A stretch of 64,000 nt of DNA from Saprospiraceae bacterium (GTDB taxonomy: Bacteria; Bacteroidota; Bacteroidia; Chitinophagales; Saprospiraceae), in contig JAIPBL010000004.1 of NCBI GenBank assembly GCA_021739645.1, positions 62,001 to 126,000 of the forward strand, given 5' to 3'. The translations under genes and the position numbers were made by a program. This document shows, piece by piece, positions 1-64,000 of this stretch (positions are counted from its first letter, which is position 1; each line of letters begins with the position of its first letter). A model generated the notes under the pieces. That model saw only the letters and a program-made list of their open reading frames with translations, ran no database searches and had not been told where the DNA came from.

Positions 1-2
1 TA

Positions 3-545
3 AAATACAAGGGTTACAATGTTTATGACTATTTCAACAATGATATCAATTCGATTACACCAGACCCCAACAAAAAATTTGCATTCTTTACTGCCGACAA
101 CCAACCTTTGTCTGCCTTTCAGGGAAGAGACTACCTACCTAAAGCCACAGAAATGGCAGCTAAATTTTTACACCAGCGGAGCGAACTGGGTTTCTTTCTG
201 ATGGTAGAAAGCTCACAAATAGACTGGGCTTGCCATGCAAATCAAGTGCAACCATTATACGATGAGCTACAGGACTTCAACAAAACGATTGAGAATGTCC
301 TCCAATTTGCCAAAAAAAACGGCGAAACCTTGGTCATTGTCACAGCCGACCACGAGACGGGAGGGCTTGGGTTGAATCCTGGGAGCTCTAAAATGTTAGC
401 CCCAAAATTCACAACTAACGGGCACACCGCCACCATGGTTCCTGTGTTTGCTTTTGGCCCCAAGTCTGAACTTTTTAGGGGTATCTACGAAAACACTACA
501 TTGTACAATAAAATGCGCACAGCTTTTGGCTTTTCAGAAAATTGA
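3..545 (+). CDS. alkaline phosphatase, C-terminal part (5' end outside window)
   Basis: Open frame continues upstream of the ORF-track ATG to the window edge (KYKGYNVYDYFNNDI...). Motifs MVESSQIDWACHAN and VTADHETGGLGL are typical of the alkaline phosphatase family. Confidence 0.9.
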   Translation, partial: KYKGYNVYDYFNNDINSITPDPNKKFAFFTADNQPLSAFQGRDYLPKATEMAAKFLHQRSELGFFLMVESSQIDWACHANQVQPLYDELQDFNKTIENVLQFAKKNGETLVIVTADHETGGLGLNPGSSKMLAPKFTTNGHTATMVPVFAFGPKSELFRGIYENTTLYNKMRTAFGFSEN

Positions 546-637
546 GCTTTTTTTGGCTAATCATAGTCCTTATTTACATGTTTAAGTAACAGCTCGATTT
601 ATGAAACCTGGCTAAATTTCTACCAAAATAATAAAAA

Positions 638-1777
638 ATGACCGCTGAATTGATTGACAACCTGACGATGATTGAACAGAGCGCCAAGGATTTTGCCGAA
701 GCGTATATTAGACCCAATGTGATGGACTGGGATGAATCTCAGTTTTTCCCAATGGAAATGTTCCACAAAATGGGCAAATACGGTTTTCTAGGCATACTCG
801 TGCCTGAGAAGTATGGTGGAGTTGGCCTTGGCTATCAAGAATATATATCCATAGTTGTGGAGATTGGTAAGGTCTGTGGGTCTATCGGCCTATCAGTGGC
901 AGCACATAACTCGCTTTGCACTAATCATATTCTATCCTTCGGAAGCGAAGAACAAAAACAAAAGTACTTGCCCAAACTTGCCAGCGGGCAATGGATTGGT
1001 GCTTGGGGACTTACTGAACCAAATACTGGCAGCGATGCGGGCAGAATGAAATGTGTGGCCGTTCAGGATGGTGATCATTTTGTACTGAACGGTACCAAAA
1101 ATTTCATTACCCACGGTAAGTCAGGGCATGTTGCTGTGGTCATTGCTCGGACAGGGGAATTGCTGGACAGTCACGGCATGACCGCCTTTGTGGTGGAGCG
1201 TGGCACCCCGGGTTTTTCTGGAGGAAAAAAAGAAAACAAGCTCGGCATGCGTGCTAGCGAAACGGCTGAAATGATTTTTGACAATTGCCGAATTCACAAA
1301 AGCCAAATCCTTGGAGAAATTGGAGATGGTTTTGTTCAGTCTTTGAAAATACTTGATGGTGGCCGCATATCAATTGCAGCAGTTTCATTGGCTATAGCCA
1401 AAGGCGCTTACGAAGCGGCAGTTAAATATGCCCAAGAACGTGAGCAATTTGGCAAACCCATTGCTAGCTTCCAAGCCATCAGCTTTAAATTGGCTGACAT
1501 GGCCACAAAAATAGAAGCGGCGGAGCTGCTCACTCGCCAAGCTGCTGTGCTCAAAAACGCTGGGAAAAAATGCACCAAAGAGTCGGCGATGGCCAAGTAT
1601 TATGCTTCTGAAATCTGTTGCCAAGTAGCCAATGAAGCGGTACAAGTTTTTGGCGGCTATGGCTATACCAAGGATTTTCCGGTCGAAAAATTCTATCGTG
1701 ATGCCAAGCTTTGCACCATTGGTGAAGGGACTAGCGAGATACAGAAGGTGGTGATTGCGAGGGATATTTTGCGCTGA
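638..1777 (+). CDS. acyl-CoA dehydrogenase
   Basis: 379 aa; [59 protein letters not shown] signatures. Confidence 0.95.
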
Positions 1778-1779
1778 CT

Positions 1780-2484
1780 TTAAAAGTGATAGCTGGTGTC
1801 ATACCCAAAATAATAGGTCAATGAAAGCCCAACAAAAATGAATGGGTCATTCTTTTTGGGGTTTCCGTTCTTGCTGACACCGTCCAAATAGTCATTGAAA
1901 GTGACCCGCCAACCACCTTCCAGTGTAGCGATGTAACGCTCGCTAAAATCATATCGGAACCCTATTACTAAAGGTATGCTCATAGCCGTTGTGGTGCGCT
2001 GTGTCTCGGGGAAGAGTACCGCATCTTGAGGATGTTCCACATTTACCTTTGGATTGAAATTAATAAATCCTACGCCAGCGCCGAGGTAGGGCGAAATTTG
2101 GGGCTTGAATAGACCTCCATTATTTGCTCTCAGCTTTCCCCAAGGGTGATACTCGCCAACAAAAGTCAACTCAACCAAAAACGACTCGTAGCTCCAACCT
2201 CTGGAGTTCAAGCCAGGGTCTTTTGCGTTTTTGTCAGTTCCTGAAATTTTGCCATAAATAACGTGTCCTCTTACCTTCCATTTTTCGTTTAAATGGTAAC
2301 GTAGCAAGCCACCAAAGGCTGGGTTGAATTCGTTGATTTCAAAGATGTCATTCTCTGAAAGGTCGCCTTGGTAAACGACAAGACCACCGAAAAGGCCAGC
2401 TTCTAACGGGGATTGGGCGGAAAGCAGCTTGCCAAAAGCAAGAAAATAAAGACAAATGGTCAATTTGTGCATTTGCTGGGCCAT
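1780..2484 (-). CDS. outer membrane beta-barrel protein (DUF6089-like)
   Basis: Signal peptide, GLFGGLVVYQGDLSE start, alternating beta pattern, aromatic C-terminus. Converges with the acyl-CoA dehydrogenase, stops 2 bp apart. Confidence 0.6.
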   Translation of the reverse strand: MAQQMHKLTICLYFLAFGKLLSAQSPLEAGLFGGLVVYQGDLSENDIFEINEFNPAFGGLLRYHLNEKWKVRGHVIYGKISGTDKNAKDPGLNSRGWSYESFLVELTFVGEYHPWGKLRANNGGLFKPQISPYLGAGVGFINFNPKVNVEHPQDAVLFPETQRTTTAMSIPLVIGFRYDFSERYIATLEGGWRVTFNDYLDGVSKNGNPKKNDPFIFVGLSLTYYFGYDTSYHF

Positions 2485-2830
2485 TGAGTTGAAGAAAGTG
2501 TTTGTTTGATTCTTGCTGCCAATTTTGAATCAAATCTAATCCAAGTTGCTAATATTTTGTCAGCAGCTTCAAAAAAACTATACTCAAGATTGTAACCCTT
2601 GCCTGATAATATCTAGCCCAGAATTTAATTTTAATTTAATCAAGAATGATCAAAAAATAGAAGGTTGACATTTACCTTTAACCTCGAAATAACACAGATT
2701 CTGCTAAACGAGGCCCATTTTTAAAACTTGATGGAAACGCTGATTGATTGAGCTAAAATTTTTCTCTTTTTCAGTTTGAAAGAACTACTTCTGATCTTGG
2801 CTGAAGCTGATGGTTAGGAGTGTTGGATAC

Positions 2831-2863
2831 TACCCTGATATTGAATTACTCAGGGTATTTTTT
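2831..2863 (+). terminator. intrinsic-terminator-like hairpin in the leader of the 2887 gene
   Basis: TACCCTGA - loop - TCAGGGTA followed by TTTTTT, ending about 23 nt before ATG 2887. Confidence 0.5.
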
Positions 2864-2886
2864 GAACAAACACTAAAAATTTTGGT

Positions 2887-3903
2887 ATGAAAATTTTTTA
2901 TCTATCATTTTGCCTCTGCTTATCAACTGCCTTTGTTTCAGCCCAAGAGAATGTTCCATTTTTATATACAGACCCTTGGGGAGCTCTTTCAATGTCAAAT
3001 GGCAATCTGACATCTAACAATGCAGAAAACTACAATTCAAATAATGAACATAGAATGGATCTAGCAGATCATTATGTACAATTGTTTCATCAAACACTAA
3101 GTTCTGGTACATTTCAAGTCAAATTGATTGCAAAAACTGGTGGAGGTACATGGGCTGGAACAATCTCACTTCAATCCTCTCCAGATGGTTCCACATGGAC
3201 AACCCTAACACCAACTATTACTACAATTGGAAATAACGGTTCATTTGTAACACCTTCTCGTGCTTTAAGTAGCGGTACTAAATATGTAAGAGTGTTCTAT
3301 ACAAGTAGAATCTCTGGCTCTAATATAGGCGTTGACGATTTTTCAGTTTCTGGCACACCGCTTCCTGTGGAACTCACACTTTTTAATGCATCAATCCAAG
3401 TTTATTCTAATGAATTATCTTGGCAAACCGCTTCCGAACTCAACAACTCCCACTTCTCCATCGAAAAAAGCACGAATGGGATGAACTATCGAGAAATTGG
3501 CATCGTCCAAGGCCACGGCACAAGCCTCGAAACCAACGAATACAATTTCATCGATGAATCACCAGCCAAAGGCACCAACTACTACCGCCTCAAGCAAGTG
3601 GATTTTGATGGCAATTTTGAATACTCCAAAATTGTCTCTGTATTTTTTGGAGAAACTAAAGGTCATGTTCAGCTTTTCCCCACCATCGCCTCCAATGAAG
3701 TTCAACTTCACTTTCCATCCCCAACTGATGATGAGGGCACTATTCAAATTTTTGATTACAATGGGAAACTGGTTAAGATGCTTGGTTTTGAACCAGAAAT
3801 GGAAGAAATGACCATTCCGACTGATGATTTGGCAAGGGGTACTTATTTGTTGAAAGTCAATAGCAGCAAGGTTTACGAGACGCTAAGGTTTATCAGGATT
3901 TGA
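2887..3903 (+). CDS. secreted protein with T9SS C-terminal sorting domain
   Basis: Signal peptide MKIFYLSFCLCLSTAFVSAQ; C-terminal cassette SWQTASELNNSHFSIEKS...NYYRLKQVDFDGNFEYSKIVSV...GTYLLKVNSSKVYETLRFIRI. Confidence 0.85.
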   Translation: MKIFYLSFCLCLSTAFVSAQENVPFLYTDPWGALSMSNGNLTSNNAENYNSNNEHRMDLADHYVQLFHQTLSSGTFQVKLIAKTGGGTWAGTISLQSSPDGSTWTTLTPTITTIGNNGSFVTPSRALSSGTKYVRVFYTSRISGSNIGVDDFSVSGTPLPVELTLFNASIQVYSNELSWQTASELNNSHFSIEKSTNGMNYREIGIVQGHGTSLETNEYNFIDESPAKGTNYYRLKQVDFDGNFEYSKIVSVFFGETKGHVQLFPTIASNEVQLHFPSPTDDEGTIQIFDYNGKLVKMLGFEPEMEEMTIPTDDLARGTYLLKVNSSKVYETLRFIRI

Positions 3904-3973
3904 AATTAAGGTCATCTTGAATGCTAATCCGGCATTTAACACAAGCCGAAAGCGTAAATCAAAATGTTGATTT

Positions 3974-4010
3974 TCAAAACGGGTGACAATGAGATTGTCA
4001 CCCGTTTTGA
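3974..4010 (+). terminator. strong hairpin between two T9SS genes
   Basis: TCAAAACGGGTGACAA-TGAGA-TTGTCACCCGTTTTGA, 16-bp perfect stem. Confidence 0.7.
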
Positions 4011-4025
4011 GTAAGTATAAATCAA

Positions 4026-6629
4026 ATGGCTATGGAGAAATGGAGATTAGCTTTTAAAATATTTTTTGTATTACTACTGGTTGGAATCGGATGGCAAGCA
4101 GCTTTCGGACAAGCGACATTACCTGTAAACAGAACAAATTGGAATCCAGCATCTACCCCAACTGGTTGGACAGATTCAGGAACAGGCTATTACAATTCTA
4201 GTTTTGCATGTTCGGGTGATGATATGGGCAAATTAGATACTGATGGAGATTATTATCGAGTATATTTTGGAAGCGCCCCAGGTCAATTGTCTTATTATCT
4301 CAAAGCCACAGGAAGTTCGACCAGCACTTGTTTTGTAGAGGAATCGTCAAATGGTACAACTTGGAGCACCATCTTTAATCATACTTCACTTCCTACATCC
4401 TGTACACAATTTACCTTCAATCTAAATTCTACTTCACGTTATGTCAGGTGGACCTACTTTAAGACAAGTGAAAATCTAGGCCTTGATGATGTAAACATAG
4501 CAGTCGCAGTCTCACAAAATTATTATCGTTCGAAGCAGAGTGGGAATTGGTCTGACATTAATACTTGGGAATCTTCTCCAGACAATAGTACATGGTCTAA
4601 TGCAACAGTAACACCGACCAACACTGAGGCAACAATTACCATCCAAAGTGGTCATACTGTAACTATAACTACTGGTTCCTCCATAACTTTTGATGAGACA
4701 GTTATTCAAAATGGAGCCACTTTGCAACTTAACCAAGGTGTTACAGCAACCTTAGCGAACGGAGCTGGTGTTGACTTGGATTGTTCAGGGACATTTCTTA
4801 ATTCTGGAACTGTTACATGGAATACTGGTGTCACGATGAATATCCAATCTAGTGGGACTTATGTCCATAATACCGGGGCCTCCTCAACTAGCGCACTCAA
4901 TGTTACTACTTTTTCACCGGGTTGTACTTGGATTTATAGAGGTAGCACAGGTGCTACTCCTTCAGCAGCATTCAATGGGCGCACATACGAAAATCTTATC
5001 ATTGAAAGCAGTTCAGGAACTTATAACCTTATTATGAGTGGAGGACTTCCTTTAACAATTAATGGTGATTTTACGCTTGGTTCGGGTGTTACTATAATAA
5101 ATGACATGTCAAATATCAATGTATTTGCTGGCAATTTTACCAACAACGGCACAATTACAAATTCAACTAATACTCAAATTTATACTTTTACTGGGACTGG
5201 AAAAACAATAGAGGGCACGACTACCACCGCCTTTGAAACACTGACAGTGACCCCTAGTGCTTCCATCAGTTTGGGCAATAATATTTCTATCGCATCAGGG
5301 TTCACAGGCACTGTAAATGGCATATTAAATTGTAGCTACTACAGTATCGCTGGGGCTGGGGCCTTCACTTTGGCATCGGGTGCTACCATAATAACGGCAA
5401 ATGCATCCGGGATGTCGGGGACAGTAACCACCACCACCAAATCATTCAGTTCATCTGCCAATTATGAATTTCAAGGTGCATCAACGGGGACTTTCGCCAC
5501 AACACCAAACAGCTTGACTGTAAATAATCTAATCATAAACAATTCGGGCGTCGTCACTTCACTAGGACAAAACCTTACAGTTGGAGGGTCTCTGAGCTTG
5601 ACATCAGGAATGTTCAACTTGAACGATTTTGTACTAGTAGCCAATACAATTGCAAACCCACCAGGTTGGGGAAGCAGCACTTCTAATTACATTATTGCTG
5701 AAAGCACTGGTACCTTGCAAAGGACGCTCACGGGCGGGAACAATCCTGTTTTTCCAATAGGCACTTCCACGCTGTACATGCCATGCCAGTTAAACGGCAC
5801 AGGTACTTTCAATATCAACATTTCCATCACTAGTCCAGGACTCTCAAACCCATCAAATGCCTTACCTAATCAGTGGAATATTACTGGTTCAGGTACTTTA
5901 GGGATGGATTTTCAGTGGCCAAGTTTTGTATTTGGTTCATCTGCTTATTTGTTCAAATACTTTGGCAGCAATTGGTCATCTGTTGGTGGTCCTGTTACGG
6001 TAGGCGGTTCAAATCCTGGGCCTTATACAGTTTCGTTTTCAGGTATAAGTTGTTGCTCCGGTTTCACGGTTGGCGCAGAGAGTGCTTTGCCCGTTGAATT
6101 GGTAAGCTTTTATGGCAAATTGGAAGAAAGCAAAGCCGTCCTCACCTGGCAAACCACCTCCGAACTCAACAACTCCCACTTCGCTATAGAAAAAAGTGCC
6201 AACGGCAGACCATTCTATGAAATCGGAACCGTACAAGGCCAAGGAACCAGCTACGAAATAAACGACTACACCTTCACTGACGCATCCCCTGCCCATGGCC
6301 TCAACTACTACCGCCTCAAACAAGTGGATTTCGATGGCAACTTTGAATATAGCAAGGTCGTCTCCGTAAACTTCAAGGATGTGAAAGGACAAGTTCAGCT
6401 TTACCCAACCATAGCCTCCGACGAAATCCATGTAAGCTTCTCAGCCCCAACGAGTGAAACTGGAATCGTTCAGGTTTTCGACCAAAGCGGCAATCTGGTG
6501 AAGCAGATAAACCTTGATTCCGAAATCGGTGGCTTGCCAATATCTGTGGAGGAATTTCAGCGTGGTGTCTATTTTGTAAGCGTCCAAAACGGGCAGCTGT
6601 TCGAGACTCTGCGGTTCATAAAACAATAG
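4026..6629 (+). CDS. large secreted repetitive beta-rich protein with T9SS C-terminal sorting domain
   Basis: 867 aa, Ser/Thr/Asn-rich beta-helix-like body. C-terminal cassette homologous to that of the preceding gene (SELNNSHFAIEKS...YYRLKQVDFDGNFEYSKVVSV...FETLRFIKQ). Confidence 0.85.
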   Translation: MAMEKWRLAFKIFFVLLLVGIGWQAAFGQATLPVNRTNWNPASTPTGWTDSGTGYYNSSFACSGDDMGKLDTDGDYYRVYFGSAPGQLSYYLKATGSSTSTCFVEESSNGTTWSTIFNHTSLPTSCTQFTFNLNSTSRYVRWTYFKTSENLGLDDVNIAVAVSQNYYRSKQSGNWSDINTWESSPDNSTWSNATVTPTNTEATITIQSGHTVTITTGSSITFDETVIQNGATLQLNQGVTATLANGAGVDLDCSGTFLNSGTVTWNTGVTMNIQSSGTYVHNTGASSTSALNVTTFSPGCTWIYRGSTGATPSAAFNGRTYENLIIESSSGTYNLIMSGGLPLTINGDFTLGSGVTIINDMSNINVFAGNFTNNGTITNSTNTQIYTFTGTGKTIEGTTTTAFETLTVTPSASISLGNNISIASGFTGTVNGILNCSYYSIAGAGAFTLASGATIITANASGMSGTVTTTTKSFSSSANYEFQGASTGTFATTPNSLTVNNLIINNSGVVTSLGQNLTVGGSLSLTSGMFNLNDFVLVANTIANPPGWGSSTSNYIIAESTGTLQRTLTGGNNPVFPIGTSTLYMPCQLNGTGTFNINISITSPGLSNPSNALPNQWNITGSGTLGMDFQWPSFVFGSSAYLFKYFGSNWSSVGGPVTVGGSNPGPYTVSFSGISCCSGFTVGAESALPVELVSFYGKLEESKAVLTWQTTSELNNSHFAIEKSANGRPFYEIGTVQGQGTSYEINDYTFTDASPAHGLNYYRLKQVDFDGNFEYSKVVSVNFKDVKGQVQLYPTIASDEIHVSFSAPTSETGIVQVFDQSGNLVKQINLDSEIGGLPISVEEFQRGVYFVSVQNGQLFETLRFIKQ

Positions 6630-6653
6630 AAAAAGCCGTTGGCCTCTTGGAAT

Positions 6654-6696
6654 AAAGCGGGACATCTTCGAAATTTTTCAAAGATGTCCCGCTTTT
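6654..6696 (+). terminator. rho-independent-type terminator
   Basis: AAAGCGGGACATCTT...AAGATGTCCCGCTTTT hairpin directly after the 4026-6629 gene. Confidence 0.75.
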
Positions 6697-6916
6697 AGTT
6701 TGGTAAAACCGCAGCTGTTTTTACCTTTGGGCTTCTTCTTTAACCTACCTACAAGTTTATTCCCATAACATCTTCTTTGTCAATCATTTGTACTATGGAT
6801 ACACTACTTCGTATTGAATCGAGGAGGCTATCCTGAATACCGGTTTATATCGGCGGCTGCTCCCAAAGCAGTGACCTGCCAACAAGTTCACGCTCTTTTT
6901 TTTCTTTTTTATTCTT

Positions 6917-8689
6917 TCAATATCCACATGTGTGGTCATCTGGATTTCGGTTGTCCCCGACGCCTTGGAGTTTGCCGTCGGGGAGTACCATTACCGCTTT
7001 GATGAGTGCCATACGGCCCACATTTTCCAGTTTGTGGCCCATTGCCCAAAGCTGCTTACGCACAGTAGTATCAATTGCAGCTTCTTCACAGGTTATTACA
7101 TCTGGTAACCATTGATGGTGAAACCGTGGCGCCCAAACCGCCTCGTCCAACGTCATCCCATAATCTGTAACGCCGAGCAGGGTTTGCAGAACAGCCGTAA
7201 TAATGGTCGAGCCACCCGGCGCACCCAACACCATAAACAACTTGCCATCCTTCTCAACTACAGTAGGTGTCATGGAACTCAGCATCCGTTTGCCCGGCTG
7301 AATGGCATTTGCCTCCGCTCCAACCAAGCCGAAATAGTTGGGCACACCCGGCTTGGCACTGAAATCGTCCATCTCATCATTTAAGAAAAAACCGGCACCT
7401 TTTACAATGACCTTAGAGCCGTAGTTCAAATTCAATGTAGTGGTGACAGACACCGCATTGCCTTCAGCGTCCACGATTGAAGTGTGCGTGGTCTCAAACG
7501 TTTCTACCCCAATTCTCACAGCTGGCCCAAGTACCCCACTAGACGTCGCTTTTATTGAATCAAAATCTGACATCTTTTGAACCAAATACGTAGAATCCAT
7601 CAGGGAATCCACGGGTACAGGATAAAAGTCGGCGTCGCCAAGGTGCTTTGCCCGGTCGGCGTAAGCCCTCCGCTCAGCCTCTACAATGGCGTGGACAGAT
7701 TTTGCCGATTGAAAACCATATTCGGCTAGCGGAAACTTTTCCAGCATGGTCAGTATCTGCATCAGCACCACTCCCCCACTCGATGGCGGTGGCATCGTGA
7801 TGATTCGATAGTTTTTGTATTTCCCAATAATTGGGGTGCGCCATTTCGCTTCGTAATTCTTTAGGTCTTCCAAGGTGATTAGCCCGCCTCCCCGTTTCAT
7901 TTCTCCCACGATTTCATCGGCAGTTTCACCTTCGTAAAACCCGGCTGCCCCCTTGTCCCGTATCAGTTCGAGCGTATGAGCAAGGTCAGGTTGAACCAAC
8001 AAATCGTTCATTTTCCAAACTTCCTCCCGCACGAAAGGCCTTGCATCCGGGTTCATTTTCTGAAATTGCTCCTTGTACTCGTTCAGCCGATTGGCCTCCG
8101 ACTCCGTGAGTGCAAATCCTTTGGAAGCCAGTCGAATGGCAGGTGCCAGGATTTTCCCCCAATCTTTGAGCTTACTGTATTTTTTGAATGCCAGCTCCAT
8201 GCCGGCCACCGTACCCGGCACGCCCACAGACAGGTGGCCTTCTTTGCTCACGTTTTCCAGCACATTGCCCTCACCATCGAGGTACATGTCACGGAAAGAT
8301 GCAGCCGGCGCTTTTTCACGGTAATCCAACGCATCGGATGTGCCATCATTCAACCGGATCACCATGAACCCACCGCCACCAATATTCCCCGCACGAGGGT
8401 ACACCACGGCAAGTGCAAACTGTGTAGCAATGGCAGCATCCACCGCATTTCCTCCCGCTAGGAGAATTTCCTTGCCGACCATGGCCGCCAAAGGGTGCTC
8501 CGCCACCACCATCACCGAGTCCTCCACCGCATTTTGAACTATTTCGTAAGGCGGTTTTGGCTGTGAAAACTTGCAGGCATTTGAAATTAGAATTAATGAA
8601 AATATGCAAAAAATGATACTCCGTTTCATGTTGGTATGGTAGTTGGTAAGTATTACAATGAAGTTGAATTGAATTATTTTATCAAGCAA
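6917..8689 (-). CDS. ggt: gamma-glutamyltransferase
   Basis: EHPLAAMVGKEILLAGGNAVDAAIA, GGGGFMVIRL, THTSIVDAEGNAVSVTTTLN, LGAPGGSTIITAV motifs. The likely start is internal (MKRSIIFCIFSLILISNAC lipoprotein signal). Confidence 0.95.
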   Translation of the reverse strand: MLDKIIQFNFIVILTNYHTNMKRSIIFCIFSLILISNACKFSQPKPPYEIVQNAVEDSVMVVAEHPLAAMVGKEILLAGGNAVDAAIATQFALAVVYPRAGNIGGGGFMVIRLNDGTSDALDYREKAPAASFRDMYLDGEGNVLENVSKEGHLSVGVPGTVAGMELAFKKYSKLKDWGKILAPAIRLASKGFALTESEANRLNEYKEQFQKMNPDARPFVREEVWKMNDLLVQPDLAHTLELIRDKGAAGFYEGETADEIVGEMKRGGGLITLEDLKNYEAKWRTPIIGKYKNYRIITMPPPSSGGVVLMQILTMLEKFPLAEYGFQSAKSVHAIVEAERRAYADRAKHLGDADFYPVPVDSLMDSTYLVQKMSDFDSIKATSSGVLGPAVRIGVETFETTHTSIVDAEGNAVSVTTTLNLNYGSKVIVKGAGFFLNDEMDDFSAKPGVPNYFGLVGAEANAIQPGKRMLSSMTPTVVEKDGKLFMVLGAPGGSTIITAVLQTLLGVTDYGMTLDEAVWAPRFHHQWLPDVITCEEAAIDTTVRKQLWAMGHKLENVGRMALIKAVMVLPDGKLQGVGDNRNPDDHTCGY

Positions 8690-8935
8690 TTCCTTCGAGA
8701 GGCCATGCTAAAAACTGCTTGTTCCCTCGCACTTGAAACACAATTCATCGGGATGCTCGGCACGGCATCCCCCCGCTGTAATGGCTCCCGATGACATTTT
8801 TTTTGAGATAAATTGGTCTCCCGTTTTTTTGAACACCAAAATCTCAAAAAGAATATTCCAAAAATTTCAAAGACAACCCGCAACGGTTGCAGAGACTTTC
8901 AAAGTTTGGTTAATTATTTTCATGGTTATGTTGTC

Positions 8936-8966
8936 GTGCCATCCTAGTTGATGGCACTTTTTTTTT
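8936..8966 (+). terminator. orphan intrinsic-terminator-like hairpin upstream of purB
   Basis: GTGCCATC-CTAGTT-GATGGCAC followed by TTTTTTTTT; no convincing + strand CDS precedes it. Confidence 0.55.
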
Positions 8967-9023
8967 GTCGAAATCGCAACCAAACGTCCACTACCCGCCG
9001 TCCAACGTCCACCGATTTATTGC

Positions 9024-9031
9024 TACCTTTG
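9024..9031 (+). promoter_or_regulatory. Bacteroidota -7 box (TAnnTTTG) upstream of purB
   Basis: TACCTTTG 17 nt before the preferred purB ATG at 9049; no clear -33 box. Confidence 0.4.
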
Positions 9032-9048
9032 CGCAAAACGAACTGCCA

Positions 9049-10380
9049 ATGCTCACCGCAATTTCTCCGATAGATGGCCGCTATGCGGGTAAAACAAAGC
9101 AACTTTCCGAATATTTTTCCGAATTCGCATTAATTAAATACCGGGTGCTCGTGGAAATCCGCTACTTCGTTGCGATTTGTGAAATCCCATTGCCACAACT
9201 TGCCAAGCTCGACAAAACAAAGCTGAAAGAAGTTGAGGGAATTGCCACCAATTTCACCCTCGAACAAGCCCAACAAATTAAAGACATCGAGCGCACCACG
9301 AACCACGACGTGAAGGCTGTGGAATATTTCATCAAATCGGAATTTGATAAAATCGGCTTGGCGGAATTCAAAGAGTTCATCCACTTCGGCCTGACCTCAC
9401 AAGACATCAACAACACAGCCACGCCCATGCTCACTCGTGATGCAGTTGGTGATGTTTATTTACCAGAATTAAAATTAGTGCGTGACCAGATTTACGATGC
9501 TGCGCAAAATTGGTCAGGTGTTGCGCTGCTTGCTCGTACCCACGGACAGCCCGCCTCCCCCACCCGACTTGGCAAAGAATTCATGGTTTTCGTAGAAAGG
9601 CTTGACGAACAATTGCGTCAGCTAAATTCAGTTCCTTGGCGGGGTAAGTTTGGCGGCGCCACTGGCAATTTCAACGCTCACCACGTAGCCTATCCAGCCA
9701 TTGATTGGGTCGCCTTCGGCAATGGTTTCTTGGAAAAACACCTCGGCCTTGTACGCTCACAGTTCACCACTCAGATTGAGCATTACGACAACCTCGCAGC
9801 TGTTTTTCATGCCCTCAGCCGCATCAATACCATCTTGATTGACCTATGCCGTGACATCTGGACGTACATATCGATGGATTATTTCAAACAAAAAACCGTG
9901 AAAGGTGAAATTGGCTCCTCGGCCATGCCGCACAAAGTGAACCCGATTGATTTTGAAAATGCAGAGGGTAACCTCGGCCTTGCCAATGCCTTTTTTGGCC
10001 ACTTGGCGGAAAAACTTCCCATCTCCCGGCTCCAACGAGACCTGACCGATAGCACAGTGCTGCGCAACGTGGGCGTTCCATTTGGCCACACTGCCATCGC
10101 CTTACAGTCCATCCAAAAAGGGCTGAGCAAGCTCGTGCTGAACGAAGCCAAACTCAAAGAAGACCTTGAGAACAATTGGATGGTGGTGGCCGAAGCCATT
10201 CAGACGATTTTGCGAAGGGAGGGCTACCCGCAACCGTATGAAGCACTGAAGGAGCTGACCCGAGGGAAGGCCCAAGTTACCCGCTCCGATATTCACGAAT
10301 TCATTGATGGGCTGGAAATCAGTGAGGCGGTTCGCACTGAGTTGAAGCGGATTGAGCCGGGGAATTATGTGGGGATTTGA
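9049..10380 (+). CDS. purB: adenylosuccinate lyase
   Basis: MLTAISPIDGRYAGKTKQLSEYFSEFALIKYRV, GSSAMPHKVNPIDFENAEGN signature. ORF-track start 8965 is a TTG; 9049 ATG matches family N-termini. Confidence 0.95.
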   Translation: MLTAISPIDGRYAGKTKQLSEYFSEFALIKYRVLVEIRYFVAICEIPLPQLAKLDKTKLKEVEGIATNFTLEQAQQIKDIERTTNHDVKAVEYFIKSEFDKIGLAEFKEFIHFGLTSQDINNTATPMLTRDAVGDVYLPELKLVRDQIYDAAQNWSGVALLARTHGQPASPTRLGKEFMVFVERLDEQLRQLNSVPWRGKFGGATGNFNAHHVAYPAIDWVAFGNGFLEKHLGLVRSQFTTQIEHYDNLAAVFHALSRINTILIDLCRDIWTYISMDYFKQKTVKGEIGSSAMPHKVNPIDFENAEGNLGLANAFFGHLAEKLPISRLQRDLTDSTVLRNVGVPFGHTAIALQSIQKGLSKLVLNEAKLKEDLENNWMVVAEAIQTILRREGYPQPYEALKELTRGKAQVTRSDIHEFIDGLEISEAVRTELKRIEPGNYVGI

Positions 10381-10410
10381 TAGCGTACTTTTTTCGGAGT
10401 TTGCACTTGG

Positions 10411-10733
10411 TCAATTACGCACTACCATTTTAGATTGAATCATAACCCCACCCATTAAAAGCACGACATAGTTCACCCCAGCCGATAAACCATTGATTTC
10501 CAAATGGTTACTGCTTGATGAAAGTTGGAGGGATTGGATTTGCCTACCTACTGCATCAAATACTTTCACCTCACCTGCTGTTGATTGGCCAAGATTAAAG
10601 CGCATGGAACACGACGATGAAGTTGGATTCGGATAAATATCAAACCCAACCTTTTCAGGTTTGACTTCCTCGTCGTTTACGAAGAAATCGCCGCAAGCCA
10701 CGTCGTTGTTGGGGTTGATGTCGCTTTTTCCGT
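10411..10733 (-). pseudogene. truncated T9SS-type C-terminal sorting domain fragment
   Basis: In-frame reading FPDGKSDINPNNDVACGDFFVNDEEVKPEKVGFDIYPNPTSSSCSMRF...IQSKMVVRN is only the tail of a larger protein. It is stopped by TAA at the junction with a purB-3'-like direct repeat, and has no signal peptide or start region. Confidence 0.65.
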
Positions 10734-10762
10734 CGGGGAATTATGTGGAGATATAAAGAAAG

Positions 10763-10798
10763 AAAACCTTCTAAGGTATAAAACTTAGAAGGTTTTTA
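10763..10798 (+). terminator. intrinsic terminator hairpin
   Basis: AAAACCTTCTAAG...CTTAGAAGGTTTTT. Confidence 0.65.
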
Positions 10799-10823
10799 AC
10801 ATAAATGATATGTGGTGGGCTTA

Positions 10824-11495
10824 TTAATCCCAACAACATGCAGTCCCAGTACCGCACTCTACCGAACACGAATCACCACCAGAGCTTAATGAGCAGGATG
10901 TTGCACCTGAGCCTCCGGCATCGCAATCACTGTTTGCATTAGTCGTACAAGCACTGCTTGCAATTCCAGTAATGCAGCAGCCGCAATTGACCAGCGCTCT
11001 TGATGTGATTGCACCTGAAGTGCTTTTTTGCTGCCTTGCCAAACCATATCCATGTAATTTAAGGTCAAAAGGAATCATTTTGATGGTTTCCTCAAGATTA
11101 GATTCATCGTCTACTGTTAAAAGTATAGTTTCTTTGCTTTCCAAGGAGTTAAGTACTACGCTCCTTCGTAGAAAAAGAACCTCAGCTTTTCCTATTTCCT
11201 TTGGTAGAGTTAAAGACTTTTCCGATTGTAGGATATAATGAACGAATCGCCCATCCTTGGTTGTCAGAAAAAAGTCAAGAAGCCCTTCTTCAATTCGCTG
11301 AATGCTAACTCTGCCAATGAGATACTCACCTTTTTTATGGTCCAACTTGCCTACGTTGAACTTTTCAAGCATTTGTTGCCCATTTAGCTCATAAGGTTGG
11401 GCAATTTCTGAGTTTTTTTCACACCCAATAAATACTGAGATAGTAGAAAAAATAATAAAAAGAAGGGTTGTCAGAAGGAAATTTTTATTTTTCAT
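10824..11495 (-). CDS. lipoprotein with Cys-rich C-terminal tail, unknown function
   Basis: Lipobox-type N-terminus (FSTISVFIGCEKN); tail CGCCITGIASSACTTNANSDCDAGGSGATSCSLSSGGDSCSVECGTGTACCWD. Confidence 0.6.
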   Translation of the reverse strand: MKNKNFLLTTLLFIIFSTISVFIGCEKNSEIAQPYELNGQQMLEKFNVGKLDHKKGEYLIGRVSIQRIEEGLLDFFLTTKDGRFVHYILQSEKSLTLPKEIGKAEVLFLRRSVVLNSLESKETILLTVDDESNLEETIKMIPFDLKLHGYGLARQQKSTSGAITSRALVNCGCCITGIASSACTTNANSDCDAGGSGATSCSLSSGGDSCSVECGTGTACCWD

Positions 11496-11824
11496 TGTAT
11501 TAAGGTTTATTTTTGATTAATGACTCCTGAATGTCTTGTTTGTAAACAGTAACAGAGGTACTAATTCAGAAGATAAAGAAAATAATTACAAACTGGCCTT
11601 GTTCAGGTCGAAGGTGGTGGAATGTCTAATAGACTTTCAGGAAGGGTTTGAAGAATAAAAAGCATAACAATGTGAATTATGCAATTTTTTGGAACAAAAG
11701 ACTTGTACAAGTCTAAGGAGTTTCTATCTTTATTCCAAGACAAAATTGGGAATTATTTGGAATTCACAATAATATTGCTTGATTCTTGACGATTGGCTAA
11801 TATTCTAAATTGTTTTAAACTTTC

Positions 11825-13618
11825 CTAATCCAGTTTCAACACCTCAATAAAAGCCTTCTGAGGCACTTCTACATTGCCAATCTGACGCATCTTCTTCTTG
11901 CCCTTTTTCTGCTTTTCGAGCAGCTTCCGCTTCCGGCTGATGTCACCACCGTAGCATTTGGCAGTCACGTCCTTGCGCATGGCGGAGATGGTTTCCCGTG
12001 CGATGATTTTCGCACCAATGGCGGCTTGAATGGCGATGACAAACTGCTGTTTAGGCAGCAATTCCTTGAGTTTTTCGCAGATACGGCGACCAAAAGCATA
12101 CGCTTTGTCCCGGTGAACTAGCGCCGACAGTGCATCCACAGGCTCGGCGTTCAGCTTGATGTCCACTTTTACCAAATCGCCTTCACGGTAACCGATTGGA
12201 TGGTAGTCAAATGAGGCATAGCCCCGGCTAATGGACTTGAGACGGTCATAAAAATCGAAAACGATTTCAGCGAGCGGCAGTTCCAGCGACATCTCCACAC
12301 GGGTCGGAGTCAAGTAGCTCTGGTTCTTGAAAATGCCCCGCTTGTCGAGACAAAGCGACATGATGGCACCGATGTATTCCGGTTTGGTGATGATTTGCGC
12401 AGCGATGTATGGCTCCTCCACGTAGTCCAATTGCGTAGGGTCAGGAAAATCAACTGGTGTACGGAGAAAGACAGTTTCCTTCTTGGTCGTGTAGGCGAAG
12501 TACGAAACGTTAGGGATGGTCGTGATGACCTCCATGTCGTACTCCCGGCTGAGACGTTCCTGGATGATTTCGAGGTGCAACATGCCAAGGAACCCGCAAC
12601 GGAAGCCAAAACCCAAAGCCGCCGAGCTTTCTGGCTCGAAGGTCAATGAACTGTCGTTGAGCTGCAGTTTTTCAAGGCTTTCCCGAAGACCTTCAAAGTC
12701 TTCGTTTTCAATGGGATAAACACCCGCAAACACCATCGGCTTCACTTCCTCAAAGCCGTGAATGGCCTCCTCGCATGGGTTTGCATGGTGGGTGATGGTA
12801 TCCCCCACCTTGATTTCTTTTGAAACTTTGATACCCGTGATGACATAGCCCACATCACCCGCACACATCTCCTGTTTAGGAATCATGTTGAGCTGTAGGA
12901 TGCCCACCTCGTCGGCGTTGTATTCTTTTTCCGTGTGAAAAAAGCGGATTTTATCGCCTTTCTTCATCGTGCCGTTTACAATCTTGAAATAGGCGATAAC
13001 GCCTCGAAACGAGTTGAACACCGAGTCAAAAACCAATGCTTGCAACGGTGCTTCCGGGTCGCCTTTTGGTGCAGATATTCGCTCCACGATGGCAGTTAAG
13101 AGGTCTTCCACGCCCTCGCCAGTTTTGCCGCTTGTCAGCACGATATCTTCTTTTTTCACACCAACCAAATCAATGATTTGGTCCATCACCTCGTCAATCA
13201 TGGCATTGGGCATGTCAATCTTGTTGATGATGGGAATGATTTCCAGGTCGTGGTCAATGGCCAGGTAGAGGTTTGAGATGGTCTGAGCCTGAATCCCCTG
13301 TGTGGCATCTACCAGCAACAGCGCACCCTCGCAAGCTGCGATAGAACGGCTCACTTCGTAAGAAAAGTCAACGTGGCCGGGGGTATCAATCAGGTTGAGG
13401 GTATAAACTTCGCCGTCCTTGTGGTGGTGGTGGTACAACTGAATAGCGTGGCTCTTGATGGTGATGCCCCGCTCTCGTTCGAGGTCCATACTGTCGAGCG
13501 CCTGGGCCTTCATGTCACGGGCAGCAATGGTCTTGGTCGTCTCCAACAAACGGTCGGAAAGTGTGCTCTTGCCGTGGTCAATATGTGCGATTACGCAGAA
13601 ATTGCGGATATTTTTCAT
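11825..13618 (-). CDS. lepA: elongation factor 4 (LepA)
   Basis: [43 protein letters not shown]-terminal [39 protein letters not shown]. Confidence 0.98.
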
Positions 13619-13625
13619 TGAAACA

Positions 13626-13744
13626 AGTAAAAAGGAGAAAGTAAAATTGAGTTTTCGAAATCCCGTACCAAAGGTCGGGAAGGAAAAAGTGGGAAACCCC
13701 GGGACTATAACTTTTTAATTTGTCCTTTTTACTTTTTCCTTCAA
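13626..13744. repeat. mirrored heptad array in the lepA/antiporter divergent region
   Basis: Left AAGTAAA AAGGAGA AAGTAAA; right arm reverse complement AAGTAAA AAGGACA AATTAAA AAGT; ~65-nt loop containing TCCCGTACCAAAGGTCGGGA. Confidence 0.6.
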
Positions 13745-13889
13745 AATGGGCGCAAATGTACGCATTTTTACTGTGCGGAGTTGCCTAAGTTTAGGAAACA
13801 GGTTTCAGCAGGTCGCCCTGTTTGGCTCCATTCAAATCCCCAAAACCTCCCCAATTCAAATCCTCCCCAATACCTACCTTCGCCCCTGA

Positions 13890-15896
13890 ATGGACTACCT
13901 TTTTCTCAACCTCCACGACTGGTCATTGCCCATCCGAAACCCCGTGTTCGTGATGTGCATCCTGCTGCTGACGGTGCTTACGGTGCCAGCACTGGTGCAG
14001 CGTTTCAGGCTGCCCGGCATCATCGGGCTGATTCTGGCTGGAGCCATCATGGGGCCGCACGGCATCAACCTCTTGGCGCAGGGCGAGGGCATTCAGTTGC
14101 TTTCCAAAATCGGACTGCTGTACATCATGTTCTGGGCGGGGCTGGAGATTGAGATTACCAGTTTTCTCAAAAACAAACACAAAAGCGCCCTGTTCGGGCT
14201 GCTGACGTTCGGCTTCCCATTGCTGCTCGGCGGCATTTACGCTTACTTTTTTCTTGAATTAAAATGGATGTCAGCACTGTTGCTTGCAGGGATGTTTTCG
14301 GCGCATACGCTCATTGCCTACCCAGTCGTCACCCGCCTTCGCATCGCCCGCAACGAGGCAGTAGCCGTGGCCGTTGGCGGCACGGTCATCACCGACACGC
14401 TGGCCTTGTTGCTGCTTGCTGTCATTTCCGGCATGGCGCAGGGCAAAATGGACGGTTGGTTTTGGGTGAAACTTATCCTATCGCTGGCCGTGTTCGGCGG
14501 ATTGGTTTTTGGGCTGTTGCCCATCGTGGCAATGTGGTTTTTTCGGCGGGTAGAGAGCGATGTGACCTACCAGTTCGTCTTTGTATTGGCCATGGTTTTC
14601 GTTTGTGGGCTCTTGGCGGAACTGGCGGGAGTAGAAGCCATCATCGGGGCGTTCCTGGCGGGATTGGTACTCAACAGGCTCATCCCACAAAGCTCGCCCC
14701 TGATGGACCGCATCGGGTTTGTGGGCAATTCTTTGTTCATTCCCGCCTTCCTGTTCAACGTGGGCATGATGATCAACCTCCATGTCTTTTTTGACGATGG
14801 AAAAATGGTCGCACTGGCTTTGGGGTTCACGTTGGTGGCGCTCCTCTCGAAATGGTTGGCCGCCTTTTTTACCCAAAAAATATATGGCTACTCCCCCGAC
14901 CAAGGCAAACTGTTATTTGGCCTCAGTGCCTCCCGTGCCGCTGCTGCCGTTGCCATTGCCCTCATCGGTTTTCAGCTCCAGCTTTTTGACGAGAGCATTG
15001 TGAACGCCACCATTTTCCTCATCGTTGCTACTTGTTTTGTCAGCACGTTGGTGTCCGAATGGGCGGCTTTGCGCATAGCGGCCACCAATGTGCTGCCAAG
15101 CAATGGGGGCGCCAGTCCGCAGCGCATTCTCGTACCCATCGCCAATCCAACCAGCGTCGCTAATCTTTTGGACTTTGCTTTTTTGATAAAAACACCGGGG
15201 ACAAACGAGCCTGTTTATCCACTCTCCATCATCCTTGACGAGAAGGAAGTCCGTGAAAAAATCCGGCAAAACCAACTGGTATTGGCCCCAATGCTGCGCC
15301 ACGCCACCGACCGGGACATTGCCCTGGAGCCTATTCACCGGGTGGATGTAAGCGCCGTCAGCGGCATCTTACGGGCGGCCAACGAGCTGCTCGCCACCGA
15401 AATCGTCATTGGTTGGCACCCGAAAGAGAGCGCTACAGAACGCCTTTTCGGTAGTCTGCTCGACAACCTGCTGGACGAATCACCGGAGATGCTGTTCGTT
15501 ACCAATATCATCGCATCGCCGGCCACCTTCAGGCGGCTGCGGGTCATTTTGCCGGAGGCAACCCACCTCGAACCTGGCTTTGGGGAAATGGTACGCCGCC
15601 TTGAAAACATCGGACGAAACCTCAATTTGCCGCTCAACCTGCTGGCCACACCCGCTACCATCAGTGCCGCCTCCCAGTTTTTCGAAAAGGATACAATTGA
15701 GCGAATACTCCCCCTTCAATTAAATCCTGAAAACTGGTGGCAACTCCACGAATCTGCCGCTACCGACGAATTGACCATACTTGTCAGTGCCAGACAGGAA
15801 TCGGTTTCTGCCGAAGGGTTTATGCAGAAAATTCCGGCTTACTTGACGGAGCATTTTTCAGAATGGAATTTTGTGTTGGTGTATCCGGGGCTGTGA
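13890..15896 (+). CDS. cation:proton antiporter, CPA2/Kef-like
   Basis: 668 aa, ~12 TM segments; LPGIIGLILAGAIMGPHGINLL, AGLEIEITSFLKN; soluble USP-like C-terminal region. Confidence 0.85.
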   Translation: MDYLFLNLHDWSLPIRNPVFVMCILLLTVLTVPALVQRFRLPGIIGLILAGAIMGPHGINLLAQGEGIQLLSKIGLLYIMFWAGLEIEITSFLKNKHKSALFGLLTFGFPLLLGGIYAYFFLELKWMSALLLAGMFSAHTLIAYPVVTRLRIARNEAVAVAVGGTVITDTLALLLLAVISGMAQGKMDGWFWVKLILSLAVFGGLVFGLLPIVAMWFFRRVESDVTYQFVFVLAMVFVCGLLAELAGVEAIIGAFLAGLVLNRLIPQSSPLMDRIGFVGNSLFIPAFLFNVGMMINLHVFFDDGKMVALALGFTLVALLSKWLAAFFTQKIYGYSPDQGKLLFGLSASRAAAAVAIALIGFQLQLFDESIVNATIFLIVATCFVSTLVSEWAALRIAATNVLPSNGGASPQRILVPIANPTSVANLLDFAFLIKTPGTNEPVYPLSIILDEKEVREKIRQNQLVLAPMLRHATDRDIALEPIHRVDVSAVSGILRAANELLATEIVIGWHPKESATERLFGSLLDNLLDESPEMLFVTNIIASPATFRRLRVILPEATHLEPGFGEMVRRLENIGRNLNLPLNLLATPATISAASQFFEKDTIERILPLQLNPENWWQLHESAATDELTILVSARQESVSAEGFMQKIPAYLTEHFSEWNFVLVYPGL

Positions 15897-15992
15897 TTTT
15901 GGAGACTATTTTTGCTTTGCCACTCGGTTAACCGTTAATACCATTTGTGTTAGAAAAGCCCTTTTCTGCGTTATCAACCAAAAAGATTTAAG

Positions 15993-17030
15993 ATGAAATG
16001 CCTCTTCTCATCCATATTAGCAGTTATACTTTTCCAAATTTCACTGGCACAAACAGCAGAAAAGCCCATGTTTTCAACTGAAGTTTACTTCGACTTCGGG
16101 AAGCACGACCTTCGGTCAAAAACAGATTCTTTGCTTTTAAACCTTCGTGATTATGTAAAAGGAAAAGATAATTTCACTATCCGCATCACTGCCCATACCG
16201 ACTCCATCGGCAGCTTGGCCAATAATTTGGCGCTGTCGCAACGCCGGGCACAGTCAATCAAGGATTTTTTGGTAAAAAACAGCATTGATGCAGCGCGCAT
16301 TAGCTTCGCTTATTTCGGAGAAAAAAAGCCTGTCACCGACAACCGCACCGAAGAAGGTAGACAACAAAATCGCCGAGCTACTGTGGAAGTACTACTTACG
16401 CTCCCCATTGTCATCATCGAGGGTGTGGTGACCGATGAAAAAACGTTTCAACCGCTTACCGCTGAGGTCATTATTCGCACCAAGGAAGGTAGCGACACCT
16501 TGCTCACCGGAGCAGATGGGCGGTTCCGTACCGAACAGTTGTCAGGTACAGTGGTCGGCATTGATGCTTACGCCAAATGCCATTTCATGCGTACGGAAAT
16601 GGTGAAGGCTATGCCCAAGATGTCAGCCGTTAACCTACCGCTCCGCCCTGCCAACACAGGAGCAATTGCAGACATCGGCAACCTCTATTTCGTTGGAAAT
16701 CAACCAGTTCTGCTGGAAAGCTCCAAACCTGAATTGCCCAAAATCCTACGTTTTCTCCAAGATAACCCCGACATGAAAATCGAAATCGCTGGCCATGTGA
16801 ACCGTCCAAACAACCCTCCCGTACTCAAAAGCAGTTGGGATTTCAAGCTGTCAGAAGACCGAGCGAAGACGGTTTACAATTACCTCATCGAAAATGGAAT
16901 CACCGCTGAACGGGTCAGTTGGAAAGGCTACGGCAACCACGAGATGCGCTTCCCAAAGGCAATTTATGAGAAGGAACAAGCACTCAACCGACGGGTAGAA
17001 ATGCGGGTGCTGGAGGGAGGGTGCGAATGA
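15993..17030 (+). CDS. OmpA family protein with two OmpA-like domains
   Basis: VYFDFGKHDLRSKTDSLL...ITAHTDSIGSLANNLALSQRRAQSIKDFL...NRRATVEV and a second copy IEIAGHVNRPNN...LSEDRAKTVYNYLIENGI...LNRRVEMRV. Confidence 0.85.
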   Translation: MKCLFSSILAVILFQISLAQTAEKPMFSTEVYFDFGKHDLRSKTDSLLLNLRDYVKGKDNFTIRITAHTDSIGSLANNLALSQRRAQSIKDFLVKNSIDAARISFAYFGEKKPVTDNRTEEGRQQNRRATVEVLLTLPIVIIEGVVTDEKTFQPLTAEVIIRTKEGSDTLLTGADGRFRTEQLSGTVVGIDAYAKCHFMRTEMVKAMPKMSAVNLPLRPANTGAIADIGNLYFVGNQPVLLESSKPELPKILRFLQDNPDMKIEIAGHVNRPNNPPVLKSSWDFKLSEDRAKTVYNYLIENGITAERVSWKGYGNHEMRFPKAIYEKEQALNRRVEMRVLEGGCE

Positions 17031-17067
17031 AGCGGGTGAGAGCGTGAGCGCATGAGCGCATGAGATT
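17024..17067 (+). repeat. short ~8-nt tandem repeat starting at the ompA-like stop codon
   Basis: GAATGAAGCGG GTGAGAGC GTGAGCGC ATGAGCGC ATGAGATT. Confidence 0.55.
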
Positions 17068-17143
17068 GACGGGATTTTGTCAATTGGAGGAAATGGATTC
17101 GTTTTTCAGGAAGTGGGGGCTATATTTGTACAAAAAAACGAAA

Positions 17144-17830
17144 ATGACCTTCAACCCGATTCGGTATTTTGCCTTGTCCTTTTTCCTGCTGGCGTCCACG
17201 CTGGTTCTTGCACAAAACACCAACTTCGGCCTTTATGCAGGGCCGAGTTTCACTAAGCTGAAATTGGAGCCTAGGTATGCGCTCCCCATTGACGTAAACA
17301 TTGACCCCTACGACTTCAAAACGGGAGTCACCGTGGGCGGATTCTTCACTTGGAACTTTGCCAACAACGTTGGGGTGCGCACCGAGTTGAATTACGACCG
17401 AAAGGGCGGAAAATCCGGCCTGGAACTCTCCGACGGCAACGGCAATCCCCTTCCCGGTTATACCATCAAAGACAATTTCGACTATTTCCAAGTACCTGTC
17501 ATGTTGCAACTTTCAGCAGGCGACGATTTCAAAATGCATATCCATATTGGGTATGCCTTCTGTTACCTGTTGCATCGCACAGACAAATTCCCCGACCAAA
17601 TCAGGGTCGTCACGCCCACGCAAACCATCATTTTATTGATGCCAGAAGATTACAAAGACATTGACCATTCCATCGTGGCGGGTATCGGTGCTAGCTATAA
17701 ACTGGCAGGCGGGATGCAATTACAGGCTGCATTGAGGGCTTTCAATGGCAAACTAAACATCAGCAAGGGCGATTCAGCGTTTGAAGCAAAGAATCTAGCG
17801 ATTGGATTATTGCTGGGGGTTGGTTTTTGA
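17144..17830 (+). CDS. outer membrane beta-barrel protein (PorT-like)
   Basis: Signal peptide MTFNPIRYFALSFFLLASTLVLAQ; NFGLYAGPSFTKLKL...NNVGVRTELNYDRKGGK. Confidence 0.7.
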   Translation: MTFNPIRYFALSFFLLASTLVLAQNTNFGLYAGPSFTKLKLEPRYALPIDVNIDPYDFKTGVTVGGFFTWNFANNVGVRTELNYDRKGGKSGLELSDGNGNPLPGYTIKDNFDYFQVPVMLQLSAGDDFKMHIHIGYAFCYLLHRTDKFPDQIRVVTPTQTIILLMPEDYKDIDHSIVAGIGASYKLAGGMQLQAALRAFNGKLNISKGDSAFEAKNLAIGLLLGVGF

Positions 17831-17842
17831 GTACACTGTTTT

Positions 17843-19909
17843 TTACTCAGGATACTCCATCCGAATATGATAAATGCTGCGCAACATCTTACAAAATACG
17901 ACCCGACATTTTTCCATGTCACCAAAGGTCAGCTTTGATTCATGCAACTGGCCCATATCTACTTTTCCTTTGAATATCTTGTCCACCAGTTTGTCGATAT
18001 CCTCCCCGGTTGGGTCCTTGAGGGAGCGGGAAGTGGCTTCTACCGAATCTGCCAGCATGAGGACTGCTTCTTCTTTGGAGTTTGGCAGTGGCCCAGGGTA
18101 AGTGAACAGGACTTTGTCCACTTCAATATCAGGGTTTTCATGGACGTAATTTTTGTAAAAATATTCCACCTTCGTTGTGCCGTGATGAGTGGTAATGAAC
18201 CGAGTAATAACAGTGGGTAGGCCATATTTCTTGGCCAATTTTTCGCCTTCAGGAACATGCTCGATGATGATGCGGGCACTTTCGAGGCGATTAACGCCGT
18301 CATGTGGGCTTGAGCCTGACTGATTTTCCACGAAATACTCAGGATTTTTCATCTTGCCAATGTCATGGTAGAGCGCCCCGACCCTCACCAACAATGCATC
18401 GGCACCAATATCGTTGGCAGCAGCTTCTGCCAGGTTGCCTACTTGTAGCGAGTGCTGAAACGTGCCAGGGGCCCGCATGGCGAGGTCCCGCAGTAATGGT
18501 CGGTTCATGTCTGACAGCTCCACCAAGGAAATAGCGGAAGTGAAACCAAATACACGTTCCGCCAAAGGGATAAGCGGGAATGCCAAAAGCGTTAGGAAAC
18601 CATTAAATGCCAGCCACCCCAAAATTGGCCAGTCAATGCCTCGAAAACTCCCTTCTTCTATCAAAGACATGCCTAAATGCGAGAGCGAGTAGGCTACTAA
18701 GATGGCCACAACCGATTTGAAAAACTTTGTCCAATCCCTTGCATCGGCAACTGCAAGCACGGCCACCACGCCTGCTACTATCTGTGTGAACAAGAATTGA
18801 TGACCCTCCGCTGTGAGGAACCCCGCAATTAGTACCACGACTACGTGGGTGAAGAAGGCTAAACGGTAAGTGAAAAAATGCCGCACCACGACTGGCACTA
18901 CGCAGTACGGTATCACATAAATGCTCAATACTTCCATCTGTTCAACAAGGTAGGTCAGGTAGCTGAAACCCAGCAGCCACACCATAACGAAGGCAAGGTA
19001 ATTCCAACTGGCAAGTATCTCCTTTCGGTAGGTGTTCACATACATTAGGAAAGCCCCTAGGATTAAACCGGTGAGCAGCAAATACCCTAGATAGACAGTC
19101 AATGCCGACTTTTTTGAACTTATGTCTGACTCGTATTTCGCCCTGAATGAAACCAACTTTTCATACACATCATCCGTAACCAAGTTCCCTTTTTTTATGA
19201 TGATGTCGCCATGATTCACCAATCCTTTGGTTGGCGATACTGCACTTAAAGCATTGTGCAGCATAGTTTGTGTACGTGCTTCGTCATAAGTGATGTTGGG
19301 AACTAGGGCCGCCCTTAGCAATGGTAGAATATCTATGGGAAGTTCTGTCCTGGCATTTGAAAAGCTGGATTCTAATGCGGCTTCCGCTTCTTTGGGAAGG
19401 TAAAATCCTGAACGTGTCCGTTGGGAAAAAGCGTTGCCATGCACCACGTTTATTACAAAATTCCCATCTGCATCTGCATGCTCAGGTGAAAGTTGCAGAA
19501 TGCCTTTGGCATAAATTTTTTTTAAAATTGTACTGCCTTCTTTTCCAGTAGTTTCCAGTTGAAGATTTGGCGAATGGATTGAACTTGCCTCCTTCCACCA
19601 TGCGCCAAGCGCTGCTTCAAAGTCCTTGATCTTTGCGTTTTCCAAATTGTCATTGAGCGTGTAGTATGGCCAGAACTCATTCATAATCAAGGCCCTATCA
19701 TTCTCCATTTCATTCTTCGACTTATTAATGGCAAAATCAAAAGGCGCTGTCAAGTCTGCATAAGGCCAACCTTGCCCACGGTGAAATTCGTACTTGAACT
19801 TCACGTTGTTGGGGTACAACAAACTAATCAACAGGGCCACGGTTACCACCGTCCCGATGTTGACGAACTGCTTGAATCGCTTGAAAATCTGGTTAAATTC
19901 TTGGCTCAT
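17843..19909 (-). CDS. 7TM HD-domain phosphohydrolase (PgpH-type)
   Basis: N-terminal extracellular 7TMR-HDED-like region, TM segments, VGALYHDIGKMKNPEYFVENQSG...ITTHHGTTKVEYFY HD motifs. Confidence 0.9.
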   Translation of the reverse strand: MSQEFNQIFKRFKQFVNIGTVVTVALLISLLYPNNVKFKYEFHRGQGWPYADLTAPFDFAINKSKNEMENDRALIMNEFWPYYTLNDNLENAKIKDFEAALGAWWKEASSIHSPNLQLETTGKEGSTILKKIYAKGILQLSPEHADADGNFVINVVHGNAFSQRTRSGFYLPKEAEAALESSFSNARTELPIDILPLLRAALVPNITYDEARTQTMLHNALSAVSPTKGLVNHGDIIIKKGNLVTDDVYEKLVSFRAKYESDISSKKSALTVYLGYLLLTGLILGAFLMYVNTYRKEILASWNYLAFVMVWLLGFSYLTYLVEQMEVLSIYVIPYCVVPVVVRHFFTYRLAFFTHVVVVLIAGFLTAEGHQFLFTQIVAGVVAVLAVADARDWTKFFKSVVAILVAYSLSHLGMSLIEEGSFRGIDWPILGWLAFNGFLTLLAFPLIPLAERVFGFTSAISLVELSDMNRPLLRDLAMRAPGTFQHSLQVGNLAEAAANDIGADALLVRVGALYHDIGKMKNPEYFVENQSGSSPHDGVNRLESARIIIEHVPEGEKLAKKYGLPTVITRFITTHHGTTKVEYFYKNYVHENPDIEVDKVLFTYPGPLPNSKEEAVLMLADSVEATSRSLKDPTGEDIDKLVDKIFKGKVDMGQLHESKLTFGDMEKCRVVFCKMLRSIYHIRMEYPE

Positions 19910-20025
19910 ACGCTAAGCAAAAGGAGGTTATTCCGCCGTGAAGGTAGTCGTATTTTCTGTTCAAAAGAATCTATCCCCATTCCCTTCAATTCCTATCTTC
20001 CTGCCTCAATTTTCTTTTCTTTGTT

Positions 20026-20802
20026 GTGAAAACAAACAAAAAGCAACTGCACATGCCTGCCAAAACCATAAATGAAGTCATCACCCAACTTGAAAAAATT
20101 GTGGAGGATACCATTTCCCGCAAAGACCCATTGGGTATTTTCACCTTGGTATATCTTGACGTAACCCGCACAGTCCAAGATGGCATCCAACAAGCTGCTT
20201 TCGAGGACGGGGCACTAATGGAGCGCCTTGACGTGGTTTTCGCCAATCGTTACATTGAGGCTTACAATTCCTATCGGGCCTCACAGCCATGTACCCAGGC
20301 ATGGCAGACCGCTTTCGACGCTGCTTCAAGATTTGACCTTCTGGTTCTCCAGCACCTACTGATGGGCATGAACGCACATATCAACCTCGACCTTGGCATT
20401 GCCGCAGCATCAGTCGTAGAACCTGCAAAGTTGAAAGGGTTGGAACCTGATTTCAATAAGATAAACGAGCTGCTAACTGCCAAAATAGACGCAATGCAGG
20501 ACCAACTCGCCAAGATTTCACCACTACTTTTTTTGTTGGATTGGTTTGGGAAACGCAGCGACGAACGATTTGCTGAATTTAGCCTCGTGAAAGCCCGGAA
20601 CAATGCGTGGAAAGCTGCCAACCGATTATCCCTGCTTTCGCCTCAAAATAAAGAACTGGAAATCAAGGAATTAGATGGCTATGTTGCGGTTCTGAACAAG
20701 GTCTTGGCCAGCCCAGGCATGTTGTTTGGGACTTTGGTAAAGTTTATAAAGTGGTTTGAAGTAAAAGATGTTGGGAAAGTGCTTTCGCTGCTGCAGTCTT
20801 GA
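20026..20802 (+). CDS. DUF5995-like protein
   Basis: INEVITQLEKIVEDTISRKDPLGIFTLVYLDVTRTVQDGI...LQHLLMGMNAHINLDLGIAAA; preferred start at an internal ATG (MPAKTINEV). Confidence 0.65.
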   Translation: MKTNKKQLHMPAKTINEVITQLEKIVEDTISRKDPLGIFTLVYLDVTRTVQDGIQQAAFEDGALMERLDVVFANRYIEAYNSYRASQPCTQAWQTAFDAASRFDLLVLQHLLMGMNAHINLDLGIAAASVVEPAKLKGLEPDFNKINELLTAKIDAMQDQLAKISPLLFLLDWFGKRSDERFAEFSLVKARNNAWKAANRLSLLSPQNKELEIKELDGYVAVLNKVLASPGMLFGTLVKFIKWFEVKDVGKVLSLLQS

Positions 20803-20824
20803 CCGGGGAGTAATTCCAAAAAGC

Positions 20825-20862
20825 ATCTGGGGCATGGCCAATTTAGCGCATGCCCCAGATTC
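20825..20862. terminator. bidirectional terminator hairpin between convergent genes
   Basis: ATCTGGGGCATG...CATGCCCCAGAT. Confidence 0.7.
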
Positions 20863-20892
20863 TTGTATTATCATTTGGCCAAAAGCCGGAAC

Positions 20893-21795
20893 TCACTGCA
20901 AGTCAAATTTTACGGGCAAGGTGAACATAACCCGAACCGGGGTACCCCGTTGTTTTCCAGGATTCCATTTAGGCATCAACTTGACTACCCGTGCTGCTTC
21001 ATCTCCACAGCCTCCGCCGACATCACGTACTACTTCAATATTCGATATCCTCCCGTCCCTTTCTACTACAAACCGGACATATACCATGCCTTCGATGCCA
21101 TTCTCTCGGGCAATAGTGGGGTATTGTATTTTAGAATAAATGAATTCCAACAATTTTGTTTCAGCACATTTTTGCCGTTCAGGCTTGTCAACAATATCAG
21201 CGCAACCTGGGAAGGTCGGTGCATCTTCCACGACTTTGAAGATTTCACGCTCGTTCTCTGCAGGAGGTGGAGGAGGTGGTGGTGGAGGAGGTGCTGTCGT
21301 TTCTTTCTTTATGATAACGGGAACTTCAATAGACGTTTCCTCGCTTATGCTTTGGTCCTCAAAAATCCGGGTTTTTATGTCCGGCAAGTCAGTTGCGATG
21401 ACTTGAACCGCTGGTGGCGGTGGTGGTGGCGGTGGTGGAGGCTCCGCTGTCCTAGGAGTTTCCATTTCAATCACTTCATCCAATGTACCCAAAAGACCAG
21501 ACACGTCAACTCTTGAGTCATAGCTAGTCCAACTAAAAGCAAATATCATCATCACAAGGGCAACCATGACCCCATAGATTTTCAGTGAGCCGCTAATTTT
21601 AAAAACGTCAAGTTCTGGATACTTGGTCCTGGCTTCTGAAGGAGAACTCCATTTCCAGTTCCGGTATTTTTCGGTCAAATTTAATGCCTCTATGTGCTTA
21701 AAGTGTGACCTTAAGAAGAACAACAAAATACCTGTAACAATAAGGATTGCAAGCATTCCTAATTCAATCATCAATGTGGAGGTTTCAAATGACAT
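20893..21795 (-). CDS. energy transducer TonB family protein
   Basis: TM segment, proline-rich PPPPPPPPPPAVQ and PPPPPPPPPP stretches, YPTIARENGIEGMVYVRFVVERDGRISNIEVVRDVGGGCGDEAARVV. Confidence 0.92.
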   Translation of the reverse strand: MSFETSTLMIELGMLAILIVTGILLFFLRSHFKHIEALNLTEKYRNWKWSSPSEARTKYPELDVFKISGSLKIYGVMVALVMMIFAFSWTSYDSRVDVSGLLGTLDEVIEMETPRTAEPPPPPPPPPPAVQVIATDLPDIKTRIFEDQSISEETSIEVPVIIKKETTAPPPPPPPPPPAENEREIFKVVEDAPTFPGCADIVDKPERQKCAETKLLEFIYSKIQYPTIARENGIEGMVYVRFVVERDGRISNIEVVRDVGGGCGDEAARVVKLMPKWNPGKQRGTPVRVMFTLPVKFDLQ

Positions 21796-22009
21796 GATAG
21801 GTTTAGTTTTAGTGAGTAAATACTATTTTTTACGCTACTAATTTCAACATATCTGGGTTCCAGATAACTGCTGTTTATCATAGTCAATGCTGATTTTTAT
21901 CAATCAATTCCTGTAGCTGAAAATAGGAACATGAGTCACCCCGAATTTTTGATGCTACTTACTTTTCCAACGATCAACCCACGATTAATATCACCAGTTG
22001 GAAATTCGG

Positions 22010-22027
22010 GCTGACCCAAGTCAGCCT
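22010..22027 (-). terminator. hairpin at the 3' end of the GH78 gene
   Basis: GGCTGAC-TTGG-GTCAGCC on the minus strand immediately at the stop codon. Confidence 0.5.
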
Positions 22028-24752
22028 AAAATGAGAAATCGTAGCTCCCCGACCCCACTTCGGTCAGCACTACGTAGCCAGGTTCTGCTTTTCCAATTTT
22101 AAAATCTGCTTCCATTATTGAAATCCCACCTTCCGTCAAAGCCGCTATATTTTCTGTCGGCACATAGATAGTGGCCGTGGTGTTGGCTGGAATCTCAACA
22201 TGGAGGGAAGAAAACCCAGGTTCCGTTTTCCAACTAGACACAAGTTTTCCGTAGGGTGTCAAAAGTTCAGCCGATGCTTCAGTGAGGCTGGCACTGATGT
22301 GTGGCTTTACGACAATTCGCTTGTATCCGGGTACTCCGTCCTCCATGTCGAGGCCGGCCAATGAGCGGTACATCCAGTCACCTATGGCGCCATAGGCATA
22401 GTGGTTGAAGGAATTCATACTGGCCTCCTCGAATGTGCTGTCGGCTTTTATGCCGTCCCAGCGTTCCCAAATGGTGGTTGCACCCATGGTTACTGGATAG
22501 AGCCAGGAAGGATATTTTTCCCGAAGGAAAAGCTCGTTGGCCACATCATCGTAGCCAAAACGAGTGAGCACATGGCAGAGGTACGGTGTGCCCAGAAATC
22601 CAGTTGTGAGATGTGTGCCGTAGCCCCTGATGTTTTCAACGAGGCGTTTGGCAGCTTGCTGGCGCAAATCGGCGGGGAGCATGTCGAAGTTCAGTGCCAA
22701 CACGTAAGCTGTCTGAGTGGCGGAAACTAACGCACCGCTAGGTGTCATGTACTCCTGATTAAACGACTTCTTGATTTGCTCCAAAAGTGTAGAATATTTT
22801 GAGACATCAGCTTTTTTGCCCAAAACCTTGGCTGCATTTATTAGGAGTTGGGTGCTATGCGCCCAGAAGCACTGCTGTAAAAGTGGTTTGAAGGTGACGG
22901 CTGAGTTGCCAATATTATCGTTGTCTTCGGAGTAAAAAAGCCAGTCGCCAAAGTGAAACCCAGTATTCCAAAGCCCATCCTTGCTTTGGTTAGTCATGTA
23001 ATCTACCCAAGCCTTCATGCTGGGATATTGATTTTCAAGCACTCGTTGGTCGCCATAGGCCAAATAAACAGCCCAAGGCATTATGGTCGCAACGTCAGCC
23101 CAACCTGTGGCCCCACAGGACCGCTCCCCCAGTACATTTGGGACCACCCAAGGCACACTTCCATCCGGCCTTTGGTCGAGGGCTACGTCCTTTAGCCATT
23201 TAAAGTAGAACCCATGCACATCATGGTTAAAAGCAGCAGTACTGGCAAAAGCCTGCGCATCGCCTGTCCACCCAAGGCGTTCGTCACGCTGCGGACAATC
23301 AGTTGGAACATCGAGAAAATTTCCCCGCTGCCCCCATTGGATATTGTGCTGCAACTGGTTGACTAGCGGATTGGAGCAGGTAAAATTGCCTGTTTTGGGC
23401 ATATCTGAATAGAGCGCCACTGCTGTGAAATTGTCAGCAGAAAAATCGCCAGGAAAATCCACAACTTGCACGTAGCGGAATCCTTGAAATGTAAAATGGG
23501 GCTCAAAAAACTCCTCTGTACCAGTGCCTGCCAAGATGTAGGAGCAATGCTGTTTGGCAGCCCGCAAGTTTTCAATGTAAAAATTGCCTGCTTTGTCCAG
23601 CACCTCAGCATGAAGCAGTTTTATGCCACCGCCCGATGGCCCAGTGACCCGAACCTCTACCCAGCCAACCAAATTTTGGCCAAAATCAATTACTTTTTCG
23701 CCTTTTGGTGTGGTGAAAATTCGTTGTGGGACAAACCGTTCTTGTTTCCGTATCGGTTCGTTGTATGTTGAAACGATTTCGGCTTTTGGTGCTTCGACTA
23801 TTTTTACCGTTTTCCAATTTTTTCCTTTGAAATCAGTGCTGGCCCACCCATTTTTTTCCAACCTAGCATCAATCGTTTCTCCATGATAGATCTCTGAATC
23901 GAGAATGCTGCCAGTCGAATAATTCCAAGAACCATCAGAAGTTACCCTTTCATGCGAGCCATCATCATATTCAATATCTAACTGAAAAAGTAGCGAAAGG
24001 TCTTTGCCGTAAGTTTCTCTTTTGTCACCCCAAGCCAGATAACTGCGATACCAACCACTGCCGAGGGTTATGCCAACAGCATTTTCGCCTGTCTGGACAA
24101 GGTTCGTCACATCATATACCTGGTATTGGATGCGCTTTTGGTAAGCAGTCCAGCCAGGTGTCAGGTAGGCATCCCCGACACGTTGGCCGTTGATTTGTGC
24201 CTCGTACAGGCCACGGGCAGTAATGTAAGCAGTGGCCATTTTTATCCGCTTTTTGGCTGAAAAATCCTTGCGAAACAATGGCGAAGGCCAATGCAACGAG
24301 TCTTCCTTTTGACTGATACCGATCCATGATGCCTTCCAATTTGAGGCGTTGAGTAGGCCGGTTTGCCAAAAAGCTGGTTCACTCCAAATGGAAACCTGGC
24401 CCATATTGTCCCAAATCCGTACTTGCCAGAAATAGCGAGTGCCTGGTTTCAGTGCTGGGCCGACGTAAGGCACCAAAACCGAGGCATCTGATTTTACTCT
24501 GCCACTGTCCCAAACTAGTTTTTTGCTACGTTTCAATTCGTCGAGTTCAATCGCTACCCTAACTTGGTAAGCAGTCTGCACTACATTTCGACGATCGGCA
24601 ACTTCAATTATCCAACTAAAACGGGGCTTTGCCTCATCCAATCCAATGGGGTTGGTACGGTTTTCTGTTCTTGGGTTCTTTATTGAAAGTTGTGCAAATG
24701 CAGCGACGGCAAGGATGCAGAGTACAAATGAGCTTAGGAGTCGTTTTTTCAT
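22026..24752 (-). CDS. alpha-L-rhamnosidase (GH78)
   Basis: RTENRTNPIGLDEAKPRFSW, GDVPTDCPQRDERLGWTGDAQ-like motif (LDVPTDCPQRDERLGWTGDAQAFA), ATTIWERWDGI. Preferred start MKKRLLSSFVLC. Confidence 0.93.
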   Translation of the reverse strand: MKKRLLSSFVLCILAVAAFAQLSIKNPRTENRTNPIGLDEAKPRFSWIIEVADRRNVVQTAYQVRVAIELDELKRSKKLVWDSGRVKSDASVLVPYVGPALKPGTRYFWQVRIWDNMGQVSIWSEPAFWQTGLLNASNWKASWIGISQKEDSLHWPSPLFRKDFSAKKRIKMATAYITARGLYEAQINGQRVGDAYLTPGWTAYQKRIQYQVYDVTNLVQTGENAVGITLGSGWYRSYLAWGDKRETYGKDLSLLFQLDIEYDDGSHERVTSDGSWNYSTGSILDSEIYHGETIDARLEKNGWASTDFKGKNWKTVKIVEAPKAEIVSTYNEPIRKQERFVPQRIFTTPKGEKVIDFGQNLVGWVEVRVTGPSGGGIKLLHAEVLDKAGNFYIENLRAAKQHCSYILAGTGTEEFFEPHFTFQGFRYVQVVDFPGDFSADNFTAVALYSDMPKTGNFTCSNPLVNQLQHNIQWGQRGNFLDVPTDCPQRDERLGWTGDAQAFASTAAFNHDVHGFYFKWLKDVALDQRPDGSVPWVVPNVLGERSCGATGWADVATIMPWAVYLAYGDQRVLENQYPSMKAWVDYMTNQSKDGLWNTGFHFGDWLFYSEDNDNIGNSAVTFKPLLQQCFWAHSTQLLINAAKVLGKKADVSKYSTLLEQIKKSFNQEYMTPSGALVSATQTAYVLALNFDMLPADLRQQAAKRLVENIRGYGTHLTTGFLGTPYLCHVLTRFGYDDVANELFLREKYPSWLYPVTMGATTIWERWDGIKADSTFEEASMNSFNHYAYGAIGDWMYRSLAGLDMEDGVPGYKRIVVKPHISASLTEASAELLTPYGKLVSSWKTEPGFSSLHVEIPANTTATIYVPTENIAALTEGGISIMEADFKIGKAEPGYVVLTEVGSGSYDFSF

Positions 24753-25026
24753 GCTGGAAAATTTTGGGGCAAGATAATGTTGAGAGGTATAATTCCAGCA
24801 TTTTATCACCTCGATTAAACTAGAATAACCACTACTGATAATTAGAGCAATTAACGGGCGGGTTTAGTTTTACGACTCTTCTGAGCTTAAAAGAATAAAA
24901 CAGGAGAGAAAATGGTACTTGCTAAAAATATAATCGATGAGCGAACCCTACTTTAGTTGAAGTCAATATTTAATTGCCATAGAGGACTTTGAAGAAATTT
25001 TCAGGGTATTTCCCGGCAAAAAATCA

Positions 25027-25034
25027 TAGCTTTG
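25027..25034 (+). promoter_or_regulatory. -7 box (TAnnTTTG) upstream of the divIC-like gene
   Basis: TAGCTTTG 22 nt before ATG 25057. Confidence 0.4.
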
Positions 25035-25056
25035 TGGCGAAAATAATCAATGAGTC

Positions 25057-25371
25057 ATGGCACTGAATGTACCTAATCCGTTGCAAGTTATTACCAAGAA
25101 ACTGCCCAAACCGCTACGCAACAAGTATTTTTTGTCCATTGCGATATTTGCGGCAGTCATGATTTTCTTTGACAAACACGACTTGCTTACCCAATGGAAA
25201 TTGCGTGGGTCTGTCAAGCGGTTGGAGCATGACAAAGGCTACTACGAGCAACGAATTGAACAAGCCAAACTCGACCAAGACAACATCAACAACAACAAAG
25301 AACAATTCGCCCGGGAAAAGTACCACATGCACAAATCTGGCGAAGACGTTTTTATCGTTCAAGAAAAATAA
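25057..25371 (+). CDS. septum formation initiator family protein (DivIC/FtsB-like)
   Basis: 104 aa; single TM then coiled coil (LKRLEHDKGYYEQRIEQAKLDQDNINNNKEQFAREKYHMHKSGEDVFIVQ). Confidence 0.8.
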   Translation: MALNVPNPLQVITKKLPKPLRNKYFLSIAIFAAVMIFFDKHDLLTQWKLRGSVKRLEHDKGYYEQRIEQAKLDQDNINNNKEQFAREKYHMHKSGEDVFIVQEK

Positions 25372-25428
25372 TCGGAGTTGGGCTTCTCCCAATTTCAAAA
25401 TCAATTCTTAAAACTCCCAACTTTATTC

Positions 25429-26310
25429 ATGTCGGTTTTAGTAAACAAAAACTCCCGCATCATCGTCCAGGGTTTCACTGGAAAAGAAGGTACCTTCCAC
25501 GCCACTCAAATGCTTGAATACGGAACCAACTTAGTTGGCGGCGTTACGCCAGGCAAAGGCGGCTCTACCCATCTCGACAAACCAGTGTACAACACCGTGG
25601 CCGATGCAGTAAAACTCGCAAAAGCTGATGTCTCCGTTATTTTTGTGCCACCACCATTTGCTGCAGATGCCATCATGGAAGCTGCGGATGCAGGCATCAA
25701 GGTCATCATCTGCATAACAGAGGGCATTCCCGTACAGGACATGGTGAAGGTAAAAGCCTACCTCGAAGACAAACCGGATTGCAGGCTCGTCGGGCCAAAC
25801 TGTCCAGGCGTCATCACACCGGGTGAAGCAAAATGCGGAATTATGCCAGGCTTCATTCACCGGGCAGGCCGCATTGGCATCGTCAGCAGATCTGGCACCT
25901 TGACTTATGAGGCTGTTGACCAAGTGACAAAGGCCGGAATGGGTCAATCCACCTGTATCGGCATCGGTGGTGACCCAATCCTAGGAACGACCACCAAAGA
26001 CGCCGTACAACTCCTGATGAACGACCCAGAAACAGACGGTATCATTATGATTGGTGAAATTGGTGGAGGAATGGAAGCAGAGGCTGCCCATTACATCCAA
26101 CGCTACGGCACGAAACCCGTTGTAGGGTTCATTGCCGGGCAAACTGCTCCCAAAGGCCGAAAGATGGGACATGCCGGTGCCATCATCGGAGGAGCTGACG
26201 ATACTGCTGAAGCCAAGATGAAAATCATGACGGAATGTGGTATCCATGTCGTAAAATCACCTGCCGCTATTGGTGAGACCATGAGAAAAGCAATGGCTGG
26301 AGAACTTTGA
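25429..26310 (+). CDS. sucD: succinate-CoA ligase subunit alpha
   Basis: [61 protein letters not shown]. Confidence 0.96.
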
Positions 26311-26331
26311 TTTTTCAGTTTTCAATTCTTA

Positions 26332-26370
26332 AAAACCTGCCTTGACACGCTCAAAGGCAGGTTTTTTTAT
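26332..26370 (+). terminator. sucD intrinsic terminator
   Basis: AAACCTGCCTT-GACACGCTC-AAAGGCAGGTTTTTTTA. Confidence 0.85.
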
Positions 26371-26929
26371 TGAAAATCAGAAAGGAATTCGCCAATTGCC
26401 GCTTTCCAGCCAAGTGGAGTTGTACAGTTTCAAAAAAAATATAAATTCAAATCTTTTCCCATTCAATTGATTTCAAATTCATTAGACATTCTATTTTTTT
26501 GCCATTCAAAATATACCCCATCCCATTAGTTCCATCTGGCCCAAACAGGCAACGTTTTTGCCTAATGTGTTGAAGAAGAAAAGAAATAAAGGCTCCATCA
26601 GAAAAGGTCAAATCAAAAAATTGAAGTCAAAAAAATCTATCTATTAGGACTTCAATTTTGAATTATACTCAAGAAAACTGCTTCCTTCTTTTCAAATCCT
26701 ATTTTCCTACACTTCCGTTGATTTAAAAAAGGCTTTACGACAAGTTGAAGTTTGCATGTTCGACGTGGTTCTTTTTGTGAACTGGTTATGAATTTTTATG
26801 GCGAATATTTCATCGAAATGTTATTCATAATTTGCTCAGACGCCTGTTGACATAACAAGGCTATCCGTTCCTGCTTGCCAAAGGCTTAGTTTTTTTCACA
26901 CTCCACTTCTTTAACTTAAATCCAATCCC

Positions 26930-29900
26930 ATGGTGAATCCGGCAGTTACTCCGGCATTCAGGAGGCAATCTTTTGCATTTTTGTTAGCCTTCTGCACATT
27001 TAGCGTTATTGCATTTGCTCAACCTACCCCAGTTATTACTGGCCAAACGGTAGCATGCCAAAACAACGCATTTTCTTATTCAACCGCCTTTACCGCTGGC
27101 CACTCCTGGGCCTGGTCGGTCTCCCCTGGTGGTGTCATTACCCAAAATCTCGGCAACACAATCGAGGTGATGTGGTATGGCCCACAAAACAGCACACAAA
27201 CCATCAATGTCATCGAAACTGATTTGGGCGGCATGACTGGTAGTGATTTCCATACAGTTTATATCGTTAAATCGATACTGACTTGTGAGAATTCGGTGCA
27301 AGTTTCCATTGACCAAGATGGCGTTTCAGAGATATTGCCTGACATGTTGCTGGAAGGCACCTACAACACTTACGGCAGTTTTACGGTGGAAATTTACACA
27401 CAGCCAGGCGTTTTCTTAGGCAATACCGTCACCTGCTCCCAAGTTGGGATGACGCTTGTAGGCAAGGTCAAGGACAGTTGCAGCGGCAACTCTTGTTGGT
27501 CAACCATGATTATTGAGGACAAGCTGAAACCATATTTTGAATGCCCTACCGTCCCGATTGAAATCCCATGTGATGCAATTATTGATTCAATTCCAGCACC
27601 ACTTGTATTTGATAATTGCGACGATTCAATTGAAGTTCACATGGTAGGCTATCAGGTAAACAACACCAATATGTGCAATGGCGTATGGATTACCAGAAAC
27701 TGGACAGCACAGGACGACCATGGCAATACAGGCTACTGTTCTGAAACACTGCACATCAGCCCAAATGGGCCAGTGGACTTTCCGAAGGATACCACTTGGA
27801 CTTGTACACAGTATGGCCAATATCCAAACATTACCAACCCTCTCCCATTGACGGATAGCTTGCATACTACAGGTTCTGGTAGGCCCTACGGTGTAGGTGG
27901 CCCTTATTGCCAATACAATTATTCACACGTTGACGATACGCTTGCTGTGTGTGGCAATTCGTTTAAAATAATCCGTACATGGACAGTGATAGATTGGTGC
28001 ACTGGTTTTGTCATCATTGAAGATTTTGAAGGTGACAGCAACCAGCAGCTTATCAAGGTCATGGACTTCAACAAGCCGACCATTACCGTTCCAACCATCG
28101 TCATCAATGCAAACATACAGGGGGCCTACCCGCATCCTTGTGCCTCGACAGGATTGCTGCCTGCCCCCGTGGTTTTTGATTCTTGCAATGATGTTACGGT
28201 GCGGATTTTTACCGCCGTTGGCGAAGCCATTTATGTAAATGGCGTGGATGGGAAACAGGGCGGGCATGTGCCTGCTCCAGGTTTAAAATTTGGGAACCAT
28301 ATCGTTACCTATAAAGCAACAGATGCTTGCGGTAATTTTACAGAAATAAATGTTGTAGCTCAAGTAGTTGACCAAATTGCACCTACGGCCATTTGCATTG
28401 CCTTCACAGATGTCACGTTGGAAGCCGATGGCTACACAGAGGTGCCAGCGGATGCGTTCAACCTTGCTAGCTACGATAATTGCTGCCTAGACCATTTTCT
28501 GGTTAAACGGATGGGCGAACCTGAAACTAGTTTTGCAGCTTCCATTGATTTGGGCTGCGACGATTCGCCGGAGGTGATGGTGGTAATGAGAGCTGTGGAT
28601 TGCCATGGGAACTACAACGACTGCATGGTCGTGGCAAAAGTGAAGGACAAGATTAACCCAATCTGTATTCCGCCACAGCAGAAAATCATTCCTTGCACCG
28701 ACCTCCCACCGGATGTAACACAAGCTTGGTTGAACGGCTTTGGAGATGCCAATTTCTACGACAACTGCGGAGCCACCATCACGGAACTTCCTTATGCAGA
28801 AAACATCAACTCCTGCGGTGAAGGTCATATCATCCGTTTTTGGAAAGTCGTGGACAATTCTGGCAACGTATCTGGCACTTGTGAGCAGCATATTTACGTC
28901 ATCCCGCAATCTGACTGGGTCATCAAATTCCCGGCAGACTTCTACGGTTCCTGTGATGACATTGTAGCGGCACAAGACATTGAAATCGTCAATTTTGGGT
29001 GCGACCTGTTCGCCGTAACCCACAATGACCAGTACTTTGCATTGACGCCCGGCGACAGTGCTTGTTACAAAATCGTGCGCACTTGGAAAGTCATTAACTG
29101 GTGTTCTTACAATACCTCGCTTACCTTCCAAGTGGTTGACCATAACCCGTTAGGAATATGGGTTGACGAAGAAGATTTCAACAATTATGGTGCTTATCAA
29201 TACCAGCAAATCATTAAAATATACGATGACACACCTCCTGTACTGAGTTATCCATTTGACAATCAATTCTGCAGCGTGGATGCATCGTGTGCAGTGGGCG
29301 ATGTTTATTTACCTATCCAAATTGATGGAGTTTGTTCCAATGCATTCACTGTGGTGTATCACCTCGACCTCTTCAATGACTTGACCTATGACCTGAACGG
29401 CACCGGCATTTTTGATGGCCCATTGCCGTTAGGCAACCACCGAATCGTGTACGTGGTGCAGGATGGCTGCAACAACATTTCACAATTGGCCGTGAATTTT
29501 CAGGTGAAAGACTGCAAAAAACCAACAGCAGTCTGCGAAAACGGGTTAATCGTGGAGCTAATGCCAACGGGTATGGTGCCAGTTTGTGCCGCTGCCCTCG
29601 ATTATGGCAGCTATGATAATTGTCCCGGCGATCTTATCATATCGTTCTCGCAGGACATTAATGATACGTGCCGGATATTTACTTGCCTCGACTTTGGGGT
29701 AAATCCTGTCAATATCTGGGTAACGGATGCTGCCGGAAACCAAGACTTCTGCACTACTTTCATTAATATCCAGGACAATATGTTCGGATGTTCAACAGGT
29801 GCTCCGGTCAGCGGTTTGATTGCAACAGCGGACGCAGAACCCGTCGAGGGAGTAACGGTGATGTTGAACAACAACACCAACAACCAAGACTTCACAACCG

Positions 29901-31063
29901 GCGCTGATGGGCTTTATCAATTCCCCGGCCTGGCCATCGGCGAGGATTATACGATTACCCCGCTAAAAGATGACGAGCCACTGAACGGTGTCTCCACCTT
30001 TGACCTCGTACTGATGTCAAAGCATATCCTTGGCATTAGCCCGTTCACATCGCCCTATCAGTACATCGCCGCAGATGCGAACAAATCGGGTAGCGTGACA
30101 ACATTTGACCTCGTGGAAGTACGCAAGTTGATATTGATGATAAACTCAGATTTTCCGAACAATACTTCTTGGCGCTTTGTAGAGAAAAGTTACCAATTCC
30201 CAGTTCCTTCTAACCCTTGGATTGAGGTGTTTCCGGAGGTCATCAGCATCAACGATTTACCTGCTTCGCAAAGCGGTTTGGATTTCGTGGCCATCAAAAT
30301 TGGTGACGTGAACAACAGCGCAATCGCCAACGGTATTGTCGGTGGACAAACCGGCGAAAGAAGTTCCGGAACCTTGAACTTCGTGATGGACAACACGGCT
30401 TTCCAAGCAGAAGCTACCGTACCAATGACCTTCAAAGCCAAGGACTTCAGCACAGTTTACGGGTTCCAATTCACCATTGATTTCAACCCGCAATTGCTTG
30501 AATTTCAAAGTGTTGTACAGACATCCATCACTGGATTGGCAAACTTTGGCACCACGCTAACCAACCAAGGCGCTGTGACCGTGAGTTGGGAAACCAACCC
30601 ACCAATGACCTTGGAAGACGGTGTGCCGGTCATTACCCTGAACTTTAAGGCAAAAGCAGACGGCAACTTGTCGGAAGCCATCGCATTGACTTCAAGGTTC
30701 ACCGCCGCAGAAGCTTATGTTGGAGAACCCACCGAACAATACGACGTGGCGCTTATCATCAACAATGGCAATACCTCTGCCACGAACACAGGGCTTCGCC
30801 CAACCTTCGAGCTGTACCAGAACGTCCCAAACCCGTTCAGCAAAAAGACGGTGGTCGGCTTCCAATTGCCAACCGCCTCCAATGCAACGCTCACGGTTTT
30901 TGATGCCACTGGCCGAAAAATCACAGAAGTCACCAAAGATTGTTTCTCAGGCTACAATGAAATTGAGCTCGACCGAAACACACTGCAAATGGATGGCTTG
31001 GTTTACTACCGCCTTGAAGCTGGCAGTTACACGGCTTCCCGTTCTATGACGATTGTGAATTAG
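26930..31063 (+). CDS. giant cell-surface protein: PKD/HYR-like repeats, dockerin-like module, cohesin-like module, T9SS C-terminal sorting domain
   Basis: 1377 aa; TAVCENGLIV/DNCPGDL-type HYR-like repeats; LNGVSTFDLVLMSKHILG...ADANKSGSVTTFDLVEVRKLIL dockerin-like; VPMTFKAKDFSTVYGFQFTIDFNPQLLEFQSV cohesin-like; FELYQNVPNPFSKKTVVGFQLP...sorting domain. Confidence 0.85.
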   Translation: MVNPAVTPAFRRQSFAFLLAFCTFSVIAFAQPTPVITGQTVACQNNAFSYSTAFTAGHSWAWSVSPGGVITQNLGNTIEVMWYGPQNSTQTINVIETDLGGMTGSDFHTVYIVKSILTCENSVQVSIDQDGVSEILPDMLLEGTYNTYGSFTVEIYTQPGVFLGNTVTCSQVGMTLVGKVKDSCSGNSCWSTMIIEDKLKPYFECPTVPIEIPCDAIIDSIPAPLVFDNCDDSIEVHMVGYQVNNTNMCNGVWITRNWTAQDDHGNTGYCSETLHISPNGPVDFPKDTTWTCTQYGQYPNITNPLPLTDSLHTTGSGRPYGVGGPYCQYNYSHVDDTLAVCGNSFKIIRTWTVIDWCTGFVIIEDFEGDSNQQLIKVMDFNKPTITVPTIVINANIQGAYPHPCASTGLLPAPVVFDSCNDVTVRIFTAVGEAIYVNGVDGKQGGHVPAPGLKFGNHIVTYKATDACGNFTEINVVAQVVDQIAPTAICIAFTDVTLEADGYTEVPADAFNLASYDNCCLDHFLVKRMGEPETSFAASIDLGCDDSPEVMVVMRAVDCHGNYNDCMVVAKVKDKINPICIPPQQKIIPCTDLPPDVTQAWLNGFGDANFYDNCGATITELPYAENINSCGEGHIIRFWKVVDNSGNVSGTCEQHIYVIPQSDWVIKFPADFYGSCDDIVAAQDIEIVNFGCDLFAVTHNDQYFALTPGDSACYKIVRTWKVINWCSYNTSLTFQVVDHNPLGIWVDEEDFNNYGAYQYQQIIKIYDDTPPVLSYPFDNQFCSVDASCAVGDVYLPIQIDGVCSNAFTVVYHLDLFNDLTYDLNGTGIFDGPLPLGNHRIVYVVQDGCNNISQLAVNFQVKDCKKPTAVCENGLIVELMPTGMVPVCAAALDYGSYDNCPGDLIISFSQDINDTCRIFTCLDFGVNPVNIWVTDAAGNQDFCTTFINIQDNMFGCSTGAPVSGLIATADAEPVEGVTVMLNNNTNNQDFTTGADGLYQFPGLAIGEDYTITPLKDDEPLNGVSTFDLVLMSKHILGISPFTSPYQYIAADANKSGSVTTFDLVEVRKLILMINSDFPNNTSWRFVEKSYQFPVPSNPWIEVFPEVISINDLPASQSGLDFVAIKIGDVNNSAIANGIVGGQTGERSSGTLNFVMDNTAFQAEATVPMTFKAKDFSTVYGFQFTIDFNPQLLEFQSVVQTSITGLANFGTTLTNQGAVTVSWETNPPMTLEDGVPVITLNFKAKADGNLSEAIALTSRFTAAEAYVGEPTEQYDVALIINNGNTSATNTGLRPTFELYQNVPNPFSKKTVVGFQLPTASNATLTVFDATGRKITEVTKDCFSGYNEIELDRNTLQMDGLVYYRLEAGSYTASRSMTIVN

Positions 31064-31134
31064 AAATTAGAAATTCGGAATTGGGTGTTGGGTGTTCTCT
31101 CAATTCCCAATTCCGAATACCCAACACCTAACCC
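31057..31134 (+). repeat. stop-anchored heptad array with mirrored arm
   Basis: GAATTAG AAATTAG AAATTCG GAATTGG GTGTTGG GTGTTCT CT CAATTCC CAATTCC GAATACC CAACACC; the first heptad contains the TAG stop of the preceding gene. Confidence 0.75.
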
Positions 31135-31170
31135 CTTACCCAAGATAGATAGATTTGGAGTAAAATTTGG

Positions 31171-31204
31171 GCCGCCTCCCGCAAGGGGGCGGTTTCTTTT
31201 TTTT
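31171..31204 (+). terminator. intrinsic terminator
   Basis: CCGCCTCC-CGCAA-GGGGGCGG followed by TTTCTTTTTTTT. Confidence 0.8.
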
Positions 31205-31269
31205 AGCTGAAACCAAAGATTTAACAGGCGGCAACAGCAGTTTTTTCTTTCCTTCGTGAAAATTTTGCG

Positions 31270-33324
31270 ATGAAAAAAACAGCACCCTACTACCTCCTAA
31301 CGCTGTCTATTTTAACATTAACTGCCCCCACCATTGCGCAGCAAAGCAACCTTGACACGCTGATAACCAGCGAATTGAGTCCAGTAACGGTCACTGCCTT
31401 CCGACTAGAAACCTCCGACCTCACTACCCCACTTTCCATCACCAACATCGGCCAACGCCAACTTCAAAGCGGCACACAACAACTCTCGCTTGATGAGGTA
31501 CTGCAAAGCGTACCAGGCATTTTTGTGCAAAACGGCACCAACTTCGCCCAGGATATTCGGGTGAGCATCCGGGGATTTGGGGCAAGGTCGGCCTTCGGTA
31601 TCCGTGGAGTGAAAATCCTGGTTGATGGCTTCCCAGAAAGCACCCCGGATGGCACGGCACAGGTGGATGCCGTTGACCCCGGTTCGCTGACTGGCGTGAG
31701 CATTATCCGCAGTGGAACGGGTGGACTGCACGGCAATTCGAGCGGAGGCTCCATCAATTTCAATACCATGCGCTTCGATGATGAAGAATGGGGCGAGGTC
31801 GGAGCAACGGCTGGACAGTATGGCTTTCAAAAATACCAGTTTCGGACAGGAGGTGGCAAGAAAGGCAAGTTGCTTTATTCCATCAATAGCAGTTTCACAA
31901 AAACCAACGGCTACCGTGACCACAGTGCCATGAAAAACTACCTGCTAAACGGTGGCTTCCTGCTCCCGGTGGATAGCACCCTGACAATTCGAGGTGTGTT
32001 GACCTTCGTGAACAGCCCGTTGGCCCAAGACCCCGGAGCATTGTCACAGGAGCAGGTGGACTTGGACCCCACCCAAGCCAGAACATCCAACCTCAACTTT
32101 GATACCGGAGAAAGTCTTTGGCAACTGCGTACCGGTTTGGGGTTTTCAAAGAAAATAAAACTGCACCATCAGTTAAATGGGAGTATCTACCATACCGACC
32201 GCAGTTTTTTGGGCAAAATACCCTACGACTACATAGAATTGGAGCGGTCGCTTACGGGCGGCACGTTCAGTTACGGATTCAAGACCAAACCCGGAAAATT
32301 GACCTGGGAAATGACCGCTGGTATTGACCTCGAAGCCCAAAGTGACGACCGTAAAAGGTACCAAAACAACAGCGGCGAAAAAGGCATTCAATACGCCGAC
32401 CAAACGGAAACCTTCAGCACCGCAGGCTTTTTCTTGGTGCAAAAAATCGGGATTGGCGAAAGATTCGCCGTACTTCCTGCCTTCCGTTATGACCGGATAG
32501 CCATTGACATTGACGACCATTACCTCGTGGACATGAGAAACGACAGCTTTCAGCAAACCTACAATGCCTTCAACCCGACCATTGGCTTGTCGTTTTTGGC
32601 TTCGCAAAACCTGCATTTTTTCCTGAACGGAAGTCGAAATTTTGAGACGCCAACCATTCTGGAAATAACTTCCACCCATACTTTTGGCGGCGAATTTTAC
32701 AATTATGACCTAAAACCGCAACGGTCAAAATCATTGGAGTTGGGCACAAAATGGCTCTCGGCAAACGGAAAACTGCGCACGGAGATCGCTCTGTTTCGAA
32801 TTTGGTTGAAGGACGAATTTGTGAGGTACCAAGGTTTTGAAGGCGAATCCTACTATGAAAATGTCGGAAAATCAAGCCGAAAAGGGCTGGAACTCAGCAT
32901 GTCGGGCCAGTTGGAAAAACATTGGATGCTCAATTTCAACTACACGTATTCCGACTTCAAATTTGATAAATATGGAAGTGTGGAAGGCAAGCAGACACCA
33001 GGCATTCCAAAACATCAAGCTGGCATTTCACTCAATTACTTCAAGAAAAGCGGCTTTTTTTTCAGTGTTGGTAACCAATACGTGAGCGAGATAATTGTCA
33101 ACTATTACAGTGGCTATAGCAACAAAGCAAAACCATATATTTTTGGTTACAGCCGGGCAGGTTGGAACGTGGTGAAACAGAAAGTCACAACGGAAATTTT
33201 CGGTGGCATCAACAATGCCTTCAATCAAAAGTACAACGCCAACATCCGAATCAACGGTGGAACAAATTTCTACGAACCCGCCCCACCCCGCAATATCTAC
33301 GCTGGCATCAAATTCAAGTTCTAA
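31270..33324 (+). CDS. TonB-dependent outer membrane receptor
   Basis: Plug domain LDEVLQSVPGIFVQNGTNFAQDIRVSIRGFGARSAFGIRGVKILVDGFPESTPDGTAQVD; C-terminal beta-barrel ending YAGIKFKF. Confidence 0.95.
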   Translation: MKKTAPYYLLTLSILTLTAPTIAQQSNLDTLITSELSPVTVTAFRLETSDLTTPLSITNIGQRQLQSGTQQLSLDEVLQSVPGIFVQNGTNFAQDIRVSIRGFGARSAFGIRGVKILVDGFPESTPDGTAQVDAVDPGSLTGVSIIRSGTGGLHGNSSGGSINFNTMRFDDEEWGEVGATAGQYGFQKYQFRTGGGKKGKLLYSINSSFTKTNGYRDHSAMKNYLLNGGFLLPVDSTLTIRGVLTFVNSPLAQDPGALSQEQVDLDPTQARTSNLNFDTGESLWQLRTGLGFSKKIKLHHQLNGSIYHTDRSFLGKIPYDYIELERSLTGGTFSYGFKTKPGKLTWEMTAGIDLEAQSDDRKRYQNNSGEKGIQYADQTETFSTAGFFLVQKIGIGERFAVLPAFRYDRIAIDIDDHYLVDMRNDSFQQTYNAFNPTIGLSFLASQNLHFFLNGSRNFETPTILEITSTHTFGGEFYNYDLKPQRSKSLELGTKWLSANGKLRTEIALFRIWLKDEFVRYQGFEGESYYENVGKSSRKGLELSMSGQLEKHWMLNFNYTYSDFKFDKYGSVEGKQTPGIPKHQAGISLNYFKKSGFFFSVGNQYVSEIIVNYYSGYSNKAKPYIFGYSRAGWNVVKQKVTTEIFGGINNAFNQKYNANIRINGGTNFYEPAPPRNIYAGIKFKF

Positions 33325-33327
33325 CTC

Positions 33328-35400
33328 ATGATAAAATTCGTTTGCCTACTGGTTTTCGCAATGCCTATTTACCTAGCCGCCCAAACGGACAGTCTTGCCA
33401 TCCCTTCCTCCGCCGAAGACCTACTCGAATCCTATTCCCAAGGCCAAGAAGAAGACGGCAGTTTCGATTACGACGACCTCTTCGACCGGCTGGCCTACCT
33501 GCGCCGCCGCCCGCTCGACCTGAACAAAGCCACCATCACTGACCTCACCGAATTCCCATTCCTCACTGATTTGCAGCAGAACGCCTTGCCAGCCTACCGC
33601 ACCAAGTACGGGAACCTGATTTCTATCTATGAATTACAGGCCGTACCGGGCTTCGATGTGGGCACCATCAAACAGTTGCTCCCATTCGTACTGGTGAACG
33701 AGCCGGGTATTATTGGGCAAAATAGACCGTCCATTGGCAACAACCACCAGCAGGTCATCCTCCGCTGGTCGAAGCAACTGGAAAACAAGAAAGGGTACCG
33801 TGTGCCGGACTTCGACACCACATCCAGTCGCTACCTTGGGAGTGCCGACCATTTGTATTTTCGATACAAATTCACCAGGGGAGACAGGATATCGGCAGGC
33901 ATTACCGCAGAGAAAGACCCTGGGGAAGAATTCTTCAAAGGCAGCAACCGCAAGGGGTTTGACTTTTGCAGCGCCCATTTATTCATCAAAAATCCCGTCA
34001 AGCGGGTGAAGTCCTTGGCGCTCGGTGACTACTCTATCCGCATGGGGCAAGGACTACTGGTTTATCAAGGATTTGCACCCCGCAAGAGTGCACGTACCAC
34101 CCTCGTTAGCCGAAGCGGAAGGCCACTCCGGGCATTCAGTTCTGTTAGCGAGTATGATTTTTTTAGGGGTGCAGCGGCTGTATTGGATTTAGGTAAAAAA
34201 TGGGAGCTGCTCACTTTTGCCTCCCTCCGACGACGTGACGCCAATCTGGATACGGAGGATGAAACCGACGACCCAGATGCCTATTTTGCGACTTCCCTCC
34301 AAACAAGCGGCCTCCATCGCACCCAAAACGAATTGGACGACCGGGCAGTTATCAGACAGCGTTCGGCTGGCGCCGCTTTGAAATTTAGGCAAAAACGATT
34401 GGCCATGGGCTTGAATGGCCTTTACGAGCACCTCAACAAACCGCTTCAGCGCAGTCCCTCGGTTTACAACCAGTATTACTTCAACGGAAATTCACTGCTG
34501 AACCTCAGCTTGGATTACAGTTGGTCGCTCCGCAACGTCTATTTTTTTGGAGAAACAGCCCGAAGTGGGAATGGCGCACTGGCCAGCATTAACGGCCTCG
34601 TCGCTGCCCTTGACCGCCGTGTGGACTTAGCTTTGGTGCTCCGCAATTTCGACCGTGACTACCAATCCCTGAACGCAAAACCTTTTGCTGAGTCGTCAGG
34701 TGGACTGAACGAAAAGGGAGCCTACCTCGGCCTGCAAATCCAGCCCAACAAGCACTGGCAGATTAATGCCTATTTTGACCAGTGGCAGCACGATTGGCCT
34801 CGCTTCTCGATTGATGCACCTTCGCAGGGCAGCGAGTGGCTGGGCCGGGTGACCTACACACAGAAAAGAAAATTGGAAGTTTATGCCCAATTGCGGAGCG
34901 AAAAAAAAGAGGAGAACCTAGCTGCCAACGAAAGCAAAATTGACCAATTGACTACCCGGCACAACCTGAATGCTCGGCTGCACCTTTCGCTCAAACTCCA
35001 ACCCGCTGTCGAATGGCGAAGCCGACTTGACCTGGGCAGTTCGGAAACGGCTGGCGATAAAATTCGGGGCGTTTCCATGTTTCAGGAAATAATTTTAAAA
35101 CCACTTAGCTCACCTTTCACCGCCAGTACCCGCTTTGCCATCTTCTCAACTGGTGGCTACGATGTTCGTTTCTATTCCTATGAGCGGGACGTGCTGAATG
35201 CGTTTTCCATACCCGCCTATTACGACCGGGGTACTCGTTTTTATTTAAACTTGGGATACCGCATCAATCGTCAATTCAGGCTGGAGGCGAGGTATGCCAC
35301 GACTTATTATCTGGGGCTGGAGGAGATTAGCTCAGGCTTGGAGACCACTCCAGGGCAGCGGAGAAGTGAAGTGAGGTTACAGTTTAGAGGGGAGTTTTAA
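33328..35400 (+). CDS. helix-hairpin-helix plus outer-membrane beta-barrel protein
   Basis: Signal peptide; RRRPLDLNKATITDLTEFPFLTDLQQNALPAYRTKYGNLISIYELQAVPGFD ComEA-like HHH; long barrel ending SEVRLQFRGEF; ORF starts 4 nt after the receptor stop codon. Confidence 0.75.
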   Translation: MIKFVCLLVFAMPIYLAAQTDSLAIPSSAEDLLESYSQGQEEDGSFDYDDLFDRLAYLRRRPLDLNKATITDLTEFPFLTDLQQNALPAYRTKYGNLISIYELQAVPGFDVGTIKQLLPFVLVNEPGIIGQNRPSIGNNHQQVILRWSKQLENKKGYRVPDFDTTSSRYLGSADHLYFRYKFTRGDRISAGITAEKDPGEEFFKGSNRKGFDFCSAHLFIKNPVKRVKSLALGDYSIRMGQGLLVYQGFAPRKSARTTLVSRSGRPLRAFSSVSEYDFFRGAAAVLDLGKKWELLTFASLRRRDANLDTEDETDDPDAYFATSLQTSGLHRTQNELDDRAVIRQRSAGAALKFRQKRLAMGLNGLYEHLNKPLQRSPSVYNQYYFNGNSLLNLSLDYSWSLRNVYFFGETARSGNGALASINGLVAALDRRVDLALVLRNFDRDYQSLNAKPFAESSGGLNEKGAYLGLQIQPNKHWQINAYFDQWQHDWPRFSIDAPSQGSEWLGRVTYTQKRKLEVYAQLRSEKKEENLAANESKIDQLTTRHNLNARLHLSLKLQPAVEWRSRLDLGSSETAGDKIRGVSMFQEIILKPLSSPFTASTRFAIFSTGGYDVRFYSYERDVLNAFSIPAYYDRGTRFYLNLGYRINRQFRLEARYATTYYLGLEEISSGLETTPGQRRSEVRLQFRGEF

Positions 35401-35430
35401 ATTCACAGAAAGGGTAAAAATATTAGTAAA

Positions 35431-36621
35431 CTACACTTCCACCTCCTGCATTTTCAGCTCAAACTTTCCGTCCAAGAACTTGATTTCCAAGTTGCGGCGG
35501 TGCTTGAACCAAGACACGATTTCATCGCCAAGGAACTTCCTCCGCCATCCGGCAAACAACGCATCGTCGAAGAAGTCCTTGTCGTTTTTCATCTTTTTGA
35601 GCACGTTGCGGGGCATTACGATGTGGTGGGAAATGCCTTCCTCTAGGCATTTGTAGCGCACGAGTAAGTCCAGCATTTCCATCAAAATGTCTTGTTTCGG
35701 ATTGTCGCTGTTGTCTTTGGGTATGCGACTCAACACTTCCTTCTCTTGAGGTGTAGCGGGTGCTTCGTAAAGTTCCACGAAAATTTTGCCAAACCTCCCA
35801 ATCATACTATCTGGCAGGCGGCGGTCGTGTTGCAGCGCATCCAGCCCAGAGTGAACAGCCCTCACGATAGCACTAATATATTTGCTTGGAAGCACCATTT
35901 CCTTGGAGTGGTTGCGACGTTGAGCCTCTTCGGTGCGCCATAGCATGAGGCGGAGTAAAAAGACTTGCTCTCTGCGGCGCAAACTCTTGACAATATTGCT
36001 TTCCAGCACTTCCTTGTAAGGGTCAGTTTCATAGCTGGCAGGGTCTTCCAGCAATTTGAACTCTTCGTAAGCCCAGGCGAGGCGACCTGTTTTTTCCAAT
36101 TGCTTCGTTATTTTCACCCAAAGGTCATGCAAATGGATGACGTCGTTGAGGGCGTATTTGAGCTGTTTGGGTTGGAAAGGCCGTTTTTCCCAGTCTGTGA
36201 CCGTATAGCCTTTGCTCACCATTATGTTCAGTTCACTTTCAACCAGTTTGCTGAACCCAACTGGGTGCTTGTAGCCAATAAAGGAAGCTGCCAACTGTGT
36301 ATCAAATGTATTGAGCGGGAGAATTCCGTAGTGGGTATTGAAAAGTCGGTAGTCGTTGTCGCCAGCGTGCGCAATTTTAAGTACCCGCTTGTCCAAAAGC
36401 AGGTCAATTACCGGTTGGATATTTTCGACTTTCAACGGGTCAACAAGGTAATATCCAATAGGGGTTGCAATTTGAATGAGGCAAATCAGCGTCAGGAACC
36501 GCTTCTCGCCAATAAACTCCGTATCGAAGCACATCCATTCGATGCCCTGGTTGGCGGCGGCAAACCTAGCCAGGCCTTCGGCATCTTCGATAAGTTCGTA
36601 TTTCACACCAGCTTCAGACAT
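35431..36621 (-). CDS. rnd: ribonuclease D
   Basis: MSEAGVKYELIEDAEGLARF, WMCFDTEFIGEKRFLTLICLIQIA, HDNDYRLF-like DEDD exonuclease motifs, HRDC-like C-terminal half. Confidence 0.88.
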   Translation of the reverse strand: MSEAGVKYELIEDAEGLARFAAANQGIEWMCFDTEFIGEKRFLTLICLIQIATPIGYYLVDPLKVENIQPVIDLLLDKRVLKIAHAGDNDYRLFNTHYGILPLNTFDTQLAASFIGYKHPVGFSKLVESELNIMVSKGYTVTDWEKRPFQPKQLKYALNDVIHLHDLWVKITKQLEKTGRLAWAYEEFKLLEDPASYETDPYKEVLESNIVKSLRRREQVFLLRLMLWRTEEAQRRNHSKEMVLPSKYISAIVRAVHSGLDALQHDRRLPDSMIGRFGKIFVELYEAPATPQEKEVLSRIPKDNSDNPKQDILMEMLDLLVRYKCLEEGISHHIVMPRNVLKKMKNDKDFFDDALFAGWRRKFLGDEIVSWFKHRRNLEIKFLDGKFELKMQEVEV

Positions 36622-36941
36622 AAAAAAAGGTTTGGTAGTGTTGCTTTCAGCTTGGGATTGGATATTATTCGTGAAAAATTGGAATTCGATGGCAGGTAAG
36701 TGTTTATCGTTCTGCAAACTCAATTTTTCAATCAAAAAAATCTCGGCGAAGATAGAAAATATGGCCACTGTGCAAAGAAAAATATGATACTTGCTTTCGC
36801 TTTGCAAAAGAGACGAGTATTTCGACTTCGAGTCTTTGCATTTGGATTTTGCGAGCTTCCTTTTGAATCAAGTATCACTTTTCTCTTCATGATTTTTCTT
36901 TTGGGGATAATTATAAATGAGTAGCTAAACTTTATTTTAGC

Positions 36942-37796
36942 ATGAAAAAACTATTGATAACAGGCGCATCGGGGTTCCTTGGCTGGCACGTGGTGAAACA
37001 TTCCCCAGTTGCCTGGCGAACAATCGGCACTTGGATGAACAACAGCGCCGGGATACACCGGGATTCAGAGGCGGTAAAGTTGGATATTGCCGACCGGGAT
37101 GCCATCTGGAGGACTTTGAAAGCTATAAATCCAGAAGCAGTTTACCATTTGGCCGCAGCCTCCAGCCCTAGCTATTGCGAATCAGCACCAAAGGAATCCA
37201 AGCTGTTGAACGTGGACGCCACTGCCTGGCTCGCTGAAATGTGTGCGGAGCGAGGTTGCAAGCTCCTATTCGCCTCCAGCGAACAGGTGTATGATGGGTT
37301 TGGAGCTCCTTTCAGCGAATCAGGGGTCGCTGCACCGAAAAACGAATACGGCAGACAGAAGTTGGCAGCAGAGCAGGCCGTGCTGGCCATCAGTCCAGAT
37401 ACGGTCATTGTTCGACTGGCGGTGATGTTTGGGCAATCGGAAGAGGCTGGGAAGAATTTCCTGAGTCAATGGCTGGAAACGTGGCGGAAAGACGAGCCTA
37501 TCACCGCATTTCATGATGAAATCAGGTCGTTCCTGAGCGGGACATCTGCGGCGGCTGGGCTGTTTTTGTTGTTGGAAAAAGGAGCGGAAGGTATCTTCAA
37601 CCTAGGTGGAGCTGAGTCGATTAGCAGGTACGATTTTGCGAAGCTGGCTGCCGAATTTCATGATTTGCCTCAAGCAAAAATCATTCGAAAATCACAAAAG
37701 GACGTTGAAACTTCCGCATTTCGACCAGCCGATTTAACGCTAGACCTGAGCAAGGCAAAGGATATCGGTTTTGTTCCCCAATCTCCCTGGAAATAG
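36942..37796 (+). CDS. NAD-dependent epimerase / dTDP-4-dehydrorhamnose reductase-like SDR
   Basis: KKLLITGASGFLGWHV, VYHLAAASSPSYCE, YGRQKLAAEQAV. Confidence 0.85.
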   Translation: MKKLLITGASGFLGWHVVKHSPVAWRTIGTWMNNSAGIHRDSEAVKLDIADRDAIWRTLKAINPEAVYHLAAASSPSYCESAPKESKLLNVDATAWLAEMCAERGCKLLFASSEQVYDGFGAPFSESGVAAPKNEYGRQKLAAEQAVLAISPDTVIVRLAVMFGQSEEAGKNFLSQWLETWRKDEPITAFHDEIRSFLSGTSAAAGLFLLLEKGAEGIFNLGGAESISRYDFAKLAAEFHDLPQAKIIRKSQKDVETSAFRPADLTLDLSKAKDIGFVPQSPWK

Positions 37797-37829
37797 CCTA
37801 CAAGTACAACAACACTGTCCAACTCCTGC

Positions 37830-38459
37830 TTAAAAAATGTACATTCCTTTAAAGGAGAGGAAGTAGCCAACCATGGAATCCAAGCTCTTTTCGTGTTTTG
37901 CATTATTGTAAAGCAAGTTGATGGAGCGGTTCCATCGGGCGCCGAGCGCAAAATGTTTTGTAAGAAAAAAATCGGCACCAACGGTGATGCCGTAGTCGTT
38001 GTTGTTGAAATTTCCAACCTGGTCATCATGTTTGCTGCCTTCCGCAGTGGCATCTATTAGGCGACTGAAGGTGAGGCCGCCCGTCACCTGCACTTTGTAG
38101 TAATCATCCTCTTCTTTGTACCAATCCTTGTAGGCCAGCATCACCGGGATTTCAACGTAGGTGAGCTTGATGTTCAGGTCTCCGTTAGGAAAAGCAAAGG
38201 CATTATTGTCGAAGCTGCCACGTTTAGAATAAAGCAGTTCAAGAATTAAATCCATTTTATCCTTCAAAACGGTAACTGCACGGAGACCACCGTGCAGGCC
38301 AAGCCGATTATACCCCGCCGAGTCATCACCTTTGACCTGCGCCGCATTGACACCGAGCACCAAACCAGCCTTGAAACGCTGCTGTGCTACCGTGTTTTCC
38401 TGAAATACCAAAATGGTTAGCAGAATAAATACCGTCGTCGTAAAAAGATTTTTCATCAT
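37830..38459 (-). CDS. outer membrane porin family beta-barrel protein
   Basis: Signal peptide; FKAGLVLGVNAAQVKGDDSAGYNRLGLHGGLRAV...YVEIPVMLAYK. Confidence 0.75.
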   Translation of the reverse strand: MMKNLFTTTVFILLTILVFQENTVAQQRFKAGLVLGVNAAQVKGDDSAGYNRLGLHGGLRAVTVLKDKMDLILELLYSKRGSFDNNAFAFPNGDLNIKLTYVEIPVMLAYKDWYKEEDDYYKVQVTGGLTFSRLIDATAEGSKHDDQVGNFNNNDYGITVGADFFLTKHFALGARWNRSINLLYNNAKHEKSLDSMVGYFLSFKGMYIF

Positions 38460-38492
38460 AAAATTAGATTTGAAAAGGGCGCTCGTTTAGGT

Positions 38493-39263
38493 TCACTCGC
38501 CAAACGTTGGAACCGACTTGCTTGTTTTTTCCAATACAAACTCTTGTCGGATGGCCAACATATTCCTGTCAATCCATTGCTTGGTTTCCATCACCAATTC
38601 ATCCACGTTGTCGGACTTGATGGGTTGGCCATATCGGATTTTAACGAGCATTTCCTTTTTGCCAAAACAGCGGATAAAATGCGGGACAAACGTATCGTCA
38701 CCCACCCACGCATCATCCAAATCAGCGTAATCAATGGCCATTGGCACAATGCTGAATTCTTTTTTAGCCGCCAAGTTGAAACCGCCAGTTCGAAAATCAA
38801 TTGTGGTTGGATTCAAATGCGTAGTGCCCTCAGGATAAACGAGCACAGAATAGCCCATTTCAAGCGATTCCTGCATGGCGTTAAGCGTGGCGGATCGACT
38901 CGATTTGCTTTCCCGTTTCACGAAGATGATGCCGGTAAGTTTTGCGCCATAACCGATCAAAGGCCAACTGGCGAGTTCTGCTTTTACCACCGGTAGTGAC
39001 CGAACCTCAGACATAATTAGAACTCCGTCCAAATATGAGCGGTGATTGCCAACAAAAATATGGGTACCACTGGGCGGCGCTCCGTGCTTTTCAATCCTGA
39101 CACCCATTTTTTGGAGCACCCAACCCAACCAAATCTGGCTAACATCTAAAGCATGGTTTAAGTCCCGGCCCTTAAAAATACCTGGAACCACTACCCAAAC
39201 GATGTGAAAAATGAGGCAACAAATCAACAAAGTCGCCCTATAAAATATTCGAATCAACTTCAT
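38493..39263 (-). CDS. 1-acyl-sn-glycerol-3-phosphate acyltransferase-like (PlsC family)
   Basis: FVGNHRSYLDGVLI (NHxxxxD), VYPEGTTHLN motifs. Confidence 0.88.
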   Translation of the reverse strand: MKLIRIFYRATLLICCLIFHIVWVVVPGIFKGRDLNHALDVSQIWLGWVLQKMGVRIEKHGAPPSGTHIFVGNHRSYLDGVLIMSEVRSLPVVKAELASWPLIGYGAKLTGIIFVKRESKSSRSATLNAMQESLEMGYSVLVYPEGTTHLNPTTIDFRTGGFNLAAKKEFSIVPMAIDYADLDDAWVGDDTFVPHFIRCFGKKEMLVKIRYGQPIKSDNVDELVMETKQWIDRNMLAIRQEFVLEKTSKSVPTFGE

Positions 39264-39364
39264 ACACTAAAAAATGAATCCGGTCAAAATGGTTAAAAAA
39301 GGGTGCAAAGCTATTCGTTTTCGGAATTTCCACGGTTTTGAAATCCGACATTGACGATTCAATG

Positions 39365-40957
39365 TCACCCAACCTCCTTCCGCAAGGATTCAATCATCGC
39401 AATGGGAACATCGTTCAGGTCGAGGATGATAAACCCATCAAGCACATCGGAGAAGTTGGGATCCACATTGAAACTAATGAAACGGGCATTCAACTTGAGA
39501 TACTGGCGAACCAGCACAGGCAGCCGAAAATGTTCTGGCTCAATGTCCTCGATGAGGTTGTCGAGTGCTTGAAGTTGGTCACCGAGGTTCTCAGCCAGCA
39601 TTTCAATGTCCACTTTATCCACCTTGACCTTGAATGGCTTGCGGGGTTTCAGGAATAGCGCCAATTCATGGTTGAAGAAAAACTTTTTTATGTAGGCCAC
39701 GATGACACCTCGGGAGAGGTTTGAGTAGTATTTACTGATGCTCACTGGGCCATACAAGTAACTAAACTGCGGATTTTTCAATAAAAAATATAGAATCCCT
39801 TTCCAAAGCAGGAACAACGGCAGCCGTTTTCGTTGGTACTGTGGCACAATGTAGGAACGGCCCAATTCCACCGATTTTTTCATGTAAGGATGAAAGCCCT
39901 CTTTAATTTTGAAAAGGCTACTGATGTAAAAGCCCTCGGCACCGTAGCGTTCGAAGATTTCGTCACCAATGCCCATCCGGTAGCCGCCCGCAATTTGTTG
40001 TGCCTCTCGGTCCCAGAGAATGAGTTGGTGGTAGTACAGGTCATACTCATCCAGGTCCAACGCCTTGCCAGTGCCCTCCCCTACTTCCCGGAATGTAAGC
40101 TCCCGAAGCCGTCCGATTTCTTTGATGGTATGTGGAATTTCAGTAGCCTCAACGACAAAGATGTCGTATTCGCCTTGCGAAGCAATCAATGATTTGAACT
40201 TCAAATGGCCAATTTCATTGATAATCATCTGATTGTCAATGGGTTTGGCAATAGGTTCTTCTTGTTCGGGCAACTTAAAAAAGTTGCGAAAGAAAAATGA
40301 CTTGACCTCAAGTCCAGAACCCAATGCGAAGATTTTTGACTGAATGAAGCGTTTAAAATCCTTGGGTTTTTCAAACTTTTGCTGCTCCTCCACCGGAATT
40401 TGACTACCAACCCGCACCGTGATTTTGTGTGGTTCGCCACGCATCCATTGTACGATTCGCCCGCCAATACTCGGCCTGATGAACCCTGGGAAGGAAGTCT
40501 TGAGGCGTACTGGCACGACGGGGATTTCTGCGTGCATGACAGACCGCATCAGCCGGGTGAGGAATTGGTCCCGAACAGGGGTGTCGAGCGTGTTATCGGT
40601 AAAATGCAGGATGAGGCAGAGGGAATAGCCCCCTGACTTGGCTTTGTACAGTTCTTTCAGAATAGCCCTCACGTATTCTTGCCATTGCACCAGGTAATAA
40701 TTGAGGTGAATGACATGTGGGGTAAGGGCAGTGTCATTGGTATTCTGTCGCTCAATGAGTTTGAACGGTATGCCACTTCGGTTGAGCAGATGAATGAGCA
40801 CCAATTCGTCCACATCTTCAAGCGCTTGGTTGACGATGAAAAGCGATGGCACCTTCACAACCATGTTTTTTAAGTCACGTGCATCAGCTTCGATTTGCAC
40901 ATTTTTTTTTCGGAGCGCCTCTTCAATCAAGATATTGTTGTCAAAATATTCAGGCAT
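39365..40957 (-). CDS. fused acyltransferase-like / GNAT-type N-acyltransferase (aminolipid synthesis-like)
   Basis: N-terminal degenerate PlsC-like region; C-terminal RLRELTFREVGEGTGKALDLDEYDLYYHQLILWDREAQQIAGGYRMGIGDEIFERYGAEGFY...ELGRSYIVPQYQRKRLPLFLLWKGILYFL OlsB/GlsB-like signature. Confidence 0.7.
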   Translation of the reverse strand: MPEYFDNNILIEEALRKKNVQIEADARDLKNMVVKVPSLFIVNQALEDVDELVLIHLLNRSGIPFKLIERQNTNDTALTPHVIHLNYYLVQWQEYVRAILKELYKAKSGGYSLCLILHFTDNTLDTPVRDQFLTRLMRSVMHAEIPVVPVRLKTSFPGFIRPSIGGRIVQWMRGEPHKITVRVGSQIPVEEQQKFEKPKDFKRFIQSKIFALGSGLEVKSFFFRNFFKLPEQEEPIAKPIDNQMIINEIGHLKFKSLIASQGEYDIFVVEATEIPHTIKEIGRLRELTFREVGEGTGKALDLDEYDLYYHQLILWDREAQQIAGGYRMGIGDEIFERYGAEGFYISSLFKIKEGFHPYMKKSVELGRSYIVPQYQRKRLPLFLLWKGILYFLLKNPQFSYLYGPVSISKYYSNLSRGVIVAYIKKFFFNHELALFLKPRKPFKVKVDKVDIEMLAENLGDQLQALDNLIEDIEPEHFRLPVLVRQYLKLNARFISFNVDPNFSDVLDGFIILDLNDVPIAMIESLRKEVG

Positions 40958-41076
40958 AGTTGCTTTTTATTTGGCAAAAAAAAAAAATCCATTTCGTCAA
41001 AATTGCCCATTGCCTCAAAGTTAATTTCTGTGATTTGTTTTTAAGTTTAATTTTGCCCAAATTCAAAATAAGAAAC

Positions 41077-41631
41077 ATGAAATTTAAACACTTCTTTACG
41101 ATTATTTTACTCTTCGGCACTTTCATTTGTTTTGGCCAAAATCGGGTCATGGACTTTGGAATAGAGGTGCAGGCCTACCCAACTGGCGTGATACCAGGGT
41201 TGCGTTTTGAAAAAAGCTTTTCCAAAAAAGACCTTTGGTCTGTCCGGGTTGGCTCTCAAATATTTGACCATGGCGACCAAGGCGAACATGAGAGCGAAAA
41301 GGGTTTTGGCTGGGGTGGCACTGCGGGCTACAAACACTATTTCAACCGATACTTCAGGGGCCCAAGCTTGGCAGCCCGTGTGGATTACTGGCGCAATTCC
41401 GTCGATTGGGAATCCAAAGTTGACCTAGGTGGAATAAGTAAGGGAAACTCTGAAATCCAGGTAATTCAACCAACTGTTGAATTTGGCTGGGCATTTTTGG
41501 TGGGTGAAAACATGGTAATCACGCCCACGGCAGCCTTTGGTTTTGAAATAAATGTAAAAACCGTCGGTGAAAAAACCGGCGAAGGAGCAATCCTCCTAGT
41601 TGGATTGAATGCTGCTTATCGGATTCAATAA
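41077..41631 (+). CDS. outer membrane/periplasmic beta-rich hypothetical protein
   Basis: Signal peptide MKFKHFFTIILLFGTFICFGQ; GLRFEKSFSKKDLWSVRVGSQIF... Confidence 0.6.
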   Translation: MKFKHFFTIILLFGTFICFGQNRVMDFGIEVQAYPTGVIPGLRFEKSFSKKDLWSVRVGSQIFDHGDQGEHESEKGFGWGGTAGYKHYFNRYFRGPSLAARVDYWRNSVDWESKVDLGGISKGNSEIQVIQPTVEFGWAFLVGENMVITPTAAFGFEINVKTVGEKTGEGAILLVGLNAAYRIQ

Positions 41632-41638
41632 AATGGGC

Positions 41639-41671
41639 TAACTCAAGTTGTGGAAAACGCAACTTGAGTTA
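41639..41671. terminator. hairpin between convergent genes
   Basis: TAACTCAAGTTG...CAACTTGAGTTA. Confidence 0.7.
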
Positions 41672-42322
41672 TTCGATTTTTGCGAGAACAGTTTCGCCAT
41701 CAATGACTATTTGTCCAGTGGAAACGGTTGGTTTGGTGACCTCGGGCAAAATTAGACCGACTTGGCTGCCCAATTTTATCAACCCAATCACCTCCCCTGC
41801 TACAACGTCCTGTTGGGGTTCCACAAAATCCTCAATTCTCCTGGCTACAAGGCCAGCAACTTGAATTACCTTGTAACGTAGGCCAGCTTTTGTTTCAAAC
41901 AGCAGGTCGTTGCGCTCATTTTCAAGGCGCAGCCCAAAGCGATTGGTTTGAATCAACGCATTGTTGAAGCGGCCATGGACGTAGTTGTTTTGCAAAAAAC
42001 GCCCGTCCATTGGTGCTCGCTGGTAATGAACGTTCGTCACGTCCATCTCGATAGCAATAAGCCAGCCGCTGGAATCAACGTCGGAGGTCATTACCTGAAC
42101 TACGCCTGCGTCCTTCTCCCAAGCCAGCGAATCGGAAGTCCAATGCAGCACGGCCACCACTTCGCCATTGGCGGGGCTGACAAATGCTGAACTGTCAATC
42201 GGTGTATTACGGATAGGAAGCCGAAGGAACCAAAATTGGTAGTAGGCAATCAGGACCATAACCAGAATCCCGGTGGCGAGAAACAGTTTGGTCAACAGTT
42301 TTTTTGAATTTATTTTCTTCAT
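41669..42322 (-). CDS. phosphatidylserine decarboxylase family-like protein (short form)
   Basis: FVSPANGEVVAV, MDVTNVHYQRAPMDG, VIGLIKLGSQVGLILPE correspond to Psd motifs SPADGxV, NVHxxRAP, (F/L)GSxV. Confidence 0.75.
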   Translation of the reverse strand: MKKINSKKLLTKLFLATGILVMVLIAYYQFWFLRLPIRNTPIDSSAFVSPANGEVVAVLHWTSDSLAWEKDAGVVQVMTSDVDSSGWLIAIEMDVTNVHYQRAPMDGRFLQNNYVHGRFNNALIQTNRFGLRLENERNDLLFETKAGLRYKVIQVAGLVARRIEDFVEPQQDVVAGEVIGLIKLGSQVGLILPEVTKPTVSTGQIVIDGETVLAKIE

Positions 42323-42414
42323 TTTAATGTTTGAAAACGCTGTGCTGCAAAGAAAACCAGGTTACTTGGAACCAATCCAATCTGCGAGGTTTTATTAAAA
42401 AAACATTGAAGCAC

Positions 42415-42444
42415 TTTGAAAAACTAAAAAAGCCAATATCTTTG
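42415..42444 (+). promoter_or_regulatory. Bacteroidota sigma-ABfr-type promoter for tRNA-Phe
   Basis: TTTG (42415-42418), 18-nt spacer, TATCTTTG (42437-42444). Confidence 0.65.
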
Positions 42445-42479
42445 CGCTCGCTTTCAGCAAAAGGTTGAAAGATTGGCCA

Positions 42480-42552
42480 GGTGCGGTAGCTCAGTCGGTA
42501 GAGCAATGGACTGAAAATCCATGTGTCGGGGGTTCAAATCCCTCTCGCACCA
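42480..42552 (+). tRNA. tRNA-Phe (anticodon GAA)
   Basis: GGTGCGG/TCGCACC acceptor stem, GCTC..GAGC D-stem, ATGGA-CTGAAAA-TCCAT anticodon arm, GGGGG-TTCAAAT-CCCTC T-arm, discriminator A; CCA not encoded. Confidence 0.96.
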
Positions 42553-42556
42553 CTTC

Positions 42557-42597
42557 AAAACCCCTTTTGAGTTCGCTCGGAAGGGGTTTACTTTTTT
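42557..42597 (+). terminator. tRNA-Phe terminator
   Basis: AAAACCCCTTT...GGAAGGGGTTTACTTTTTT. Confidence 0.75.
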
Positions 42598-42613
42598 ATC
42601 TGCTTTTCTTTTC

Positions 42614-43582
42614 TCAAGATTTTAAGCCGTTCAGAAAATCCACCGCTGTAAGCCGCTTCCGGCCTTGCAATTGCAGCTCCAGCAAATGGACAAAACCATC
42701 GGCAGTAGCTACTTTCAAGCGCTTTTTGCCATCGGTCACAAATTGGCCAATTGGAAAACTATGCGAAACCGCCTCTTTTTGAGTCCTGAAAACCTTCAGC
42801 TCAACACCCTGTACCTTTTCCCAACTGCCCGGATGCCAGGGCGTTCCGTCTTCGAGTGTGAGCGGCATGGCCACTATTTTCCAAGCGCCGGGAAAAGGAC
42901 TCAGCCCCCGCACAAAATTGTGGACTTCTGAGGCTGATTTCCCAAAATCAATCTCACAGGTCTCATGGAAAATCTTTGGGGCATGGCAGGCCTGAGCATC
43001 ATCTTGCTTCTGCAAAACATAATCCTCTTTCCCGATAGCCTGCACGGTTTTAAGTACCAAGCCAGCGCCAAGTTGCATCATCCGGTCGTGGACTTCCCCT
43101 GCCGTTTCATCCTCGCCGATGGGCATTTTTTCCTGAAAAAGCAGGTCGCCCGTGTCAATTTCATGGCGCAGAAAAAAAGTAGTGACGCCAGTTTCCTGCT
43201 CTCCGTTGATGATCGCCCAGTTGATGGGCGCAGCGCCCCGATACTTCGGCAGCAGCGAACCGTGCAAGTTGAAAGTCCCGATTTTGGGCATTGTCCACAC
43301 CGCCTCCGGCAGCATACGGAACGCCACAACGACCTGTAAATCAGCTTGGTAGCTTCGCAATTGTTCCAAAAAATCCGGCGAACGGAGTTTCTCCGGTTGC
43401 AGCACGGGAATGCCACGGCTAACGGCACATTTTTTCACCGCCGACTCCAGCAGCGTCTTGCCACCCCGTCCGCCGAGCTTGTCGGTGGCCGTGATGACGG
43501 CCACAACATCGTAGCCATTGTCCAGTAAGATTTCGAGGGAAGGCACCGCAAAATCGGGCGTGCCCATGAAGATGATTTTCAT
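42614..43582 (-). CDS. fmt: methionyl-tRNA formyltransferase
   Basis: MKIIFMGTPDFAVPSLEILL, NLHGSLLPKYRGAAPINWAIINGEQETGVT. Confidence 0.97.
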   Translation of the reverse strand: MKIIFMGTPDFAVPSLEILLDNGYDVVAVITATDKLGGRGGKTLLESAVKKCAVSRGIPVLQPEKLRSPDFLEQLRSYQADLQVVVAFRMLPEAVWTMPKIGTFNLHGSLLPKYRGAAPINWAIINGEQETGVTTFFLRHEIDTGDLLFQEKMPIGEDETAGEVHDRMMQLGAGLVLKTVQAIGKEDYVLQKQDDAQACHAPKIFHETCEIDFGKSASEVHNFVRGLSPFPGAWKIVAMPLTLEDGTPWHPGSWEKVQGVELKVFRTQKEAVSHSFPIGQFVTDGKKRLKVATADGFVHLLELQLQGRKRLTAVDFLNGLKS

Positions 43583-43590
43583 GTTGACGA

Positions 43591-43950
43591 TTATTCCTTT
43601 TTCAAAAGCAGTTTTTCGGAAATGCCGCCCCTGTTCATGTCAAAAGCAAGTGAGTCGGCAGTCAGTTTGATGATTTTCACCATGATTTCTTGCTGGCCTT
43701 CGGCATGAGTGTAAAGCTTGTCGCCATCCACCCGAAAGCTGCCAGCTTCCTCCCTAGCTCCCAAAACGGCCTTGTAATTGTTGTCGGTAAACGTGAATTT
43801 CACGCCAGCCGCATCCCGTCCATCTGGCTTGTTTTCAACCGTCCACTGAACGCCCTGCCAGCTCCCTTGAAGCGCCTGCTGATAACCCAGGTCTTTGGCG
43901 CAGCCAGCTAGTAAAAGCAATCCGAGGGCAAAAATGTTTAGATATTTCAT
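43591..43950 (-). CDS. small lipoprotein (lipocalin-like), hypothetical
   Basis: Lipobox FALGLLLLAGCAKD; QGSWQGVQWTVENKPDG. Confidence 0.55.
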   Translation of the reverse strand: MKYLNIFALGLLLLAGCAKDLGYQQALQGSWQGVQWTVENKPDGRDAAGVKFTFTDNNYKAVLGAREEAGSFRVDGDKLYTHAEGQQEIMVKIIKLTADSLAFDMNRGGISEKLLLKKE

Positions 43951-44180
43951 TGGTGAAATAGTTTTGTAAAAATGAATTCAGCACTTGAAAATTCAATAAA
44001 GCAACATTAGCGCAATTCTAGCGAATCGAAGCAAATTGAGGCCAGTTTTCAAATTTTTACCAAAAAAAGACTTTGTTACGAAGGCTTGCGAAAACAAAAC
44101 CCTGATAAGTTCGCTTACAATGAGCCAATTTCTATTTCGCAATAAGACCTTTTTCCTTGCTTTAGCCTTTCTTTGTACCG

Positions 44181-46172
44181 ATGAAAAATCTGTTGATTCC
44201 AAGCCTGTTTCTATTGAATTTCTGGTCGGCCTTCGGCCAATGTGACCCTCATTTTGACCCGCCAAAAAGTAGCCGACCGACCAGCTACGTGATGGACGTG
44301 CAGTACGACCTACCCACGAAGTCGGTAAAGTCCACTGGGCAGGTGATTTTCAAAAACAATTCGCCAGTGCCGGTCACTGAACTCCAGTTTTACATGTACC
44401 TCAACTCGTTCAAAAACATGGGCAGCACCTTTCTCAAAGGCAGCGGCGGCAATATTTTTGACCAAAATATCGGGAGCCGAGGCGCAGATACTTGGGGCTG
44501 GATTCGGGTAGATGATATTGCGGAGCAAAACGGTGCAAACCTCACGCAATCAATGCGCTATATCCAATTGGATGACGGGAACGCTGAGGACCAATCTGTA
44601 CTTTCCGTGACGCTCCAACGGCCAGTACAGCCTGGTGAGACCGCCGTTTTTGATCTAAAATTTTCAGCGAAACTGCCAAAGCTCATCGCTCGTGCTGGGT
44701 GGAGCAAGGACGACTATGCCCTCTGGGTGCATTGGTTCCCGCAGTTGGGCGTTTGGGAAGAAAGCCCAGCGGGCGACTGGCGGTGGAACTGCCACCAGTT
44801 CTTCCGAACTACAGAGTTTTTCGGCGATTTCGGCACCTACGAGGTGACCATCACTGCCCCTGACAAGCTCGTAATTGGCGCTTCCGGCTGCATGGTGAGC
44901 GAGGAAAAACTGGCCAACAACCTCGTCCGCCGCCGATACTTAGCGGAGGATGTAATTGATTTCGCTTGGGTGGCTTATCCTGGGTTCTTGGTTTTTGAGG
45001 ATAAATGGCAGCACGTGAACATCCGGTTGCTCATTCCCCCAGAGCACGCCATGCACTCCTACCGGTTCATCACCGCTGTAAAACAGTCACTGGAATACAT
45101 GACAGCGCATGTAGGCCCCTACCCTTTTTCCAGTATCACCATGGCCGACCCGCCGTTTCACGGACTGCGAAGCGGCATGATGGAGTACCCGACATTCATC
45201 ACGTTGGGTTCGTTTTACGGCTGGCCGAAAGGCATCCGCTCAGTGGAATCGTTGGCGGTTCATGAGTTTGTCCACCAGTATTTTATGATGATGCTGGCCA
45301 GTAACGAGAAGGAGGAAGCTTGGCTGGACGAGGGTTTTGTGACTTACTACGAAGACCGCATCATTGACCATTTTTATGGCAAAAAGACAGGTTACATTGA
45401 CTTTCTTGGTTACAAAATGGGGAACCAAGAGCTAAGCCGGAACGAGTACACTGGCATGAAAAACCAGAAGGAGGACTACGCAGACAAGCCCGGCTGGACC
45501 TTCGATGGGCGGCACAAAGGCATCGTTTATAGCAAAACCGCCACCATGCTCCAGACCCTGCAAGCCGTTTATGGCGACAAAGCGATGGATGAACTGATGC
45601 GCACCTATTTTGAGCGATGGAAGTTCAAGCACCCTCGGGGCAAGGACTTTTTTGAAGTGGCAAACGAATGGGCCGCCAAGTACCCAAGTAACCCATTTGG
45701 GACAAATTTGGATTGGCTCTTCAAGGGTGTCATTCAAGGTACAGATGTTTGCGACTACGCTGTTTCCGAGATATTCAATTTAGAAAATTACAGCCCCCAC
45801 GGTCTTTTTGATGATGGAAAAGGGAATTTCATTTTCAAAAAAGGCGAGCCCACGGGTGATTTTACCAACTCAGTAACACTTCACCGTTTGGGTGAATTGA
45901 TTTACCCGGTAGAAGTGGAAATCAGGTTTGAGGATGGTTCGGTAAAAATGGAAAATTGGGACGGACAACTGCGTACCAAGATTTTCAGCTACCAAACCAA
46001 ATCAAAAATCGAGTCCGTACACATTGACCCCCAGCAGAAAATCACGCTAGATATTGACCTGAACAACAACAGTATTTCGGTAAAACCGAAGGATTCGGTG
46101 CTGTGGAAATTCACGTTGAAGGCAGTATTCTGGATGCAAAATTTGATGCAGACCGTAAGTTTTTTGGTGTAG
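44181..46172 (+). CDS. M1 family metallopeptidase (aminopeptidase N-like)
   Basis: AVHEFVHQYFMMMLASNEKEEAWLDEGFVTYYED (HEXXH-18aa-E); preceding GMMEYPTF. Confidence 0.9.
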   Translation: MKNLLIPSLFLLNFWSAFGQCDPHFDPPKSSRPTSYVMDVQYDLPTKSVKSTGQVIFKNNSPVPVTELQFYMYLNSFKNMGSTFLKGSGGNIFDQNIGSRGADTWGWIRVDDIAEQNGANLTQSMRYIQLDDGNAEDQSVLSVTLQRPVQPGETAVFDLKFSAKLPKLIARAGWSKDDYALWVHWFPQLGVWEESPAGDWRWNCHQFFRTTEFFGDFGTYEVTITAPDKLVIGASGCMVSEEKLANNLVRRRYLAEDVIDFAWVAYPGFLVFEDKWQHVNIRLLIPPEHAMHSYRFITAVKQSLEYMTAHVGPYPFSSITMADPPFHGLRSGMMEYPTFITLGSFYGWPKGIRSVESLAVHEFVHQYFMMMLASNEKEEAWLDEGFVTYYEDRIIDHFYGKKTGYIDFLGYKMGNQELSRNEYTGMKNQKEDYADKPGWTFDGRHKGIVYSKTATMLQTLQAVYGDKAMDELMRTYFERWKFKHPRGKDFFEVANEWAAKYPSNPFGTNLDWLFKGVIQGTDVCDYAVSEIFNLENYSPHGLFDDGKGNFIFKKGEPTGDFTNSVTLHRLGELIYPVEVEIRFEDGSVKMENWDGQLRTKIFSYQTKSKIESVHIDPQQKITLDIDLNNNSISVKPKDSVLWKFTLKAVFWMQNLMQTVSFLV

Positions 46173-46176
46173 GAAC

Positions 46177-47076
46177 ATGGAGCAAACAACAATGAAAAAC
46201 AACTTAAGAATAGCCTTCATTTCAGGGTTTCGCCATTGGAGAATCGTGCTGTTGGTCTATCTGCTGCAACTGCTGCTGGCCATCCCACTGGCCATGCAAG
46301 TCTGGCACGTACTGGAGGCCAGCATCGGCAGCTCACTGGAAATCAACAAGTTGTTGCCCGGATACGACCACACCGTCATCTCCGACTTCCTGAAAGTGCA
46401 TGGCGGAAGCATCACGCCGCTCATCGGGCAACTACGGTGGGCGCTGGTAGTTTGGGCGTTGGCCAGTGTGTTCATCAATGGCGGGGTGTTGGCAACATTG
46501 GTCAAAAAAACGCCTACTTGGCTGGCCTTCTGGACGGAGGGAGCCACCTATTTTGGCAAGTTTTTGAAAATAGCGGTCGTCTTTTTTGTGCTTTTCCTGA
46601 TATGGACTGGCGCCACTCTCCTACCCTTTCTCGCCAATCTGCAGATGAACCTCGAATCGATGGCCTCTGAAAAAACGGTGTTGGGCTATGCGTTTGTGCT
46701 ACTGGTTGGTTGGTTTATCGGGTTAATTTACCTTAACAATTCGGCCATCATTGCAAAAACGGCCATCATTGAAGAGGGTATGAGCACTTTTCAGGGCATC
46801 AAAAAAGGATTGATTTTCAACTTCCGGCATTTTTTCAAAACGGCTGGTATCTTCTTGATTTTCAGTGCTTTACAATTGTTGTCCTTGGCGCTTTACTGGT
46901 GGCTGGAGGGGAAATCTGGGATGGTGACAGCGGGACTGGTGGTGGTGTTTTTTTTGGTGCAACAGGGGTTGGTTTTGGTGCGAGTGATGGGGAGGGTGAT
47001 GGTGATGGCGGGTATTTCAATTTTCTACACCACCGGCCAAACCGTCAACCCAATCAACAGCCCACAACAAACATAA
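46177..47076 (+). CDS. multi-pass membrane protein, hypothetical
   Basis: 299 aa, ~6 hydrophobic segments; starts 4 nt after the M1 peptidase stop; 3' end overlaps the nuoN 3' end by 52 nt on the opposite strand. Confidence 0.65.
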   Translation: MEQTTMKNNLRIAFISGFRHWRIVLLVYLLQLLLAIPLAMQVWHVLEASIGSSLEINKLLPGYDHTVISDFLKVHGGSITPLIGQLRWALVVWALASVFINGGVLATLVKKTPTWLAFWTEGATYFGKFLKIAVVFFVLFLIWTGATLLPFLANLQMNLESMASEKTVLGYAFVLLVGWFIGLIYLNNSAIIAKTAIIEEGMSTFQGIKKGLIFNFRHFFKTAGIFLIFSALQLLSLALYWWLEGKSGMVTAGLVVVFFLVQQGLVLVRVMGRVMVMAGISIFYTTGQTVNPINSPQQT

Positions 47077-48374
47077 AGGAACACCTTGTCCGCCAAATGT
47101 AAGGGTCGGTCAGGAGCAGTTTCTGATGGCTCGAACATCACGATGATGATTTTGAAATAATAGTAAATGGCCAACAACGAGGCCAAGATACCCACCACCA
47201 CCAGCCAGCCTTGACCTGCTGCTGAAGCAGCAGCTAACACCCGGTATTTTGCGATAAAACCCGCCAGCGGCGGGATTCCTGCCATGGAAAGCATGGCCAT
47301 GATGACGGCCACTGCTGCCAGTTGATTGGTGTGCAACAAGCCTTTAAAGTCCTGAATATCAGCCACTTCGTTGCGCAAATACCACAGCACCCTGAAGGCC
47401 GTGAGGCTGGCAATACCGTACACCAAGGCGTAGTAAGCCAACAGGTTCTCAGCGCCTTTATCTTGGCAGAAAATGCCCATCAGCATGAAACCAGTGTGCG
47501 AAATACTTGAATAAGCCATTAGGCGCTTCACGTTTTTTTGCGAAGCAGCCACAAAATTGGCGAACATGAGCGTCAGGAAACAAAGGCCATACACCGCCCA
47601 AGCCACCGTTTGCGGAATCGCCCCCTGAAAGGCTTGGAAAAACTTCAACAAGGCAGCAAATGCAGCCACTTTCACCACCGTAACCATGTAGGCAGTGACT
47701 GGCGTGGGTGAACCTTCGTAAACATCAGGAGCCCAAAAATGAAAAGGTGCTGCCGCTACTTTGAAGGCGAATGCCGCCACAGTCAGCACGAACCCAACCT
47801 GCAATAATGCTTGGTTTTCTCCAGTCAAGTTGGCCGTTTTTGCGCTGATTTCACCCAAATCAAAAGTGCCAGTTGCACCATAAAGCAGGGCGATGCCGAG
47901 TAAAAGGAAACAAGAAGAAAACGCTCCCAGCAGGAAATATTTAAAGGATGCTTCGTTGCCTTTTACGTCGGTTTTGTTGCTGCCTGCCAGTACATAAATG
48001 GGGATGGACAGGATTTCGACGCCCAGAAAAAGCATGGCCAAATTGGTGTAGGAAACCATGCAGGCCGCTCCGGCAAAGGAGAACATGGCCAGTGCAAAAT
48101 AGTCCGTGGTGGTTTTTTCATCCTCAAAAAACCGACGAAAACCCCAGAGCCACAAGATGCCCAAGCCACACAGCACCATCAAGAATTTGCTGGAAAATGG
48201 GTTGAGTTCAGCCATGCCGTACACCGATTCTACCGTATCCAAATGCGTATAACTGAGTAGCATAACAGCCAACATCGCCACGATGGCCATCGGCAACAGC
48301 ATTTTCCGAAGGTTCAAAAACTCGGAAACGAGGGCTGCGACGCCCGTTAGGGAAAGTATGATTATTTCGGTCAT
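47025..48374 (-). CDS. nuoN: NADH-quinone oxidoreductase subunit N
   Basis: Multi-TM; LAMLFLGVEILSIPIYVLAG, HFWAPDVYEGSPTPVTAYM, YSSISHTGFMLMG; gene order. Confidence 0.95.
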   Translation of the reverse strand: MTEIIILSLTGVAALVSEFLNLRKMLLPMAIVAMLAVMLLSYTHLDTVESVYGMAELNPFSSKFLMVLCGLGILWLWGFRRFFEDEKTTTDYFALAMFSFAGAACMVSYTNLAMLFLGVEILSIPIYVLAGSNKTDVKGNEASFKYFLLGAFSSCFLLLGIALLYGATGTFDLGEISAKTANLTGENQALLQVGFVLTVAAFAFKVAAAPFHFWAPDVYEGSPTPVTAYMVTVVKVAAFAALLKFFQAFQGAIPQTVAWAVYGLCFLTLMFANFVAASQKNVKRLMAYSSISHTGFMLMGIFCQDKGAENLLAYYALVYGIASLTAFRVLWYLRNEVADIQDFKGLLHTNQLAAVAVIMAMLSMAGIPPLAGFIAKYRVLAAASAAGQGWLVVVGILASLLAIYYYFKIIIVMFEPSETAPDRPLHLADKVFLYVCCGLLIGLTVWPVV

Positions 48375-48375
48375 T

Positions 48376-49824
48376 TCAAAAGTTCAATCCTTGAATAAGC
48401 TCCATTACGGACTTCTCCGATATGCTCAAAACAGGCTTTGGGTAAACCCCCAAACCAACGATGAACACGCAGACTACCAGTAGGAGCAAGGTTTCTTGCC
48501 GGGTCTGTTTTTTATAGTTCAGTGCTTCGTCTTTCACCTCGCCGAGCATCATTTTTTGGAAAGAACGGAACATATAAACCACGCCAAGTACGATGCTCAA
48601 TCCGGCCAATGCACCTAAAACTTGGTTGTACTGAAAAAGCCCGATGATGAGCAAAAACTCGCCCACAAAACCATTGGTAAATGGCAAGGCAACTACGCTC
48701 AAAACGATGATGAGAAACATAAAACCAAGCAGCGGGTCAATGGAGCGGAGGCCACCGAGTTTGTCCATATCGGAAGTGCCGGTGCGGGTCACGATGATGT
48801 CATAGACGAAGAATAGCCCGACGGTGTTGATGCCGTGGCTCAACATCTCGACCAAACCGCCCTGCACACCCTGCACATTTGCCGAAAGCAAACCCGCCGA
48901 AATCAAGCCGACGTGGGCGATGGAAGCAAAAGCTATCAATCGCTTGTAATCCTTCTGAACGATGGAGATGAAAGAGGCGTACAAGATGCTCACCACGGAC
49001 AAACCAACCGCCCAAATACCGTACTCTGCTACACCTTGCGGCACGACGGGAATCAGCCAGCGGATAATGCCGTAAGTCGCCATTTTCAGCATGATGCCCG
49101 AGAGCAGCATAGCACCCGGTGTTGGGGCGATGTAGTAAGTTTCCGGTTGCCAGGTATGCAATGGGAAAATGGGCATTTTAATGGCAAATGCGAGGAAAAT
49201 TCCTGCAAAAACCAGCCCTTGTTCCGTCACAGGCAGGCTGCGGCCCGCTTCGTACATGGCTTGCAGCGCAAAGGTTTTATCTGGCGTATGCTGGTACAAA
49301 TAGATGAAGGCAAACAGCATGAACAAGCTGCCCACCATGGTGTAAAGGAAAAATTTCAGGGTGATGCGTTGGCGTCCTTCACCGCCCCATTTTAGACAAA
49401 TAAAGTAAATGGGGATAAGCGCTATTTCCCAAAAAATGTAAAACAAAAAGCCGTCGGCTGCGATGAAACTGCCTGCCATGGCAAAGTCCATCAGCATCAT
49501 CAGCGCATAAAGCACATGGCGGTCTGGGTAATCCCGATTGTAGGAGGCGTAGATGATCATCGGCATGACGATGGCCGAAAGGATGGTCAACATCAGGCTG
49601 ATGCCATCCAACATCAGGCTAAAACTGACGCCCAACTGCGGTATCCACGGCATGGAAAAGTAGATGGTCTCTTGTCTGGTTGTGTTGTAGGTGTACAGCA
49701 AAAACAGCACAAAAGCCCCATTCAGCAAGGAGCCGCCGAGGGCCACATGCTTGGCATTATTACCCGAGAAATAGGTAAGAACAGCCGTCAGCAAAGGAAT
49801 AAGAAGTAAGATTAAAAGCAGCAT
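48376..49824 (-). CDS. nuoM: NADH-quinone oxidoreductase subunit M
   Basis: FYIFWEIALIPIYFICLKWGG, FPLHTWQPETYYIAPTPGAMLLSGIMLKMATYGI, FASIAHVGLISAG. Confidence 0.96.
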   Translation of the reverse strand: MLLLILLLIPLLTAVLTYFSGNNAKHVALGGSLLNGAFVLFLLYTYNTTRQETIYFSMPWIPQLGVSFSLMLDGISLMLTILSAIVMPMIIYASYNRDYPDRHVLYALMMLMDFAMAGSFIAADGFLFYIFWEIALIPIYFICLKWGGEGRQRITLKFFLYTMVGSLFMLFAFIYLYQHTPDKTFALQAMYEAGRSLPVTEQGLVFAGIFLAFAIKMPIFPLHTWQPETYYIAPTPGAMLLSGIMLKMATYGIIRWLIPVVPQGVAEYGIWAVGLSVVSILYASFISIVQKDYKRLIAFASIAHVGLISAGLLSANVQGVQGGLVEMLSHGINTVGLFFVYDIIVTRTGTSDMDKLGGLRSIDPLLGFMFLIIVLSVVALPFTNGFVGEFLLIIGLFQYNQVLGALAGLSIVLGVVYMFRSFQKMMLGEVKDEALNYKKQTRQETLLLLVVCVFIVGLGVYPKPVLSISEKSVMELIQGLNF

Positions 49825-49826
49825 TT

Positions 49827-49900
49827 ATTTCTTGGTTGATAAAGGTTGATTAGGTTGATATAAAACTGATGATCAACCTGTTCCTTCCTTTTTTAACCCA
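49827..49900 (-). repeat. nuoL/nuoM junction, weak mirrored array
   Basis: Minus strand AGGTTGAT ... ATCAACCT AATCAACCT TTATCAACC. Confidence 0.45.
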
Positions 49901-51802
49901 TCAAATTAGTATAGCTATCATGGCCGCAACCGCCAAAACGAACACCACCACGTAGTGCTCCAGTTGACCGGATTGCAGCTTTCGCAATTGGCTACTGACT
50001 GCGGAAACACTCGTGCCCACGGAATTGACGAAAAAGTCAATCACCTTGTTTTCCACCACGTTTTCAAGCATCCCGGCAAACTTGTCGTTGGCTTGCACGA
50101 TATATTTTCTGTAAAATTCATCAATGAAAAAACGGCCAGCAATCAGTCGGGAAGCGCCGGTTAGTTCCTCCGTGTCCCTCACGGGGCGAACTCGTTTTTT
50201 GACATAAATCAAAAATGCGTAGTAGATAGCGCCGATAATCAACAGCGTTGTAATGGTCATTGTCAAAAGCTCGCTGGCCAAGCTTCCATGCAGCTCAAAA
50301 GTGCCCAACACGGGCGCTAGAAAAGTGTCAAAACTTTTGTGAATACCCACTGCATGTCCCACTGCATGAGGGATGCCTACCCAACCGCCAATGATGGACA
50401 TCACTGCTAACAAAACGAGCGGAATGGTCATCAAAGCCGGAGATTCATGCAGGTGTTGGCGTTGTTTTTCCGAGCCTCGGAACTCGCCAAAGAACGTCAG
50501 GAACAACACCCGGAACATGTAAAATGCGGTCATCAGCGAAACACCAAAACCGAGCACAAAAAATATCGGAGCAGACTCCATCGCAGAAGCGAGGATTTGG
50601 TCTTTGCTGAAAAAACCTGCCAAAGGTGGGATGCCAGAAATGGCCAAGCTGCCGATGAGGAACGTGTGATAGGTAATGGGCAAATGCCTCCGAAGCCCAC
50701 CCATCTTACGGATGTCTTGCTCGCCGCTCATGGCATGGATGACGCTACCGGAGCCGAGAAAAAGCAGTGCTTTGAAAAACGCATGGGTGACCACATGGAA
50801 AATAGCTGCCGTGTAAGCCCCCAATCCCAACGCCATGAACATAAGGCCCAATTGGCTGACGGTGGAATAGGCCAGCACTTTTTTAATATCAGTTTGCAAA
50901 AGGCCGATGGCTGCTCCGAGCAATGCCGTAGTTGTACCGATAATGGTCACCAGCATTGAAATATCAGGGGTCAGGGCAAAAAGCTCGTTGGTCCTAGCGA
51001 TGAGGTAAATGCCAGCCGTCACCATTGTAGCTGCATGGATGAGCGCCGAAACGGGTGTCGGGGCAGCCATCGCATCGGGCAGCCAGGTGAACAACGGGAT
51101 TTGGGCGCTCTTGCCCACTGCCGCAAGCACAAGGCAGCCCGCTATCAAGCTCAACAATCCAGGCGACAACTGCTGAAGCACAGGCAATTTATCCCCCATG
51201 AACAGCTCGTGGTACTCCAAACTGCCGACATTTACGAAGAGCAAACACATGGCCATCAAGAAGCCAAAGTCGCCAATCCGGTTCATCAAGAAGGCTTTTT
51301 TGGCGGCATCGTTGTTTTTCATGTCCTTGTGCCAAAAGCTGATAAGCATAAAGGAACAGAACCCCACACCTTCCCAGCCGATGAAAGTAATCAAGAAACT
51401 ATCGGCCATGACCAGCACCAACATGAAGAAAACAAACAGGTTGAGGTAGGCAAAAAATCGGCGAAAACCGTCGTCCTCCCACATATAACCCGCTGAGTAC
51501 ACATGAATTAGGAAGCCAACGCCTGTGATAAACATCAGGAAGACGGCGGTCAGCCTGTCCACCAGAAAATTGAAAAGTGAGCTGAAAGTGCCGCTGGAAA
51601 TCCATTCGTACACGTTTACCACTGCCATGTGCGGATTGTTGAGCTGGTCGTAGAAGATGATTGCAGCGCAGACAAACGACGTGAACACACCGAGGCAAGC
51701 CACCACGGCAGTCATGGTCTTGGACAGCCAACGGTTAAACGTGAGAATCACCAGGAAACTGATGAGCGGTGCGAAGGCGGCTATTTTTATGATTAAATCC
51801 AA
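49901..51802 (-). CDS. nuoL: NADH-quinone oxidoreductase subunit L
   Basis: FITFIGWEGVGFCSFMLISFW, PLFTWLPDAMAAPTPVSALIHAATMVTAG. The ORF-track N-terminus up to 51871 is translated repeat; an in-frame TTG at 51802 (LDLIIKIAAFAPL) is preferred. Confidence 0.93.
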   Translation of the reverse strand: MDLIIKIAAFAPLISFLVILTFNRWLSKTMTAVVACLGVFTSFVCAAIIFYDQLNNPHMAVVNVYEWISSGTFSSLFNFLVDRLTAVFLMFITGVGFLIHVYSAGYMWEDDGFRRFFAYLNLFVFFMLVLVMADSFLITFIGWEGVGFCSFMLISFWHKDMKNNDAAKKAFLMNRIGDFGFLMAMCLLFVNVGSLEYHELFMGDKLPVLQQLSPGLLSLIAGCLVLAAVGKSAQIPLFTWLPDAMAAPTPVSALIHAATMVTAGIYLIARTNELFALTPDISMLVTIIGTTTALLGAAIGLLQTDIKKVLAYSTVSQLGLMFMALGLGAYTAAIFHVVTHAFFKALLFLGSGSVIHAMSGEQDIRKMGGLRRHLPITYHTFLIGSLAISGIPPLAGFFSKDQILASAMESAPIFFVLGFGVSLMTAFYMFRVLFLTFFGEFRGSEKQRQHLHESPALMTIPLVLLAVMSIIGGWVGIPHAVGHAVGIHKSFDTFLAPVLGTFELHGSLASELLTMTITTLLIIGAIYYAFLIYVKKRVRPVRDTEELTGASRLIAGRFFIDEFYRKYIVQANDKFAGMLENVVENKVIDFFVNSVGTSVSAVSSQLRKLQSGQLEHYVVVFVLAVAAMIAILI

Positions 51803-51884
51803 AATGGAGATTGGTGATTGGAGATTGGTGATTGGTGACTGGCTTGGGCATCCCCAATCACCAGTCACCAATCACTAATCACCA
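51803..51884 (-). repeat. nuoK/nuoL junction mirrored heptad array
   Basis: Plus strand GATTGGT GATTGGA GATTGGT GATTGGT GACTGGC ... reverse-complement arm GATTAGT GATTGGT GACTGGT GATTGG; overlaps the nuoK TGA stop. Confidence 0.85.
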
Positions 51885-52178
51885 CTTTAAACGGCTTAAA
51901 ATTGAAGTGTCGGTTGATTGAAGGTTTCTAAAAATCATCATCAAAATGGCCAAGCCAACCGCTACTTCCGCTGCTGCGACTGCCATGATGAAAAAGACAA
52001 AAACTTGCCCCTGCGCTTGTCCCCAAACGGTGGAAAAAGCAACCATCAGCAAGTTCACCGCATTCAGCATCAGCTCGATGCACATGAATTTCCGAATGGC
52101 ATTCCGAAGGAACATCACCCCGAATGCACCGATGCAAAACAGGATGGCGGAAAGGATTAGGTAGTAATTTATTGGCAT
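51879..52178 (-). CDS. nuoK: NADH-quinone oxidoreductase subunit K
   Basis: 99 aa; [41 protein letters not shown]. Confidence 0.97.
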
Positions 52179-52181
52179 GGC

Positions 52182-52252
52182 TTATTGAGGTATGAGGTAT
52201 TGAGGTATGAGGTATGTACAAGCATACCTCAGACCTCAATACCTCAGACCTG
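52182..52252 (-). repeat. nuoJ/nuoK junction mirrored heptad array
   Basis: GAGGTAT GAGGTAT TGAGGTAT GAGGTAT - GTACAAGC - reverse complement of CAGGTCT GAGGTAT TGAGGTCT GAGGTAT; contains the nuoJ TGA stop. Confidence 0.85.
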
Positions 52253-52747
52253 ATTTACTTTTTTACTTAAAAGCACCGCCCCTACCATCGCTGACAGGAA
52301 AAGCAGTGCAGATATTTCAAACGGCAACAGAAACTCATTGAAGAGGCTGTGGCCGAGGCTTTCGACCGTTCCAATTTCAGTAGCACGATTAACTGTGGCG
52401 CTCAAATCGGCCTGTTTACCTGCCACCGTAAGCACCAACAGGAGCAATCCGGCGGAAACAGCGGAAACGAATTTGAAAAAATTACGCTTTTTGGCGCCTG
52501 ATTCATCGTGCAAATTGACCATCATGATGATGTAGAGAAAAAGCACCATGATGGCACCTGCGTACACGATGATGTGCACTGCTGCAAGGAAATGGGCATT
52601 GAGCAAGAAGTAGTGCCCGGCGATGGCAAAAAAAGTTAGAATCAGGAAAAGGGCGCTATGGATAGGGTTTTTCACCGCCACCACCAACATGGCGCAAAGC
52701 ACCGCAACCGCTGATAGGAACCAAAAAAGTATTTCTGAAATTGGCAT
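52244..52747 (-). CDS. nuoJ: NADH-quinone oxidoreductase subunit J
   Basis: NPIHSALFLILTFFAIAGHYFLLNAHFLAAVHIIVYAGAIMVLFLYIIMMVNL. Confidence 0.97.
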   Translation of the reverse strand: MPISEILFWFLSAVAVLCAMLVVAVKNPIHSALFLILTFFAIAGHYFLLNAHFLAAVHIIVYAGAIMVLFLYIIMMVNLHDESGAKKRNFFKFVSAVSAGLLLLVLTVAGKQADLSATVNRATEIGTVESLGHSLFNEFLLPFEISALLFLSAMVGAVLLSKKVNQV

Positions 52748-52752
52748 TTCAT

Positions 52753-52836
52753 ATTGTTTGAGGATTTGAAGATTTGAGGATTCGATAAGCCCTTCGTCGA
52801 ATCCTCAAATCCTCAAATCTCCATATCCTCAATTGT
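52753..52836 (-). repeat. nuoI/nuoJ junction mirrored octad array
   Basis: Minus strand GAGATTTGAGGATTTGAGGATTCGA-CGAAGGGCTTA-TCGAATCCTCAAATCTTCAAATCCTCAAAC; contains the nuoI TGA stop. Confidence 0.85.
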
Positions 52837-53397
52837 CTGGTTATGCAGGTGAAACTTGTCCTTCTTAAATTCCAAAACAGCGGGCGTTTGACGGATAGAA
52901 ACATCCACCGGATTCTCCATCGTTTCCACCAACTTGTCTTTGCCGAAGACGAAACCATTGCGCCCGTAATTGCTTGGAATCAAGCGGTCAGTCAGAAAAA
53001 TCGCCTCCTTTGGGCAAGCCTCCTCGCAGAGTCCACAGAAGATGCAGCGCAGCATGTTGATTTCGTAAACGGCGGCGTACTTCTCCTCCCGGTACAGGTT
53101 TTCTTCACCTTTTTTACGTTCAGCGGCGGTCATCGTGATGGCCTCAGCTGGACATGCCACAGCGCAAAGTCCGCAAGCGGTGCATCGCTCGGCACCTGCT
53201 TCGTCCCTTTTGAGGACGTGATGGCCTCTGTACACAGGCGCTATCGGGCGCAATTGCTCCGGATACTGCACCGTGGCGCTTTTCTTGAAAATATGGCGGA
53301 AGGTGATGGACAAACCGCCAGCAATGGCAGGGAGATACATCCGCTCGGCGAGCGTCATCTCCTTTTTTTCCATCACTTTGCTTCTGTTCGTTAGCAT
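52813..53397 (-). CDS. nuoI: NADH-quinone oxidoreductase subunit I (2x 4Fe-4S)
   Basis: CTACGLCAVACPAEAI and CIFCGLCEEACPKEAI. Confidence 0.96.
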   Translation of the reverse strand: MLTNRSKVMEKKEMTLAERMYLPAIAGGLSITFRHIFKKSATVQYPEQLRPIAPVYRGHHVLKRDEAGAERCTACGLCAVACPAEAITMTAAERKKGEENLYREEKYAAVYEINMLRCIFCGLCEEACPKEAIFLTDRLIPSNYGRNGFVFGKDKLVETMENPVDVSIRQTPAVLEFKKDKFHLHNQTIEDMEI

Positions 53398-53412
53398 AAT
53401 ATCATCATTTGA

Positions 53413-53742
53413 CTATCCAATCCGCAACCCATTCGTCACCTGCCTTTCGGGCTGCAAAAGTGTCACTTCTTTTTCATCTCCAACTACTCCGAGCACCAAA
53501 CATTCGGACATAAAATTGGCGATTTGCTTCGGGGGAAAATTGGTGACGGCAATCACCTGTTTTCCCACCAGGTTTTCTTTTTGGTACAACTTGGTGATTT
53601 GGGCAGAACTGCGTTTTACCCCAAATTCACCAAAGTCAATGGTCAATTGGTAGGCGGGCTGTTTTGCCTTCGGAAAATCCTCAGCAGCGATGATGGTGCC
53701 TACCCGCATTTCTACTTTTTCAAAATCAGTCCAGGTTATCAT
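53413..53742 (-). CDS. tRNA-binding domain protein (CsaA-like)
   Basis: ITWTDFEKVEMRVGTIIAAEDFPKAKQPAYQLTIDFGEFGVKRSSAQIT...GKQVIAVTNFPPKQIANFMSECLVLG. Confidence 0.88.
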   Translation of the reverse strand: MITWTDFEKVEMRVGTIIAAEDFPKAKQPAYQLTIDFGEFGVKRSSAQITKLYQKENLVGKQVIAVTNFPPKQIANFMSECLVLGVVGDEKEVTLLQPERQVTNGLRIG

Positions 53743-53744
53743 CT

Positions 53745-54182
53745 TTAGTTTTTCTTGTTGGCTACACCAATTAAAAATTCACTGCTTGCACCTCCGTTCA
53801 GGTATTTATGAAACAGAATCTTCCGGTTCTTTGGCAAATTCAGCTCCCTATTACTGAAAATCTCACAGGCCGTTTTTTCAATTTGCAAGGGCGCTTCCAC
53901 GCCAAAAATTTCTATGGCCAATGAAGTAGCTGTTTTTTCCCGAAAGAAAACTTCATGCTCGAGACTGTCTCCGACCATTTCATTTACCAAATTCGTCAAT
54001 TCAGCCAGCTGTGCCAAATCCTCTGCTTGGTAGTCCTTGAAGGAGGTTTTACTCAACTCTTCTAGTTCTTTATCAGACAACAAGCGACCGCATTTGAAGC
54101 TTGACTGATTGGCTTTATTGACACAACCTGCCATTGAAATAGCCGTCAGTGCAAGAAAGATGAAGCTTGTTCTGATTTTCAT
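53745..54182 (-). CDS. hypothetical lipoprotein
   Basis: Lipobox FLALTAISMAGC; directly abuts nuoH (TAA-ATG). Confidence 0.55.
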   Translation of the reverse strand: MKIRTSFIFLALTAISMAGCVNKANQSSFKCGRLLSDKELEELSKTSFKDYQAEDLAQLAELTNLVNEMVGDSLEHEVFFREKTATSLAIEIFGVEAPLQIEKTACEIFSNRELNLPKNRKILFHKYLNGGASSEFLIGVANKKN

Positions 54183-55211
54183 TTAGCTTAATTTCCCGGT
54201 GAAATACATCACCATCCCGGTTATGAAAATATTCAGCAACGACAGCGGCAGCAGCACCTTCCAACCGAGGTTCATCAATTGGTCGTAGCGGAAGCGGGGC
54301 AGCGTCCAACGCACCCACATGAACAAGAAGATAAAGCAGAAAACCTTGAGGAAAAACACGCCCGTCTGCACAATAGCGAGGGCATTTTCACCCAAACCAA
54401 GTTCATGCTGAAACGGAAAATTGTACCCGCCCCAGAAGAAGCTCACCAGAATGGCCGACGAGATGAACATGTTGATGTACTCCGCAAACAGGAACAGGCC
54501 GAGTTTCATCGACGAATACTCCGTGTGATAGCCGCCGACGAGTTCCGTCTCGCATTCCGGCAGGTCGAAGGGCGCTCGGTTTGTTTCCGCAAAAGCACAA
54601 ATCAGGAAAATCAGGAAGGCTAGCGGTTGGTACATCACATTGGCGAAGCCAGCGTCTTGCTGCGCAACGATTTCCCGAAGGCTCAAACTCCCGGTCATCA
54701 TCACCAAAGCAATAATGGAAAAGCCCATCGCAATCTCGTAGCTAATCATCTGCGAACTGGCCCGCAACGCACCCAGCAAGGAGAACTTGTTGTTGCTCGC
54801 CCAACCGCCAATCATTATCCCATAAACCCCGATGGACATCACCCCGAACAGGTACAACACCCCGATATTGATGTCAGTGATTTGCAGCGCAAACGACTCG
54901 CCACCGATTTTCACATCACCGCCAAATGGAATGACCGCCCCAGTAATCAGTGCCGTCAGCATCGCAATACCTGGCCCGATGATGAACAGGAAGCGATTGC
55001 TCCCTTCGGGGATGAGTTCTTCTTTCGTGAACATTTTGATGCCGTCCGCCAAGGGTTGTAGCAGCCCCAGTGGTCCCGCCCTGTTCGGCCCTATCCGATC
55101 CTGCATCACGGCCGACACCTTGCGCTCTGCCCAGGTGCTGTACATCGCTATCAGCATAGTGATGCCGAAAACAGCGAGTACAAGGATAATTTTGAAAATA
55201 AGAATGGTCAT
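54183..55211 (-). CDS. nuoH: NADH-quinone oxidoreductase subunit H
   Basis: YSTWAERKVSAVMQDRIGPNRAGPLGLLQPLADGIKMFTKEELIP. Confidence 0.97.
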   Translation of the reverse strand: MTILIFKIILVLAVFGITMLIAMYSTWAERKVSAVMQDRIGPNRAGPLGLLQPLADGIKMFTKEELIPEGSNRFLFIIGPGIAMLTALITGAVIPFGGDVKIGGESFALQITDINIGVLYLFGVMSIGVYGIMIGGWASNNKFSLLGALRASSQMISYEIAMGFSIIALVMMTGSLSLREIVAQQDAGFANVMYQPLAFLIFLICAFAETNRAPFDLPECETELVGGYHTEYSSMKLGLFLFAEYINMFISSAILVSFFWGGYNFPFQHELGLGENALAIVQTGVFFLKVFCFIFLFMWVRWTLPRFRYDQLMNLGWKVLLPLSLLNIFITGMVMYFTGKLS

Positions 55212-55228
55212 TTTCTAATTGAATCAAA

Positions 55229-56266
55229 TCATACATTATTAGGATTCAGCGCCCCCACTCCCAAGTCCACTTTATCGCCGTGTGGCAGAGAAGCACCTTC
55301 CAATTGTTTTCCTTCAAAACGCTCGCCCTCCTTGCTCTCGTAGTGGTTGGCGGAGATGACCGATTGGCGGTCAACATGCGTCACGCCGTCAATCACCCAG
55401 TCGTTGGTGTGTTTTTTCTCAAAACGGCATTCGTTGCAAATCCAGCCAGCCTCGCCGTTTTCCAGTTTGGCCACTTCATCGAATTCGTCCTTTCGAGCCG
55501 TTACCCGCAAGATTTCCTCGCCTTGGTACCAGAGGCGAACTTTGCCACAGCACTTTTCGCAGTTGCGGTGCGCCTCCACGGGCTTGGTGTACCAAACCCG
55601 GCTTTTGAAGCGGAACGTCCGGTCTGTCAATGCACCCACGGGGCAGACATCAATCACGTTGCCGGAAAAATCGTTGTCAATCGCCTTTTCGATGTACGTG
55701 GAAATCTCCGCATGGTCGCCCCGACCGATGACGCCGTGTACCCGCCCATCGGTGATTTGCTCGCAAACCTTTACACAACGGTAGCAGAGGATGCAGCGGT
55801 TCATGTGCAACTTGATGTTGTCGCCAATGTCCTCCGGCTCGAAAGTTCGGCGGCGGAATTCGCTGCGGGTGTCCAATTTGCCGTGTTCGTAGCCGAGGTC
55901 CTGCAGCTTGCACTCACCCGCTTGGTCGCAGACGGGGCAGTCGAGCGGATGATTGATGAGCAGGAACTCGGTCACGCCAGCCCTGGCCTCAATCACTTCC
56001 GGCGAGGTTTCGTTGCGCACGACCATGCCGTCCATCACCGCCGTGCGGCAGCTTGGCACCAGTTTGGGCATGGGCCGTGGGTCTTTGGCCGAGCCTTGCT
56101 CCACCTTCACGAGGCAGGTACGGCAATAGCCGCCGCTGCCCTTCAGTGAGGAATAGTAGCACATGGCTGGCGGTACGAGGTCGCCGCCAATCATGCGGGC
56201 CGCATTGAGAATCGTCGTGCCTTCTGGCACTTCGATTTGGAAATCGTCTATGGTTACTTTTGCCAT
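55229..56266 (-). CDS. nuoG: NADH-quinone oxidoreductase subunit G, short form (no molybdopterin-type C-terminal domain)
   Basis: MCYYSSLKGSGGYCRTCLVKVE, DCPVCDQAGECKLQDLGYEHG, CILCYRCVKVCEQI; only 345 aa. Confidence 0.9.
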   Translation of the reverse strand: MAKVTIDDFQIEVPEGTTILNAARMIGGDLVPPAMCYYSSLKGSGGYCRTCLVKVEQGSAKDPRPMPKLVPSCRTAVMDGMVVRNETSPEVIEARAGVTEFLLINHPLDCPVCDQAGECKLQDLGYEHGKLDTRSEFRRRTFEPEDIGDNIKLHMNRCILCYRCVKVCEQITDGRVHGVIGRGDHAEISTYIEKAIDNDFSGNVIDVCPVGALTDRTFRFKSRVWYTKPVEAHRNCEKCCGKVRLWYQGEEILRVTARKDEFDEVAKLENGEAGWICNECRFEKKHTNDWVIDGVTHVDRQSVISANHYESKEGERFEGKQLEGASLPHGDKVDLGVGALNPNNV

Positions 56267-56278
56267 TTTTCCAAAAAA

Positions 56279-57058
56279 TCAATAAGCAGATACCGAAAAC
56301 CAGATGTTTGGAAAGCCATTGTCATCAATGGCTTTTACCCATCCTTTTTCTTTCTTTATTTCAAAGTAACTGCAATCATTTTCACCCTCATCTTTAATTT
56401 CTCGCCATTCGGAGAATGTCACTTTCACCAAAGCCCATTTTCCGTTCTGCTTCAAAATTTCTAAGTGGGCGAGCTTTTTGAAATCCCAATCATTACCAGG
56501 AATACAAATTATTTTATTACCTGTTTTTGAAGGGATTGTTCTTAAATTCAAACAAGATTTTTCTATGTTGACTCCAATATTTGCTGACTCCCGAAACTTG
56601 CTGATTTCCACTGGAATTTCATGATTGAACAAGATGGACTCATAAGTCAAAAATTTTACCCCTTCATCCTCAGCTTCATTTTTACTTATCCAAAGTCCAT
56701 TCTTTTCACTGTTTCCAAAAACCTTGAAATACTTATCATTGCTCCTGTCAAAGACTTTTATCAAACTTAAATCATAACCGCCCACCCATTCAAAATCATA
56801 GTTTTCTTTGAACTTTGTTAATTCGACATTATTCAAGTCCAATACCTCAAAATTGGACCAGGACCTAAAGTTTCTTCTAAGTTTTCCAAACTTTTTCCCC
56901 TTGTCGTTATAAAGCCCAATCTCTGAATCCCAAGGCAACCACAAGACTCCAACTCCCCAATTTGCTGTACCTCTTGGATACATGAAATTGCAAGGGTTTT
57001 CAACTGTAGAAAGCCCTAAGAATGTATTAATAGCCAAGAAAAGTGATAACAGACTCAT
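56279..57058 (-). CDS. secreted hypothetical protein inserted between nuoF and nuoG
   Basis: Signal-like N-terminus; 259 aa, no recognised family; atypical AT-rich composition relative to the flanking nuo genes. Confidence 0.55.
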   Translation of the reverse strand: MSLLSLFLAINTFLGLSTVENPCNFMYPRGTANWGVGVLWLPWDSEIGLYNDKGKKFGKLRRNFRSWSNFEVLDLNNVELTKFKENYDFEWVGGYDLSLIKVFDRSNDKYFKVFGNSEKNGLWISKNEAEDEGVKFLTYESILFNHEIPVEISKFRESANIGVNIEKSCLNLRTIPSKTGNKIICIPGNDWDFKKLAHLEILKQNGKWALVKVTFSEWREIKDEGENDCSYFEIKKEKGWVKAIDDNGFPNIWFSVSAY

Positions 57059-57105
57059 TAATTGTCATTATTGATTTGCAAAATCAAATACCTTTTGTTC
57101 CCATT

Positions 57106-58446
57106 TTATGCTGTCTCCAACCCATTCACCCGATAATAATGCCGCACCTCCCTAATCCCCTCCGGCCTCGTCACATACTCCTCGAACTCATGCCGGAAAT
57201 GCCGAATCGCTGCCGCAACGGGCCAAGCCGCTGCCTCGCCGAGCGGGCAAATCGTCTTGCCCTCGATTTTGCTTTGCACGTCCCAGAGCAGGTCAATGTC
57301 CGCCAAAGTGCCTTTGCCGTCGAGGATTTTTTGGAGGATGCGCTCCATCCAACCCGTGCCTTCCCGACAGGGGCTGCATTGGCCGCAGCTCTCGTGGTGG
57401 TAGAAACGGGCGAAGGTGAAGAGGTTTTTTACGATGCTCGTGTCCTCGTCCATGACGATGAAGCCACCGCTGCCGAGCATGGTGCCCGTTGCGAAGCCGC
57501 CATCGGCGAGGCTCTCGTAGCTCATGAGGCGAGGCTCACCGGCGGCGGTTTTCAGGATGAGGTGTTTGGGCAGGATGGGCACGGATGAACCACCCGCCAC
57601 CACGGCCTTCAAGTCCTTGCCGTTGCGGATGCCGCCGCAGTACTCGTCGGAGTAGATGAACTCCTCCACCGGTACGCCGAGTTCGATTTCATAAACGCCT
57701 GGCTTGTTGATATGGCCGCTGGCCGAGATGAGCTTCGTGCCCGTGCTCTTGCCGATGCCAATGCCAGCATAGGCATCGCCGCCCATTTCGACAATGGGCA
57801 CGACAGCAGCAATGGTTTCCACATTATTTACCACGGTGGGACAATCCCAAAGGCCCTTCACTGCGGGGAACGGCGGCTTGAGGCGGGGATTGCCACGCTT
57901 GCCTTCGAGGCTTTCGAGCAGGGCGGTCTCCTCGCCGCAGATGTAGGCCCCCGCTCCGATTTGCACGTAACAGTCATGGTCGAAGCCGCTGCCGAGGATG
58001 TTCTTGCCGAGCAATCCGGCGGCGTAAGCCTCGTCAATCGCCGCTTCGAGGATGCGCAGGATGTAGAAATACTCGCCCCGGATGTAGATGTACGAGGTGT
58101 TCGCCCCCAGCGCAAAGCTGCTGACAATCATGCCCTCAATCAACAGGTGCGGGATGTGCTCCATGAGGTAGCGGTCCTTGAAAGTGCCCGGCTCGCTCTC
58201 GTCGGCGTTGCAGACGAGGTAGCGGGGTACGCCTTCCGGTTTCGCCAGGAAGCTCCACTTCATGCCCGTAGGGAAACCCGCACCGCCCCGGCCTCGCAGG
58301 CCAGACTTCTTCACCTCTTCCACGATGGCATCGGGGGCCATGCCGAGCGCCTTCTTCAAGGACTCGTAGCCGCCGTGCTTCCGGTACACCTCCAAGGTGT
58401 TGATGCCGGGGATGTGATCGTTTTTAAGTAGTATTTTTTGAGACAT
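57106..58446 (-). CDS. nuoF: NADH-quinone oxidoreductase subunit F
   Basis: GLRGRGGAGFPTGMKWSF, YLVCNADESEPGTFKDR, ESCGQCSPCREGTGWM. Preferred ATG 58446 overlaps the upstream stop codon as TGATG. Confidence 0.97.
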   Translation of the reverse strand: MSQKILLKNDHIPGINTLEVYRKHGGYESLKKALGMAPDAIVEEVKKSGLRGRGGAGFPTGMKWSFLAKPEGVPRYLVCNADESEPGTFKDRYLMEHIPHLLIEGMIVSSFALGANTSYIYIRGEYFYILRILEAAIDEAYAAGLLGKNILGSGFDHDCYVQIGAGAYICGEETALLESLEGKRGNPRLKPPFPAVKGLWDCPTVVNNVETIAAVVPIVEMGGDAYAGIGIGKSTGTKLISASGHINKPGVYEIELGVPVEEFIYSDEYCGGIRNGKDLKAVVAGGSSVPILPKHLILKTAAGEPRLMSYESLADGGFATGTMLGSGGFIVMDEDTSIVKNLFTFARFYHHESCGQCSPCREGTGWMERILQKILDGKGTLADIDLLWDVQSKIEGKTICPLGEAAAWPVAAAIRHFRHEFEEYVTRPEGIREVRHYYRVNGLETA

Positions 58447-58919
58447 CAAGCAGTCGCTTTTTGGTTCAAGTACCTCAGTTCATTGCACCAGAAGTTCCAT
58501 TTCTGAAAAATGGGCAACGGGTTTTCCATCGTGAGCCGGGAAGCTAATTGGCTGTTTTTTATCCTGAAAAAGAAAAAATCCGGCACAGGGTTCGGCTTGC
58601 AGCCTTTCATTATTTTTTCAAAAACGGCGTTTGGCACTTGTTCGTTGGCAGCATTTGCCAATAGACCAAGCACAGCCAGTTCTCCTTCCATTTTGGTTGC
58701 TTTCAGCAATTCGGGAACGTTGATTTCCGACTTGTTTTTTATCAACCAATCCAACACCACCCAAGTCAAACGACCGGAGTGACGGCAATACTTGGTGCTT
58801 TCAGCAATGAGTTGTTCCGCTGAAATAGCTTCACCCACTGTCGGCTCAGATTGAGCGACCAGCACCGCAGCGCCGAATTGCTGCCAGTTTTGAAATAATT
58901 GATTCAGTTTGTCTTCCAT
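58446..58919 (-). CDS. hypothetical protein co-cistronic with a nucleotidyltransferase
   Basis: MEDKLNQLFQNWQQFGAAVLVAQ...STKYCRHSGRLTWVVLDWLIKN...FQKWNFWCNELRYL; overlaps the upstream gene by 16 nt and nuoF by TGATG. Confidence 0.6.
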   Translation of the reverse strand: MEDKLNQLFQNWQQFGAAVLVAQSEPTVGEAISAEQLIAESTKYCRHSGRLTWVVLDWLIKNKSEINVPELLKATKMEGELAVLGLLANAANEQVPNAVFEKIMKGCKPNPVPDFFFFRIKNSQLASRLTMENPLPIFQKWNFWCNELRYLNQKATA

Positions 58920-59428
58920 CCCTGTTCTTCTAAAAAGTATTGAATTTTCTGCGCCCAATCGGGTCGAAACTGTGCTATCCGCTCCATGTTGCCCAACAGC
59001 CGCCTTCGCTGCAAATCGTTGACTTGTGGCAACAAAACCTCGATGTCTTCCAAGTCCTGTTCCCGCAAGGCGATGATTTTCATAGCCAACTGCTCTGCCA
59101 AGCCAAGGGCGTAGATTTTCAAATTGTCCAACTCGATGTCCAACAAGCTGAGATAGTTTTGAAAATCTGGCGGCAAAATATGGCTGAAACCCTTCACTCC
59201 ATCATTCAACCAATCTTCGTCCAAGTTCAGTTTCGCCGCCACCTTTTTGGCTGCGGTTTTCACCATTGCTGAACTTTCTGGGTCAATGATTACGTCCACA
59301 TCCATCGTGGCCCGGAAAGCCCCGAAATGAACAATCATCGCCGCCCCGCCAACCATGACGATGTTGCAGGGCTTGGAAACTTCTTTGTCCAATTCTTGCA
59401 AGGCGTGGATGAGGGTGGATTTGTCCAT
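58904..59428 (-). CDS. nucleotidyltransferase-fold protein (DUF6036-like)
   Basis: CNIVMVGGAAMIVHFGAFRATMDVDVIIDPES (GGxA..hxG..R.T.DvD), AEQLAMKIIALREQDLEDIEVLLPQ. Confidence 0.7.
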   Translation of the reverse strand: MDKSTLIHALQELDKEVSKPCNIVMVGGAAMIVHFGAFRATMDVDVIIDPESSAMVKTAAKKVAAKLNLDEDWLNDGVKGFSHILPPDFQNYLSLLDIELDNLKIYALGLAEQLAMKIIALREQDLEDIEVLLPQVNDLQRRRLLGNMERIAQFRPDWAQKIQYFLEEQGWKTN

Positions 59429-59439
59429 TATGAATTGGT

Positions 59440-59742
59440 TTACAAAAACTCCACTTCTTTTAAAATTTTCGGACCAATGTATTGGCTCAAACCGTTCTCC
59501 GTCACTACTTCCACCTTTCGTCCCTCAAAGAGTTCATCCATCAGGAAACACAACCCCATGAAATTGTCGAAGGTCTCCATCTCCGGCTCAAACTCCACGT
59601 AGAGGTCAATGTCGCTCTCCGCCCGCTCTTCCCGACGCACGAAGGAGCCGAACAGCCCGATTTGCTTCACGCCAAAGCCCCGAATCTCGCTGCGGTGCTG
59701 GGCGAGGGTTTGGAGGATGGTGGATTTTGTGATGAGTTGCAT
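59440..59742 (-). CDS. MNT-type minimal nucleotidyltransferase
   Basis: VKQIGLFGSFVRREERAESDIDLYVEFEPE (GSxxR..x..SDIDL). Confidence 0.85.
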   Translation of the reverse strand: MQLITKSTILQTLAQHRSEIRGFGVKQIGLFGSFVRREERAESDIDLYVEFEPEMETFDNFMGLCFLMDELFEGRKVEVVTENGLSQYIGPKILKEVEFL

Positions 59743-59799
59743 TTTAAGTTTCTTCTTTTGCGACACTCTCAAATCGCAGACTTGGAAGAACTGGGTAAA

Positions 59800-60399
59800 T
59801 TAAAGCTTATGTTTGCCAATCAATGGTTGAAGTTTTTTAGCTAACTTATATTCCAACAAAGGCATTAGTGCATCCATATCTGAATTAAACTCAAAAATAT
59901 GCACCCGTAATTGTAATGAAAGCATCCTTGCCCAGTGATAAATCTGAAGTCCATGTTTACGTGAGTTTTTATGGTAACCCAAATGCACAATTAACCTCGC
60001 CCAAAAACATCTTGCTCTGCCCACGTATAAAATTGAAGACTCCAGGTTTAGACTTTTTTTTATAGCTGGGATTGGTCTACTACCCTCAAAATTTCTATAA
60101 TTTCTTATTTCTTCAAGAATTTTAAGTTTGTCTGTTTTTGATACTATTTCAAAATAATACAATACTGGGTCCTTTATATTCATCAACCTTTTGAATTCTT
60201 CTTCTATCTCACAAATATTTCCAGCACTGCCGCCGTAGGTGTAATCTTTCAAATCAGAGCAATCAATTTCATATGGCTGATGCTCTTTGATAGTATTTGA
60301 AACCTGTTTTAATAATAAAGCTGCTGATTTCTCACACACATTCTTGATAAAATCAGTTTGACTTTGATTCATTTTGATTGAATTTTTTGATGAATTCAT
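59800..60399 (-). CDS. GIY-YIG-like nuclease-fold protein
   Basis: SILYVGRARCFWARLIVHLGYHKNSRKHGLQIYHWARML...PLLEYKLAKKLQPLIGKHKL pattern; ATG follows the nuoE TAA immediately. Confidence 0.55.
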   Translation of the reverse strand: MNSSKNSIKMNQSQTDFIKNVCEKSAALLLKQVSNTIKEHQPYEIDCSDLKDYTYGGSAGNICEIEEEFKRLMNIKDPVLYYFEIVSKTDKLKILEEIRNYRNFEGSRPIPAIKKSLNLESSILYVGRARCFWARLIVHLGYHKNSRKHGLQIYHWARMLSLQLRVHIFEFNSDMDALMPLLEYKLAKKLQPLIGKHKL

Positions 60400-60912
60400 T
60401 TAGCAATACCGACTTCTATTTTCCGACTTCTCCCACTCCTCCACCACCGCATCCACCTTCTCCAGCGTCAGGTTCTCGTGGAAGTCCGCCCCAATCATCA
60501 TCATCGGAGCCGTTCCGCAAGAGCCGAGGCATTCGACGGTCTTGAGGGTGAACTTGCCATCGGGGGTGGTTTGGCCTTTTTTGATGCCGAGTTTTTGCTC
60601 CAGGTGCTTCACGATGTCCTCCGCACCCAGCAGCCAGCAGGAGCTGGTGTGGCATACCTCGATGAGGCATTTGCCGACCGGCTTCAGGTTGAACATGCTG
60701 TAAAACGAGGCCACTTCGTACACCTCGATGGGCTGGATGTCGAGCAGCGAGGCCACGTAGTCCATCACCGGGGCGCTCAGCCAGCCATCGAACTCGGCCT
60801 GTGCGAGGTGCAGCACGGGGAGGAGCGCTGACTTCTGGCGGCCAGTTGGGTAGCGGCGGATGATTTTTTGCACCAACGCCAGGGTTTCGTCTGAGAATTT
60901 AATGTCGTTCAT
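60400..60912 (-). CDS. nuoE: NADH-quinone oxidoreductase subunit E
   Basis: MNDIKFSDETLALVQKIIRRYPTGRQKSALLPVLHLAQ, CHTSSCWLLGAEDI, CLGSCGTAPMMMIG. The ORF-track extension NLLNLLNLLN is translated repeat. Confidence 0.96.
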   Translation of the reverse strand: MNDIKFSDETLALVQKIIRRYPTGRQKSALLPVLHLAQAEFDGWLSAPVMDYVASLLDIQPIEVYEVASFYSMFNLKPVGKCLIEVCHTSSCWLLGAEDIVKHLEQKLGIKKGQTTPDGKFTLKTVECLGSCGTAPMMMIGADFHENLTLEKVDAVVEEWEKSENRSRYC

Positions 60913-60916
60913 TTTA

Positions 60917-60999
60917 TAGTTTAGGAGGTTTAGAAGGTTTAGAAGGTTTAGTTGGGGGCCTGCTAAACCCACTAAACTTTCTAAACCCTCTAAACCCTT
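60917..60999 (-). repeat. nuoD/nuoE junction mirrored nonamer array
   Basis: Minus strand (AGGGTTTAG)x2 AAAGTTTAG TGGGTTTAG - CAGGCCCCCAA - CTAAACCTT CTAAACCTT CTAAACCTC CTAAACTAT. Confidence 0.88.
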
Positions 61000-62205
61000 T
61001 TAAGCATCCAACTCCCCCGCTATCACATTCATGCTACTCATCGTCAAAATCGCATCGCTCAGCATCGAACCCTTAATCATCTCAGGATAAGCCTGGTAGT
61101 AGATGAAGCAAGGCCGACGGAAATGCAAGCGGAACGGCGTCCGTCCCCCATCGCTGATGAGGTAAAAACCAAGCTCGCCATTGCCACCTTCGACGGCGTG
61201 ATAGACCTCGCCCTTTGGCACGTCCATCTCGCCCATCACGATTTTGAACTGGTAAATCAGCGCCTCCATTTTCGAATATACCTCCTCTTTCGGCGGCAAA
61301 TAGAAAGCAGGCACATCGGCATGAATGGCGCCGTCCGGCATGTTCTTCATCGCCTGTTCGATGATGCCGAGGCTCTGTTTCATTTCTTCGAGGCGCACCA
61401 TGAAGCGGTCGTAGGTGTCGCCGTTGGTGCCTACGGGGATTTGGAAATCGAAATCCTCGTAGCTGCTGTAAGGGTTCATCACCCGCACGTCATAGTCCAC
61501 GCCAGCGGCACGGAGATTCGGACCAGTAAAACCGTAGGCCAATGCCCGTTCTGCGCTTATCGCCCCAACGTTGATGGTGCGGTCCATGAAGATGCGGTTG
61601 CGGAGCAAGAGGTTCTCGAACTCCTGCAGTTTTTCGGGAAAATGCTGTACGAAATATTCCAGTTTCTCCCAAGCTTTTGGGGAGAAATCACGCTCCATAC
61701 CGCCGATGCGGCCTGTGTTGGTCGTGAGCCTTGCGCCGCAGACCTCCTCGAAAATCTCGTAGATATGCTCCCGCTCCTGGAAGATGTAAAGGAAGCCGGA
61801 AAGCGCCCCAGTGTCCACCCCGATGACCGAGTCGCAGATGATATGGTCGGCGATGCGGGCCAGTTCCATGATGATGACCCGGATGTACTGCGCCCGTTTG
61901 GGCACTTCGCAGCCGATGAGCTTCTCGACAGTCATGTGCCAGCCCATGTTGTTGATGGGGGCGGAGCAGTAGTTGAGACGGTCAGTGATAGGGGCGATTT
62001 GGTTGTAAGGCCTCCGCTCGGCCAGTTTCTCGAAAGCCCGGTGGATGTACCCGATGGTCGGCTCGTTGGACACGATGATTTCCCCGTCCATTTTTAGGAC
62101 GTTCTGGAAAATACCGTGCGTGGCGGGGTGCGTTGGACCGAGGTTCAGCGTGGTGTATTCCTTTTCGGGCGTCAATATGTTTTGATTCTCAATCATTATT
62201 ATCAA
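61000..62205 (-). CDS. nuoD: NADH-quinone oxidoreductase subunit D
   Basis: LNLGPTHPATHGIFQNVLKMDGE, PTIGYIHRAFEKLAE, SMNVIAGELDA. Confidence 0.97.
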   Translation of the reverse strand: MIIMIENQNILTPEKEYTTLNLGPTHPATHGIFQNVLKMDGEIIVSNEPTIGYIHRAFEKLAERRPYNQIAPITDRLNYCSAPINNMGWHMTVEKLIGCEVPKRAQYIRVIIMELARIADHIICDSVIGVDTGALSGFLYIFQEREHIYEIFEEVCGARLTTNTGRIGGMERDFSPKAWEKLEYFVQHFPEKLQEFENLLLRNRIFMDRTINVGAISAERALAYGFTGPNLRAAGVDYDVRVMNPYSSYEDFDFQIPVGTNGDTYDRFMVRLEEMKQSLGIIEQAMKNMPDGAIHADVPAFYLPPKEEVYSKMEALIYQFKIVMGEMDVPKGEVYHAVEGGNGELGFYLISDGGRTPFRLHFRRPCFIYYQAYPEMIKGSMLSDAILTMSSMNVIAGELDA

Positions 62206-62221
62206 TTCACTTTGGTCAAAC

Positions 62222-62251
62222 GTCGGAGGGATTTAATACCCTTCCGACTGT
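62222..62251 (-). other. nuoC/nuoD intercistronic hairpin
   Basis: GTCGGAAGGG-TATTAAA-TCCCTCCGAC (minus strand). Confidence 0.55.
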
Positions 62252-62258
62252 TGCCGCA

Positions 62259-62783
62259 TCACCTTCCAAACTTGGCGTCGTCTTTATCGTGTTTCCCCAA
62301 ATCCTCCAACGGGTACTGCTTGCGCAATGGGTGGTAATTCATCTCGTCCATGTTCAGGATGCGGCGCAGGTCGGGGTGGCCGACGAAATTGAAACCGAAG
62401 AAATCGTACTCCTGCCGCTCCATCCAATTGGCAGTTGGCCAAAGGTTAGAGACAGTTGGCACATCTAGGTCGGATTCCGGCATGTAGGTTTTGATGCGCA
62501 AACGCCTGTTTTGGTGCATGTTGTGCAATTGGTACATCATGCCGAACTCGCCGCCTTCGTAGCCAGGGATGTGCAGTCCGCAAAGCGTGGTCAGGAAGGC
62601 GAAGCCCATGTCTGAGTCGCTTTTCAGAAAAGTCAACACCTCGATGAGGTTTTGCTTCGCAATGACGACGACCGGGAGGTCGTAGGCTTGCTCGACGTGG
62701 AGGATACCGTCGTCGAACCGTTGGCTAAGTTTTTCAACCACTTCCTCCATCCAGGGAATTTCTATTTCAGCTATTTTCATCAT
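62259..62783 (-). CDS. nuoC: NADH-quinone oxidoreductase subunit C
   Basis: RLRIKTYMPESDLDVPTVSNLWPTANWMERQEYDFFGFNFVGHPDLRRIL. Confidence 0.96.
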   Translation of the reverse strand: MMKIAEIEIPWMEEVVEKLSQRFDDGILHVEQAYDLPVVVIAKQNLIEVLTFLKSDSDMGFAFLTTLCGLHIPGYEGGEFGMMYQLHNMHQNRRLRIKTYMPESDLDVPTVSNLWPTANWMERQEYDFFGFNFVGHPDLRRILNMDEMNYHPLRKQYPLEDLGKHDKDDAKFGR

Positions 62784-63329
62784 TTATTCCAAACCGTAAA
62801 TTGCTTGCGTTTCTTTGTATTCAGCGGAATGCCTACGGCGCAGGCTTTCGTTTTTCGCCAATTCTTGAATCTTCAAAATGCCATCCAGCACCTGCTCGGG
62901 GCGGGGCGGACAGCCGGGAATGTACACATCCACGGGGATGATGCGGTCAATGCCCTGCAAGACCGAATAGGTATCGAAAATGCCGCCGCTGCTGGCGCAG
63001 GCGCCCATCGAGAGTACCCATTTTGGCTCGGCCATTTGCTCGTAAACTTGACGAAGCACCGGCCCCATTTTCTTCGCAATGGTGCCCATCACCATCAGCA
63101 AATCGGCCTGACGGGCGGAGAAGCTGAGGCGCTCGGCACCAAAGCGGCCAAGGTCGTAGTGGCTGGCCATCGTTGCCATGAACTCAATGCCGCAGCAGGA
63201 GGTGGCAAATGGCAATGGCCACAGTGAATTGGCACGGGCGAGGCCCACTACTTTGTCGAGCGAGGTAGCGAAAAAGCCAGTGCCTTCGAGGCCGGGCGGG
63301 GTATTTTCTGGTCGGATGTCAATATTCAT
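62784..63329 (-). CDS. nuoB: NADH-quinone oxidoreductase subunit B
   Basis: [59 protein letters not shown]. The ORF-track N-terminus upstream of M at 63329 is translated repeat. Confidence 0.97.
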
Positions 63330-63519
63330 TGCGGATTTCGGATTGTTGATTGCGGATTGGGATTCCAGCCATTTAAATATCAATTAGGTATTCCAAAAGC
63401 AATCAGGTAATTCGCATTTTAATTTAATCAGCTGCAGATTTGAGCCAGCGAGGTTCGGCAACCAATCCCGAGGTGTCGGGACAAGTTCCGAAATCCGCAA
63501 TCCCAAATCCACAATTGAA
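63330..63519 (-). repeat. nuoA/nuoB junction heptad array, arms separated by ~120 nt
   Basis: Arm next to nuoB reads (plus) GCGGATT TCGGATT GTTGATT GCGGATT GGGATT; arm next to the nuoA stop reads (minus) GTGGATT TGGGATT GCGGATT TCGG. Confidence 0.8.
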
Positions 63520-63873
63520 TCATTCCCATTTCAGCGCCCCCTTCTTAAAGATATACATCAAGCCAACGAAAAGAACTGCCATGAAGGTAAACATTTCGAG
63601 CAAGCCCTTAACACCCAATTCCTTAAAATTGACCGCCCAAGGGTACATGAATATGACTTCCACATCGAATAGGACAAAGAGGATAGCCACTAGGAAGTAT
63701 TTGATGGACACCGGCGAACGTGCATCTCCTACTGACTCGATGCCGCATTCAAATGCTTCGTCTTTGACAACGGTCTTGCGCTTTGGGCCCAGTAAATGAG
63801 TAGCTAGTAGCGTTATAACTACGAAGCTGAGCGCAACCGCAAATACCATCAGAATGGGAAAATATGGATTCAT
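63520..63873 (-). CDS. nuoA: NADH-quinone oxidoreductase subunit A
   Basis: FECGIESVGDARSPVSIKYFLVAILFVLFDVEVIFMYPWAV. Confidence 0.97.
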   Translation of the reverse strand: MNPYFPILMVFAVALSFVVITLLATHLLGPKRKTVVKDEAFECGIESVGDARSPVSIKYFLVAILFVLFDVEVIFMYPWAVNFKELGVKGLLEMFTFMAVLFVGLMYIFKKGALKWE

Positions 63874-63890
63874 GTCTTCAATTTGAGCGG

Positions 63891-63898
63891 CAAAAGTA
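63891..63898 (-). promoter_or_regulatory. -7 box (TAnnTTTG) of the nuo operon
   Basis: Minus strand TACTTTTG 17 nt before the nuoA ATG; same spacing as the purB box. Confidence 0.45.
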
Positions 63899-64000
63899 GG
63901 TACAAAAAATATTCTTTGGCTTACGAATTATTGTAAAGAAAACAATTGATTTTACTGATTTTAGTGCACTGTTCTCATGGTTTTTTGCAATTTTAGAAGG

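Follow-up and report, generated by a model that had tools for sequence, protein, structure and literature searches.

The nuo operon in a 64,000-nucleotide stretch of DNA from a Saprospiraceae bacterium (the window; its genome is called G000 below) carries, between nuoD and nuoE, an array of nonamers that is mirrored about a short centre. This raises the question of what such an array is, and how it came to lie at exactly this junction. We argue that it is probably a solo copy, lacking an open reading frame, of a family of mobile hairpins associated with genes for the S23 protein and tolerated at stop/start junctions. S23 has hitherto been known mainly from inserts in ribosomal RNA.

The nuoD/nuoE array and its counterparts in the genome

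The gap between the two genes is filled by four nonamers on either side (minus strand, 60998..60918), starting directly 3' of the nuoD TAA (61002..61000). On the minus strand the order is AGGGTTTAG AGGGTTTAG AAAGTTTAG TGGGTTTAG / CAGGCCCCCAA / CTAAACCTT CTAAACCTT CTAAACCTC CTAAACTAT, followed by AAA and the nuoE ATG (60912). The parts, with their host genes and the evidence for each, are:

61000..62205, minus strand: nuoD, host gene upstream of the array, whose stop codon abuts it
60963..60998, minus strand: 5' arm in the nuo sense, the four nonamers AGGGTTTAG AGGGTTTAG AAAGTTTAG TGGGTTTAG (sequence, repeat tools, core-pattern count)
60952..60962, minus strand: loop CAGGCCCCCAA, 11 nt, which differs among copies of the family (sequence, fold, copy comparison)
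60918..60951, minus strand: 3' arm CTAAACCTT CTAAACCTT CTAAACCTC CTAAACTA(T), ending 5 nt from the nuoE ATG (sequence, repeat tools, core-pattern count)
60400..60912, minus strand: nuoE, host gene downstream of the array, whose start codon comes next after it

The mirrored 4 + 4 array, which had been described in a first-pass annotation, is real and its halves are related: Tandem Repeats Finder gives a period of 9 in both, and together they form an inverted repeat with arms of 33 nt that are 85% complementary without gaps. Folded as RNA, the minus-strand junction reaches a minimum free energy of -41.1 kcal/mol; dinucleotide shuffles average -20.5 +/- 3.3, and none of 200 is as stable (z -6.2). 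The pairing had been called almost perfect; it is good, but it is interrupted at the third unit by an A.C mismatch and is offset at the loop. The core GTTTAGNNGGTTTAG occurs five times in the window, always within this array, with 0.00 occurrences expected. The array has no terminator tail, in the sense of a GC-rich stem with a U run, and no match in Rfam at the gathering score. By NuoD, the closest relatives are metagenome-assembled genomes labelled Saprospiraceae, Saprospirales or Bacteroidetes (91-97% identity). Downstream, several non-nuo ORFs break the operon between nuoE and nuoF (58446-60399), one of which (59440-59772) resembles a small nucleotidyltransferase.

Further arrays are present in the window, several of which have a word in common with the arms of S23 elements elsewhere:

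13625..13734: array with the word AAAGTAAAAAGGA, common to the arms of S23 element L124
31058..31130: mirrored array of 7-nt words at the 3' end of ORF 26930-31063
51801..51888: hairpin array nuoK/nuoL, 7-nt word GATTGGT, common to the arms of S23 element L120
52188..52251: hairpin array nuoJ/nuoK, 7/8-nt word GAGGTAT, common to the arms of S23 element L118
52757..52832: hairpin array nuoI/nuoJ, 8-nt word TTTGAGGA
63328..63515: degenerate array nuoA/nuoB, word ATTGCGG, common to S23 elements L126 and L127

The nuoI/nuoJ array runs into the 3' end of nuoI, such that the last codons and the stop (ATTGAGGATATGGAGATT TGA) are array units, and where the array enters the gene the C-terminus is unlike those of its relatives.

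A strict, ungapped search recovered 37 hairpins with tandem arms in 748 kb of G000, about 5 per 100 kb. A 160-kb contig has 14 inverted repeats of all kinds, where simulated sequence of the same dinucleotide composition has 2. The 5' arm has more G than C in 35 of the 37 arrays, compared to 24 of 54 other inverted repeats. Twenty-five lie between co-directional genes, with 3 convergent, 4 divergent and 5 unplaced, and by the distances from a purpose-built gene caller 28 of 31 edges facing a stop codon are within 21 nt of it, while 21 of 25 edges facing the next start are within 23 nt.

Periods in G000 are mostly 7, 8 and 14/15 (two units), 9 or 10 being rare. The suggestion that the nuoD/nuoE array is a nonamer version of arrays elsewhere in the operon is borne out; the other nuo arrays use words of 7-8 nt. 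The longer period is a trait of the GGTTTAG word family: in a comparison of 27 ordinary GGTTTAG hairpins the cores are spaced 9 nt apart 115 times and 10 nt apart 17 times, so the nonamer belongs to the family as a whole. Hairpins of this word also stand at two unrelated gene ends in G000 (L001, L002) and at many sites in a congeneric genome, G001. As had been noted, an all-frame-stop function alone is no explanation, since a 9-nt period keeps the frame. Nor is a stop cassette a general account of the arrays: some words contain TGA or TAG and supply the stop of the upstream gene, and others (GGCTATTGG, CAGTTGG, GATTTACG, ATTGCGG) contain no stop.

Insertion polymorphism at orthologous gaps

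A comparison of seven congeneric nuo operons reveals that orthologous gaps lack the arrays in some relatives. Between nuoB and nuoC there is a bare TAA in G000, G009, G006 and G010; in G001 the gap is taken up by a GGTTTAG hairpin of 84 nt, and in G008 by one of the word GTGAGAAGG. The nuoG/nuoH gap is 20 nt in G000, contains a 99-nt GGTTTAG hairpin in G001 and has a different word in G008. Immediately before nuoI, G000 has a gap of 18 nt, G005 a GGTTTAG hairpin, and both G001 and G008 a GTCATTTGTCATT array. The nuoJ/nuoK junction holds hairpins of different words in different species. Because orthologous gaps are empty in relatives (bare TAA or about 20 nt), we conclude that the arrays are insertions. 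No convincing target-site duplication was found, either in the nuo gaps or in the Nostoc plasmid gaps described below.

At the nuoD/nuoE junction itself, the nonamer array is present in G000, G009 and G001, other palindromes occupy the site in G005, G006, G008 and G010, and G007 has none. What the first-pass annotation named as evidence against its reading, unrelated non-palindromic sequence at this junction in close relatives, is thus seen in part, in the different palindromes and the empty site; but the two genomes that keep the orthologous array, G009 and G001, are close relatives by NuoD.

Several other sequences are found in or near the same gaps. In G008 (L007) the nuoC/D, nuoD/E and nuoF/G gaps contain longer palindromic repeats (TTTGTCATTGCCGNAGGCAAAC, about 30 nt), and the gaps of the same operon contain a candidate RAYT-like gene with REP-like GCCGC palindromes. 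Other dispersed palindromes (CCCCTGACCCCTAAAGGGGAACC, CCCCCTTTGAAGGGGGTTAGGGGGATG) occur in these gaps in L108/L155 (G005) and L106 (G010). S23 elements are also seen between nuoC and nuoD in other Bacteroidota families (L185, L190), and the nuo operon thus appears to take up insertions repeatedly.

S23 genes, array words and copy number

The S23 or 23S-rRNA-intervening-sequence protein (PF05635, TIGR02436) is a four-helix bundle which resembles Avd and for which, to our knowledge, neither an enzymatic activity nor an established function has been described so far. A search of the PDB with the S23 profile matches 2gsc, which is the S23 protein XCC0516 of Xanthomonas campestris, and 2rld, both with five chains per entry; Avd is absent from the profile matches. 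Mutagenesis of the word at adenines, as in diversity-generating retroelements, was considered and ruled out: with A present on both strands of the conserved core, the word does not bear that signature.

Mirrored tandem arrays flank every one of the 13 S23 ORFs in G000, with inverted-repeat scores of 17-44.5 against at most 13 for shuffles; three of these ORFs (L119, L125, L128) are broken by an internal stop or truncated. On a strict test requiring an exact mirrored word, 9 of 13 S23 loci in G000 are positive, as are 21 of 37 in the genus, 5 of 12 on plasmids (mostly cyanobacterial) and 6 of 30 across the phylum, where arms are short or degenerate; among control ORFs the figures are 2/288 and 5/230. 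S23 ORFs are present in 188 of 249 sampled Bacteroidota genomes, with a maximum of 17 in a genome, and are flanked by arrays in the same layout, often in degenerate form. Beyond this phylum, gaps of 3-4 nt in one Nostoc plasmid record hold array, S23 and array in another, in both directions, and a Gemmatimonadota plasmid has GAGGGCAGG-type arrays on either side of an S23 match. At one orthologous S23 site in eight genomes, native arm pairs have a mean duplex energy of -28.9 kcal/mol versus -21.1 for swapped arms, an uneven effect on which we place no weight.

The nuoD/nuoE copy has an 11-nt loop in place of an S23 ORF, but relatives with the same word in G001, G009 and G003 do carry one. In G001 and G009 this is an S23-family ORF at nuoC/nuoD, flanked by two complete GGTTTAG hairpins; in G003 it lies at another junction. 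The three GGTTTAG-armed genes are 64-77% identical to one another, and a search with this S23 type returns G001, G009 and G003 at 100, 79 and 68% identity, the next match being at 50%. No GGTTTAG-type S23 gene is present in G000, so the nuoD/nuoE copy, which G001 and G009 share, is probably a leftover.

Word and S23 subfamily are linked more generally. Among the 37 ORF-less arrays of G000, 26 share 8-mers with the arms of the genome's own S23 elements, against a mean of 14.6 and a maximum of 23 for 300 sets of S23 arms drawn from other congeneric genomes. In a set of 92 distinct S23 loci, three or more arm 9-mers are shared by 28 of 46 pairs with at least 60% protein identity (all at non-orthologous sites), by 106 of 551 at 45-60% and by about 12% below 45%.

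Copy number follows the same pattern in the two words for which it was tested, both chosen from words seen in arrays. Counts of GTTTAGNNGGTTTAG (GTTTAG) are 170 in G001, 67 in G003 and 18 in G009, with at most 15 in the other eleven genomes, a small margin for the third carrier. GAGGTAT is found 226 times in G008, 59 in G000, 47 in G006 and 35 in G009, and at most 23 times in the other ten; its cognate S23 is present at 76-100% identity in exactly these four genomes (in two pieces in G009). Each word is thus most abundant in exactly the carriers of its cognate S23, 3 and 4 of 14 congeneric genomes respectively (exact rank P 0.0027 and 0.0010). In an RpoC tree, which leaves out G010 as it gave no RpoC match, the carriers are scattered, with G003 well apart from G001 and G009, and the second cognate is missing from G007, the sister of G008. 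Of the G001 GTTTAG copies, about nine are part of a different repeat whose flanks are conserved (GTGTAAAAGATAACTTGTTTAG ... CTAAACCAAAACTTCACAACTTATTTTT; L368, L369, L371, L373, L379, L380, L382, L385). It has a very short loop and contains a GGTTTAG hairpin; this is apparently a separate, MITE-like element that captured the word.

What, then, is inherited from copy to copy? Across the 27 GGTTTAG hairpins there is no full-length conservation, only the word being common, and loops are no more alike than shuffled loops. The variable dinucleotides between GGTTTAG cores agree at 34% between the two arms of one copy, versus 17% between copies (P 0.001). A copy therefore has the word of its family but a loop of its own, and each arm resembles a diverged image of the other. 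We infer that synthesis of a word array followed by fold-back copying fits these features better than cut-and-paste of a fixed segment.

That the nuoD/nuoE array is a solo member of such a family is supported by the gap polymorphism, the placement at stop/start junctions, the linkage of word and S23, the copy numbers, the mirrored arms and the unrelated loops. A member comprises a G/T-rich tandem array of the family word (RRGGTTTAG in this case, at 9-10 nt) and its complement, separated by a loop that no other copy shares, and occupies the gap from a stop codon to the start codon of the following gene; fuller members carry an S23 gene between arrays of the same word. As to the chemistry of mobility and a causal part for S23, we infer that S23, together with host factors, may promote the formation of new copies, and that these would arise by re-synthesis of the word array and fold-back, not by movement of a fixed DNA segment. 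The hairpin would be tolerated since the RNA stem that it adds, probably a substrate of RNase III, leaves both reading frames intact.

A more specific version, which we put forward tentatively and consider possible rather than probable, is that a word is inherited instead of a fixed sequence: S23 itself would direct the synthesis, at stop/start junctions, of mirrored tandem arrays built from its cognate 7-10-nt word. Each copy would then receive the word with fresh variable positions and a fresh loop, perhaps through 3'-end extension and subsequent fold-back copying. S23-directed synthesis of this kind would explain the polarity of the arms (G>C in 35/37), their mirrored arrangement and the unrelated loops.

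Alternative origins and known systems

The most serious alternative is that S23 and other small genes are passengers, inserted between pre-existing hairpins which spread by host or transposon activity. S23 is not the only gene found in this position: a VapB-like gene and a PIN-domain (VapC-like) gene form a pair between two complete GGTTTAG hairpins at nuoD/nuoE in G001 (L004:11190-12130), and a GxxExxY gene lies between two complete hairpins at the same junction in G006 (L006:5665-6400). The completeness of the two hairpins that flank S23 at nuoC/nuoD in G001 and G009, and the presence of the word inside a repeat with conserved flanks in G001, are likewise as passengers would lead one to expect. 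However, if S23 were a passenger, its subfamily would not be expected to go with the array word and with the abundance of that word across the genome, and on the Nostoc plasmids arrays and S23 together fill a gap that is otherwise 3-4 nt. We therefore regard this explanation as unlikely. Selection of the arrays as host regulatory hairpins in the nuo operon, acting in intercistronic mRNA processing, stability or attenuation, with the S23 association incidental, is a less probable account still. It is consistent with a very stable stem exactly at the stop/start gap, with the occupation of several nuo junctions and with that of nuoJ/nuoK by different words in different species. Yet arrays are present or absent at orthologous junctions within one genus, the occupied junctions differ by species and the same word is found at unrelated genes; the lack of a terminator tail and of an Rfam match at the gathering score also argues against it, and the correlation between S23 and word is left unexplained.

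Two further explanations we consider very improbable. The first-pass annotation had suggested seeding from the 3' end of nuoD, a form of local origin in which replication slippage and fold-back copying are seeded by the upstream gene and no mobile element is involved. Some arrays do supply the upstream stop codon, the arms within a copy are mirror images and the nuoD end slightly resembles the unit. However, the presence of the nonamer word at unrelated gene ends, in this genome and in G001, means that the array was not made from the nuoD 3' end, and copy numbers are very different between genomes. Relatives that have the array in common do not agree in their nuoD stop codon (TAA, TGA, TGA), and G007 (L008) has no array at the site. 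Local origin is largely refuted by the sharing of words between unrelated loci; the observation of the array was correct, and the proposed 3'-end origin is wrong. An ordinary MITE or REP moved by a known transposase, of DDE or RAYT type, has as little to recommend it. The short dispersed palindromes, the bursts in copy number and the candidate RAYT-like gene that accompanies REP-like palindromes among the nuo genes of G008 would suit such an element, but only the word is shared and loops are unrelated between copies, unlike in a MITE, and the ORFs read between GGTTTAG or GAGGTAT arrays are S23 or the PIN/VapB-like pair, not a transposase.

GxxExxY genes (PD-(D/E)XK-like, PF13366) are themselves often bracketed by complementary arrays (L129-L131 in G000, L214-L243 across the phylum, and L006:5665-6400), for which one widespread word, CACAGAGG / CGCAAAGG, of 8-10 nt is used, against the variable words of S23. 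A period of 9 as the mark of this class was considered and rejected, as GxxExxY flanks have their own word and GGTTTAG goes with an S23 subfamily. ATACT very often precedes the starts of both S23 and GxxExxY genes (ATACT-ATG; L116-L131, L006), a 5' feature common to two unrelated families.

Returning to the reading of the nuoD/nuoE array as a solo copy of an S23-associated hairpin, the nearest known system is the 23S rRNA intervening sequence (IVS) with an S23p ORF. In Coxiella burnetii the IVS has inverted ends, an S23p ORF and, just upstream, tandem GACAGAT heptamers of strain-variable number, and it is excised by RNase III (PMC4990558). The likeness lies in an S23 ORF between complementary, stem-forming ends, in the tandem heptamers and in a sporadic presence that suggests mobility. 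IVSs differ, however, in being inside 23S rRNA, while the arrays described here lie between protein genes at stop/start junctions, where ORF-less stems are the most numerous form and fall into word families with cognate S23 subfamilies. The nuoD/nuoE copy has the long stem of complementary ends and lacks the 23S rRNA site and the S23 ORF; by analogy, it resembles an S23 intervening-sequence element of which only the stem is left.

Other intergenic repeats are comparable in part. The heptamers of Xanthomonas and Nostoc, GGGAATC and GGGGA(C/T)T, are intergenic, number many per genome, have been studied as G-quadruplexes and in Xanthomonas include 70-75 cases in inverted pairs (PMC4692102). They are thus similar 7-nt arrays, but that study contains no link to S23 and no word families. 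The TAACTGA repeats of Beggiatoaceae, Cyanobacteria and some Bacteroidetes form intergenic heptamer arrays near starts with a patchy distribution, and are nearly all direct (169 sets, one indirect; PMC4679880); they differ in being direct instead of mirrored, in using one word and in having no partner gene. REP/REPIN and MITE sequences are also small, dispersed intergenic palindromes with lineage-specific bursts, but they copy a conserved sequence and need a RAYT or other transposase, whereas here loop and variable positions differ in each copy. A conserved palindrome, GTAG- or CGTC-type ends and a RAYT partner, as in REP/REPIN, were not found: the word alone is shared, and the partner is S23. 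In the open-access literature we found no paper that joins mirrored intergenic arrays to S23 genes; subscription papers fell mostly outside this search, and novelty is accordingly provisional.

The intergenic heptamer repeats of several phyla have so far been described as unexplained simple repeats. Joining them to the S23 proteins yields a testable claim, namely that mobile hairpins of a specific word have S23 as their partner gene. If true, it would explain hundreds of intergenic stem-loops per genome (extrapolated from 37 in 748 kb), would suggest a source for the intervening sequences of rRNA, and would pose the question of how copying can pass on a repeat word and leave the loop behind. 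Should S23 direct the synthesis of the word, this would provide a function for the S23/IVS protein family.
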